Shown piece after piece: positions 1 to 43,524 of a stretch of DNA of 43,524 nt. The notes under the pieces are model-generated. The model had not been told where the DNA came from. It saw only the letters and a program-made list of their open reading frames with translations, and did no database searches. Both the position numbers and the translations under genes were made by a program. The stretch lies in assembly GCA_020351835.1 (NCBI GenBank), contig CP070669.1, forward strand, positions 983,198 to 1,026,721. The letters run 5' to 3'. Each line of letters begins with the position of its first letter. Position 1 is the first letter of the stretch. The DNA comes from Nitrospirota bacterium. Its GTDB lineage: Bacteria > Nitrospirota > Thermodesulfovibrionia > Thermodesulfovibrionales > BMS3Bbin05.

Positions 1-19
1 AAGGGCAAAGCAGGGGATA

Positions 20-1114
20 TCAGAGGTGTTCTTCTATTATCTTTGATATCTGCTTTATATCGGTCCCCGTAGTTAGAGGTTTGTTTACAACTTTAAAGGC
101 TGAATCAGGGTCCTTAAGCCCGTGACCGGTAAGTGTGCAAACGACCGACTGACCGCTCTTGAAGTAACCCTTTGTGTTGAGCTTCAGAAGACCGGCTATT
201 GTAGCAGCTGATGCAGGCTCACAAAAGATGCCCTCAGATGAAGCTATAAGCTTATACGACGCGATGATCTCATCGTCAGTTACTGAATCGATAAGGCCGC
301 CTGATTCATCACGGGCGGCTTCAGCCCCCTGCCAGCTTGCCGGGTTTCCTATCCTTATTGCAGTGGCTATTGTCTCCGGGTTCTCTACCGGCGCACCCTT
401 TACTATAGGTGCGGCCCCCTCTGCCTGGAAACCTATCATCCTGGGTAAAGAACTGATGTTCCCGGCCTCCTTGTATTCATTATATCCTCGCCAATAGGCA
501 GTGATGTTCCCGGCGTTACCAACGGGAAGAATGTGAATATCGGGAGCAAAACCCAGTTGGTCGCATACCTCGAAGGCCCCTGTTTTCTGACCCTCCAGCC
601 TGAAGGGATTTATTGAGTTAACAAGGGTCATCGGATACAGATCGACAAGTTTTTTGACCACGGAAAGGGCAGTATCAAAGTTTCCCGATGTCTGAAGCAC
701 GAGCGCGTTGTGTATCAATGCCTGCGAGAGCTTACCATGTGCTATCTTTCCCTCAGGAATAATGACGAACGCCTTTATGCCGGCCCGCGCAGCGTAAGCG
801 GCCGCTGATGCTGATGTATTACCGGTCGATGCGCATATGACGGCCTTAGCCCCTGATTCTACAGCCTTTGATATGGCAAGGGTCATGCCCCTGTCCTTAA
901 AGGATGCAGTAGGATTAAGTCCCTCGAACTTAAGATAGATATCAAGGTCAAGCCCGGCCCTGTCCCTGAGGTTGACCGCTTTTATCAAGGGAGTGTTACC
1001 CTCGTTAAGGGTTATGACCGGGGTGCTGTCTGATACAGGGAGAAGCTCTCTGTAGCTGTTGATAATGCCTGACCAGGCATTGCAGGAGATGCTTCGTTGG
1101 TCCTCTACAGACAT
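20..1114 (-). CDS. thrC: Threonine synthase (classical, short form)
   Basis: PLP-dependent fold-type II enzyme that converts O-phosphohomoserine to threonine in the cytoplasm. The 364-residue product carries the PLP-lysine motif SFKDRG (Lys73), the [10 protein letters not shown] loop at about residues 94-103 and the [13 protein letters not shown] stretch at 166-178, which in this family helps hold the substrate phosphate. It lacks an N-terminal zinc ribbon, so it belongs to the short form (about 350 residues). The ATG is preceded by GGAGGACAA, a good ribosome-binding site. It is the last gene of a minus-strand operon behind a NIL-domain gene, a sulfur-carrier gene, a second ThrC-like gene and a JAMM protease. 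Its intact signature makes it the probable genuine threonine synthase of the pair. Homoserine dehydrogenase lies at 10226-11515. Confidence 0.93.
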
Positions 1115-1135
1115 TTGTCCTCCGGGAACACTTTC

Positions 1136-1384
1136 CTACTCAATGATGTCTCCCTCTATCAGCTCTACCGATATGCCTTTCTTTGTTAGGGACTGTATTC
1201 CCTTCTCAAGGTTCTCTTCTGTCCCCTCCAGCTCCAGAACAAGTTCACCGACAGTTTCGGTCACTCTTGCACGCCTTATGTTAGGCATGATGTCATACTT
1301 CTTTGCCATGGTGAAAACAACCGGTTCTTTTATCAGTTCCGGTGGAAAGGTAAGTTTTACCCTTCTGGTCGTTTTTCCCCCCAT
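1136..1384 (-). CDS. Stand-alone NIL-domain protein
   Basis: An 82-residue protein made almost entirely of one NIL domain: an amphipathic beta-alpha-beta pattern with KLTFPPELIKEPVV near residues 10-23 and a closing VELIEG strand. NIL domains occur at the C-terminus of MetN methionine importers, where they sense methionine, and in NIL-ferredoxin proteins linked to homocysteine formation in anaerobes. Here there is no ATPase or ferredoxin part. The ATG overlaps the sulfur-carrier stop codon (TAATG), and its ribosome-binding site GGAGGAGGAAGAG lies inside the last codons of that gene, so translation is probably coupled. A regulatory or scaffolding role in sulfur amino-acid synthesis is inference from context. 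Confidence 0.85.
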   Translation of the reverse strand: MGGKTTRRVKLTFPPELIKEPVVFTMAKKYDIMPNIRRARVTETVGELVLELEGTEENLEKGIQSLTKKGISVELIEGDIIE

Positions 1385-1665
1385 TATTCTCTTCCTCCTC
1401 CCGCTATAGCAGGTACTATAGAAAGTTCATCCCCGTCATTTACCACCGTTTCTTCAGCTTGCATGAAACGGATATCCTCCTCATTGACGTAGATATTTAC
1501 GAACCTTCTTATCTTGTTATCCTCTGAGATGCGCTCGGCTATTCCAGGATAGTCCTTATCGAGCGCGGTCACTATCTCGATAACGCTACCGGCGTTAGCC
1601 TCGACCTCTTCCTTCCCTCCTGTAAGTCTCTGAAGCGGTGTCGGGATCCTTACTTTAACAGCCAT
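1384..1665 (-). CDS. MoaD/ThiS-like sulfur-carrier protein (CysO/HcyS type)
   Basis: A 93-residue ubiquitin-fold protein of the MoaD/ThiS/CysO family. Such proteins carry sulfide as a C-terminal thiocarboxylate on a Gly-Gly end after adenylation by a ThiF/MoeB enzyme. The LSIVPAIAGGG tail is typical, but the protein does not end there: two further residues (RE) follow the glycines. A masked tail is what JAMM proteases of the Mec+/HcyD type remove, and such a protease is the first gene of this operon. Neighbouring ThrC-like and NIL genes, rather than molybdopterin genes, point to amino-acid sulfur transfer rather than Moco or thiamine synthesis. The activating enzyme candidate is at 9074-9880. 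Assignment to CysO/HcyS rather than MoaD is inference from context. Confidence 0.88.
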   Translation of the reverse strand: MAVKVRIPTPLQRLTGGKEEVEANAGSVIEIVTALDKDYPGIAERISEDNKIRRFVNIYVNEEDIRFMQAEETVVNDGDELSIVPAIAGGGRE

Positions 1666-1680
1666 GTCCTACCTCCCTGG

Positions 1681-2922
1681 TTATTTCTTTTCTCGGTTCT
1701 GTTTAAGGACCTTTTCAAAGGCCTCTAAATTAGGTTTGATATGATAAGGTTCTCCCATGTGGCCTTGCAGTGCCTCCTGGGTCTTCAGGCCGTTTCCCGT
1801 GATGCACAGCACAGTAGAACCGTTCTTCTTGATCTTTCCTGATTTTATCAGTTTCCTGGCGACAGCCACAGTGACCCCGCCGGCCGTCTCGGCAAAAATC
1901 CCCTCTGTACGGGCAAGGAGCTTCATCCCTTCTATTATCTCCTCATTGGTAGCGTCATCTCCATGCCCTCCTGAGTCCTTAACGCACTTGAAAGCATAAA
2001 ATCCGTCAGCGGGATTCCCGATAGCAAGTGACTTGGCTACCGTATCCGGCTTCACGGGAACAATGATATCAGTGTCCTTTTTTATGGCAGTTGCGATCGG
2101 ATTGCATCCTTCAGCCTGTGCTGAGAAGACCTTGGTATTGACATCCTTTAAGAGCCCTATCTCCTGGAACTCCTTCAGGCTCTTCCAGATCTTGGTCAGT
2201 AATGAACCGCTTGCGCAGGGTACAACTACATTGTCCGGGGCTTTCCACCCGAGTTGTTCAACGATCTCAAATCCCTGGGTCTTAGATCCCTCGGCGTAAT
2301 ACGGCCTGATATTTATATTTACAAATGCCCAGTTATACTTATTGGCTATCTCGCTGCATAGCCTGTTAACATCGTCATAGTTGCCGTCTACCGCCACCAG
2401 GTTTGGTGCATAGACCAGGGAAGCCGCTATCTTGCTGGCCTCAAGCGAAGCCGGTATGAAGATATACCTTTTAAAGCCTGCCTTTGCACCGTGGGCCGAG
2501 ACAGAGTGAGCCAGGTTTCCTGTAGAAGCGCATGCCACGGTATCGAAACCGAACTCTTTGGCTTTGGTAAGAGCAACCGCTACCACTCTGTCCTTAAAGG
2601 AAAGAGTAGGGTGAACAACCGTGTCATCCTTTACATAAAGCTCCTTTACCCCGAGCTCTTTGGCGAGATTATCCGCTTTTATAAGAGGGGTGAAACCAGA
2701 TGTCAGGCCTACCTGGGGTTCTCCGTCGATGGGAAGAAGCTCCTTGTAACGCCAAAGGCTTAACTCACGGCTCTCTATCTTCTTCCTCGTCAGGACCTTC
2801 TTTATGCCCTTGTAATCGTAAGCTACTTCAAGAGGTCCGAAGCAGAACTCGCAGACGTAGACCGGATCGGCATCGTACTCCCTTCCGCATTCACGGCATT
2901 TTAATCCTTTTACAAAGCCCAT
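1681..2922 (-). CDS. Zinc-ribbon threonine-synthase-like PLP enzyme, possible sulfhydrylase
   Basis: A 413-residue fold-type II PLP enzyme that automated tools would call threonine synthase. Cys9, Cys12, Cys24 and Cys27 form an N-terminal zinc ribbon, and SFKDR places the PLP lysine at residue 110. Two active-site stretches differ from the classical enzyme encoded at 20-1114: the nucleotide-like loop reads ASTGNLAHS instead of ASTGNTSAS, and the phosphate-site stretch reads NINIRPYYAEGSKT (202-215), with Tyr209 where the classical enzyme has Arg. It sits between a JAMM protease and a sulfur carrier, the same kind of grouping as mec-cysO-cysM in mycobacteria. It may therefore use a protein thiocarboxylate to make cysteine or homocysteine; that is inference. 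GAGGAG precedes the ATG. Confidence 0.85.
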   Translation of the reverse strand: MGFVKGLKCRECGREYDADPVYVCEFCFGPLEVAYDYKGIKKVLTRKKIESRELSLWRYKELLPIDGEPQVGLTSGFTPLIKADNLAKELGVKELYVKDDTVVHPTLSFKDRVVAVALTKAKEFGFDTVACASTGNLAHSVSAHGAKAGFKRYIFIPASLEASKIAASLVYAPNLVAVDGNYDDVNRLCSEIANKYNWAFVNINIRPYYAEGSKTQGFEIVEQLGWKAPDNVVVPCASGSLLTKIWKSLKEFQEIGLLKDVNTKVFSAQAEGCNPIATAIKKDTDIIVPVKPDTVAKSLAIGNPADGFYAFKCVKDSGGHGDDATNEEIIEGMKLLARTEGIFAETAGGVTVAVARKLIKSGKIKKNGSTVLCITGNGLKTQEALQGHMGEPYHIKPNLEAFEKVLKQNREKK

Positions 2923-2987
2923 TTATCTCCTCGTGACGATTTAATGTCCAACAAGAGCTATTATTCTAATAAAAAAAGCGGGTATTT

Positions 2988-3395
2988 TTAAAGGGTTTCA
3001 AGCGGAACTTCTGTGACATGGCCTTCCTCGATGTAAAAGGCCCTCACAGAAGGACTGTCCTTAACTTTACCTATAATAATGTAAGGTGCTCCCCAGTTCC
3101 ATTGATATGCCTCCCTTGCATCCTTAGCGGACGGAAAAGCCTCTGAGTCCGGGTGTGAATGATATATGGCAAGGATCCTCTCGCCATTCTTTCTCATCTC
3201 CTTTTCGACGATAAGTTGCTCACGGGGGTCCATCCTGTAGCTCACGGGAGAAGGATCTGTGTTCGTCATTCTCAGAACTCTCGGATCGTTGAGATCCCTC
3301 CCTGCAATGAGCCCGCATACCTCATTAGGATACCCTTCAAGGGCGTGTTCTATCATCTCATTCAGGATAGATTCAGGTATCTGTATCGGTTCCAT
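2988..3395 (-). CDS. JAMM/MPN (M67) metalloprotease, Mec+/HcyD-like
   Basis: A 135-residue zinc peptidase of the JAB1/MPN/Mov34 family. The full JAMM signature is visible: Glu25 in NEVCGLIAG, then His79-Ser-His81, seven residues, Ser89, two residues, Asp92. Bacterial single-domain members trim the C-terminal tail of small sulfur carriers to expose Gly-Gly (Mec+ with CysO, HcyD with HcyS). The carrier at 1384-1665 ends in GGG-RE, a fitting substrate. It is the first gene of the minus-strand operon and lies 65 bases before the ThrC-like gene. No properly spaced ribosome-binding site precedes the ATG, but a TTGACA/TAAGAT promoter ends six bases before it, so the transcript is probably leaderless. 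Family confidence is high; the specific substrate is inferred. Confidence 0.93.
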   Translation of the reverse strand: MEPIQIPESILNEMIEHALEGYPNEVCGLIAGRDLNDPRVLRMTNTDPSPVSYRMDPREQLIVEKEMRKNGERILAIYHSHPDSEAFPSAKDAREAYQWNWGAPYIIIGKVKDSPSVRAFYIEEGHVTEVPLETL

Positions 3396-3401
3396 AGACC
3401 T

Positions 3402-3431
3402 ATCTTATGAATTTCGAAGTATCAGTGTCAA
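3402..3431 (-). promoter_or_regulatory. Sigma-70 promoter of the JAMM-led operon, leaderless geometry
   Basis: On the minus strand TTGACA (3426-3431) is followed after 18 bases by TAAGAT (3402-3407). Only six bases then separate the -10 box from the ATG at 3395, so transcription should begin at or next to the A of the start codon. Confidence 0.7.
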
Positions 3432-3498
3432 AAAACCGGGAACTTTTTCAGGACGTGGTTTGTCTAAAGCCCAGGAACATATAAAAAGGAGGTTTATC

Positions 3499-5838
3499 AT
3501 GAAAAAGATCAAGGTCATAACCCTGGTCCTGGTATTGGCAGCAGTCATCATAATAACGTTTAACGCAGAACCTCTCTGGGCTAAGGAGGAAGACAGGACA
3601 CTGTCACCGTATTTCTTCGTTATGGGCGACGATCCGGAGCTCGACAGGTTGCCACTGAGGTCGACCTCGGTCATTGCGGACATTGCGGGGGTGATAGCGG
3701 ATGTGAAGGTCACCCAGGTCTACGAGAATACAGGCAAAAGCCCTATAGAGGCGATTTATGTATTTCCGGCATCGACTAAAGCAGCCGTCTACTCGATGAG
3801 AATGACGATAGGAGAGCGGATAATCAACGCAGAGGTCAAGACAAAGGAGCAGGCCAGAAAGGACTATGAAGAAGCGAAGGGGCAGGGCAAGAGCGCTTCA
3901 CTTCTTGAACAGCACCGACCTAATGTGTTTCAGATGAACGTGGCAAATATAATGCCCGGCGATGTAATAAAGGTTGAGCTTAGCTACACGGAGCTGATCG
4001 TCCCGGAAGACAAGGTATATGAGTTCGTATATCCAACGGTCGTAGGGCCAAGATATTCCAGTGATAAGGCCGGTGATGTGCCGGATAGCGAGAAATGGGT
4101 GGGGAACCCCTATCTTATGCAAGGCGAGGACCCCACTTATGCATTCGACATGCATGTGAACCTGGCGGCAGGGATGCCTGTAAGGGATATTTCCAGCAGC
4201 TCGCATAATGTTGATATTAATTATGACGGGACTGATAAGGCTTCTGCCAGTCTTTCAAAGAGTGACAGGAACAGGGGCAATAAGGACTTTATACTTAAGT
4301 ACAGGCTCGCGGGCAAGCAGATACACTCCGGATTGATGCTTTATGAAGGCAAAGATGAGAACTTCTTCCTGCTGATGATGCAGCCTCCGGAGCGTATAAA
4401 GATCTCACAGATCCCTCCTCGAGAATACATTTTCATTGTGGATGTTTCTGGCTCTATGCACGGTTTTCCGCTCGACATATCGAAAAAGCTTCTGAAAGAC
4501 CTTATTGGTAATTTAAGGCCAGAAGACAGGTTCAATGTGCTTCTTTTCGCGGGGGGGTCCAGCGTGATGTCACAGACCTCGCTTCCCGCTACTCCTCAGA
4601 ACATCAGAAATGCAATCAATGTCATAGAGCGTCAGCGTGGAGGAGGGGGTACCGAACTGCTCCCTGCATTAAAACGCGCACTTTCACTTCCCGGTATAGA
4701 GGATGTATCAAGAACGGTAGTCATAGTCACAGACGGTTACGTTACAGTTGAAAAGGAGGCATTCGATCTTATCCGCAACAATCTCAGCGATGCCAACATG
4801 TTCTCTTTCGGTATTGGTTCGAGTGTCAACCGCTACATCATTGATGGCATGGCAAGGGTAGGAATGGGAGAGCCCTTCATTATTACAAAGCCCGAAGAAG
4901 CAAAGGCAACGGCTGAGAAGTTCCGAAAACTGATAGAGACACCGGTACTCACTTCGATAAGTATAGATTATGAAGGATTCAAAGTATACGATGTGGAACC
5001 TGTTTCGATACCGGATGTGATGGCAGAGCGCCCTGTTATAGTGTTCGGCAAGTGGCGCGGAAAGCCCAGGGGCACGATCATATTGCGCGGCCTGAAGGGA
5101 GACGGGAATTACGCGGAGACCATAGATGTTGATGAGGCGATCCCGTCCATAAAGAACTCGGCATTGCGCTATCTCTGGGCCAGGCACCGTATAGCAGTAC
5201 TTGATGACTACAACAGGGTCCATGCGGATAAAGATAGGATCGATGAGGTAACGGACCTGGGCCTTACATATAACCTTTTGACCCAATACACCTCGTTCGT
5301 TGCGATCGATAATATTGTGAGGAACAAGGATGGAAAGCTTGTAACGGTCAAACAGCCGCTTCCTCTTCCTGAGGGAGTATCGAACCAGGCAGTAGGAGGT
5401 TATGCACCTGCATCGGCTTCAATGAAAAGGAATCTGTTAAGTTCCCTCGAGACTAAGGATGAGGTCGCAGAGCTGGAGGCCGCACCGGAAGAAACGTTAA
5501 CAGGACGAGCAGTGAACAAAGGGATCGCCGGCGAGGGCATACAGGTAGAAGGAGGAATGACGCCAGTATCAGTTGAGAATACTATATCGGCTAATATGAG
5601 CTCGCTTAATAACTGCTATAAGCAGTTGCTCAAGAAGCATCCGGGCAGAAAGGGAATTATGGACCTTGAGCTGGAAATAGAGCCGCATGGGAAAGTGAAG
5701 AGCGTCAAGGTGATCAAGAGCTCGTTCAGTAACCGTAATTTCATAAGATGCATACTAAAGAAGATCCGGAAGATAACTTTCGGTCCTTCTTCTGATGGCA
5801 ACAAGGTAACGATCAGAGTAACACTCAAGTTCCAATAG
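3499..5838 (+). CDS. Secreted VIT/VWA-domain protein with AgmX/PglI-type C-terminus
   Basis: A 779-residue exported protein. I start it at 3499 because AAAAAGGAGG lies six bases before that ATG and a signal peptide follows (KK, a hydrophobic run, then LWAKEE); an upstream in-frame extension lacks both. Domains in order: signal 1-28, VIT domain about 45-175, von Willebrand A domain from about 310 with a MIDAS motif DVSGS, a low-complexity linker about 620-690, and a C-terminal domain of about 85 residues resembling the TonB-like AgmX/PglI C-terminus known from myxobacterial gliding proteins (NCYKQLLKKHP, then alternating beta strands with a Cys). VIT/VWA proteins resemble inter-alpha-trypsin inhibitor heavy chains; their bacterial role is unclear. 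A periplasmic or surface adhesion or assembly function is plausible. Confidence 0.87.
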   Translation: MKKIKVITLVLVLAAVIIITFNAEPLWAKEEDRTLSPYFFVMGDDPELDRLPLRSTSVIADIAGVIADVKVTQVYENTGKSPIEAIYVFPASTKAAVYSMRMTIGERIINAEVKTKEQARKDYEEAKGQGKSASLLEQHRPNVFQMNVANIMPGDVIKVELSYTELIVPEDKVYEFVYPTVVGPRYSSDKAGDVPDSEKWVGNPYLMQGEDPTYAFDMHVNLAAGMPVRDISSSSHNVDINYDGTDKASASLSKSDRNRGNKDFILKYRLAGKQIHSGLMLYEGKDENFFLLMMQPPERIKISQIPPREYIFIVDVSGSMHGFPLDISKKLLKDLIGNLRPEDRFNVLLFAGGSSVMSQTSLPATPQNIRNAINVIERQRGGGGTELLPALKRALSLPGIEDVSRTVVIVTDGYVTVEKEAFDLIRNNLSDANMFSFGIGSSVNRYIIDGMARVGMGEPFIITKPEEAKATAEKFRKLIETPVLTSISIDYEGFKVYDVEPVSIPDVMAERPVIVFGKWRGKPRGTIILRGLKGDGNYAETIDVDEAIPSIKNSALRYLWARHRIAVLDDYNRVHADKDRIDEVTDLGLTYNLLTQYTSFVAIDNIVRNKDGKLVTVKQPLPLPEGVSNQAVGGYAPASASMKRNLLSSLETKDEVAELEAAPEETLTGRAVNKGIAGEGIQVEGGMTPVSVENTISANMSSLNNCYKQLLKKHPGRKGIMDLELEIEPHGKVKSVKVIKSSFSNRNFIRCILKKIRKITFGPSSDGNKVTIRVTLKFQ

Positions 5839-5863
5839 CACCTGAGACCCTTCTCATCCCCAA

Positions 5864-5900
5864 CCCTCTCCCGGAGGGACGGCCCGTCCCCGGGAGAGGG
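5864..5900. repeat. GC-rich palindrome, REP-like or bidirectional terminator
   Basis: CCCTCTCCCGG (5864-5874) pairs with CCGGGAGAGGG (5890-5900), and an inner GGGAC/GTCCC stem extends the hairpin. No T-run follows. It lies between the VIT/VWA stop codon and the SRAP gene. The stem resembles the dispersed C-rich palindromes common in many bacterial genomes, so it is either one copy of such an element or a Rho-independent-like structure. Confidence 0.6.
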
Positions 5901-5923
5901 ATCTCACCTGAAGACGACTTCAG

Positions 5924-5932
5924 TGATATAAT
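5924..5932 (+). promoter_or_regulatory. Extended -10 promoter of the SRAP gene, near-leaderless
   Basis: TGATATAAT is a perfect extended -10 box. The ATG at 5942 begins nine bases after it, giving an expected 5' leader of zero to three bases. There is no Shine-Dalgarno sequence. The ATG cannot move because the catalytic Cys must be residue 2. Confidence 0.65.
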
Positions 5933-5941
5933 TAAATTGAT

Positions 5942-6619
5942 ATGTGCGGCAGATTTGTAAGAAGTAATTCGATCCCCGAGATAGCAAAGGAGTTTGGCGC
6001 TGATGAGCCAGACCTCTCGCTAGATCCGAGCTATAACGTTGCCCCGTCCCAGGATATACTGATAGTTGTTAATGACGGCAGAAAGAGATTGGTTAAATGC
6101 AGGTGGGGTTTCATCCCGCACTGGGCTAAGGATGAGAAGATGGCCTACAAAATGATAAATGCTCGGACCGAGACGGTCGCAGATAAGCCGAGCTACAGGG
6201 CTGCTTTTAAGAAGCACAGGTGTCTTGTCGTAGCGAGCGGATTTTATGAGTGGAAAAGGGAAGGAAAGGTCAAAAGCCCGTATTACATATTGCCCAGGTC
6301 TGGGAAGCCGATCGGATTTGCCGGGCTTTTCAGTATATGGCATCCTCAAGATGGAACGGATTTCTGTACTTCAACGATAATCACTACCGGATCTAACGAT
6401 CTTTTATCTCCGATACATGATCGTATGCCTGTCATCATCAGGGAAGAGGACAGGGATATATGGCTCGATCCGTCAAACTCAGATAGCGATAAATTGTTGA
6501 ACCTGCTCAGGCCTTATGATAGCAATGACCTTGTGGCATATGAGATCTCAAGAGCTGTAAATTCGCCGTCAAATGATTCGCCTGACAATATACTGCCCGT
6601 AAAGGCTGTGGAGGGCTGA
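5942..6619 (+). CDS. SRAP-domain protein (HMCES/YedK family)
   Basis: A 225-residue SOS-response-associated peptidase family protein. Family members form a stable thiazolidine crosslink with abasic sites in single-stranded DNA through the N-terminal Cys2, shielding the lesion. Visible signatures are MCGRF at the N-terminus (Cys2, exposed after Met removal), the NARTET segment, the GFYEW motif and PIHDRMP with the conserved His. Length is typical. It is transcribed alone from an extended -10 promoter with almost no leader. A response-regulator gene with its own promoter follows 54 bases downstream. I see no LexA-like operator that I would stand behind. Confidence 0.93.
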   Translation: MCGRFVRSNSIPEIAKEFGADEPDLSLDPSYNVAPSQDILIVVNDGRKRLVKCRWGFIPHWAKDEKMAYKMINARTETVADKPSYRAAFKKHRCLVVASGFYEWKREGKVKSPYYILPRSGKPIGFAGLFSIWHPQDGTDFCTSTIITTGSNDLLSPIHDRMPVIIREEDRDIWLDPSNSDSDKLLNLLRPYDSNDLVAYEISRAVNSPSNDSPDNILPVKAVEG

Positions 6620-6620
6620 T

Positions 6621-6649
6621 TTGTTTTTTTCTCTGAAGGATGATATAAG
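6621..6649 (+). promoter_or_regulatory. Promoter of the response regulator/YkgJ pair
   Basis: TTGTTT (6621-6626), 17 bases, then TATAAG (6644-6649) preceded by TGA, which makes an extended -10. The expected transcript leader is about 18 bases and contains AGGG ahead of the ATG at 6674. Confidence 0.5.
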
Positions 6650-6673
6650 AAATAACATGCTAGGGATCATATT

Positions 6674-7093
6674 ATGAGAAAACCCAGGGCCATAGTATTT
6701 GATGATGAGGAAATGGTTCTATCACTTTTCAGGGATATCCTGGAACAACAGGATTTTGAGGTTCTTATTTACAGTGAACCCGAGGTCTGTCCCGTGTATA
6801 AAGAAAAGGACGCCGAGTGCGGAAAGGATAAGCCTTGTGCCGATGTGCTTATAACTGATCTGAGGATGCCCGGAATGAACGGGATAGAGCTCCTGCAGAA
6901 ACAGACGGAAAGGGGCTGTCTTCTGACGATAAAGAACAAGGCTGTCATCACTGCAGACCTAAGCGAGGAAAATGGTGAGACCATAAGTGACCTTGGATGT
7001 GGTTATATTAAGAAGCCATTTAAGCTGGATGAGATCAGAGATTGGGTAACTGACTGTTTAAAAAGGGTCGATCTCTCAAAGCCGGTTGGTTAG
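6674..7093 (+). CDS. Single-domain response regulator with Cys-rich insert
   Basis: A 139-residue CheY-like receiver without an output domain. Asp11 (in FDDEE) is in the acidic pocket, Asp62 in TDLRMPGMNG is the phosphoacceptor, Thr93 and Lys114 (YIKKPF) complete the site. Between helix 2 and strand 3 there is an insert with Cys39, Cys49 and Cys55 (PEVCP, AECG, KPCAD); further Cys occur at 82 and 109. An ordinary receiver has none of this, so metal binding or redox control is possible. The next gene encodes a Cys-cluster YkgJ protein, probably in the same transcript. No histidine kinase is nearby, so its partner is unknown. Confidence 0.88.
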   Translation: MRKPRAIVFDDEEMVLSLFRDILEQQDFEVLIYSEPEVCPVYKEKDAECGKDKPCADVLITDLRMPGMNGIELLQKQTERGCLLTIKNKAVITADLSEENGETISDLGCGYIKKPFKLDEIRDWVTDCLKRVDLSKPVG

Positions 7094-7106
7094 CCCAGTG
7101 CACTTC

Positions 7107-7535
7107 ATGATAAAGCGAAAAAAGTTCTACAGCGAGGGAATAAGGTTCTCATGCCAGGATTGTGGTAAGTGTTGCCTGTCTCGGGAAAGATACTCGTTCG
7201 TATATATTTCTATGGGTGATAGAAAACGTCTTGCAGATCATCTGAGAATATCGACAAAGGAGTTTACGATCCAATATACCTCAAAGACCGATGGACACCT
7301 GCATCTGAAGTATCCGGAAAAGGACTGCCTCTTTCTTAGTGAAGGCCGCTGCTCGGTCTACGAAGCACGGCCTAGCCAGTGCCGGTCATGGCCTTTCTGG
7401 CCTGAGAACATGAAAAAAGGAGTGTGGGAGAAGGAGCTGAAGACGTACTGCCCCGGAATTGGTCAGGGCAGGCTGTATTCTGAGAGCGAAATAGAGGAAA
7501 TTGTAAAAAGGGAAAAGGAGCTATTCAATTACTGA
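7107..7535 (+). CDS. YkgJ-family cysteine-cluster protein
   Basis: A 142-residue protein of the zinc/iron-chelating YkgJ (CxxCxxCC) family. The signature CQDCGKCC lies near the N-terminus, followed by a conserved CSVYEARPSQCRSWPF segment and a late Cys (KTYCPGI), the usual eight-Cys pattern. The precise function of the family is unsettled; metal-cluster binding is accepted. I chose the ATG at 7107; an in-frame TTG at 7086 and GTG at 7098 are alternatives, and none has a clear ribosome-binding site. The gene begins 13 bases after the receiver-domain gene, suggesting co-transcription with that Cys-containing regulator. It is convergent with the small membrane-protein gene at 7542. Confidence 0.85.
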   Translation: MIKRKKFYSEGIRFSCQDCGKCCLSRERYSFVYISMGDRKRLADHLRISTKEFTIQYTSKTDGHLHLKYPEKDCLFLSEGRCSVYEARPSQCRSWPFWPENMKKGVWEKELKTYCPGIGQGRLYSESEIEEIVKREKELFNY

Positions 7536-7541
7536 GCTGTT

Positions 7542-7886
7542 CTAGCCTGCGACAATGCCCAGTACCATCAGAAAGATGGTGCCGAAGAGGGTAACCCCTG
7601 AGAATACTGTTCCGAGTATGGCAAATATTTTCTTTCTATTTTTCTGAAGGAGCCCGGCTATTCCAAGCCCAAAAGATATAAGCGACAGGAAGAGAAATCC
7701 GATTACGAACAATCCGAGTATTATTGCCTGAGCGGACTCTTCATCTATCCCACCTGCGGATTCCATCATTGCGGCGATAATGACAAGAAAGAACATGGCA
7801 AGGCCCGATATTATGCTCGTTATAAAGGACGATATCCCCAGTCCGGAATGCTTAAGCTCCATTTGCCTTTCACTCGCTATATCCAT
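7542..7886 (-). CDS. Small membrane protein, DUF4190-like
   Basis: A 114-residue integral membrane protein with about three transmembrane segments (near residues 18-42, 53-76 and 88-112). The pattern is short cytoplasmic N-terminus, GLGISSFITSIISG, hydrophobic helix, acidic GGIDEESA loop, a GLGIAGLLQKNRKK turn and a last helix. This resembles DUF4190-type proteins of unknown function, often near the cell envelope. GAGG sits seven bases before the ATG, and a good promoter lies just upstream. It is a single-gene transcript convergent with the YkgJ gene; only six bases separate the two stop ends. No specific function can be given. Confidence 0.75.
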   Translation of the reverse strand: MDIASERQMELKHSGLGISSFITSIISGLAMFFLVIIAAMMESAGGIDEESAQAIILGLFVIGFLFLSLISFGLGIAGLLQKNRKKIFAILGTVFSGVTLFGTIFLMVLGIVAG

Positions 7887-7904
7887 AACTTAACCTCAGT
7901 TCGG

Positions 7905-7933
7905 ATTATATCAATAAAGATGATCGTTTACAA
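7905..7933 (-). promoter_or_regulatory. Sigma-70 promoter of the small membrane protein gene
   Basis: On the minus strand TTGTAA (7928-7933), 17 bases, then TATAAT (7905-7910). The expected start is about 12 bases before the ATG at 7886, leaving room for the GAGG ribosome-binding site. The remaining intergenic bases to 8103 show nothing I can name. Confidence 0.65.
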
Positions 7934-8103
7934 CATGAGATCATTACTTAAGCCTTTCAGAAGTGAGCTGCTCCGGTTGGACACCTCAATTTAACTTTTC
8001 AGATAATGTCGTTTGATTCAGTAAGGAACTTTGTTGATAATCCTGGTATAGTGAGCTTTGAATAACAGCCCTGTCTCGATGTGCCTACTGAATTGATTAT
8101 CGT

Positions 8104-8883
8104 TTAGAATTTATTGCCAACAGTTACAATAGCATAGTTGAACCATGCAAAATTAAAGACCTCATCATTATCCGCACCACCTTCAAGGGTTCTGTATCCC
8201 GCCCCGACATACCAATGTCCTGTAATATCGTAGATAATTTTCAGGCCTAGGTCCAGTGCACGCCCTTGAGGTCCCACCAGTCCGTCAAGGTCGAAAATAA
8301 AGCTCCATTTATCGGCGAACTGGAAGTTGCCATATAGATTGATCAGCGGGACAACGCCTACGTTTGAATCGCGTGCAAATACAGTACTCTGTCGCAGTCC
8401 AATTTCAGCATCTCGTATTTTAACTGTAGCGCCTGCCCACCAGCGCCACTGAGAACCCCTGTGGAACAAATAACGATAGGTAGCGCGGTAGGAATTAAAT
8501 TTATATGTCGCTTCAGTGTTCTGACTGGCCGTGAATGTTTGATCAACAAAAAAAACATCCTTTTCGAGGACACCACTCTCGGTGTAGCGGAAAGGCGCGA
8601 TCAGTAACCGGATCTGATGACGAGGGGCCGCATTAAAAAGCATTTCCAGGCGATAGAAAACAAACGGCCCTTTACCTGCCAGTTCATCAAGCAAGAAACG
8701 CGTACCCGTGTCGCCGGGTATTTGCACTTCGTTTCGATCTTGCCACACAGCTCCTGTTTCAAGACTGATATTCCAGCGATCGTCTTGTGCCAGTACTTCA
8801 TTACAAAAAACAAGTATTAAAGACGAAAGGATCAGGAGGAAAATAAGCGTTAGTCCGGGACTGGGTCGTTTATGTAGCATCAT
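8104..8883 (-). CDS. Predicted outer-membrane beta-barrel protein
   Basis: A 259-residue exported protein. The N-terminus has basic residues, a hydrophobic run (LTLIFLLILSSLILVFCNEV) and a likely cleavage after LAQ. The mature part alternates aromatic and polar residues in short strands (YKFNSYRATYRYLF, GNFQFADKWSFIFDLDG) and ends in Phe (TVGNKF), the classic C-terminal signature of outer-membrane barrels. I do not recognise a specific family; it may be a small OmpW-like or porin-like barrel. GGAAGGAAG precedes two tandem ATG codons (8883 and 8880), and the second has the better spacing. It appears to be a single gene with intergenic space on both sides. Confidence 0.75.
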   Translation of the reverse strand: MMLHKRPSPGLTLIFLLILSSLILVFCNEVLAQDDRWNISLETGAVWQDRNEVQIPGDTGTRFLLDELAGKGPFVFYRLEMLFNAAPRHQIRLLIAPFRYTESGVLEKDVFFVDQTFTASQNTEATYKFNSYRATYRYLFHRGSQWRWWAGATVKIRDAEIGLRQSTVFARDSNVGVVPLINLYGNFQFADKWSFIFDLDGLVGPQGRALDLGLKIIYDITGHWYVGAGYRTLEGGADNDEVFNFAWFNYAIVTVGNKF

Positions 8884-9073
8884 CTTCCTTCCAAAAACTT
8901 TTGCTTTACGTTATTAAAGTGGGAAAAGACCTATTCATTGTCGTCAATTCTGGCCCATTGACAATTAACTTCTTATCTAAAAGGTTCCGATGGGTTTCAA
9001 AGGATCCTGCAAGAAACTAACGAAATTATATCACAATAGAAACTGAAATATTATGTTTGAATAAAAAGATTAG

Positions 9074-9880
9074 CTAGAAGTTAAGTCTGCAGTGTTCGGC
9101 GTCATAGTCCTGCAGTTCAGTGATAGTAGGGTTATTGCCGCAAACGGGGCAATCGGGGTTCTTCGGTACCTTTACCTTGCGGAAGCGAGCCTTCATCGCT
9201 TCGAATATGATCATCGAGTTCGTCAGGAGGTCTCCCTTGTCAAGAATGTATTTGAGAACCTCCATCGCCTGCAGGCCACCTACTATGCCGGGAAGGGCAC
9301 CAAGTACACCCGCCTCCTGGCATGAAGGTACCAGGCCGGCAGGGGGCATCTCCTCGAACAGGCACCTGTAACAATGTCCCAGTTTCGGTACAATGGTGGT
9401 TACCTGTCCCTCGAACCTGAGGATGGCACCGCTGACAAGAGGTTTACCGGCCATTACACATGCATCGTTCACAAGGTAACGTGTCGGGAAGTTATCACTC
9501 CCGTCTACGACCACGTCGCAGTCACCTATAAGGTCAAAGATGTTCTCCTTCGTTATCTTCTGGTTTAGAGCAATAACGTTTACATCGGGATTCAGCGCCT
9601 CGAAGGTCTTTTTAACAGAATCTACCTTAGGCATGCCTATCCGGTCCGTACTATGAGCTATCTGTCGCTGCAGGTTGCTGAGCTCAACTTTATCGTTGTC
9701 AATTATCTTTAAAGTGCCCACACCAGCTGCGGTCAGATAATATCCAACAGGACAACCCAGGCCACCTGCGCCGACAATGAACACCTTGGCGTTCATTATC
9801 TTCTCCTGCCCTTTGCCTCCGACCTCCGGAAGGATTATATGCCTGCTGTACCTGTGTATCTGGTCTTCCGTGAAGTCCAT
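9074..9880 (-). CDS. ThiF/MoeB/HesA-family sulfur-carrier adenylyltransferase
   Basis: E1-like enzyme that adenylates the C-terminal Gly of a ubiquitin-fold sulfur carrier. In 268 residues: MDFTEDQIHRYSRHIILPEVGG (the usual MoeB/ThiF start), nucleotide loop GAGGLG at 37-42, DNDKVELSNLQRQ, a D-N-F-x-T-R motif near 129, zinc pairs CYRC (170/173) and CPVC near the C-terminus, and Cys187 in the catalytic-Cys position. I start it at the ATG at 9880 because it overlaps the tusA stop (TGATG) and has AAGGAAGGA upstream; an in-frame ATG at 9913 would overlap tusA by 34 bases. No rhodanese domain is present. With a carrier and JAMM protease at 1384-3395 it is the likely HcyF-type partner; direct evidence is lacking. 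Confidence 0.92.
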   Translation of the reverse strand: MDFTEDQIHRYSRHIILPEVGGKGQEKIMNAKVFIVGAGGLGCPVGYYLTAAGVGTLKIIDNDKVELSNLQRQIAHSTDRIGMPKVDSVKKTFEALNPDVNVIALNQKITKENIFDLIGDCDVVVDGSDNFPTRYLVNDACVMAGKPLVSGAILRFEGQVTTIVPKLGHCYRCLFEEMPPAGLVPSCQEAGVLGALPGIVGGLQAMEVLKYILDKGDLLTNSMIIFEAMKARFRKVKVPKNPDCPVCGNNPTITELQDYDAEHCRLNF

Positions 9881-10125
9881 CAGTCCTTTTCCTTCCTTAT
9901 AAGAAGTATCCATTCTTTATCATTTATCTTATCTACCTTTAGAACGGACTGGCCGTGATCCTGCATGGATTTGGGTATGTTAATAGATGCGTCCTCGTAA
10001 TCCAGAAGTACTTCAAGAACCTGGCCTATTTCCATACCTTCGATGGCGAGTTTTGACCTAACGAAGGTGTAGGGGCATACCAGACCTCTGATGTCGATCT
10101 TTTTGTCAGGAGTTACCTCATTCAT
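9880..10125 (-). CDS. TusA/SirA-family sulfurtransferase
   Basis: An 81-residue TusA-like protein. The motif DIRGLVCPYTFVRSK carries the persulfide-bearing Cys17; the family usually has CPxP, and here the second Pro is Thr. Such proteins relay persulfide sulfur between cysteine desulfurases and acceptors. The gene is fused in translation to the ThiF-like gene (TGATG overlap), so the pair probably delivers sulfur to an adenylated carrier protein. GAAGG precedes the ATG. It lies 100 bases after homoserine dehydrogenase, with a possible promoter of its own in that gap. Confidence 0.9.
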   Translation of the reverse strand: MNEVTPDKKIDIRGLVCPYTFVRSKLAIEGMEIGQVLEVLLDYEDASINIPKSMQDHGQSVLKVDKINDKEWILLIRKEKD

Positions 10126-10169
10126 ATGCGCCTTCCCTGTTTCTTATATTTATATATAGGAATATATTA

Positions 10170-10199
10170 ATTCTAAAACTTAATGAATCCATATTGCAA
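10170..10199 (-). promoter_or_regulatory. Possible internal promoter for tusA-thiF
   Basis: On the minus strand TTGCAA (10194-10199), 18 bases, then TAGAAT (10170-10175), in the only sizeable gap of this gene group. It would allow tusA and the activating enzyme to be expressed independently of hom. Confidence 0.4.
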
Positions 10200-10225
10200 T
10201 TGACCGGTATCGGTGTGCCCGGAGA

Positions 10226-11515
10226 TCAGTCTTCGTCGCCCTCGACTCGCATCACAACGGAACTGCCCGATACTACATCCAGTCCGTCTATCTCCGAGAT
10301 GGCCTTCTTTACGTTGCTTTCTCTGGACTTATGCGTAAGGACTACAAGAGGGACCGCTTCTCCTTCCCTTCTTCCCTTCTGAATGACGGATGCAATGCTT
10401 ATTCCGTGAGAACCAAGTATGCCTGATACCCTGGAGAGCACTCCGGGCTTATCCAGGGCAGTGAACCTGAAGTAGTAATTTGATTCTATGTCGTCTATGC
10501 TCTTGATACGTGCGTTGCCGTATGGACGAAGAGGATCATGATACGAGCTGCCTTTCTTCATTGCAATATCGATGATGTCACTTACTACGGCGCTGCCCGT
10601 CGGCATGTCACCCGCACCCCTTCCGTAGTAAAGCGTTTCGCCTACTGCATCACCCTCAACGTAGATCGCGTTAAATACACCATCTACCTTGGCTATCATG
10701 TAGTTAACCGGGACCATAGTAGGATGGACTCTCATCTCAACATCTCCATCCGAGATCTTAGTGATCGCAAGAAGTTTTATCTTGTATCCGAGCTCAGCGG
10801 CAAACTCTATGTCCAGAGTGGATATCTTAGATATGCCCTCGCAGTATATCTTTTCGTAAGACAGGGGGATACCGTACACCAGAGATGATATCAGTGCCAG
10901 CTTATGGGCAGTGTCGATTCCTTCGATGTCAAAAGTAGGATCTGCTTCGGCATAGCCCAGCTCCTGTGCCTCTTTCAGTGCGGCATCGAAATCTACCTTC
11001 TCTTCTGACATCCTGGTAAGGATATAGTTCGACGTTCCGTTAATAATTCCGTAGACAGACAGGATGCGATTAGCGGAGAGACCCTCTTTTAAGACCTTTA
11101 TTATCGGTATCCCGCCGGCTACCGAGGCCTCAAAGCCCAGATAAACTCCTTTCGTCTGTGCTGCGCTGAAAAGTTCATTGCCATCTGTTGCCAGGAGAGC
11201 CTTATTGGCTGTAACGACATGCTTTCCCTTGTCAATGGCAGCCAGTATCAGGTCCTTAGCGGGACCTGTTCCTCCGATAAGCTCTATTATTATGTCAATC
11301 TCGGGATCTTCTATTAGCTTGTTCGCGTCACTGACCAGAGTCCCCTTGGGCAGCTTGATCCCTCTGTCGGTCTTAATATCAAGATCAGCGATACCCTTGA
11401 TGTTCAGCTTTATGCCAGTTCTTTCTTTTATCAGATCGCTGTTCTCGAGGATTATCCTTACGGTACCCGATCCTACTGTGCCAAAACCTATGATCCCGAT
11501 GTTTGTTGTCTGCAT
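10226..11515 (-). CDS. hom: Homoserine dehydrogenase
   Basis: Reduces aspartate-4-semialdehyde to homoserine, the branch point to threonine and methionine. The 429 residues start with a Rossmann motif GIIGFGTVGSGT (7-18), continue through ATNGT-type substrate region (YGIINGTSNYILTRM), the YAEADPTFDIEG catalytic segment, and end with an ACT domain (about 350-429, FTALDKPGVLSRVSGILG) typical of feedback-inhibited forms. It is the monofunctional form without aspartokinase. AGAGGA precedes the ATG by six bases. The aminotransferase gene is 20 bases upstream, and a TusA/ThiF sulfur-transfer pair follows, linking homoserine supply to sulfur incorporation. Confidence 0.96.
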   Translation of the reverse strand: MQTTNIGIIGFGTVGSGTVRIILENSDLIKERTGIKLNIKGIADLDIKTDRGIKLPKGTLVSDANKLIEDPEIDIIIELIGGTGPAKDLILAAIDKGKHVVTANKALLATDGNELFSAAQTKGVYLGFEASVAGGIPIIKVLKEGLSANRILSVYGIINGTSNYILTRMSEEKVDFDAALKEAQELGYAEADPTFDIEGIDTAHKLALISSLVYGIPLSYEKIYCEGISKISTLDIEFAAELGYKIKLLAITKISDGDVEMRVHPTMVPVNYMIAKVDGVFNAIYVEGDAVGETLYYGRGAGDMPTGSAVVSDIIDIAMKKGSSYHDPLRPYGNARIKSIDDIESNYYFRFTALDKPGVLSRVSGILGSHGISIASVIQKGRREGEAVPLVVLTHKSRESNVKKAISEIDGLDVVSGSSVVMRVEGDED

Positions 11516-11535
11516 TTTATCCTCTTAAGGAAGTC

Positions 11536-12711
11536 TCAAGAGTTCTTAAGGAACTGCCTTATGCCTCTTACGGCCTGTCTTATACGATGTTCATTCTCGA
11601 CCAGAGCGAACCTTACATGCTCATCGCCGCCTTCTCCAAAACCGATACCCGGTGAGACGGCTACCTTAGAGCCTTTAAGCATATGTTTGCAGAACTCAAG
11701 GGAGCCCATTTTTCTGAACTGTTCGGGTATCTTAGCCCAGACGAACATAGTGGCTTTAGGAGGTTTGACATCCCAGCCAGCATTTTTCAGGCCCTTGATC
11801 AATGTGTTCCTTCTGCTCTCATAAGTTTTTCTCATGTCGTCAATGCAATCCTGTGGCCCCCTGAAAGCCACAATACTGGCGATCTGTATAGGCTGGAACA
11901 TGCCATAATCAAGATAGCTCTTTATCTTGGTCAATGCGCCTACTACCTCTTTATTGCCGGCGCAGAAACCAACTCTCCATCCCGCCATAGAGTAGCTTTT
12001 GCTCATGCTGAAGAACTCCACACCTACATCCTTTGCCCCCTTTGCCTGCAGGAAACTTGGAGCAGTATAGTTATCAAAGGTAAGGTCGGCGTACGCAAGG
12101 TCATGAATAACGATAAGATCGTTCTCCTTTGCAAAATCTACTATCTTCTGAAAGAAATCCAGCTCAACGCATTCTGTTGTAGGATTATGCGGAAAATTGA
12201 TTATCAAAAGCTTTGGCCTGGGCCATGTCGTCTTGAAAGCCTTCTCCATCTCTTCAAAGAAGTCGTAGTCCTCGCCTGTAGGTATCCCTCTCACTTCACC
12301 ACCGGCTATTATCACGCTGTAAGGATGGATCGGATATGCCGGGGTAGGCGTAAGTGTGACATCGCCCGGCTCGACTATAGCCAGAGCAAGGTGGCTTAAT
12401 CCTTCTTTTGATCCGATCGTGGCTACAGCCTCTGTCTCGGGATCTATGTCTACGTCGAACCTTCTCTTGTACCACTCTGAGAGCGCGACCCTCATCTGCG
12501 TTATCCCTCTCGATGCTGAGTACCGGTGGTTCTTTGGGTTGTTAGCGGCCTCACAAAGTTTGTCAATTACATGCTGAGGCGCAGGGAGGTCAGGATTACC
12601 CATGCCCAGGTCTATGATGTCCTCTCCATTCGTGCGAGCCTCGTGCTTAAGGTTGTTCACTATAGCGAACACATACGGAGGTAATCTCTTTATCCTGTGA
12701 AACTCATGCAT
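11536..12711 (-). CDS. Class I/II aminotransferase, AlaC/DapL-like
   Basis: A 391-residue PLP-dependent fold-type I aminotransferase. Visible landmarks are the [15 protein letters not shown]-terminal segment, [18 protein letters not shown], the PLP-lysine motif [15 protein letters not shown] near residue 235, and the conserved Arg-binding VRFALVEN at the end. The closest named families are glutamate-pyruvate aminotransferase AlaC and LL-diaminopimelate aminotransferase; sequence alone does not separate them. It lies directly upstream of hom, an arrangement also found in Geobacter-like bacteria. AAAAGG precedes the ATG, and a TATAAT-like box lies in the 49-base gap after lipA. Substrate uncertain, family certain. 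Confidence 0.9.
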
Positions 12712-12760
12712 TATATCTGCCTTTTATATATAGAGAATTTCAGATTATTATACATTAAGT

Positions 12761-13606
12761 TCAGCGGCTAAGTAAAAAAAGCTCCTCAGCGTTCATTGAG
12801 CTTCTGACTAGAGGGGCCGATGCAACGAACCTGAAGCCCATATCTTTTGCCACGGACCTGTACCTGTCGAAGACCTCAGGGCGGACGTACTCTTTTACCG
12901 GTAGATTGTATTTTGATGGCTGAAGGTACTGCCCTATAGAGATCATCTCACACCCGGACATGCGAAGGTCCTTCATCGTCTCTATAACCTCCTCCGAAGT
13001 CTCTCCTAGGCCCAGCATCAATCCGGATTTGATCAGCGTATTGCCAGCAGTAGAAGATGCCTCTTTCAGTACGGAGAGTGAACGATCATAATCTGCATCG
13101 GGTCTTACACTGTCATAAAGACGCCTGACAGTCTCGATATTATGGTTCAGAACATCCGGGCCCGCAGATATTACATGTCCGATCGATCCGGAATTGCCGT
13201 TGAAGTCCGGGATCAATACCTCTATAAGAGCTTTAGGCAAGATAGCTCCTATAGACCTTATTGTCTTAACGAAATGCATCGCTCCTCCGTCAGGAAGATC
13301 ATCCCTGGTAACGGAAGTAACCACCACGTACCTGAGTCCCATTTCCTTTGCAGCCAGGGCTATCCTCTGTGGCTCGTCCCCGTCCGGTGCTGAGGGCACT
13401 CCCGGCATTACTGAACAGAAACAGCAGTTTCGTGTGCATCTGTCACCGAGTATCATGAACGCGGCTGTTGGTTTTTTAAAGCAGTATCCTCTGTTAGGAC
13501 AACGTGCTTCCTCGCATACCGTGGAGACACCGTAGGACCTGAGAAGCTTTCTGGTTTCACGCAGTCCGGTAAGTGTGTCTGTCCTTAACCACTCAGGAAG
13601 TCTCAT
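12761..13606 (-). CDS. lipA: Lipoyl synthase
   Basis: Radical SAM enzyme that inserts two sulfurs into protein-bound octanoate to form lipoyl groups on 2-oxoacid dehydrogenases and GcvH. The 281 residues show the auxiliary cluster Cys31, Cys36, Cys42 (CEEARCPNRGYC), the radical SAM cluster Cys57, Cys61, Cys64 (CTRNCCFC), and the C-terminal RSSMNAEE with the conserved Ser ligand of the auxiliary cluster. Length is normal. No Shine-Dalgarno sequence precedes the ATG; a near-consensus promoter ends eight bases before it. No lipB or lplA is adjacent. It heads the alaC-hom-tusA-thiF group, probably as first gene of the transcript. Confidence 0.96.
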   Translation of the reverse strand: MRLPEWLRTDTLTGLRETRKLLRSYGVSTVCEEARCPNRGYCFKKPTAAFMILGDRCTRNCCFCSVMPGVPSAPDGDEPQRIALAAKEMGLRYVVVTSVTRDDLPDGGAMHFVKTIRSIGAILPKALIEVLIPDFNGNSGSIGHVISAGPDVLNHNIETVRRLYDSVRPDADYDRSLSVLKEASSTAGNTLIKSGLMLGLGETSEEVIETMKDLRMSGCEMISIGQYLQPSKYNLPVKEYVRPEVFDRYRSVAKDMGFRFVASAPLVRSSMNAEELFLLSR

Positions 13607-13614
13607 ATATAGAA

Positions 13615-13642
13615 ATTATCCCTGGAGCGTGGGTAATGTCAA
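13615..13642 (-). promoter_or_regulatory. Strong sigma-70 promoter of lipA, leaderless geometry
   Basis: On the minus strand a perfect TTGACA (13637-13642), 16 bases, then GATAAT (13615-13620). The lipA ATG at 13606 starts eight bases later, so the leader is at most about two bases. Confidence 0.72.
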
Positions 13643-13774
13643 TGTTAGCCGTGTATATCTTCGTTTAAAAGGGCCGTTATAGAATTGTTGCTTATGTTAA
13701 TGATTTAGATCTATACGGGGCACATTTCAAAAACATTACACCATTTGAGATCTCTTATATCAGAAAAGTCGATG

Positions 13775-13783
13775 TGGTATACT
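13775..13783 (+). promoter_or_regulatory. Extended -10 promoter of mazG, leaderless geometry
   Basis: TGGTATACT is an extended -10 box (TG, one base, TATACT at 13778-13783). The ATG at 13789 begins five bases later, and no ribosome-binding site is seen. The divergent lipA promoter lies 130 bases away; the bases between hold nothing else I can name. Confidence 0.55.
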
Positions 13784-13788
13784 CAGTC

Positions 13789-14562
13789 ATGGAAATCGCA
13801 AAGTTAGTTGAGATCATGAAGGCCCTAAGGGGTCAGGAGGGATGCCCCTGGGACAGGGAGCAGACACGGGAATCGTTAAAGCCGTTCCTCATCGAGGAGA
13901 CCTACGAGGTCCTTGAGGCAATTGATGAAGGTGATCCCGAAAAGATCAGGGAGGAACTCGGTGACCTGTTGTTCCAGATAATATTTCATTGCCAGATAGC
14001 TACGGAGAGAGAAGAATTCAATATCAATGATGTGATAAAAGGGATCTCTGACAAAATGCTGGCGCGACATCCTCACGTGTTCGGCAAAGAGAAGTATGAG
14101 ACATCTGAAGAGGTGATGGACAAGTGGGAGGAACACAAGAAAAGAGAAGGGAAACTGAAAGGATCGCTTCTGGATGGAGTGCCTGACGGGCTCCCTGCAC
14201 TGCTAAGGGCTCACCGCCTTCAGGACAGGGCGTCCAGGGTAGGATTTGACTGGGATGTGGTAGATGATGTGATCACTAAACTTGAGGAGGAGGTCGTAGA
14301 GTTCAAAAAGGCATTGAGAGACATGAAGGGGCCTGACATAGAGGATGAGCTTGGCGATATCTTTTTCGCCTTGGTCAATATATCAAGGTTCGTTGGTATT
14401 AACCCGGAAGATGCCTTGAGGAAGACTATAAGCAAGTTCATAAAGAGGTTCAGGCATATTGAGATCACAGCTGCTGACTCGGGTAGAACGTTGTCTGATA
14501 TGACACTGGAGGAGATGGATGGGCTTTGGGAATCATCTAAGAGTGATGAAAAGAGAAGCTAA
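13789..14562 (+). CDS. mazG: Nucleoside triphosphate pyrophosphohydrolase MazG
   Basis: All-alpha NTP pyrophosphatase that hydrolyses (d)NTPs to monophosphates and pyrophosphate. The 257 residues contain both MazG domains of the long form. The first has GCPWDREQT, then EETYEVLEAIDEGD and EELGDLLFQIIFH carrying the EExxE and ExxD metal ligands. The second has LEEEVVEFKKAL and EDELGDIFFALVN, then a C-terminal KFIKRFRHIE. I chose the ATG at 13789 over a GTG at 13774 because the latter overlaps the promoter -10 box. Single gene, with a cold-shock gene downstream under its own promoter. Confidence 0.94.
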   Translation: MEIAKLVEIMKALRGQEGCPWDREQTRESLKPFLIEETYEVLEAIDEGDPEKIREELGDLLFQIIFHCQIATEREEFNINDVIKGISDKMLARHPHVFGKEKYETSEEVMDKWEEHKKREGKLKGSLLDGVPDGLPALLRAHRLQDRASRVGFDWDVVDDVITKLEEEVVEFKKALRDMKGPDIEDELGDIFFALVNISRFVGINPEDALRKTISKFIKRFRHIEITAADSGRTLSDMTLEEMDGLWESSKSDEKRS

Positions 14563-14615
14563 TAGGCGGATAAAAATAATGTATCGTAGCACGTGAAAAA
14601 ACCTTATCATTATGC

Positions 14616-14644
14616 TTGACATCTACTGTCCATAATGGTATAAA
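14616..14644 (+). promoter_or_regulatory. Strong sigma-70 promoter of the cold-shock gene
   Basis: Perfect TTGACA (14616-14621), 17 bases, then TATAAA (14639-14644) with an extended TGG just before it. The expected transcript has a leader of about 90 bases with several short inverted repeats (for example GAGCA/TGCTC near 14699-14718) before AAAAGGAGG and the ATG at 14742. Confidence 0.75.
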
Positions 14645-14741
14645 AAACCAACCTGTACTTTGCAGGGTTATATTCGTGCAGCATTCTTCTGTGCCCTTGA
14701 GCAAGACGCATGGTGCTCGAAAGAAAAGGAGGCTTCAGCTT

Positions 14742-14948
14742 ATGTCGTATCGTGGTACTGTAAAATGGTTCAATGAGCAGAAAGGGTTTGGGTTCATTAC
14801 TCAGGAAGATGGACCTGATGTATTTGTTCACTACTCATCCATCGAATCAGATGGGTTCAAAACTCTTGCTGAAGGTCAGCAGGTTGAGTTCGAGATCATT
14901 GAAGGCGAAAAGGGCCCGAAGGCTGCAAATGTAACTAAGGTAAGCTAG
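14742..14948 (+). CDS. Cold-shock protein, CspA family
   Basis: A 68-residue single cold-shock domain that binds single-stranded nucleic acids and melts RNA structure. RNP1 (KGFGFITQ, about residues 14-21) and RNP2 (VFVHYSSI, about 29-36) are intact, after the canonical GTVKWFNEQ start. The ATG at 14742 has AAAAGGAGG nine bases upstream; the in-frame stretch before it is leader, not protein. A long structured leader and a strong promoter resemble the arrangement of cspA-type genes that are regulated after transcription. A perfect 10-bp hairpin just after the stop ends the transcript. Confidence 0.96.
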
Positions 14949-14955
14949 CTAAGTT

Positions 14956-14981
14956 GTGGGCTGCCTTTCATGGCAGCCCAC
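14956..14981 (+). terminator. Rho-independent terminator of the cold-shock gene
   Basis: GTGGGCTGCC (14956-14965) and GGCAGCCCAC (14972-14981) form a perfect 10-bp stem with a 6-base loop, followed by the T-rich TTGATTTAT. It lies eight bases after the cold-shock stop codon. Confidence 0.8.
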
Positions 14982-15034
14982 TTGATTTATCAATAATCCT
15001 TCCAATCAGTAACAAGCCGGCGATCGGAGACCCG

Positions 15035-15478
15035 TTGCAATACCTTTCTGTCAGAGAAATAAGGACCGAGGACCTCGACACTGTTACTGCAATAGAATCC
15101 TTAAGCTTTTCCAGGCCGTGGACAAGGAACATGTTCTATCAGGAAATGGGCAATCCCAGGTCGTTTATAAGAGTGGCCGAACTTAACGGTAATATCATTG
15201 GTTATATTTGTGCCTCGTTCGTGCTTGACGAAGGTCACATTCTTGATATAGCTGTGAACTCTCTTTACCGGAAGAAAGGCATAGCTACAGTTCTTGTGAA
15301 CGATGTCCTGTCAAACCTGAGGAAATTCGGGATCAAAAGGATATTTCTTGAGGTAAGAGTAAGCAATAGGAGCGCATTGAGCTTCTATGAGAAGATAGGC
15401 TTTGAAAGTATCGGAAGTCGAAAAGATTATTATCGCGATCCGGTCGAGGACGCGGTCACGATGAGCTGTGACATATGA
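15035..15478 (+). CDS. rimI: Ribosomal-protein-alanine N-acetyltransferase RimI
   Basis: GNAT-fold acetyltransferase, 147 residues, that acetylates the N-terminal Ala of ribosomal protein S18 in characterised members. Seen here: VREIRTEDLDTVTAIE at the N-terminus, SFSRPWTRNMFYQEM (the typical RimI FSRPW segment), the acetyl-CoA loop RKKGIATVLV near residue 88-97 and the SNRSALSFYEKIGFE motif. I place the start at TTG 15035, with GGAGA four bases upstream; longer in-frame starts would lie within the cold-shock terminator hairpin. The gene converges on the radical SAM gene at 15491. Confidence 0.88.
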   Translation: MQYLSVREIRTEDLDTVTAIESLSFSRPWTRNMFYQEMGNPRSFIRVAELNGNIIGYICASFVLDEGHILDIAVNSLYRKKGIATVLVNDVLSNLRKFGIKRIFLEVRVSNRSALSFYEKIGFESIGSRKDYYRDPVEDAVTMSCDI

Positions 15479-15490
15479 CAGTTCCGGACG

Positions 15491-16501
15491 TTATGACCAG
15501 ACCCCTGCTATAGGTTGATTGCACTTGCTGCACCTTCCGTTTATCAGAGTGTTCTCAATTACGGAAAAACCGCTTCGCTTTATACCAAGGGTCGTGCAGG
15601 TCGGGCAAAAAGTGTTCTCTCTCCCTTCTCCCGGCACGTTTCCCTCAAAAACGTACCTGAGCCCGTTGGTCAGACCTATCTCCCTGGCCCTCCTGAGGGT
15701 CTCTATAGGTGTGCGTGGTTTATCTGTAAGTTTGTATGTAGGATAGTACTGTGTAACATGCCACGGTATATCAGGGCTTACTGAAGCTATGAACCTGGCT
15801 ATGTTGGTAAGAACCTGGTCCGAATCATTATGGTCAGGTATTATCAGTGTAGTTATCTCTAGCCAGACACCTTGATCCTTCATTATCTTTATGGTCTCTT
15901 TGACAGGTTCAAGATGAGCTCCGCACACATCCTTATAGAAGTCCTCATCTCCCTTCAGGTCTATATTGTTACCGTCAAGATAAGGTGCCATGAAAGACGC
16001 GCTCTCTGGGGTCATGTAACCATTGCTTACGAATACGTTCTTTATCCCCCTTTTTTTTGCCAGCCTGGCGCAATCATAAGCGAACTCCATAAAGATGGTA
16101 GGCTCAGTATAAGTATATGATATTGACCCGCAGCCATTGCGAACTGCCACATCAACGACCGCCTCCGGGGTCATGTCCGTTCCTATTATTGTGCCTTTAT
16201 GTTCTTTAGGGAATTGAGATATCTCATTGTTCTGACAGTGAAGGCAGCTCAGGTTGCATCCAACCGTTGCTATAGACAGCGAACTTGACCCGGGGATAAA
16301 ATGAAAGAGCGGCTTCTTCTCGATCGGATCAACGTTAATAGAGACTATCTTGCCGTAGACCAGGCTATAAAGGGTACCATCCCTGTTCTCTCTGACAAAA
16401 CATCTGCCTCTCTTACCATTCTTAATGGTACATCTGTGCGCACAAAGTCCGCACTTGACATCATTGTCATCTTTCTTTTCGTAGAAAAAGGCTTCTTTCA
16501 T
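15491..16501 (-). CDS. amrS: AmmeMemoRadiSam-system radical SAM enzyme
   Basis: A 336-residue radical SAM protein of the AmrS/PflA-like family, of unknown reaction. The SAM cluster motif CNLSCLHC gives Cys82, Cys86, Cys89. An N-terminal Cys set (17, 20, 24, 34 in CGLCAHRCTIKNGKRGRC) and a C-terminal zinc-ribbon-like pair (CPTC, CSKC) are both characteristic. Family members normally co-occur with AMMECR1 and Memo proteins, which are not in this window. A TGATATAAT box ends six bases before the ATG and there is no Shine-Dalgarno sequence, so the mRNA is probably leaderless. It converges with rimI. Confidence 0.92.
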   Translation of the reverse strand: MKEAFFYEKKDDNDVKCGLCAHRCTIKNGKRGRCFVRENRDGTLYSLVYGKIVSINVDPIEKKPLFHFIPGSSSLSIATVGCNLSCLHCQNNEISQFPKEHKGTIIGTDMTPEAVVDVAVRNGCGSISYTYTEPTIFMEFAYDCARLAKKRGIKNVFVSNGYMTPESASFMAPYLDGNNIDLKGDEDFYKDVCGAHLEPVKETIKIMKDQGVWLEITTLIIPDHNDSDQVLTNIARFIASVSPDIPWHVTQYYPTYKLTDKPRTPIETLRRAREIGLTNGLRYVFEGNVPGEGRENTFCPTCTTLGIKRSGFSVIENTLINGRCSKCNQPIAGVWS

Positions 16502-16507
16502 GAGCCC

Positions 16508-16516
16508 ATTATATCA
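16508..16516 (-). promoter_or_regulatory. Extended -10 promoter of amrS, leaderless geometry
   Basis: On the minus strand TGATATAAT, a perfect extended -10. Six bases separate it from the ATG at 16501. No convincing -35 box is present, as is usual for extended -10 promoters. Confidence 0.6.
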
Positions 16517-16579
16517 CATAAGATTTCATTAAGATCGATGAAACGGAATTATTGATAATATAAAAGACCGGTCCGGGTG

Positions 16580-18658
16580 TCACAGCCTTAGTTTGCATTT
16601 TTCGATGATCTCCAGTCCCTTCCTGCGCAGGTCCATGGCGACCCTGTTCTCGTTTGCCAGAGCGTTCTCTAACTTATCCAGGATGTCATAGTACAGGTTC
16701 CAGCCTTCTCTCTCTTGCTCAAGCATCTTGATTATAGGATTGGTTCTGGTGTCAAGACGCTTAATCATATCAAAAAGCCTGGCAGTGCCCAACTTAATCA
16801 GGTTGATCCCCTGGTCCACTTCCTCGCTTCTATCGGAGCCAAGGAGAGCTGCAGCCTTCAGAGCAAGACGCAGATACACAACTGTGAAAGGTATATGTGA
16901 GACAAAACAGCCGGTAAAAGGATCGATCAGCTCTTTGACCCTGGCGCGAGGCCATGGGAGTGCCCTTACGTAATACGAGAACCACAATATCCTTGCATAG
17001 TCCCCTATGATCTTTCCCAGATAGGCCCTTTTTATTGCCTCCTGGGCGAATGCCTCCTTGTCGTGTCTCATAATAAGCCCGGCCTTATGGACATAGCGCA
17101 GGTGGGGACCTGTATCGTTGAAAAGAACTGAGAGCAGATATGCCTGGTCCTCTGCACGACCTATGAAAGTTGGAGTAAAAGGCCTGTACTTCCTGAGGTG
17201 ATCTACCAATATTCCGCAAGTGCCTCCTGTAACGTGTATCCTCTGTATACAATGATCCCTGCCGTTGCAACTTCCCACGTCATACCTTGTCATCATCTCG
17301 GCTTCGGTCGACAGCGCCTGTGGCAGTGAGCTCTGAAATACAAGCTCGTCAGCTTTTATCTCCTCCGGAGGGAAACACACGTCAGGAAAGAACAACGATT
17401 CCGATATGTCCTTTTCATTGACCAGAGCACCGGCTATCATGCCCAGCTCTATTTTCTCACCGTTAGCATCTTCTCCTTTAGCGCCCCATAGTGGTGACTT
17501 GAAATGCTGGAATGCTGGTAGTGCCGTTTCTTCATATAGGACATCCTGGGGAAAGACCTGGTCAAGATCGATTTTGAACGTTCCTTTTATTGAGGGATCT
17601 ACGAGGACATGCCATAATGCAGACACCGCTTTTAGAAAACTGTAGTGCCTTCCATATTCACCGTCCACTCCGAAAATATCGTACAACAGGTCTGAATTCC
17701 TGGTATCCATGAAAATATTGACGGCAGGTATCATTACTTTATCCAGCAGCGATCTCGTATCTGATTCGCTGAAGATGAAGATATCTATGTTCCTTATCTT
17801 CTTAACCTTCCCGAACTCTTCTTCCAGATATTCTTTTATAAGGGATTGAAGCCCATTGTGAGTGGCGGATGCAGAGAGCACACAACTGATCCGGGCATTC
17901 TCACTCAGCAATCCTTTAGATCTTTCGAATTCCACTGCTTCATCAAGGGCTCTCATTCCATAGATGGCCTCGTTCTTTTCTGTTTCCACTCCTACCTGGA
18001 TAGGGTGGTCGAACCAGAATTGTTGATCTTCATTCATTATGTCGGACAGCTTCCTTTTAAGCTCCTCCGAGAGGTCCAGGCCCGGAATGTCTTCCTTCGA
18101 AGAAGGAGTGGTTATAAGAATGTTGGATGTGAACAGGACCTCTTTATCGGGCTCGCAAATGGGCTCTTCGTTCAGGCCGGTCACCCTTATCATTCTTCTA
18201 GTCCGTAGCTCTGATATCTTTTCCTGTCTGTACTGGCAGATATCGGATCCTTCAGGAAAGAAAACGCCCCTTATCCTCTCAACTGACTCTGCTCTGTCTG
18301 ACGCACTTTTTTCATTGTTCAGAAATTCTGCCAGATCCTCTATTGCAGATGTGAATTCAGGGTCCTCAGAGCTCTCATTCGCTATCTCTCTTAGTATGAG
18401 ATCGATCCCATAATTGAGAAATACCCTGGTGTTTTCAAGCTCTTCCTCATTCAGTGGTGTTCTAAGATAATCGACTGCACTGTTATACAGAGGATGGGCA
18501 CTGCCGGCTAGAGAGATAAGAAAGGATGAGTTGAGGTTCTTGATCACAGCGTCTTTCGATCTGTCAGAAATGTCCATTCCGGATATGTCTATCTTTGCCA
18601 GTCCGGGGCCGTCCATTCCGATCAGGTGCATTATTATGGACCCAAAGTTGTCCTTCAT
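16580..18658 (-). CDS. Large glycosyltransferase-like protein of unknown function
   Basis: A 692-residue soluble protein I cannot assign to a named family. The central part (about 215-520) looks like a GT-A glycosyltransferase: alternating hydrophobic strands (RISCVLSASATHNG; IDIFIFSES), a helix and strand leading to FKIDLDQVF with a DxD-type metal motif at 364-366, and FIGRAEDQAYLL (498-509), resembling the G-R-x-E-D catalytic segment of GT2-like enzymes. The N-terminal 200 residues are helical and unlike any domain I know. The C-terminal 170 residues are helical with a predicted coiled region at the end. It has no signal peptide or membrane span. It follows fxsA with overlapping-style coupling (TGATATG). 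The substrate is unknown. Confidence 0.7.
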   Translation of the reverse strand: MKDNFGSIIMHLIGMDGPGLAKIDISGMDISDRSKDAVIKNLNSSFLISLAGSAHPLYNSAVDYLRTPLNEEELENTRVFLNYGIDLILREIANESSEDPEFTSAIEDLAEFLNNEKSASDRAESVERIRGVFFPEGSDICQYRQEKISELRTRRMIRVTGLNEEPICEPDKEVLFTSNILITTPSSKEDIPGLDLSEELKRKLSDIMNEDQQFWFDHPIQVGVETEKNEAIYGMRALDEAVEFERSKGLLSENARISCVLSASATHNGLQSLIKEYLEEEFGKVKKIRNIDIFIFSESDTRSLLDKVMIPAVNIFMDTRNSDLLYDIFGVDGEYGRHYSFLKAVSALWHVLVDPSIKGTFKIDLDQVFPQDVLYEETALPAFQHFKSPLWGAKGEDANGEKIELGMIAGALVNEKDISESLFFPDVCFPPEEIKADELVFQSSLPQALSTEAEMMTRYDVGSCNGRDHCIQRIHVTGGTCGILVDHLRKYRPFTPTFIGRAEDQAYLLSVLFNDTGPHLRYVHKAGLIMRHDKEAFAQEAIKRAYLGKIIGDYARILWFSYYVRALPWPRARVKELIDPFTGCFVSHIPFTVVYLRLALKAAALLGSDRSEEVDQGINLIKLGTARLFDMIKRLDTRTNPIIKMLEQEREGWNLYYDILDKLENALANENRVAMDLRRKGLEIIEKCKLRL

Positions 18659-18659
18659 A

Positions 18660-19040
18660 TCACTGGATATGTATGGTCGTTATCCTTTTTTCAAAGTATT
18701 TTTTCAGTAGCCTCTTGATATGTTCTCTTGTGTAAGGGAAGACCATAAGAAAACCGATAGCGTCTGTAACAAAACCCGGTGTTAACAGTACAGCCCCCGC
18801 TACGAGGATCATTATCCCGCTTATAAGCTCATCAGCCGGAAAGATACCTTCTGCCAGGCTCTTTTGTATCCTGAACCAGACCCCGATACCTTCCATGCGG
18901 ACCATGTATGCTCCGACTATGGCTGTCAGGATAACTATCGCGATAGTGTTGATCGTCCCGATCACCGTACCTATCTTTATCAGGAGTGACAACTCTACTA
19001 TTGGCAATATGGCAAATATCAAAAATAGCTTCAGGAACAT
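18660..19040 (-). CDS. fxsA: FxsA-family membrane protein
   Basis: A 126-residue inner-membrane protein of the FxsA family, known in Escherichia coli for relieving exclusion of phage T7 by the F plasmid when overproduced; its normal role is unknown. The conserved N-terminus (FLIFAILPIVELSLLIKIG), the helix GTINTIAIVILTAIVGAYMVRMEG and the LTPGFVTDAIGFLMVFP motif are all present, with a basic cytoplasmic tail. It is immediately upstream of the glycosyltransferase-like gene with almost no gap, and divergent from the M28 peptidase gene. Confidence 0.9.
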   Translation of the reverse strand: MFLKLFLIFAILPIVELSLLIKIGTVIGTINTIAIVILTAIVGAYMVRMEGIGVWFRIQKSLAEGIFPADELISGIMILVAGAVLLTPGFVTDAIGFLMVFPYTREHIKRLLKKYFEKRITTIHIQ

Positions 19041-19079
19041 GGGTCATTATAACTTTTTTGCCGATCGTAATCAAAAATA

Positions 19080-19088
19080 TGATATAAA
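19080..19088 (+). promoter_or_regulatory. Extended -10 promoter of the M28 peptidase gene
   Basis: TGATATAAA, with the expected start about 29 bases before the TTG at 19124. Unlike the leaderless genes, this one keeps a GAGGA ribosome-binding site in its leader. Confidence 0.5.
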
Positions 19089-19123
19089 AGTATCAATATT
19101 GGACATAAAATGAGGATGAAATA

Positions 19124-20002
19124 TTGAGCGCGAAGCAAAGACTGATGAGAACAGTCAAGATTCTTTCAAGCGATATAGGGGTTCGAAGTTCTTTCGATCT
19201 TAAGGAGCTGAACCGCGCGGCCGAGTTTTTGACAGGTGAGATAGAAGGATTAGGTATGAAGGCCATATATGAGGAATATGATGTTAGCGGCAAGACGTAC
19301 AGGAACATTATCGTTGAGCTGCCCGGTAGCAGGTATCCCGAAAAAATGCTGGTAGTCGGAGCACATTACGATACGGCACCTGGCACTCCAGGAGCGGATG
19401 ACAACTCAAGCGGTGTAGCAGGATTATTAGAGATATGCAGAAGGCTCAAGGAAAGAGAGTTTGTTACAACTGTAAAGCTGGTGTTCTTTACTCTGGAAGA
19501 GCCTCCCTATTTTCGTACGGGCGATATGGGAAGCTACAGATATGCGCGGAGGCTGCATAAAGAAGGTGCTGAGGTAACAGGAATGATAAGTCTTGAGATG
19601 ATAGGTTATTTCTCCGACAGCCGGCATAGCCAGTCATTTCCTTCATCATTGTTCAAATGGTTCTATCCCGATACAGGTAACTTCATAATGCTCGTCAGTG
19701 ACAGGTCATCAAAGCGGTTTCTCAGAAGGGTTAAGAAGGCATTTATTAAAGGGACGGACCTTCCGGTTGAATCGATCTCTTCGTATCCGATAGTAACGGG
19801 TGTGGACTTCTCAGATCACTGGTCCTTTTATCAGTTTGGATACGATGCGATCATGGTGACCGATACATCATTTTACAGGAACCCTCATTACCATAGAATA
19901 AGCGACAAGCCTGATACACTTGACTATGGCAGGATGACAAAGGTAATAGACGGGACTGTAGCCGCGATCGAAGATATAGCAATGACACCTGCTATAAAAT
20001 AG
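19124..20002 (+). CDS. M28-family zinc aminopeptidase-like protein
   Basis: A 292-residue peptidase-fold protein of family M28. Zinc-ligand segments are visible: GAHYDTAPGTPGADDNSSG (His and the bridging Asp), FTLEEPP (catalytic Glu pair), SLEMIGY and, near the end, NPHYHRISDKPDTL with the last His ligand. There is no signal peptide, so it is probably cytoplasmic, unlike many M28 aminopeptidases. The start is TTG at 19124, with GAGGA (19112-19116) seven bases upstream; an overlapping ATG in another frame stops at once. Substrate unknown. A small gene converges on its 3' end. Confidence 0.87.
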   Translation: MSAKQRLMRTVKILSSDIGVRSSFDLKELNRAAEFLTGEIEGLGMKAIYEEYDVSGKTYRNIIVELPGSRYPEKMLVVGAHYDTAPGTPGADDNSSGVAGLLEICRRLKEREFVTTVKLVFFTLEEPPYFRTGDMGSYRYARRLHKEGAEVTGMISLEMIGYFSDSRHSQSFPSSLFKWFYPDTGNFIMLVSDRSSKRFLRRVKKAFIKGTDLPVESISSYPIVTGVDFSDHWSFYQFGYDAIMVTDTSFYRNPHYHRISDKPDTLDYGRMTKVIDGTVAAIEDIAMTPAIK

Positions 20003-20007
20003 TAGCA

Positions 20008-20148
20008 TTAGACCTTGAGAATAATGCTCTCTATCAGGCTATCTCTTTCTTTCAGGCTCAGTTCGAAATAGAAAGCGCTCTCCATAAGTATCGCTATTAC
20101 TTCCTTTTTCGATCTACCTGTAAGCTTCTTGCCGATGCCTGCCTTCAT
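20008..20148 (-). CDS. Small conserved-looking protein, 46 residues
   Basis: A small gene supported by a textbook ribosome-binding site: AAGGAGGG (20155-20162, minus strand) lies six bases before the ATG. The 46-residue product is Lys/Glu-rich and predicted helical (KKLTGRSKKEVIAILMESAF, then SLKERDSLIESIIL), with no membrane span or Cys. It ends five bases from the M28 gene stop, on the opposite strand. I recognise no family. The amphipathic pattern would suit a small regulator or adaptor, but that is a guess. Confidence 0.6.
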   Translation of the reverse strand: MKAGIGKKLTGRSKKEVIAILMESAFYFELSLKERDSLIESIILKV

Positions 20149-20342
20149 GGCTAGCCCTCCTTAGTGTCTATACTTAAGATAAAGAGCATATTTCATGCCA
20201 AATATAAGTGCTTGATTTTAAAGAGTTGGCTATGTTGCATATTCTCATTTGTGGCATAAATTTTCACTTTTGAGACCGGAATAGTGCATATTGCGTCTTA
20301 TCCAGTGTACAGTTCCTTATATCCGCTTTATCCGGATCAGGC

Positions 20343-20371
20343 TTGACAATGATCTGTAAAAGGGTTAATGT
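20343..20371 (+). promoter_or_regulatory. Promoter of the 59-residue protein gene
   Basis: Perfect TTGACA (20343-20348), 17 bases, then TAATGT (20366-20371), which matches the -10 consensus only partly. The expected leader is about 30 bases and holds AAGGAGG. The rest of the 20149-20406 gap is AT-rich with no further feature I can support. Confidence 0.5.
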
Positions 20372-20406
20372 CTTTCTTATAGCGATCATTATTTAAGGAG
20401 GATAAT

Positions 20407-20586
20407 ATGAAGATAGAACTGGAAGGATCCCTTATAAGAATGACCCCGGAGAGCGAATCAGAAAAGGCGGAGCTCAATCAGTTGTGGACCGTTATCATTG
20501 ACTGTGTTGATAAGAACAAGAAGCTGGTGCCTGTAGGCGAGTATATTCCCGGAATGAAAGAGGTCGCAACATTTAACATAGAGTGA
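20407..20586 (+). CDS. Small protein, 59 residues, unknown function
   Basis: A short gene with AAGGAGG (20395-20401) five bases before the ATG and a promoter with a perfect -35 box upstream. The 59-residue product is acidic and compact: KIELEGSLIRMTPESE, then LNQLWTVIIDCVDKNKKLVPVGEYIPGM and a final strand VATFNIE. The alternation looks like a small alpha/beta fold with one Cys. I do not recognise a named family. It stands alone between the M28 peptidase region and the MoxR operon, 156 bases before moxR. Confidence 0.72.
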   Translation: MKIELEGSLIRMTPESESEKAELNQLWTVIIDCVDKNKKLVPVGEYIPGMKEVATFNIE

Positions 20587-20706
20587 GGCAGGTATCATCC
20601 TTGCTTAAATACGACTTAATCCTTTAGTCCTGGCATTTGACGCAGATCTTCATCAATGCTTTCCTGTTTAACTTCTACAGCTCAGATCATCGTGTGAGCC
20701 GGATCA

Positions 20707-20735
20707 TTGTTTTAATGTGATCGTTAGGATAAACT
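20707..20735 (+). promoter_or_regulatory. Possible moxR promoter, leaderless geometry
   Basis: TTGTTT (20707-20712), 17 bases, then TAAACT (20730-20735). The ATG at 20743 begins seven bases after the -10 box, and there is no nearby Shine-Dalgarno sequence. Both boxes are weak matches. Confidence 0.4.
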
Positions 20736-20742
20736 AAATAAT

Positions 20743-21663
20743 ATGAACGACCTGGTAAGAGCATTAGCTGATTCGGTTGAGAGCGTTATAAAGGGTAAGA
20801 GAGATGTAGTAAAATACTCTATAGTTGCGCTTCTTGCAAAAGGCCACCTGCTTATCGAAGACGTTCCCGGGGTAGGTAAGACGACCCTGGCTTTCTCTCT
20901 TGCTAAGGCCATAGATTGCGATTTTCACAGGATCCAGTTCACGTCCGATCTGTTGCCGAGCGATATCATAGGGGTTAATATTTACAATCCTGAAACGAGA
21001 GAGTTCGAGTTCAGGAACGGTCCCTTGTTCTCCAATATTGTTCTTGCTGATGAGATCAACAGAACGAGCCCTAAGACCCAGTCCGCCTTGCTTGAGGCAA
21101 TGAGCGAGAGAAGGGTAACCGTCGAGAGAAGAACTATAAAGCTTGCCGAGCCTTTTATGGTGATCGCTACCGAGAACCCTATTGAGTATCACGGGACATT
21201 TCCTCTTCCGGAAAGTCAGATGGACAGGTTCATGATGCATGTAAAGATAGGTTATCCTGACATTGAGAATGAAAAGCTGGCGATAGTCGAAATGAAAGGC
21301 TTTGATGATATCGAGATGATGGAGCATGTTCTGACGAAGAACGATATTCTGAGAATGCAGAGTGAAGTTGCGCAGATCAGATCCGATCCAGATATCGTTC
21401 AGTACATATTGAGCATCGCTAATGAGACGAGGAAACACGATAAAATAAGGCTTGGTGTCAGTACGCGCGGGGCTCAATTCCTGATGAGAGCATCACAATC
21501 ATTGGCTTATGTGAACGGGCGTGATTATGTTATTCCCGAGGATGTTAAGGAGCTTGCTCCCTTTATACTTGGGCACAGGATCATCCTTAAGAGCCGGACA
21601 TACATATCTGATGCAGATGATCTTATAAGGGATATTGTTGAGAACGTAGCTGTTCCTCTGTGA
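20743..21663 (+). CDS. MoxR-family AAA+ ATPase
   Basis: A 306-residue AAA+ chaperone-like ATPase of the MoxR group. Walker A is VPGVGKTTLA (41-50), Walker B LADEINR (101-107) followed by the SPKTQSALLEAMSERRVTV segment typical of MoxR, and sensor 1 is VIATENP. MoxR ATPases act with VWA or DUF58 proteins to mature or insert metal centres and complexes. Here the gene overlaps a DUF58 gene (TGATG) that in turn overlaps a transglutaminase gene, the widespread three-gene set. No VWA gene follows in this copy. Confidence 0.94.
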   Translation: MNDLVRALADSVESVIKGKRDVVKYSIVALLAKGHLLIEDVPGVGKTTLAFSLAKAIDCDFHRIQFTSDLLPSDIIGVNIYNPETREFEFRNGPLFSNIVLADEINRTSPKTQSALLEAMSERRVTVERRTIKLAEPFMVIATENPIEYHGTFPLPESQMDRFMMHVKIGYPDIENEKLAIVEMKGFDDIEMMEHVLTKNDILRMQSEVAQIRSDPDIVQYILSIANETRKHDKIRLGVSTRGAQFLMRASQSLAYVNGRDYVIPEDVKELAPFILGHRIILKSRTYISDADDLIRDIVENVAVPL

Positions 21664-22676
21664 TGAGGAAGATCGAGTCGACAAAAGAAGGCAGGCGCTT
21701 CCTGCTTGCTATCATCCTCATAGGGCTGGCGGCGTTCAATACCGGGAACAACCTTATATACCTTATCTTTGCGATGATGATCTCGCTGTTGCTTGTGTCG
21801 GTCATCGCGTCACTTGTAAACCTTATGAAGTTAGATGCTCACGTGGAGCTGGGAGAGCCTTTATTTGCCAATACTCCTTTCAAGGCAGCAGTAACATTTT
21901 TAAACCATAAGCGAATTCCGTCTTACTCTATATCCGTCGTCCTCCCCATTGATGTGTCCGAAAAGTTATATGCTCCATATGTCTCTACGGGTAAGACCGT
22001 TATGCCAGTTCCTGAACTGTCTATTTTTAAAAGGGGCAAGTACATGGTCCGATCGCTAATGTTGAGAACCGGGTTCCCGTTCATTTTTTTGCATGCTAAC
22101 AAGAGTATGGACATAAGCAAGGAAGTGATCGTGTACCCTGAGATGATAGATGTAAAGAAAGTCCTCTCCGGTATCGAAGTATCTGATACCGAGAGAGAAG
22201 CATTAGTAAAGGGAAATGACGGTGATCTGTTCTCAATGAGGGAGTACGTCTATGGAGAGGAGAGCAGGAGTATCGACTGGAAGGCATCAGCAAGAACTCA
22301 AAAGACCATGGTCAGGGAATATGCCAAAAGCAGCGACAGGCTTGCCAGTGTTATCCTTGATAATGGCACCTCAGAGAACGCTGAGTATTTTGAAAGATCG
22401 GTCTCAATAGCGGCATCATTGTGTGCTGAACTTATCAATAGGGGTTATTATGTCAGGCTCATAACCTGCAAAAAGGTCGTTCCGTATGGTAATGGCAAGG
22501 TCCACCTTTTCAAGGCACTTGATATCCTCTCGGAGATCAAAAGTGTCGATAGCACAGAGTGCATTTTAAAGGAGTCTATAGAGGGACTGAGCATTCTGGT
22601 GATCTCGTCCGGAACCTCGGGTTTCAACAAGATAGGACATCTCTGTTCTGGAGTGGTTGATGCCAGGAACATATAA
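21663..22676 (+). CDS. DUF58-domain protein
   Basis: A 337-residue protein with two N-terminal transmembrane segments (about residues 10-50) and a cytoplasmic DUF58 domain, a VWA-like fold. The diagnostic segment YVYGEESRSIDWKASART with VREYAKS is present near residues 197-225. The ATG at 21663 overlaps the moxR stop (TGATG); a GTG one codon earlier is possible. DUF58 proteins are paired with MoxR ATPases and TgpA-type transglutaminases in many bacteria; their exact role is unresolved. The 3' end overlaps the next gene by 17 bases, so the three are translationally coupled. Confidence 0.92.
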   Translation: MRKIESTKEGRRFLLAIILIGLAAFNTGNNLIYLIFAMMISLLLVSVIASLVNLMKLDAHVELGEPLFANTPFKAAVTFLNHKRIPSYSISVVLPIDVSEKLYAPYVSTGKTVMPVPELSIFKRGKYMVRSLMLRTGFPFIFLHANKSMDISKEVIVYPEMIDVKKVLSGIEVSDTEREALVKGNDGDLFSMREYVYGEESRSIDWKASARTQKTMVREYAKSSDRLASVILDNGTSENAEYFERSVSIAASLCAELINRGYYVRLITCKKVVPYGNGKVHLFKALDILSEIKSVDSTECILKESIEGLSILVISSGTSGFNKIGHLCSGVVDARNI

Positions 22677-24567
22677 ACTATTCACTGCATTTGTCGCTTT
22701 CATAGGAAGTCTAAGCCTTGTATTGACGGGTGAGCTGAATCCGTTTTTCTCATTCGTTGGGACAGGTCTTGTCTGGGGATATATCAGGGCTTTGAAGGGC
22801 CTCCCATATCTGCCCAAAAAGGTCTCGGGTGGGCTGTCATTCCTTACCTTTATGATCTTTTTGGCCGATTTTGTAATGACCGGCGATATGATCAATGCCG
22901 TAGCTCATATGACACTGGTTTTCCAGACGATCAAGTCATTTGATATTAAGGACCCCTGGGACCCCCCGCAGGTCTTCTTTATGTCCCTTCTCCAGTTATT
23001 GCTTGCGTCGGAGCTGACCAGCGCAATATATTTTGGAGTTTTATTCGTAATATTTCTTGTTTTGATCGTTATCGCGGTTCTGCTCGGGCATTTCGTTAAG
23101 GAGGGGCAAATGATCTTTAGGCCTTACTTGAGGCCTATTGTTGCAGTGACCATGATCATTCTTGTGCTTACGTCCCTGTTCTTTATTGCTCTTCCGAGGC
23201 TCAGAAGCAGTATTTGGGGAAAGAGCTATACCAAGAGTGTGAAAACCGCCGGTTTTTCGGAGAGAGTGGATTTCGGTTCTTTCGGTGCTATAAAGATGGA
23301 TCAGACAGTCGTGATCCGCATGATACTGGATCCCGATATCAAGGGGTCCCATTACCTCAGAGGAAGCACGTTCGATTATTTCGACGGGACTGCATGGTAT
23401 GACACAGTGAAAGAGACTATGATGGTATATCGCAGGGCAAACCAGTTCCAGGTCGAGGTGCCGGACGATCTCCAGAAGTTCGAGGCCCTACTGTTCCTTG
23501 AACCCATGGATTCTGATGTTATATTCACTTATAAAATGCCCTACAAGCTGGAGGCTCAGGGATGGCTGATCTTGAGGAACAATGCGGGGTCCTTTACTAT
23601 GAAGAGAAAGATCGCAAAAAGGTTCAATTACAAGCTTTCAAGTGTGGATGGTTATTATGCCGATAACACGCATCTGGTCGAGTATCTTCAATACCCTGAA
23701 GGATTTGATAGTACGAGAGACCTGGCACGCAAAGTTACAAATGGAGCTGTGAGCGATCTTGATCGTTCTTTAATGATAAGGGATCATCTGAAAAAGAACT
23801 TTAAGTACTCACTATTCTCAGAAATACCTGAAAGAGGTTCTAATGCTATCGAACATTTCCTGTTCAGATCGAAAAAAGGGTATTGCGAGCATTTTGCTAC
23901 AGCAATGGCTATAATGCTTCGATCAGTTGGTGTGCCATCTCGCCTGGTCACTGGTTATCTTAGTGACCAGCGGAATGACATCGGAGATTATTACCTTATT
24001 CGGCAATCCGACGCCCATTCATGGGTCGAGGCATATATAGAAGATAAATGGATAAGTTTCGATCCGACGCCTTCAGTGCCCTCGATGAGCAAGTTCAGTC
24101 TTATGCTTTTGCTTGATATGATCAATATGAACTGGAACAGATATGTTGTAGGTTTTTCTAATTATGACCAGGCCAGACTGGTCAATTACTTCGGTGGATT
24201 CGGCAGAAGGCCTGACGGTGGGACCGGTCCTGCAATTAAGTGGATAGCTATACCGGTATTCATTGTTCTTCTCGGCTATGGTATCGTTCTAATGGTCAGG
24301 AAATTCTCTGTGTCTAATCCTGTCCAGAATAAGGTCACTGCAGAGTATCTATGGTTTCGCAAACGTATCATGAAAAGAGGGGGCAGGGTATCCTTATCAT
24401 CGACAAGTGATGAAGTGCAAATAGCCGCTCTCCGAAAGGATGATATGAACGAAAATGATGTTGAAAGGTTCATTTCGGCATATAAGGAGTTGAGGTTCTC
24501 GGGAAGGATAGATACAGGACTGCTGGACGAATACTTGAGCATATCAAAGAAATTCAGAGAAGGGTGA
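22660..24567 (+). CDS. TgpA-like membrane transglutaminase (DUF3488/DUF4129)
   Basis: A 635-residue membrane protein. The N-terminal 180 residues hold about six transmembrane helices (DUF3488), then a periplasmic region with a transglutaminase-like core: catalytic Cys409 in KKGYCEHFATAMA, His453 in DAHSWVEAY and Asp468 in SFDPTPS. One helix (about 545-562) leads to a cytoplasmic C-terminal DUF4129-like tail. TgpA of Pseudomonas aeruginosa is essential there and thought to act on periplasmic proteins or the cell wall. The start at 22660 lies within the DUF58 gene; a TTG one codon earlier is possible. Convergent with the next gene, their stop codons abutting. Confidence 0.93.
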   Translation: MPGTYKLFTAFVAFIGSLSLVLTGELNPFFSFVGTGLVWGYIRALKGLPYLPKKVSGGLSFLTFMIFLADFVMTGDMINAVAHMTLVFQTIKSFDIKDPWDPPQVFFMSLLQLLLASELTSAIYFGVLFVIFLVLIVIAVLLGHFVKEGQMIFRPYLRPIVAVTMIILVLTSLFFIALPRLRSSIWGKSYTKSVKTAGFSERVDFGSFGAIKMDQTVVIRMILDPDIKGSHYLRGSTFDYFDGTAWYDTVKETMMVYRRANQFQVEVPDDLQKFEALLFLEPMDSDVIFTYKMPYKLEAQGWLILRNNAGSFTMKRKIAKRFNYKLSSVDGYYADNTHLVEYLQYPEGFDSTRDLARKVTNGAVSDLDRSLMIRDHLKKNFKYSLFSEIPERGSNAIEHFLFRSKKGYCEHFATAMAIMLRSVGVPSRLVTGYLSDQRNDIGDYYLIRQSDAHSWVEAYIEDKWISFDPTPSVPSMSKFSLMLLLDMINMNWNRYVVGFSNYDQARLVNYFGGFGRRPDGGTGPAIKWIAIPVFIVLLGYGIVLMVRKFSVSNPVQNKVTAEYLWFRKRIMKRGGRVSLSSTSDEVQIAALRKDDMNENDVERFISAYKELRFSGRIDTGLLDEYLSISKKFREG

Positions 24568-25131
24568 TCATTTGAACTTATAGAATGAACCTTTCTTGTT
24601 GAATTCGCCTTCATTTAAAATGTGCTCTCTGATCCCTTCTTCATCTTTCGCTGACGTGAATACAAGGGACGTCATCTTCATGCTGCTTTTATGGTCAAGG
24701 TGGATCGAGGTAATTTTCCCATGCCAATCGTATCTTTCCTCATACGTGTTGTCCTTTATCCCCGGCCCGTACAGGCTGAAGATAGAATCTTTCAAGCTGT
24801 GCCAATTTTCAGAACCGGATGTATTGATAAATATTTCAACGAATCTTCCTTCCCAGAAAGAGTATGTTACTCTTTCTATCCCTGTGTCAGCAAAAGACAA
24901 ATTTTCATTTTCTTTTATATATACCCTCATTTTACCGTTGTGACTCGCTTTGATCAGCTTCATATCGCGCACATCGAATATGTTTGTCCCCCAATCGATC
25001 CCCCTGAAACCTGCAGGTTCGAGATCACAGAATTTTTCGGGAAGGCATTCTGCCGAGCATATTACCTGGCCTGATATCAGCAAGACCGATGCGAGGACCG
25101 CCACTATCGTCATCTTTGTATGTATTGACAT
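24568..25131 (-). CDS. Secreted protein of unknown function
   Basis: A 187-residue exported protein. I start it at ATG 25131: a signal peptide (hydrophobic TIVAVLASVLLISGQVICSA) follows at once, AAGAAGGG precedes it, and a longer reading from 25215 would overlap pcm. Cleavage is likely around CSA-EC. The mature part starts with two Cys and a segment FRGIDWGTNIFDV that recurs, to my recollection, in uncharacterised periplasmic proteins of Deltaproteobacteria-like genomes, and continues with alternating beta strands. Localisation is periplasmic; function unknown. It is probably co-transcribed with pcm. Confidence 0.75.
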   Translation of the reverse strand: MSIHTKMTIVAVLASVLLISGQVICSAECLPEKFCDLEPAGFRGIDWGTNIFDVRDMKLIKASHNGKMRVYIKENENLSFADTGIERVTYSFWEGRFVEIFINTSGSENWHSLKDSIFSLYGPGIKDNTYEERYDWHGKITSIHLDHKSSMKMTSLVFTSAKDEEGIREHILNEGEFNKKGSFYKFK

Positions 25132-25169
25132 TATTACCGGGCCCTTCTTAATGAATAATATAGTAGTGT

Positions 25170-25811
25170 TTATTCTTCCCAGCCATACTTTCCAAGAAGC
25201 GGTACAAAGACACATGGAGTGAACCGTGATTCAGTTAACTTGTCTTTGTCCTTTCTTATCCTGAGCAACATCTGGCTGAACCTGGTTCCCACCGGTGCTA
25301 TGCCTATTGAGTCATCTGACATCTGGTCTATCAGTGGTTGAGGGAACTCAGGTGTAGCTGCAGTTACGATAATTCTGTCGAAAGGTGCTTCATCTGTCCA
25401 TCCTACAGATCCGTCGAATGTTTTCAGCTCGACGTTCCTGTATCCTGTTGTGTCGAGGTTTGCCCTGGCAAATGCCGTAAGCTCCGGTATCCTCTCTATC
25501 GAGTACACCTTCCCGGCGAGCTCGCCAAGCACGGCAGCCTGATATCCTGAACCGGTACCTATCTCAAGAACCTTTTCTGTGCCTTTCAGTTCAAGTAGTT
25601 CCGTCATAACTGCCACCATATACGGTTGTGATATCGTCTGGCCAAAACCTATGGGCAACGCGCAATCATCATATGCCCTGTCTCTTACTTTCTCCGGTAC
25701 GAACAGATGGCGCGGGACCTTGCTCATGGCATCTATAACCCTTTCATCCTTTATCCCCCTCGGAATGAGCTGGTGATTGACCATCTTTTCCATTAAGATG
25801 CTATGGTTCAT
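25170..25811 (-). CDS. pcm: Protein-L-isoaspartate O-methyltransferase
   Basis: SAM-dependent repair enzyme that methylates L-isoaspartyl residues in damaged proteins. The 213 residues include VPRHLFVPEKVRDRAYDDCALPIGFGQTISQPYMVA (the family's substrate segment), SAM motif I VLEIGTGSGYQAAVL near 78-92, and the RIIVTAATPEFPQPLIDQ post-motif. It starts three bases after the stop of the upstream flavoprotein gene and belongs to the minus-strand run surE, flavoprotein, pcm, secreted protein. The surE-pcm association is common in proteobacteria and is linked to stationary-phase survival. Confidence 0.95.
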   Translation of the reverse strand: MNHSILMEKMVNHQLIPRGIKDERVIDAMSKVPRHLFVPEKVRDRAYDDCALPIGFGQTISQPYMVAVMTELLELKGTEKVLEIGTGSGYQAAVLGELAGKVYSIERIPELTAFARANLDTTGYRNVELKTFDGSVGWTDEAPFDRIIVTAATPEFPQPLIDQMSDDSIGIAPVGTRFSQMLLRIRKDKDKLTESRFTPCVFVPLLGKYGWEE

Positions 25812-25813
25812 GG

Positions 25814-27196
25814 TCAGGAAAGTCTTTTGCAGATCTCTCTGGCAGCTATGACCCCTGAGGCTGACGCCTGTATCAGGCCGCGGCTCACGCCGGCACCGTC
25901 CCCGATAGCGAACAGGTTACTGATCTCGGTCTGCAGGGTGTTTGTAAGACGTATCTGCATTGAGTAGAACTTCGCCTCCACACCGTAGAGAAGAGTATGA
26001 CGGGAGTTCACACCCGGTGCTATTCTGTCCAATGCTTCCAGCATCTCAAGTATATCAGAGAGGTATCTGTATGGAAGAGCAAAACTAAGGTCACCGGGAG
26101 TCGCATCTTTAAGTGTGGGCTGTACCAATCCCTTCTTTATCCGTTCTTCTGTTGACCTTCTTCCTTTTTGCAGGTCTCCCAACCTCTGAAGTATCACTCC
26201 CTTGCCAAGGAAGTTTGCAAGCCTTGATATATAACGACCGTAGGAGATCGGTTCATTGAAAGGTTCCGTAAATCCCGTGCTCACGAGCAGAGCAAAATTA
26301 GTATTATCGGTTCTGCGGTTTGCATAACTATGCCCGTTAACCGTCCATACATCTTTAAGATATTCCTTTACCACTTCGCCGTATGGATTAACGCAGAAGG
26401 TCCTTATCATATCGTCGAACTTTTTCGAGTAAAACAGCAGCTTAGGTTCATATGTTATCTTAGTCAAAGGTTCGAAGATCGGTGCCGGGACCTCTACTCT
26501 TACACCTATGTCAACAGGGTTGTTCAGTAGGGTCAGGCCAAGTTCCTTTCCCTGCATCTCGAGCCACTGAGAACCTTCTCTGCCAGGTGCCAGTACGATC
26601 TGTTCTGCAAATAACCTGTCCCCATCAGCTGTTTCAATCCCCTTTATGGAACCGTTATCTTTGACCAGTTGACTCGCAGGGTTCAGGAACTCAATATTTA
26701 CTTTACCGTTAATATGTTCCTTGAGGTTCTGGAGCACTGTCTTGCATCTGTCTGTGCCGATATGACGGATCTTGGAAGGTATAAGGGTAAGGTCGTTCTT
26801 CTTGGCAAGCCTCTGAAGTTTTTCTATTTTTTTAATATCCTCCCCGTAAGTTGTTTCCGGAGCTCCGAACTTGATATATATCCCATCTACATAGTCGATC
26901 AGCGCATCAAGCTCATCACGATCGATATAACGTGAAAGGTGACCACCCACATCTGCTGACAGGCTGAGCTTCCCGTCACTGAATGCACCGGCTCCGCCCC
27001 ATCCGCTGAGAAGATCACACTCTTTGCATTCTATGCATTTGCGGTTCTTGGTCTTCATGGGGCATGATCGTTCTATGATGTCCTTGCCTTTATCAAGCAT
27101 CAGTATCCTGGCATTGGGCCTCTGGTTCAATATTTCCAGTGCGCAAAAGATCCCAGCCGGGCCGCAGCCAACGATTATGACATCATATCTCTTCAT
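25814..27196 (-). CDS. NAD(P)/FAD-dependent dehydrogenase (COG2509-like)
   Basis: A 460-residue flavoprotein. The FAD-binding motif GCGPAGIFCALEIL lies at 10-23, followed by an unusual Cys-rich segment (CPMKTKNRKCIECKEC, about 45-60) and GWGGAGAFSDGKLSLS, both typical of the uncharacterised COG2509 FAD-dependent dehydrogenases. The second nucleotide-proximal motif is NLFAIGDGAGVSRGLIQA near the C-terminus. The substrate is not known; the Cys cluster may hold metal or act in redox. The gene overlaps surE (ATGA) and is followed three bases on by pcm. Confidence 0.88.
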   Translation of the reverse strand: MKRYDVIIVGCGPAGIFCALEILNQRPNARILMLDKGKDIIERSCPMKTKNRKCIECKECDLLSGWGGAGAFSDGKLSLSADVGGHLSRYIDRDELDALIDYVDGIYIKFGAPETTYGEDIKKIEKLQRLAKKNDLTLIPSKIRHIGTDRCKTVLQNLKEHINGKVNIEFLNPASQLVKDNGSIKGIETADGDRLFAEQIVLAPGREGSQWLEMQGKELGLTLLNNPVDIGVRVEVPAPIFEPLTKITYEPKLLFYSKKFDDMIRTFCVNPYGEVVKEYLKDVWTVNGHSYANRRTDNTNFALLVSTGFTEPFNEPISYGRYISRLANFLGKGVILQRLGDLQKGRRSTEERIKKGLVQPTLKDATPGDLSFALPYRYLSDILEMLEALDRIAPGVNSRHTLLYGVEAKFYSMQIRLTNTLQTEISNLFAIGDGAGVSRGLIQASASGVIAAREICKRLS

Positions 27197-27951
27197 TTTA
27201 AGGTGCCGTTCCAGTTCTTCTTTAGCTCTTCCAGAGCGTCATAATTAGTGAGGTCCAGATGTATCGGAGTTATAGATACAAAACCTTTCTTAACTGCATA
27301 GAAGTCGGTATCAGTGCCTTCCTTCCATAACGGGATGCCACCCCCTATCCAGTAGTGTTTTGTCCCGCGAGGGTCATACATCTCCTGCACCGCATTATCA
27401 TATATTCGTTTCCCCTGCCTTGTGAACTTTGCGCCACGGATATCTTTAAGTGTCAGGTTCGGCACATTTATGTTCAGTAAGGTATCAGCGGGCAATCCTT
27501 CTTTAAGGATCCTTTCAGATACTGTTCTTGCAAATTTAGCGGCGGCTGTGAACCTGAAGTCCTTCTCCGCTACGGTCGAGACAGCAACGGACGGTATGCC
27601 TAGTATCGTTCCCTCGATAGCAGCTGAAACCGTGCCGGAATATGTAATATCGTCACCGAGGTTCCCTCCGCGGTTTATGCCTGATATAACAAGGTCAGGC
27701 TTTCTCCTTAAGACCTTGCTTACCGCGATGGTAACACAATCCGTTGGCGTACCGTTCAGTGCATATGTGTCTTTTGATAATCTCTCGGGTCTCAGGGGTC
27801 TGTGCAGTGTAAGGGAGTGGCTAACGGCGCTTTTTTCCCTGTCGGGGGCCACTATAACAGCCTTGCCGAGTTTCTGCATTGCTTTAAAGAGATAGCGGAT
27901 ACCCTCAGAATGGATACCATCGTCGTTTGTTACAAGAATTAGCGGGTCCAC
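27193..27951 (-). CDS. surE: 5'/3'-nucleotidase SurE
   Basis: Metal-dependent nucleotidase and exopolyphosphatase, 252 residues. The N-terminal ILVTNDDGIHSEG (5-17) gives the Asp-Asp metal ligands; APDREKSAVSHSLTL, NGTPTDCV and SGINRGGNLGDDITYSGTV are further active-site segments. The start is GTG at 27951. It has no Shine-Dalgarno sequence; a TGATAGAAT box ends six bases before the GTG, so the mRNA is probably leaderless. It leads the surE-flavoprotein-pcm transcript and is divergent from sdhC. Confidence 0.94.
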   Translation of the reverse strand: MDPLILVTNDDGIHSEGIRYLFKAMQKLGKAVIVAPDREKSAVSHSLTLHRPLRPERLSKDTYALNGTPTDCVTIAVSKVLRRKPDLVISGINRGGNLGDDITYSGTVSAAIEGTILGIPSVAVSTVAEKDFRFTAAAKFARTVSERILKEGLPADTLLNINVPNLTLKDIRGAKFTRQGKRIYDNAVQEMYDPRGTKHYWIGGGIPLWKEGTDTDFYAVKKGFVSITPIHLDLTNYDALEELKKNWNGTLK

Positions 27952-27957
27952 AGGAAT

Positions 27958-27966
27958 ATTCTATCA
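27958..27966 (-). promoter_or_regulatory. Extended -10 promoter of surE, leaderless geometry
   Basis: On the minus strand TGATAGAAT; six bases then lead to the GTG start at 27951. It is back to back with the sdhC promoter within a 93-base gap. Confidence 0.55.
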
Positions 27967-28009
27967 CAGGAGTGATCTCTTTTTATCTTTTAAGTATAGA
28001 TGCAGAGGT

Positions 28010-28038
28010 TTGAAGATTGGGGCATTATCTTGTAGAAT
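28010..28038 (+). promoter_or_regulatory. Sigma-70 promoter of sdhCAB, leaderless geometry
   Basis: TTGAAG (28010-28015), 17 bases, then TAGAAT (28033-28038). The sdhC ATG begins six bases after the -10 box at 28045, the expected transcription start point. No Shine-Dalgarno sequence is present. Confidence 0.68.
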
Positions 28039-28044
28039 GTCTGT

Positions 28045-28713
28045 ATGCTATTGATAAGAAGTTCCGTAGGTAGAAAGATCATAATGGCCGTTACCGGGCA
28101 ACTGATGGTGCTATTCGTTATTTTGCATGTAGCAGGAAATATGACGATATATTTTGACCTGATAAATGCATATGCCGAAAAGCTCCATGCGTTCCCGCCG
28201 ATAGTATGGTCTTACCGCATTATAATGATAACTGTTGTTCTTACCCATATTGTATTCGGCCTTATATTAAAGATCGAGAACCTTTTGTCCAATCCTCATG
28301 GATATGTAATAAAGCAAAGTATAAGGAAGACCTTTGCGTCTGAAACGATGATCTGGAGTGGGGCCTTTATAGCATTGTTCATTGTCTATCATCTGTTCCA
28401 TTTCACTGTGCAGAGCATCAATCCGGAGCTGTCGGCCCGTCTTAACACTGATGCAATGGGAAGACCTGACGTTATGAATATGCTGGTCGGTAATTTTCAG
28501 ATAGCCTCCATTGGATTGTTCTATGTTTCAGGTATGATAGCCCTGCTATTGCACCTTAGCCATGGAGTGCAGAGTTCGTTCCAGACTTTAGGGCTGAATT
28601 CCGAAAAAAGTATTCCGATAATAGTTAAGGCAGGTAAATTGGCAGCCTTCCTGATCTTCGTTGCCTATGTAAGCATACCGATATTGATAATGGTTGGTTT
28701 GATGGATTTATAG
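28045..28713 (+). CDS. sdhC: Succinate dehydrogenase/fumarate reductase cytochrome b subunit
   Basis: A 222-residue di-haem b-type membrane anchor of the type-B (b558) succinate:quinone oxidoreductases, as in Geobacter, Bacteroides and Bacillus. Five transmembrane helices are predicted. Candidate haem ligands are His in [28 protein letters not shown] and [12 protein letters not shown]. The [14 protein letters not shown] start is the usual family N-terminus. A single anchor subunit and the order C-A-B match the type-B form. Electrons pass between the menaquinone pool and SdhB; direction (oxidase or fumarate reductase) cannot be told from sequence. Confidence 0.93.
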
Positions 28714-28724
28714 AGGAAATGATA

Positions 28725-30635
28725 ATGATTAACGGTAAGTGCCCGCCCGGGCCGCTTGAAGAGAAGTGGGAAAAGCATAAGGACGGCCTTATGCTTGTAA
28801 ATCCGGCCAATAAGAGAAGATACAGGATCATCGTCGTCGGCGCCGGCCTAGCAGGTGCTTCGGCAGCGTCCACTCTCGGTGAGCTTGGCTACAATGTGGA
28901 GGCCTTCTGTTTTCAGGACAGCCCGCGCAGGGGGCACAGTATAGCCGCTCAAGGGGGGATAAATGCGGCGAAGAACTACCCGAACGATGGCGACAGTATA
29001 TTCAGGTTGTTCTATGACACCATTAAAGGCGGTGATTTCCGCTCAAGAGAGGCTAACGTCTATCGCCTCGCAAGCATAAGCAACAATATCATCGACCAAT
29101 GTGTCGCTCAGGGCGTGCCCTTTGCAAGAGACTATGCCGGGTATCTTGATAACAGGTCCTTCGGTGGTGCTCAGGTATCACGTACGTTCTATGCCCGCGG
29201 TCAGACCGGTCAACAGCTGCTGATAGGTGCTTACTCGGCTTTATCCAGGCAGATCAAGTCAGGAACTGTAAGGTTCTTTCCGAGAACCGAGATGCTTGAC
29301 CTTGTCGTAGTAGACGGATCGGCCAAGGGGATAATATATCGAGACCTTGTATCAGGCAAGATAGCGTCGCGTGCTGCGGATGCGGTGTGTCTTTGCACAG
29401 GTGGGTATGCTAATGTCTATTTTTTATCCACCAACGCGATGGGCAGTAATGTTACTGCCGCGTTCAGAGCGTATAAAAGGGGGGCTCTTTTCGCTAACCC
29501 ATGCTACACCCAGATCCATCCAACCTGTGTTCCCGTCACCGGGGATCATCAATCCAAACTGACCCTGATGTCTGAGTCATTAAGGAACGACGGGAGGGTT
29601 TGGGTTCCGGTAGTGAAGGGTGACGAACGCTTGCCCCGGGATATATCCGAAGATGAGCGCGACTACTTTCTTGAAAGGAGATATCCCGGGTTTGGTAATC
29701 TTACACCAAGGGATATAGCGTCAAGAGCGGCAAAGGACGCATGTGACAAGGGCTATGGTGTAGGACCGGGCGGCAGAGGTGTCTTTCTCGATTTTGCCGA
29801 GGCGATAGGAAGGCTGGGAGAGGCTGAGGTCCGGCGGAGGTACGGGAACCTGTTCGACATGTACCAGAAAATAACCGGTGAAGATGCATATGAGAGGCCT
29901 ATGAGGATATATCCTGCGCCTCATTATACAATGGGTGGCCTATGGGTAGACTATAACCTTGAGAGCAACATAAAAGGGCTCTTTGTGCTTGGTGAGGCGA
30001 ACTTCTCGGATCACGGTGCGAACCGACTTGGCGCAAGTGCGTTGATGCAGGGACTGGCAGACGGTTATTTCATCATTCCATATACAATAGCTGATCATCT
30101 GGCGCGAATAAAACCGGGTGTTGTATCCACGGATCATGAAGCGTTCGTTGGATCAGTGAAAGAAACGAATGAGAGGGTAGAGAAACTTCTATCAATTAAT
30201 GGAAAAAGGTCGGTCACCGACTATCACAGGGATCTTGGAGCTATCATGTGGGATCTTGTAGGGATGGAGAGAAGCGAGGATGGGCTCAATGAAGCGATCA
30301 AGAAGATACGGGCTCTCAGGAACGAGTTCTGGGATAATGTAAAGATAACCGGTGAGCCTGATGAACTTAACCAGGAACTGGAAAAGGCCGGTCGTGTTGC
30401 CGATTTTCTGGAGTTTGGTGAACTTATGGCTTTGGATGCTCTCGAGAGGAAGGAATCCTGCGGAGGGCATTTCCGAAGTGAGTACCAGACAGTGGATGGA
30501 GAAGCACTGAGAGATGATAGTAATTATGCACACGTTTCAGCATGGGAATACAAAGGGACAGATAAGCGCCCTTTCCTGCATTCTGAGCCGCTTGAGTTTG
30601 AGAATGTCGACCTTGTTATGAGGAGCTATAAGTAA
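28725..30635 (+). CDS. sdhA: Succinate dehydrogenase/fumarate reductase flavoprotein subunit
   Basis: Catalytic subunit interconverting succinate and fumarate, 636 residues. FAD dinucleotide motif [12 protein letters not shown] (about 37-48), covalent-FAD His in [15 protein letters not shown] (His near 71), and the capping/active-site segments QIHPTCVP and [12 protein letters not shown] prefer the ATG at 28725 because AGAGGA (28712-28717) then has seven-base spacing; an ATG two codons earlier at 28719 is too close. It overlaps sdhB (TAATG). The N-terminal extension and sequence style match the type-B enzymes. Confidence 0.95.
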
Positions 30636-31390
30636 TGGACCTGTCATTATTTGTATGGAGACAGCAGGCGCCGGATGTTCAGGGTGAAATGGTCGCTTAC
30701 TCCGCAAAGGGGATAAGCGAAGACATGTCATTTCTGGAAATGCTGGATGTAGTTAATGAGGGGCTTATAAGTAACGGGGAGGTTCCGATAGCTTTTGACC
30801 ATGACTGCAGGGAGGGAATTTGCGGTACATGTTCACAGGTCATTAACGGGGTCCCTCACGGACCTATGGAACGAACGACAGTATGCCAGCTTCATATGAG
30901 GAACTTCAAGGATGGTGATACGATATTCATTGAGCCTCTCAGAGCCAAAGCGTTCCCGATATTAAAGGACCTGATCGTTGACAGAGGGGCTCTTGACAGG
31001 ATAATCCAGGAAGGGGGATATATTTCTGTGCATACCGGGGGAGTCCCGGATGCTAACTCTGTTCTGATATCAAGGAAGGATGCCGAAACGGCCATGGATG
31101 CATCAGAGTGCATCGGCTGCGGTGCTTGCGTTGCGGCATGCCCCAACGGGTCGGCCATGTTGTTCACTGCCTCGAAGGTATCTCATCTCGCAGCCCTTCC
31201 CCAGGGAAAGATAGAGGCAGATCAAAGGGTGAGGTCTATGACCAATGCAATGAAGAAAGAGCAATTCGGTAATTGTTCTAACCATTACGAGTGCAATGCT
31301 GTCTGCCCGAAAGGGGTGAAGATCTCGTTCATAGCCAAGCTTAACAGGGAGTTCATCAAAAGTATGATAAGTGGTGATAGCAGCGACTGA
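30635..31390 (+). CDS. sdhB: Succinate dehydrogenase/fumarate reductase iron-sulfur subunit
   Basis: Electron-transfer subunit, 251 residues, with three clusters. [2Fe-2S]: Cys58, Cys63, Cys66, Cys84 (CREGICGTC then VCQLH). [4Fe-4S]: Cys159, Cys162, Cys165, Cys169 ([12 protein letters not shown]). [3Fe-4S]: Cys214, Cys220, Cys224 ([14 protein letters not shown]). The N-terminal ferredoxin domain and C-terminal helical domain have normal length. It is translationally coupled to sdhA and ends the operon; a TRAP transporter operon with its own promoters begins about 230 bases downstream. Confidence 0.96.
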
Positions 31391-31451
31391 AGGGTGCCGG
31401 GGCAGGCTGGTCTGATAAGACGGTCGTGGATCAGTATCAGCATAATAATGC

Positions 31452-31479
31452 TTGAAATAATATTTATTTCATCTATAAT
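31452..31479 (+). promoter_or_regulatory. Distal promoter of the TRAP operon
   Basis: TTGAAA (31452-31457), 16 bases, then a perfect TATAAT (31474-31479), in the gap between sdhB and the TAXI binding-protein gene. Confidence 0.55.
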
Positions 31480-31542
31480 TAAGAATACGAGTATCAGAAA
31501 GAGATGTTATCGAATTAAGCTTATCAGATTTAACCTATTAGC

Positions 31543-31572
31543 TTGACTAATGGACCTATAAGGCAGTATTAT
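31543..31572 (+). promoter_or_regulatory. Proximal promoter of the TRAP operon
   Basis: TTGACT (31543-31548), 18 bases, then TATTAT (31567-31572). The expected leader is about 40 bases and includes AAAAGGAGG ahead of the ATG at 31619. Two candidate promoters could allow differential control. Confidence 0.55.
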
Positions 31573-31618
31573 GGTTTTAAATTAAGTTAACCGCCACATG
31601 AGACAAAAGGAGGATGCT

Positions 31619-32578
31619 ATGAAGCGTTATGTCGTCGTTGCATTGTCACTGGTATTTGTCTTTGCTTTGTCTTTCAATTCAAGCGCCAAGAAGAGGATCG
31701 TTTTTGGTGGTGGCCCGGCCGGCGGTACATTTCAGGTCGTAGCCAATGCCATCCAGACCTATAAGCCGGTCAAGGATATTGAGGGATTTACGGTTAAAGC
31801 CCAGTCGTCGGCCGGTTCTGTGGAGAACCTGAGGAAGGTAAATTCCGGGAAACATGATTTTTCTGTTGTCTATTCGGGACATGTATACCTTGGCAGGAAC
31901 GGTTTAATGAAGAACGATAAGAAGAAGTACGAGAATGTCATGGCAGTTGCATATCTTTATGGCGCTCCTGCACAGCTTGTTGTGAAGAAGGGGTCCGGCA
32001 TAAAAAGTACTAAAGACCTGGTCGGCAAAAAGGTCGGTGTAGGAAATGCGGGATCTGGAGCCTTCGCTAACTGCGAGATGTTCTTTACTCACCTTGGCAT
32101 CTGGGATAAGATAGAGCGGAACGCTATGGGTTACAATGATGCTGCGCAGGCGTTCGGTAATAACCAGCTGGACGCTTTCTGGCTGTTTACTGCATTTCCA
32201 AGCGGTGCTGTCATAATGGCCGCCCAGACAAATGACATTGATCTCATAAATATCGGGAAAGATGCCGAAGAAAGCGGATACTTTAAAAAGTACCCTTATT
32301 TCGGAACGCTTTCTGTCCCGGCAGGGACGTACAGAGGAGTGGACCACGATACACCTTCCTTTTTTGACTCTACTCTATGGGTAGCGAACAAAGATGTTCC
32401 GGCGGATGTGGTCTATGAACTTCTTTCAAAGATTTTTACCGATGAAGGCTTAGCCCACATGGTAAGCCAGAAGAAGACATTCAAGGCAATGAGCGTCAAG
32501 GATGGTGTTAAAGGTATAGTGACACCACTTCATCCGGGTGCTGAGAGGTTCTGGAAAGAGAAGGGAATTATCAAATAA
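31619..32578 (+). CDS. TRAP transporter solute receptor, TAXI family
   Basis: Periplasmic substrate-binding protein of a TAXI-type TRAP transporter, 319 residues. The start at 31619 has AAAAGGAGG upstream and gives a clean signal peptide (MKRYVVVALSLVFVFALSFNSSAKK); an ATG at 31598 lacks both. The TAXI hallmarks are VFGGGPAGGTFQVVANAIQ, VKAQSSAGSVENLRKVNSGKHDFSVVYSG and VGVGNAGSGAFANCEMFF. Known or suspected ligands of the family include C4-C5 dicarboxylates and glutamate; the ligand here is not readable. It is followed by a fused permease and a UspA protein. Confidence 0.93.
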   Translation: MKRYVVVALSLVFVFALSFNSSAKKRIVFGGGPAGGTFQVVANAIQTYKPVKDIEGFTVKAQSSAGSVENLRKVNSGKHDFSVVYSGHVYLGRNGLMKNDKKKYENVMAVAYLYGAPAQLVVKKGSGIKSTKDLVGKKVGVGNAGSGAFANCEMFFTHLGIWDKIERNAMGYNDAAQAFGNNQLDAFWLFTAFPSGAVIMAAQTNDIDLINIGKDAEESGYFKKYPYFGTLSVPAGTYRGVDHDTPSFFDSTLWVANKDVPADVVYELLSKIFTDEGLAHMVSQKKTFKAMSVKDGVKGIVTPLHPGAERFWKEKGIIK

Positions 32579-32591
32579 GGCTTTAAGCGGA

Positions 32592-32624
32592 AACAGGGCG
32601 GTCGGTTAGGTCGATCGCCCTGTT
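32592..32624 (+). terminator. Intercistronic hairpin between receptor and permease genes
   Basis: A 13-bp stem (32592-32604 with 32612-32624, one G-T pair) and a 7-base loop. No strong T-run follows, so partial termination or 3'-end protection is more likely than full termination. Such hairpins commonly keep binding-protein mRNA in excess over permease mRNA. Confidence 0.6.
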
Positions 32625-32657
32625 ATTATGTCATTTTGTTTTCGAGGAACCAAATAA

Positions 32658-34379
32658 TTGTACGAAAAACTGCATAAGGTCGAAAAGGTCGTTTTTGATA
32701 TCTGCGCTCTTGCGCTGGTATTGTTCTATTCTTATGCAGCAGTCATCCAGCCCGCTGCTACACAGTATCACCGCGGTATATATGTGATAGTTACCTATGT
32801 CCTCGTGCTGCTTCTTTACAGGTCCAAGAACAAGTATATGCGAGTGGTCGACTATTTGCTTATGGTCCTTTCCATAGTAAGTGTCGGGTACTGGATAACT
32901 AACTTCGAGGCAATCAACTACCGTACAGGTGCCGAGACCCGGCTGGATGCCGTTATAGCGGTGATAGGCGTTCTGATGGGTATAGAGATAGCACGCCGCG
33001 TGGTCGGTACTGTATTTGTCGTTATGGGTATAATTCTGATTCTATATGGGGTGTATGGTGCATATATGCCGGAGCTCATATCACACGCCGGAGACACATT
33101 CCCTGAGCTATGTATAAGCATATTCTATAAGAGTGACGGTGTGTTCGGTATTATGGCAAATGTGCTCGCAACGTACATTATACTTTTCGTGATCTTTGGT
33201 GCTTTTCTTGAAAAGTGCGGTGCAGAGAAGTTCTTTATCGATTTTCCTCTTGCTGCTGTAGGTCATAAGGTGGGCGGCCCGGGCAAGGTGTCCGTTATAG
33301 CGAGCGGGCTTTTCGGATCTATCTCCGGGAGCGCGATCGCAAACACTGTATCCACGGGAGCATTTACGATACCTATGATGAAAAAAGCCGGCTTCCAGCC
33401 GCATGTAGCCGGTGGTATAGAACCCGCAGCGTCCATTGGAGGAATGTTCATGCCACCGATCATGGGTGCGGGCGGATTTATAATGGCAGAACTGACGGGT
33501 GTCCCGTATTCGAAAATAATGCTGGTTGCCCTGTTCCCTGCCATAATGTATTTCTACAGTGTCTACCTTATGGTCCATTTCTATGCTAAGAAGAACAATA
33601 TCGTGGGTGAAAGGTCAGAACACGGCGCCATAGAGATATTGAAGAGTGAGTGGTTCTATACATTACCTTTAGTTGTGATCACGGTTTTCATGCTAACGGG
33701 TTATTCCCCCGCTTACGCCGCGGTTTTGGGCATCATAGCCTGCTTTATTGTAAGCTGGTTCAGAAAAGATACACGTATAAAGCTCAAGGAGTTCGTTGAT
33801 GCTTCAAGGGCCGGGGCCGAAAGCAGTCTCAAGATCGGTGCTACCGTTGGGGTAATAGGGATCATAATAGGAGTGCTGACATATAGTGGTCTGGTGTTGA
33901 CGTTTGCTGATATTGTTATTGAGCTTGCGGCCGGAAGGCTGTTCGTTACAATACTGCTTATAGCACTGGCCTCTCTTATACTAGGTATGGGGGTACCCGT
34001 GACCGCGGCTTATCTTATTACTGCCGTGGTAGCAGTTCCTGCCCTTACTCACCTCGGAGTTAATGAGATCGCAGCACATATGATAGTATACTGGCTGTCT
34101 CAGGACTCTAATATCACCCCGCCGGTATGTATTGCGGCTTTTGCGGGAGCAACAATAGCAAAGGCAAATATGTGGAAAACTGCTTTGACATCATTTAAGT
34201 TTGCCAAGTTCTTATATCTGGGTGCATTCCTTTTTGGTTATGTTCCAGGATTTACCCTGGATGGAAGCACCACCGACATTATAAAAGCTTTCCTTCTGAT
34301 CATTATAGGTACTTACGGGTACAGCTGGCTTTTAAGCGGTATCTGGATGAAGCGTTTCAGGAGATCTGAAGCTCATTGA
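32658..34379 (+). CDS. TRAP transporter permease, fused DctQ-DctM
   Basis: A 573-residue integral membrane protein with about 14-16 helices, combining the small (DctQ-like, first about 120 residues) and large (DctM-like) subunits in one chain, as usual for TAXI-type TRAP systems. Conserved DctM segments include GLFGSISGSAIANTVSTGAFTIPMMKKAGF and PAASIGGMFMPPIMGAGGFIMAE, and the second half repeats the pattern (ILGMGVPVTAAYLI, SQDSNITPPVCIAAFAGATIA). The start is TTG at 32658, with GAGGA nine bases upstream. Substrate import is driven by an ion gradient. Confidence 0.93.
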   Translation: MYEKLHKVEKVVFDICALALVLFYSYAAVIQPAATQYHRGIYVIVTYVLVLLLYRSKNKYMRVVDYLLMVLSIVSVGYWITNFEAINYRTGAETRLDAVIAVIGVLMGIEIARRVVGTVFVVMGIILILYGVYGAYMPELISHAGDTFPELCISIFYKSDGVFGIMANVLATYIILFVIFGAFLEKCGAEKFFIDFPLAAVGHKVGGPGKVSVIASGLFGSISGSAIANTVSTGAFTIPMMKKAGFQPHVAGGIEPAASIGGMFMPPIMGAGGFIMAELTGVPYSKIMLVALFPAIMYFYSVYLMVHFYAKKNNIVGERSEHGAIEILKSEWFYTLPLVVITVFMLTGYSPAYAAVLGIIACFIVSWFRKDTRIKLKEFVDASRAGAESSLKIGATVGVIGIIIGVLTYSGLVLTFADIVIELAAGRLFVTILLIALASLILGMGVPVTAAYLITAVVAVPALTHLGVNEIAAHMIVYWLSQDSNITPPVCIAAFAGATIAKANMWKTALTSFKFAKFLYLGAFLFGYVPGFTLDGSTTDIIKAFLLIIIGTYGYSWLLSGIWMKRFRRSEAH

Positions 34380-34410
34380 GACAGATGATAAAATTTTCTT
34401 AGGATTGAAA

Positions 34411-34959
34411 ATGAAACATAAAGTTCCTGATAAGATACCCGATGTTAATTATAAAAGGATCCTCTACGCAACTGACCTTTCTGAAAGCGGACGTTTTGCA
34501 TTTCACCATGCGGCAGGTATCGCAAAAAAGTTCGGTTCGGAGCTTACGGTAATCCACGTTGTCGAGGGTGGTCCCGGAATGGACAGGAGACTGTTCGGCT
34601 ATATTGACGAGGAGCTATGGGAAGAGATCAAGACGCGAAACCTTCAGGAAGCAATGGATATTCTGGTCAGCAGAAAAAGGGATAACGCCGCCATAAAAGA
34701 GTGTGTCGGTCAGTTCTGTGATGAAGCAAAAGAAGGGATGCCGGGACGATCGGACATTGAGTATAACATCGAGGTCCGGATGGGTGATCCTGTAGAGATG
34801 ATAGTTGAGGCGGCTGAAAATGGCAGCTATGATCTTATTGTAATGGCAAGGCACGGAGGTAGGGCTGTGAAGACCGCTGTGCTTGGCGACACCGTAAGGC
34901 GTGTTATACGAAATACCGATATACCTGTGCTGATAATACGTGTCCCTGAAGATGACTAA
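34411..34959 (+). CDS. UspA-family universal stress protein
   Basis: A 182-residue single Usp domain. KRILYATDLSESGRFAFHHAAGIAKKFGSELTVIHVVEG is the usual first strand-helix-strand, and the nucleotide-binding motif ARHGGRAVKTAVLGDTVRRVI near the C-terminus is close to G-x2-G-x9-G-(S/T), so ATP binding is likely. The ATG at 34411 has AGGA six bases upstream; a TTG at 34405 is possible. The gene sits 31 bases after the TRAP permease. Usp proteins regulate some TRAP transporters (TeaD with TeaABC in Halomonas), so a similar role is plausible here. Confidence 0.92.
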   Translation: MKHKVPDKIPDVNYKRILYATDLSESGRFAFHHAAGIAKKFGSELTVIHVVEGGPGMDRRLFGYIDEELWEEIKTRNLQEAMDILVSRKRDNAAIKECVGQFCDEAKEGMPGRSDIEYNIEVRMGDPVEMIVEAAENGSYDLIVMARHGGRAVKTAVLGDTVRRVIRNTDIPVLIIRVPEDD

Positions 34960-35055
34960 GGGATATATATCGCAATATAAATCAAGATCTGTGTAGTTCA
35001 ATAACAGCCGATATCCCTATATAATTATTTTAAGTATGCTGTCAGCGTAACGAAA

Positions 35056-35901
35056 ATGAAACTGATACGATTCGGTGAACCTTCCAAAGAAAAACCGGGA
35101 ATAATTCTTAATAACGATGAAATTTATGATGTTTCTTCCTTCGGTGAGGACTATCACGAGCAATTCTTTGAGACCTGCGGGTTGGACAGGCTGAGAAAGT
35201 GGATTGAATTGAACGGACATCAGCTTAAGGCTATAAACATGCCTGTAAGATTGGGTCCTCCTGTCTGTCGTCCGAGCAAGATAGTATGTATCGGGTTCAA
35301 CTATAAGGACCACGCGCGGGAGACGGGCAGGGAACTTCCTGCCGAGCCCGTCTTCTTCCTTAAGGCCACTTCCGCTCTTGCCGGGCCCAATGATGACATT
35401 ATCTTACCGAGGAGCAGCGTTAAGACCGACTGGGAGGTCGAGTTGGCGGTCGTGGTCGGTAAAAGGGCTTCATACATCAGTATTGATGACGCAATGCGGT
35501 ATGTTGCCGGGTATGCTCTGTTCAATGACTATTCGGAAAGGGAGTTCCAGTTCGACAGGGGAGGTCAATGGGTCAAAGGCAAGAGCGCTGACACTTTCGG
35601 TCCGCTAGGGCCTTTTCTTGTCCCGGCAGAGGATATCCCGGACTGCCACGATCTTAATATGTGGTTGAATGTAAATGGAGAGAAAATGCAGGACAGCAAT
35701 ACGTCTAATATGCATTTTAATGTGCCTGCGTTAATATCGTCAGTAAGTCAATATATGACCTTATTGCCGGGTGATATCATAAGTACCGGAACACCTGCAG
35801 GGGTTGGGCACGGCATGGACCCGCCCAGATATCTTAAGCGGGGTGATACGGTCGAGTACGGGATCGAAGGGCTCGGTTCTGCTACCCAGCGTATCTTATG
35901 A
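35056..35901 (+). CDS. Fumarylacetoacetate hydrolase family protein
   Basis: A 281-residue metal-dependent enzyme of the FAH fold, whose members hydrolyse, decarboxylate or isomerise 2-keto acids (acylpyruvases, oxaloacetate decarboxylases, 2-hydroxyhepta-dienedioate isomerases). Landmarks are KIVCIGFNYKDHARE, KATSALAGPNDDIILP, WEVELAVVVGKRA with the metal-binding Glu, GYALFNDYSERE, KSADTFGPLGPFLV and GTPAGVGHG. Length and layout match YcgM/acylpyruvase-type proteins. A TATAAT box lies at 35020-35025 but no clear Shine-Dalgarno sequence. The specific substrate is unknown; the TRAP and AEC transporters on either side hint at organic-acid metabolism. Confidence 0.9.
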   Translation: MKLIRFGEPSKEKPGIILNNDEIYDVSSFGEDYHEQFFETCGLDRLRKWIELNGHQLKAINMPVRLGPPVCRPSKIVCIGFNYKDHARETGRELPAEPVFFLKATSALAGPNDDIILPRSSVKTDWEVELAVVVGKRASYISIDDAMRYVAGYALFNDYSEREFQFDRGGQWVKGKSADTFGPLGPFLVPAEDIPDCHDLNMWLNVNGEKMQDSNTSNMHFNVPALISSVSQYMTLLPGDIISTGTPAGVGHGMDPPRYLKRGDTVEYGIEGLGSATQRIL

Positions 35902-35949
35902 CCCACGAGTTAAAAATCAGCATTATAGCAGTGCTAACCATCATATAAT

Positions 35950-36858
35950 ATGTTGATCGCGCTAATACCAGTCTTCATTGTCATCCTTATAGGGTACGGC
36001 CTCAGGAGGGCCGGGTTCCCGGGTGACGAGTTCTGGCCGCATATAGAGAAGTTGACGTACTATGTATTGTTCCCCGCATTATTGTTCGAGAGGACTGTCA
36101 CAGTACAGCTTGATCCGGAGATAATTGGCCCGTCGGTAATTGTTCTTATTACCGTCGTGCTCACCATGTCGGCGTTCATTATGATCGTTCGAAACTGGTG
36201 GAGGGCTGGAGAGCCTGCATTCACTTCTTTCTTTCAGGGAAGCATACGTTTCAATACTTATATAGGTCTTTCAGCCTCTTACGCACTTTTCGGTGAGGGG
36301 GGGCTCTCTCTTGCTGCATTTATAGTGGCGATCTGGATACCTCTTGTAAATGTGCTCTGTGTGACTGTTCTTGTGGTATTTACCGGACATGGTGTCAACA
36401 GGTCCCGGACCATTGTACTTGAGATCGTTCGCAATCCGGTTATAGTCGCATGTGCCGGTGGATTATTATTCAACGCAACCGGGTTAGACCTTAATAAAGT
36501 ACTATTAGAATCGCTTAGCCTGTTTGGAAGGGCTTCTTTGCCCATGGGTCTCATGGCGGTAGGGGCCGGGCTTGAGCTTGCTTCAGCTCATAAGAATATT
36601 AAAATAGTCGCAGCATCATGTCTTCTAAAGCTTGTATTATTGCCATTGTTAATGCTGGTGATATCATCGGGGCTGGGCCTTGAAAGAACAATGACGCTGG
36701 TTGCGATATTGTTCGCGTCTCTGCCGGGTTCACCGCTTTCGTTCATCCTGGCCAGACAACTTGGTGGGGATAGCCGATTGATGGCGCATATCGTAACGGC
36801 CCAGATCATTGTCTCAATGATGACTATGCCGTTTATTATGTCTCTTGTTATCAGATAG
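35950..36858 (+). CDS. AEC-family transporter (auxin efflux carrier fold)
   Basis: A 302-residue membrane protein with about ten helices in two inverted halves, of the AEC family that in bacteria exports or exchanges organic acids such as malate and malonate. Conserved segments are IGYGLRRAGF, FPALLFERT, NTYIGLSASYALFGEGG, RNPVIVACAGGLLFN and the closing ASLPGSPLSFILARQLGGD. A TATAAT (35944-35949) immediately abuts the ATG, so the true transcription or translation start is unclear. It follows the FAH gene by 48 bases and converges on the flavoprotein gene at 36868. Confidence 0.88.
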   Translation: MLIALIPVFIVILIGYGLRRAGFPGDEFWPHIEKLTYYVLFPALLFERTVTVQLDPEIIGPSVIVLITVVLTMSAFIMIVRNWWRAGEPAFTSFFQGSIRFNTYIGLSASYALFGEGGLSLAAFIVAIWIPLVNVLCVTVLVVFTGHGVNRSRTIVLEIVRNPVIVACAGGLLFNATGLDLNKVLLESLSLFGRASLPMGLMAVGAGLELASAHKNIKIVAASCLLKLVLLPLLMLVISSGLGLERTMTLVAILFASLPGSPLSFILARQLGGDSRLMAHIVTAQIIVSMMTMPFIMSLVIR

Positions 36859-36867
36859 GTCTAATAT

Positions 36868-38097
36868 TTACAGCCAGCGTGACGGAGCATATGCATCTAT
36901 AAGACGCCTGAAAACTGCCTGGGTCACTATCTGACGTCCCCATCCATATTTTCCCCATGGTCTAAGGAACGACCATATATCCCTGATTATGCGCCTTCTG
37001 TCAGATCTGGAATGCCTTTTCAGTGCGGCCATAAAATCAGCCTCATGCGGATTGCCGAAGATTATCTTAAAAGGGTTCCACTGATCGGAACACCGTTTGA
37101 CCTCCGAAGAGATCATCTTCCGGTATGTATCCTGAATGCTGTTGTTATATCTTAAAGCGTCGACAGTGGCCTCCCCGGCGATGGCCCCCGAATGAAGAGC
37201 ACAGCTCATTCCTTCAGCTATAATGTTAAGAAAACCTGCGGCTTGCCCGGTAATTATTATATTACCCTTGCCGAACACGTAGCGGTTTATAAGGGACAGC
37301 CCGAAATTATTGATACTTCCCTCACGTTTCTCGGTTGGTTTAAGCCTTACACCGTGTTTTTCTTCAAGGTAACTGACGACCCTTTCGTGCCTTTTGTTCA
37401 GATCGTCACCGGCACCGTAGCCGACCCCTACGATCTGGCCTTCATTACGGAGGTGGCTCCAGGTGTAGAATCCAAGGTCAGGGTGGACCCAGAAGTGAAA
37501 GTAATCATCATCCAGAGGGCAGTCTATCCTTTCATGAAAATATTGTTTTACCTTGAACCAGGGGATCGTTTTTTCGTAGCCGGGATATACCGAGCGAACT
37601 ACCGTTGAATTCGGACCGTCAGCTCCCATTACATATCTCGCTCGATATCTGATATGCTCACCTTCCGTGCGTGCAATGACCTCAACGCTTGTACCTTTGT
37701 CCTCGACACTCTCGAGGTGTGTCCTTTCATGAACATCAGCTCCGCTTTGCAAGAGAGCCCAATGGTCCGAATACTTGCGGTTCAAATGAAGGGTAGGGCC
37801 GTAATGAAAATCCATCGGCATTGATAACATGGATGGGTAATGGAAAACCACGCCGCGGCAGGTCTTTGGACTATGTACGGCTTCATCCGGTACCGGACCG
37901 AAGTTCTCAAGAAGGAACCTGTGCCCTCTCGGTGAAACTATGCCACTACATGGTTTGTGGCGCGGAAGCTTCTTGTGCTCCAGTATAAGTGTGCTGTATC
38001 CCGAGTCTACCAACCTCTTTGCACAGGCAGCACCGGAGAAGCTCCCCCCTACTATGATCACATCATAATGAGAATGATACCTAGCCGAGGTTGCCAT
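36868..38097 (-). CDS. Geranylgeranyl reductase-family flavoprotein
   Basis: A 409-residue FAD-dependent enzyme of the geranylgeranyl reductase/p-hydroxybenzoate-hydroxylase superfamily. FAD motif DVIIVGGSFSGAACAKRL (13-30), the HKPCSGIVSPRG segment with the Cys typical of the reductase group (PCG/PCS), YVMGADGPNSTVVR, and NIIITGQAAGFLNIIAEGM for the second FAD contact. Members saturate double bonds of isoprenoid chains or oxidise varied substrates. GGAGGA precedes the ATG, which lies within the 3' end of the Fe-S gene (17-base overlap). Electrons may come from that Fe-S protein. The substrate is unknown. Confidence 0.87.
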   Translation of the reverse strand: MATSARYHSHYDVIIVGGSFSGAACAKRLVDSGYSTLILEHKKLPRHKPCSGIVSPRGHRFLLENFGPVPDEAVHSPKTCRGVVFHYPSMLSMPMDFHYGPTLHLNRKYSDHWALLQSGADVHERTHLESVEDKGTSVEVIARTEGEHIRYRARYVMGADGPNSTVVRSVYPGYEKTIPWFKVKQYFHERIDCPLDDDYFHFWVHPDLGFYTWSHLRNEGQIVGVGYGAGDDLNKRHERVVSYLEEKHGVRLKPTEKREGSINNFGLSLINRYVFGKGNIIITGQAAGFLNIIAEGMSCALHSGAIAGEATVDALRYNNSIQDTYRKMISSEVKRCSDQWNPFKIIFGNPHEADFMAALKRHSRSDRRRIIRDIWSFLRPWGKYGWGRQIVTQAVFRRLIDAYAPSRWL

Positions 38098-39061
38098 TGT
38101 CCTCCAGGATCTCTGTTATGAAAAGGACATCTGCCGGATATCCGGAAAACGGTTCTCTGTCCTCAATCTTTTCAACAATTATTCTCTTCGCAGGCCTTCC
38201 CTCAAGTATCCATGCTACCTGTCTTGCCGGGTCGACCAGCTTTTTGTCTTCATTCCTGTTATGTATCGTGACGCCAGAAGGGGTAGCGACCCGGTTCAGG
38301 TCAAGGTTCATCATGCATCCGGTCTTCTGTCTAAGCCCATCATAGATACTTGCGAGTTTTTTGAAGTCAGAATGATAAGTTCGAGAATCTATAATATAAA
38401 GGTCTTCCGGACCTATCATTTCTTCTAGGACAGAGCGCGTTATCATTCTTTCTCCCAATCCCATGACGTTGAGTTCAGGCATGAACCGCTTTATTACCCT
38501 GAAGATAAGTCCGTCTGTTGTCACTATCTCATCCGCCGTACTTAACATATCGATGAACTCATTAACTCTGTAGTTATCGACCTGGTTCCCGGCCTCGAGA
38601 GATGCCGATATGTCCTCTCCATTGTCTTCAAACACAGACCATTCTTCACCGAGTGCCTCGAGCGTTCTTTTAAGTATTGTATCGTCGTTCAGGATCAGTG
38701 AGTTCGCCAGAAGAACCTTGCCGTTAGCTCTAGCCCCCGGCACGGTAACGGGAGTTCCGCCGGTCCTCTCCCCTGACCCGGATCTTGCGTCTATCGTCCT
38801 GTCAACGGTATTAATATCATACGAGCAGAGAGGCTCGCAGGATCCGCACAATATACATGCATTTAGCGAATCTCTTATGTTCTCTTCCGTGCTGCTTTGC
38901 AAAATACGCGCTCTTCCGCAAAAAGTTAAAAAAGGATCACCCGTGTTATGCCAGACAGGGCATGAGAGCATGCATAATGAACACCCGTTGCAATGTTCGG
39001 TTCCTCTAGACCCCGAGGGTGTCATTGAGATACAAGTTCTATCGTTCCCGTTACTCTTCAT
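38081..39061 (-). CDS. Two-cluster [4Fe-4S] protein, GlcF/HdrC-like N-terminus
   Basis: A 326-residue soluble protein. Two ferredoxin-type motifs stand at the N-terminus: Cys24, Cys27, Cys30, Cys34 (CNGCSLCMLSCP) and Cys69, Cys72, Cys75, Cys79 (CILCGSCEPLCS), the spacing seen in GlcF, GlpC and HdrC-type proteins. The remaining 230 residues lack CCG domains and resemble nothing I can name beyond a Rossmann-like pattern. It lies one base after the flavin oxidoreductase gene and overlaps the next flavoprotein gene, so it probably shuttles electrons between the two. That role is inference. Confidence 0.83.
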   Translation of the reverse strand: MKSNGNDRTCISMTPSGSRGTEHCNGCSLCMLSCPVWHNTGDPFLTFCGRARILQSSTEENIRDSLNACILCGSCEPLCSYDINTVDRTIDARSGSGERTGGTPVTVPGARANGKVLLANSLILNDDTILKRTLEALGEEWSVFEDNGEDISASLEAGNQVDNYRVNEFIDMLSTADEIVTTDGLIFRVIKRFMPELNVMGLGERMITRSVLEEMIGPEDLYIIDSRTYHSDFKKLASIYDGLRQKTGCMMNLDLNRVATPSGVTIHNRNEDKKLVDPARQVAWILEGRPAKRIIVEKIEDREPFSGYPADVLFITEILEDNGNLG

Positions 39062-39062
39062 T

Positions 39063-40601
39063 TCAGAATATCACATCCCTGTTCAGGATCATCGAGGGAT
39101 CCGCCTTCTCTTTCATCTTAAGATACCTGTCGACCAGCTCATCACCGAATACCCTCCTTATGTATCCTTTCATCATTCCTCCGAACCTGTAGTAGCTGGT
39201 ACCCATCTCGACACCGATGTCGTATATCTCGTTCTTAAAGGACTGGAGGTAGTCACGGCTGTAGGTCTTTCCTTCAAGCATCGGCTCGAACTCGCATCCA
39301 TAAGCGAAATCCTGAGCGTCGGGCGGGATACATGAGAGCTCGTATCTGGGTAACTTACCGTGTAGTTTTATTCCAACGCAATAGAGCGTATAGTGATCGA
39401 AGTATTTCTTGCACACTTCATTCCCTTTAAGTATGGCATCTACGAACTTGTCTTCACTCGTTGCAAGATCAGGGATCACCATCTGGCGCCCTCCCCAGAA
39501 TCGCCATACAGCACGTGAAAAGACAACCGATCTGTCCACTATCTTTCCACTCGCAATGTGGTGTGAAGGTGATAATGCCGGCAGTAGTGTTCTCTTTCTG
39601 TCGAGGAGATAGAGAGCCTCGCGCAGTTTCCACGGCCTTAGCAGGTAATGGGCTGCAGTTCTTACTGCAAAACCCATCTCCCCGTGACCGCGTATCTTGT
39701 TTCTCCAATTGGAAAAGAACATTTTCTCTCTTTCATCCGAATCAAATGCAACCAGGAGATTGATAGCACGGTCGAGCATCGTCAGTATACCCAGGTAGTC
39801 GGCCGCATCCTCCCTCGTTAGCATCTTAAGGTCTTCCATAGCCTCTCTAAGAGAACTGTAATAGAAGTAATGCATGGTAATGGGAGTGAATGGCCTGATA
39901 CGAAGCGTTGCTTCAGTTATTATCCCGAACTGACCGTATCCAAGCAGAACCAGTTCGAAAAGGTCCCTGTTATCCTCCTCGGAACACTCGACAATATCCC
40001 CTCTGGGGGTTACGACCTTAAGAGCCACTGCCTGGTCGGCACTGCATCCTAATCTCGGAGAGTTTACATCGATACCTCCGACGCCCAGCGTCCCACCGAC
40101 CGATGATGTCATATTAAGCGGGGCGGAAAGATAATCCATGCCATATCTTCTGAGAGATTCTGCAAGTGAATGCCAGTATATGCCTGCCTCGGTCCTCACT
40201 GTCAGATCTTCCCTGTCAATATTGATCACCTTGCTCATCCCTCGCATATCGAGCTGGAGACCCCCGAAAGCTACGCTTTCTCCTTCCGTTGTCAATCCAC
40301 CGCCCTTTACCGTAACGGGAATGCGGTGCTTTTGAGCGGCTCTCATGATATCGGCTATCATTTCTGATGACCTTGCAATTACAACCCCATGGCATGAACC
40401 GGTGGCTACGCCCCCAGCATCCGACCGGTATAAGGACAGTTTTGAAGGCTCAGTAACAACATCAATCCCTGATGATCCAAGCTCACCAACGAACGCATCC
40501 CATCCTTTGCCACTCCACCTCGAAGGGTTCGTCTGCTGTCTCGGTATGCCGATCAGCGAATCTTTGCCTATGTGTTTTGACCCGTCTGTTTTATATGACA
40601 T
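39063..40601 (-). CDS. PCMH-type FAD-dependent oxidoreductase
   Basis: A 512-residue flavoenzyme with an N-terminal PCMH/FAD_binding_4 domain: VIARSSEMIADIMRAAQKHRIPVTVKGGGLTTEG, then SSVGGTLGVGGIDVNSPRLGCSADQ and VVTPRGDIVECSEEDNRDLFE. The C-terminal half fits neither GlcD nor D-lactate dehydrogenase well; the FAD part recalls cytokinin-dehydrogenase and Delta24-sterol-reductase-like enzymes. AGGA lies seven bases before the ATG. It is first in a three-gene minus-strand operon with a two-cluster Fe-S protein and a geranylgeranyl-reductase-like flavoprotein. Substrate unknown. The 158-base gap to the cytochrome genes shows nothing else I can support. Confidence 0.85.
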   Translation of the reverse strand: MSYKTDGSKHIGKDSLIGIPRQQTNPSRWSGKGWDAFVGELGSSGIDVVTEPSKLSLYRSDAGGVATGSCHGVVIARSSEMIADIMRAAQKHRIPVTVKGGGLTTEGESVAFGGLQLDMRGMSKVINIDREDLTVRTEAGIYWHSLAESLRRYGMDYLSAPLNMTSSVGGTLGVGGIDVNSPRLGCSADQAVALKVVTPRGDIVECSEEDNRDLFELVLLGYGQFGIITEATLRIRPFTPITMHYFYYSSLREAMEDLKMLTREDAADYLGILTMLDRAINLLVAFDSDEREKMFFSNWRNKIRGHGEMGFAVRTAAHYLLRPWKLREALYLLDRKRTLLPALSPSHHIASGKIVDRSVVFSRAVWRFWGGRQMVIPDLATSEDKFVDAILKGNEVCKKYFDHYTLYCVGIKLHGKLPRYELSCIPPDAQDFAYGCEFEPMLEGKTYSRDYLQSFKNEIYDIGVEMGTSYYRFGGMMKGYIRRVFGDELVDRYLKMKEKADPSMILNRDVIF

Positions 40602-40759
40602 TTAGAGATCCTGTTATTATCACCTGCGGAATTAATATGAATAGCGAGATATTATCATGATCGAACTTAATTTCAGGTGGATACATTATAACCGAACCGA
40701 TATGTATTCAGGTAGTTGGAGGTCACAGCCGATAAATATGAAGTGGATTAATATCCTGA

Positions 40760-41521
40760 TCAGTACTTCTTGGTCTTTATCTTTGGATGGCACGGCCTGC
40801 AGAACTGGACAGGAAGGGCTACATTATAGTGACAGGCTCCGCAGAACTTGCGTTCAAGAATGTATTTCATCCTGAAATGCTTTGTTCCCTTTTCTTTTAT
40901 GTTGAATATGTCCGGATGGCAATCCGCGCAATCAAGCCACCTTATATGTGTCTTGTGGCGGAACACTGATACTGCATCGTCGGCCATTGACCATTCAGGT
41001 TGCAATACCAGGGTTTTCTTGAAAGGGATAGATTCATAATTGTCATCAAATACACTTTGTTTAGGAGAGATGAGGCCCTTCCTTATTGCCCTTGACCAGT
41101 TTATCTTATCCCCAAATGGTGTTTTAGGAAGTCTCTTTGAAAGTTCTTCGAACTTCTCCCGGCCATAATCTATGTTGCCATTGTGGCATTTGTCGCAGTT
41201 ATCTTCAGTATGACCGAAAGCTATGTCACCGTTGTGGCAAGCGCCACAGTATTCACCGTTAAGATTAGCCTCTTCCGTGATCTCGGTATCACCTGTTTTC
41301 ATGGCGAAATCAAGCTCAAAGTGACATACCCTGCATGTATACCTCGTTCGGTGAACCCAGTGAGAGAATATTGCAGGTTTTTGCCCGGCCTTTTCTGATG
41401 TGCGGTTCAGAAGGAAGTTGCCGTACTGGGACGGCGGCGGCAGCTCGGGAAAGTTCCAAAAGGTTTCGTAGCTAGCCCCTACCAGAAGCAGTACGCAGAT
41501 AAGAAGAACGACACCTCGCAT
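40760..41521 (-). CDS. Hexahaem c7-type cytochrome A
   Basis: A 253-residue exported cytochrome with an N-terminal hydrophobic segment (VVLLICVLLLVGAS) that may stay as an anchor. Six CxxCH haem sites: CRVCH, CGACH, CDKCH, then CADCH, CGACH, CRPCH. They form two copies of the three-haem c7-like domain, each starting with a His-rich F-S/R-H-x2-H stretch that supplies distal ligands and containing CGACHNG- or CGACHY-type centres. Such proteins carry electrons across the periplasm in metal-respiring bacteria. It is a paralogue of the next gene upstream, 51 bases away. Confidence 0.92.
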   Translation of the reverse strand: MRGVVLLICVLLLVGASYETFWNFPELPPPSQYGNFLLNRTSEKAGQKPAIFSHWVHRTRYTCRVCHFELDFAMKTGDTEITEEANLNGEYCGACHNGDIAFGHTEDNCDKCHNGNIDYGREKFEELSKRLPKTPFGDKINWSRAIRKGLISPKQSVFDDNYESIPFKKTLVLQPEWSMADDAVSVFRHKTHIRWLDCADCHPDIFNIKEKGTKHFRMKYILERKFCGACHYNVALPVQFCRPCHPKIKTKKY

Positions 41522-41572
41522 ATCTCTTATATCCAGATCAGATAACTAAGCAAAGTCAGAATATGGTATCGA

Positions 41573-42334
41573 TCAATATACCTCTTTTATGTGACAAAGC
41601 TGGCAATCATAGAACGGAAAGGCGACTTTGTCATGACATGCGCCGCAGTACATTCCATTGAATATCTCTTCCATGGTGTACTTGGTCGCACCCTTCTTGG
41701 CACCAAATATCTCCGGATGACAGAGCTCGCAACCGTTCATTACGGCATGTTTCTTGTGAGAGAAGATGATGTCCGGCATGCCAAGGATAGTGGACTTAAT
41801 ATCAAAGTCCTTCTGAGGATCTAATGCTTTTCTCTGCATGGAAACACCTTCTATGAAATCGATCAGTTTCATTTTTCCGTTTTCTTCAGCCTTTAACCAG
41901 TCTACGCGGTTGCCGAAACGTGCTTGCGGCATGCCCTTGATAGAGTCATAAAAGGCCTTTGGCGAAGATTTCTTTCCAAACGAATGGCACTTCTCGCAGT
42001 TGTCCCTGGCCTGGGAGTTGAAAGCAATGTCCCCGTTATGGCATGTCCCACAAAAAAGACCGAGCTGATTGTCTTCCTCCATGATGCCCGTTCCTCCTGC
42101 CTGCATTGCAAAGCCCACGTCAACATGACACACTCTGCATGTGTACTTCTTCCTGTGTATCCAGTGCTTAAAGACGACAGGGGCAATATTCTCTTTTTCA
42201 GAGTAATTATTTATCACAACATTGCCGAACTCATGAGGCCTTTTCATTCTTTTCTTTGTTCCAAATGTCGCTGCGAACGCGACAGAAACAGATAAGAGAA
42301 CTATACCCGAGATTATCAACACCCTTGTTTTCAT
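41573..42334 (-). CDS. Hexahaem c7-type cytochrome B
   Basis: A 253-residue paralogue of the gene at 40760-41521. A signal peptide (MKTRVLIISGIVLLSVSVAFAATFG) precedes two three-haem domains: CRVCH, CGTCH, CEKCH and CELCH, CGACH, CQLCH. Shared segments such as HRKKYTCRVCH and CHNGDIAF show a local duplication. I use ATG 42334 with GGGGG eight bases upstream; a GTG at 42343 is possible. A promoter (TTGACT, 17 bases, TAGAAT) directly upstream suggests that the pair forms its own transcript, separate from the large cytochrome. Confidence 0.92.
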   Translation of the reverse strand: MKTRVLIISGIVLLSVSVAFAATFGTKKRMKRPHEFGNVVINNYSEKENIAPVVFKHWIHRKKYTCRVCHVDVGFAMQAGGTGIMEEDNQLGLFCGTCHNGDIAFNSQARDNCEKCHSFGKKSSPKAFYDSIKGMPQARFGNRVDWLKAEENGKMKLIDFIEGVSMQRKALDPQKDFDIKSTILGMPDIIFSHKKHAVMNGCELCHPEIFGAKKGATKYTMEEIFNGMYCGACHDKVAFPFYDCQLCHIKEVY

Positions 42335-42366
42335 TCTGAACACCCCCGTATCGGAAATATTTTTAA

Positions 42367-42395
42367 ATTCTATACAATAACCGGCTATTAGTCAA
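42367..42395 (-). promoter_or_regulatory. Sigma-70 promoter of the hexahaem cytochrome pair
   Basis: On the minus strand TTGACT (42390-42395), 17 bases, then TAGAAT (42367-42372). The expected leader is about 26 bases and contains the ribosome-binding site of the gene starting at 42334. Confidence 0.65.
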
Positions 42396-42416
42396 ATATA
42401 TTAAATTGTGCGGCTA

Positions 42417-43524
42417 TCACCTGTGGCAGTATTTGCACAGGTCAGCCGGTTTTTCCGTTTCATAACGGAACAGGTTTCCCCAGTCAGAGCTGTGGGGATC
42501 ATGACATCCAGAGCATGACATCCTTGTGCCTGGCCTTCTTGGGTTCTCAACCGTAGACAGAGGATGATTCTTCGCTTCGCCGTCTTTCGCCTTTGGCAAC
42601 TTTGTCACCGGGTGAGGTCTGTCAAAGTTCCTCTTGTGACACTTCTTGCAGTTATCGTCGACATCGGTCTTGAGAAGCCCCCTGTCTGACGTAGAGTGAA
42701 TACCGTGACAATCATAACATCTGCCGTCAGCAACCGGTTTGTGGACCTTTGCTCTTCTAAAACCTTCCGCATTGTGGCACTTATAGCATAGCTTCGGCAC
42801 TGTATCATGGAGCAGCTTCTTACCCTCGCTCTGATGAGCATCATGGCAGTCACTACACATTCCTATCTTGAAGGGGCCGTGCTGGTTTCTTCCCATGAAC
42901 TCCTGCTCCATGTGACAGTCGAAACACAGGGCCTTTGTTGATTTTGCGAGCATATTGTTGGACTTTGAAGAATGAGGGTTATGACAGGTCGAGCAACGGC
43001 CCGATGCGACAGGCCTGTGGACGTTCTTCCCGCTGGTGTAGTTCTTTTGGTCATGACATGTGAAACACAGATCAGGCTGCTTCGAGGCCATCAGGTTCTC
43101 ATTCCTGGATACGTGAGCATCATGGCATGCAAGGCATCTGCCGTCCTCTACCGGTTCATGCAATACACCAAGCTCGAACATCTTCTTCTCATGACAGCTG
43201 TAACAAAGATCAGGAGTGCTTTTCAGTAACAGGTTCTTGTCATCACCGCTATGAGGGTCATGACATGCGGAGCAGTTGCCTAATATGATCGGCTGGTGTA
43301 TGGACTGGCCTGACCTCAGGGCACCCTTATCATGACACTGGAAGCAGAGTTCGGTTGTATCAAAAGCAAGAAGCTTAGAACTGTGCTCAGAGCTGTGAGG
43401 GTCATGGCAGAAATTGCACATTCCGGCCTCAGCGGGAAAGTGTGCATTCTTCTTAGACATTATCTTCCTGTCATGGCAATTAAAGCACTGGTCAGCCGGA
43501 TTTACCTTGAGAAGACCGGGGTAT
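42417..43524 (-). CDS. Large multihaem cytochrome, doubled CxxCH type (5' end outside window)
   Basis: The reading frame is open to the window edge. The internal ATG at 43460 is not a likely start, because codons before it encode VNPADQCFNCHDRK, another haem site in register with the repeats. At least 369 residues and 15 CxxCH sites are visible. They come in alternating pairs, C-F/Y-x-CH (after a P-D/K-LC turn) and GxC-x2-CHDPH/A-S (after an H-x-P-V/I run), with a unit of about 36 residues: the doubled CxxCH motif family. The pattern loosens only in the last three haems. Such proteins act as electron conduits in the periplasm or at the cell surface. Signal peptide and full length lie outside. 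Confidence 0.93.
   Translation of the reverse strand, partial: YPGLLKVNPADQCFNCHDRKIMSKKNAHFPAEAGMCNFCHDPHSSEHSSKLLAFDTTELCFQCHDKGALRSGQSIHQPIILGNCSACHDPHSGDDKNLLLKSTPDLCYSCHEKKMFELGVLHEPVEDGRCLACHDAHVSRNENLMASKQPDLCFTCHDQKNYTSGKNVHRPVASGRCSTCHNPHSSKSNNMLAKSTKALCFDCHMEQEFMGRNQHGPFKIGMCSDCHDAHQSEGKKLLHDTVPKLCYKCHNAEGFRRAKVHKPVADGRCYDCHGIHSTSDRGLLKTDVDDNCKKCHKRNFDRPHPVTKLPKAKDGEAKNHPLSTVENPRRPGTRMSCSGCHDPHSSDWGNLFRYETEKPADLCKYCHR

What the first reader, a model, noticed from the sequence alone, without database searches (positions are those of the whole stretch)
36868..40601. Three-gene flavin/Fe-S/flavin redox module
A PCMH-type FAD enzyme, a two-cluster Fe-S protein without CCG domains and a geranylgeranyl-reductase-like FAD enzyme are coupled by a 1-base gap and a 17-base overlap. 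Two different flavin folds that are each known to act on isolated isoprenoid C=C bonds (GGR, and Delta24-sterol-reductase-like PCMH enzymes), joined by an electron carrier, suggest reduction or oxidation of an isoprenoid, quinone tail or other lipid. I know of no described system of this composition.
Basis: partly seen in the sequence, partly recalled or inferred. Interest (0 to 1): 0.56.

Follow-up and report, generated by a model that had tools for sequence, protein, structure and literature searches.

The report
Conserved three-protein flavin/iron-sulfur electron relay
Three neighbouring genes, found together in the same order in several phyla of uncultured bacteria, seem to form one electron-passing machine of two flavin enzymes joined by an iron-sulfur protein, whose substrate is not yet identified.

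Summary
The three ORFs lie as described (1-base gap, 17-base overlap) and form a fixed unit. Of 80 loci found through the PCMH protein alone (Nitrospirota, Elusimicrobiota, Pseudomonadota, a Planctomycetota and a deltaproteobacterial bin), 78 have the Fe-S gene next and 73 have all three in order on one strand; most others are cut by contig ends. No other neighbour is conserved. The three protein trees agree (Mantel r 0.83-0.88).

Corrections: the Fe-S protein has the predicted fold of the CCG/HdrB domain (LutA Z 11.9, EtfD Z 12.8) but not its cluster cysteines, so it is a two-cubane relay. The PCMH enzyme is not a GlcD/D-lactate dehydrogenase; its nearest fold is cytokinin dehydrogenase. The GGR-like enzyme keeps the catalytic-type Cys and YxW but has SH for FP in the GGR motif (35 of 35) and falls below the GGR cut-off.

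Sterols, hopanoids and carotenoids are excluded as a common substrate, and carriers share no quinone type. Best reading: PCMH oxidises a polar donor and passes electrons through two [4Fe-4S] clusters to the GGR-like enzyme, which reduces a lipid, perhaps polyprenyl, C=C. Substrates are unproven.

The parts
39063..40601 (-). Gene 1: PCMH-type (FAD_binding_4) flavoenzyme, 512 aa, cytokinin-dehydrogenase-like fold; first gene of the unit
   Evidence: family 63-76% identical over full length
40293..40295 (-). Codon of Leu103, at the place of the covalent-FAD histidine of CKX-type enzymes; Leu in 54 of 54
   Evidence: against the alignment printed; that this is the FAD-linking His is recalled
38081..39061 (-). 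Gene 2: two-cluster Fe-S protein with a CCG/HdrB-like C-terminal fold lacking the cluster cysteines, 326 aa
38954..38998 (-). First ferredoxin motif, Cys24/27/30/34 (residues 22-36)
   Evidence: Cys in 48 of 48, 48 of 48, 48 of 48 and 49 of 49 members with a residue there
38825..38857 (-). Second ferredoxin motif, Cys69/72/75/79
   Evidence: Cys in 49, 49, 49 and 48 of 49
38084..38725 (-). CCG/HdrB-like fold, residues 113-326, cluster cysteines gone; only Cys249 conserved (48 of 50)
   Evidence: sequence-level link to true CCG proteins not significant
36868..38097 (-). Gene 3: geranylgeranyl-reductase-like FAD enzyme, 409 aa
37948..37950 (-). Codon of Cys50, aligned with the Cys of an archaeal GGR (4opu, taken as the S. 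acidocaldarius enzyme; recalled); 35 of 35
   Evidence: role of that Cys from PMC10821996
37453..37467 (-). Y-T-W-S-H (residues 211-215) at the place of the GGR motif PxxYxWxFP; invariant in 35 of 35
38081..38097 (-). 17-base overlap of genes 2 and 3
38101..38105 (-). GGAGG ribosome-binding sequence of gene 3, inside gene 2

Best explanation
The three proteins form one cytoplasmic, possibly membrane-touching oxidoreductase. The PCMH flavoenzyme takes two electrons from a small polar donor and passes them one at a time through the two cubane [4Fe-4S] clusters of the middle protein to the FAD of the GGR-like enzyme, which reduces a C=C bond of a lipid-like substrate, most plausibly a linear polyprenyl chain. 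The middle protein is built on the GlcF/GlpC/EtfD plan (two ferredoxin clusters plus CCG fold) but lacks the clusters of the CCG part, so that part is now only a scaffold or docking surface. Shown: gene order, conservation, cluster motifs, absence of CCG cysteines. Predicted: folds. Inferred: complex formation, electron direction, both substrates.
For: Fixed order and strand in 73 of 80 PCMH-found loci, genes overlapping or nearly so (47 of 73 Fe-S/GGR junctions overlap by extrapolated start, 62 of 73 within 100 bases). Congruent trees. In one Gallionellaceae bin where GGR is not next to PCMH-FeS, it is still present on another contig. Eight cluster cysteines conserved, spaced like clusters D3/D4 of EtfD (PMC13083937, passages). 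Fold matches. GGR-type Cys and YxW kept. Archaeal GGR paralogues often lie beside ferredoxin genes (PMC10821996, passages and section 7). No transporter, regulator or pathway gene is conserved beside the unit, which fits a substrate that every carrier makes.
Against: The GGR-like protein scores 112.8 bits against a cut-off of 158.8 for the GGR family, its profile matches FADH2-dependent halogenases better than GGR in the PDB, and FP of the substrate motif is SH. No lipid biosynthesis gene is linked. Direction of electron flow is not tested. The Fe-S protein diverges much faster (29-56% identity to the window protein) than its partners. No complex was modelled.
Confidence: 0.45

Rival explanations
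1. Respiratory dehydrogenase: PCMH oxidises an organic donor, electrons run through the two clusters to the GGR/FixC-like flavoprotein, which reduces membrane quinone in the manner of ETF:quinone oxidoreductase. The GGR-like subunit takes over the acceptor role that a CCG part plays elsewhere.
For: GlcD-GlcF type pairing of PCMH with an FeS-CCG protein is a common respiratory plan (recalled); the middle protein is nearest to EtfD, which feeds menaquinone (PMC13083937); FixC appears among the PDB matches of the GGR profile.
Against: Carriers share no quinone: MqnA/D in 12 of 12 Nitrospirota carriers; above-cut-off UbiG and no MqnA/D in 4 of 9 other carriers; none of MqnA/D, MenD or UbiG above cut-off in Elusimicrobium G314 (bins may be incomplete, and a quinone enzyme may accept both kinds). 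No conserved catabolic neighbour. The FixC match covers only profile positions 6-49.
Confidence: 0.22
2. Internal redox shuffle: both flavoenzymes act on one substrate or two steps of one pathway, the electrons removed by one being used by the other, with no net redox change.
For: A closed two-flavin, two-cluster unit with no dedicated external redox partner gene; strong conservation of both flavoenzymes, mean column identity 67% each.
Against: No substrate or product is known; the PCMH C-terminal half has invariant charged residues (E437, E439, R472, K478), more like a polar substrate than a purely lipid one.
Confidence: 0.13
3. Ordinary D-2-hydroxyacid (glycolate/lactate) dehydrogenase operon with a chance GGR neighbour.
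For: GlcD is the best NCBIfam match of the PCMH protein (65.7 bits); LDHD follows CKX closely in the fold comparison (Z 26.3 against 28.5).
Against: Score far below the GlcD cut-off of 567.9 and limited to residues 73-257; no FAD-oxidase_C domain found; HxGDGNxH-type and GEHGxG motifs in 0 of 54; GGR present in order in 73 of 80 loci.
Confidence: 0.03

Closest known systems
Geranylgeranyl reductase superfamily (archaeal GGR, BchP/ChlP; also the myxobacterial sterol C-24 reductase)
   Same: FAD fold over residues 11-310, Cys50 at the catalytic-type Cys, YxW kept
   Different: Below the family cut-off; FP of PxxYxWxFP replaced by SH in 35 of 35; tied to a PCMH enzyme and a two-cluster protein
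[quoted passage not shown]
   Same: Similar kinds of component, as reported in PMC10821996 (section 7)
   Different: Saci_0316 lacks the Cys47 equivalent, which ours keeps; the kind of FAD-binding protein is not stated there; homology could not be tested here
Cytokinin dehydrogenase, LDHD, GLDH, DprE1 (PCMH/VAO fold)
   Same: Whole-length fold: CKX Z 28.5 rmsd 2.8 over 405 aa; LDHD Z 26.3; GLDH 25.9; DprE1 25.5
   Different: 22% identity or less; no covalent-FAD His; sequence match confined to the FAD domain region
EtfD / HdrBC / LutAB / GlcF-type Fe-S plus CCG proteins
   Same: Two cubane motifs followed by CCG fold; EtfD Z 12.8 over 300 aa, LutA Z 11.9 over 202 aa, HdrB Z 10.2-10.4
   Different: Extra-cluster cysteines absent; no membrane part; shorter (326 aa)

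Membership tests
Geranylgeranyl reductase | Score above the family cut-off (TIGR02032, 158.8 bits) | tested here: not met
   112.8 bits, though still the best NCBIfam family
Geranylgeranyl reductase | Catalytic-type Cys (Cys47 of S. acidocaldarius GGR) | tested here: met
   Cys50 aligned with the 4opu Cys, 35 of 35; importance from PMC10821996
Geranylgeranyl reductase | PxxYxWxFP substrate motif | tested here: not met
   YTWSH in 35 of 35: Y and W kept, F and P lost
Geranylgeranyl reductase | Reduction of isolated isoprenoid C=C | not testable with these tools
   needs an enzyme assay
GlcD / D-2-hydroxyacid dehydrogenase | FAD-oxidase_C domain | tested here: not met
   only FAD_binding_4 found at E up to 0.001
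GlcD / D-2-hydroxyacid dehydrogenase | Metal/substrate motifs HxGDGNxH and GEHGxG (recalled) | tested here: not met
   0 of 54 each
GlcD / D-2-hydroxyacid dehydrogenase | Score above TIGR00387 cut-off | tested here: not met
   65.7 against 567.9 bits
Cytokinin dehydrogenase | Whole-length fold | tested here: met
   Z 28.5, rmsd 2.8, 405 aligned; LDHD lies within about 2 Z, so not specific
Cytokinin dehydrogenase | Covalent-FAD histidine in the GHS motif (recalled) | tested here: not met
   GLT, Leu103 in 54 of 54 (alignment)
DHCR24-type sterol reductase | Sequence clustering with DHCR24 | not tested
   no DHCR24 sequence was reachable
DHCR24-type sterol reductase | Sterol pathway in the host | tested here: not met
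   no true cyclase (E below 1e-100) in 21 carriers; no squalene synthase family in 12 Nitrospirota carriers
CCG/HdrB-like proteins | CCG fold | tested here: met
   on a predicted model with mean pLDDT 90.3
CCG/HdrB-like proteins | Cluster-binding cysteines and Pfam CCG match | tested here: not met
   Pfam CCG 0 of 50; only Cys249 conserved in that part

The most novel reading that the evidence does not exclude
A self-fuelled polyprenyl-lipid reductase: a cytokinin-dehydrogenase-like enzyme supplies electrons through a cysteine-stripped HdrB/GlcF-type scaffold, reduced to two cubane clusters, to a GGR-like enzyme that saturates a linear polyprenyl lipid, also in bacteria that lack squalene, carotenoids and hopanoids. 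This would be a new electron source for C=C reduction and a second life of the CCG fold without its clusters.
Probability: 0.22. Interest if true: 0.75.

Novelty: new variant of a known kind. Interest (0 to 1): 0.52.

Why it matters
A three-gene unit kept together across several phyla, with both flavoenzymes about 55-76% identical to the window's copies, probably does one specific job. Of the 80 loci listed, 78 titles say MAG and the other two are named bins, so the function has had little chance to surface in laboratory strains. It gives a testable case of a dehydrogenase wired to a GGR-type reductase, and of a CCG-fold protein without its catalytic clusters.

Tried and rejected
Sterol/hopanoid reading: rejected. 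True squalene-hopene cyclase (E below 1e-100) occurs only in G004 and G005 of 42 genomes, and neither showed the module. Five further weak matches (E 1e-11 to 1e-16, three of them in carriers G024, G034 and G104) are above Pfam's cut-off but lie in open frames of 1692 to 6147 codons and were not counted as cyclases. Carotenoid reading: rejected for Nitrospirota carriers (0 of 12), while 8 of 9 other carriers do have squalene/phytoene synthase, so it is not excluded there. Menaquinone-specific or ubiquinone-specific role: rejected as a common role. Cytochromes upstream (40760-43460) as part of the unit: rejected; one of 80 loci has a similar gene at E 1e-8, and one of nine loci (L056) has a short c7-like gene downstream.

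Sequence homology of the Fe-S C-terminus to true CCG proteins: not significant (local E 0.049, probability 1%), so only the fold is claimed. Whole-protein profile comparison aligned only the ferredoxin part. A family tree against CKX and DHCR24 was not made because their sequences could not be fetched. Paper searches for a described system of this make-up found none (listings and abstract starts, one open-licence library only); nearest is the Saci_0316 locus. Searches on groundwater Elusimicrobia and on Thermodesulfovibrio quinones gave nothing that I used. The plasmid collection has no relative of the Fe-S protein.

Rows dropped: PCMH alignment A4 has 54 rows, taken from the 58 non-redundant of 80 loci after leaving out one cut row and several over-extended frames, plus the window and L050; A5 has 50 rows and A6 35, thinned likewise. 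Trees use 43 of 66 complete loci plus the window (every second Pseudomonadota row kept). Only the best 80 of 149 PCMH relatives were returned.
Full report
Observation. The gap is 1 base and the overlap 17 bases. A GGAGG sequence sits just before the GGR start inside the Fe-S gene. Pfam gives FAD_binding_4, Fer4_8 and FAD_binding_3.

Conservation near the window. The window lies in a single-contig genome of 2.29 Mb. Among 101 genomes (its own and relatives of the same order) the long Fe-S family (E below 1e-30) is in 9, the PCMH family (E below 1e-30) in 8, and module-type GGR in 9; two further GGR-like hits are a 35% paralogue in G050 and a 30% hit in G032. The nine carriers are G000, G024, G034, G035, G044, G050, G060, G089 and G090. 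In the eight relatives the genes that the contig allows one to see are adjacent and in order (with style tblastn coordinates). The same-genus genome G001 shows none.

Conservation further away. A scan of 84,980 species genomes with a PCMH alignment gave 149 relatives; 80 were returned. By record title they are Nitrospirota, Elusimicrobiota, Betaproteobacteria (Gallionella, Sulfuritalea, Rhodocyclales and others), Gammaproteobacteria, a deltaproteobacterial bin, a Planctomycetota bin and a few unnamed bacteria. tblastn finds the Fe-S gene next to the PCMH gene in 78 of 80 and all three on one strand in 73 of 80. Of the seven without GGR, L072, L108, L114, L130 and L134 end at or close to the contig edge, L112 has only 474 bases left after the Fe-S match and no GGR detected in them, and L104 has its GGR on another contig of the same genome. 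A second GGR of this kind, in G618, also lacks Fe-S and PCMH within 1.5 kb; whether that genome has them elsewhere was not searched. In Nitrospirota 13 of 295 genomes hold the PCMH family at E 1e-25, each with a best match below 1e-113. In the order of a Gallionella bin (G312) 3 of 300 hold it (E below 1e-299); the next hit (9.7e-29) covers model positions 64-318 only. The family is thus sharply separated from other PCMH enzymes.

Nothing else is conserved beside it. Clustering of all ORFs in the 80 loci shows only the three proteins, shadow frames of them, and neighbours shared by up to 12 loci, mostly close relatives. The direct upstream and downstream ORFs show no recurring gene outside close relatives, judged by eye.

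Evolution. Trees of the three proteins group rows by phylum with few changes, and agree with each other (shared splits 22-25 of 41; Mantel r 0.83-0.88 against null maxima of 0.21-0.31). The unit has been inherited or lost as a whole; frequent recent transfer between phyla is not seen. The Fe-S protein evolves much faster, and the window's copy is on a long branch.

The Fe-S protein. AlphaFold gives a mean pLDDT of 90.3. The best solved match is mycobacterial EtfD (Z 12.8, 300 residues). Residues 113-326 match LutA (Z 11.9) and HdrB (Z 10.2-10.4). So the C-terminus has the CCG fold by prediction. But the cluster cysteines are absent: in 50 members only Cys249 is conserved there, against eight cysteines of the two ferredoxin motifs, and Pfam CCG is hit in 0 of 50. 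Sequence comparison with true CCG proteins is not significant. EtfD carries a linear and a noncubane cluster in its CCG part, then two cubanes (PMC13083937, passages); here only the cubanes can remain. Disulfide or similar noncubane chemistry is therefore not expected.

The PCMH protein. The model (mean pLDDT 79.3) matches cytokinin dehydrogenases best (Z 28.5), then LDHD, GLDH and DprE1 (Z about 25-26). Sequence matches cover only the FAD domain region. Leu103 stands where CKX has the FAD-linking His (54 of 54), and the hydroxyacid dehydrogenase motifs occur in 0 of 54 (motifs recalled). It is not a glycolate or D-lactate dehydrogenase by these tests. DHCR24 could not be tested.

The GGR-like protein. 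TIGR02032 is the best family but under its cut-off (112.8 of 158.8 bits). Cys50 aligns with the Cys of the archaeal enzyme 4opu and YxW is kept, while FP of the substrate motif is SH in 35 of 35 (motif and role of the Cys from PMC10821996, passages). The family profile meets FADH2-dependent halogenases before GGR in the PDB.

What the substrate is not. No carrier of 21 searched has a true squalene-hopene cyclase. None of the 12 Nitrospirota carriers, including the window's own genome, has a squalene/phytoene synthase, though 8 of the 9 other carriers do. All 12 Nitrospirota carriers and G316 have the futalosine menaquinone family; G312, G313, G318 and G421 have above-cut-off UbiG and no menaquinone gene was found; G314, G315, G317 and G611 show none of the three at the thresholds used; MenD is above cut-off in 0 of 21. 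So sterols, hopanoids, carotenoids and any one quinone headgroup are excluded as a common substrate, with the caveat that most of these genomes are bins. Linear polyprenyl chains remain, as do non-isoprenoid lipids.

Explanation. I take the unit for one oxidoreductase in which the PCMH flavin and the GGR-like flavin exchange electrons through two cubane clusters, most likely towards the GGR-like enzyme. The linkage and folds are well supported; complex formation, direction and substrates are inferred. The chief rival is a respiratory enzyme that ends on quinone.

Known or new. No paper found (search listings) describes this composition in bacteria. [quoted passage not shown] The abstract of PMC12004948 describes an alternative bacterial reductase for sterol C-24, a GGR homologue by its title, which shows that the family reaches beyond classical GGR substrates.

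Noticed in passing
window 40760-43460, minus strand: Two tandem related triheme c7-type cytochromes (TIGR04257) and a seven-fold paired-CXXCH multiheme cytochrome lie just upstream of the unit on the same strand; not conserved beside the unit elsewhere.
   Followed up: partly
window 31598-36858, plus strand: Solute-binding protein, fused TRAP permease, Usp protein, FAA-hydrolase family protein and auxin-efflux-type transporter in a row, facing the unit; looks like an organic-acid uptake operon.
   Followed up: no
window 1681-2922, minus strand: A PLP-dependent enzyme whose residues 8-32 match the phage protein family NinF above its cut-off.
   Followed up: no
window 16580-18658, minus strand: A 692-aa ORF without any Pfam match at E 1e-5.
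   Followed up: no
L050:1799-2746 (G034): This Fe-S family member has lost the fourth Cys of the second motif (CxxCxxCEPAF), so one cluster may be three-Cys or absent there.
   Followed up: partly
L058:6892-8097: A 35% identical GGR paralogue in carrier G050 lies on a contig with a gene that looks like ispG (isoprenoid precursor synthesis; named by eye) and has no Fe-S or PCMH partner in the stretch read.
   Followed up: no
L127, L135, L138: Record titles call these MAGs 'Bordetella parapertussis'; their isolate names are of the same style as other environmental bins in the list (such as L098), so the titles look like misnaming and should not be read as a pathogen carrying the unit.
   Followed up: no
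L150 (G155): The PCMH gene is split between reading frames in this bin, a pseudogene or an assembly error.
   Followed up: no
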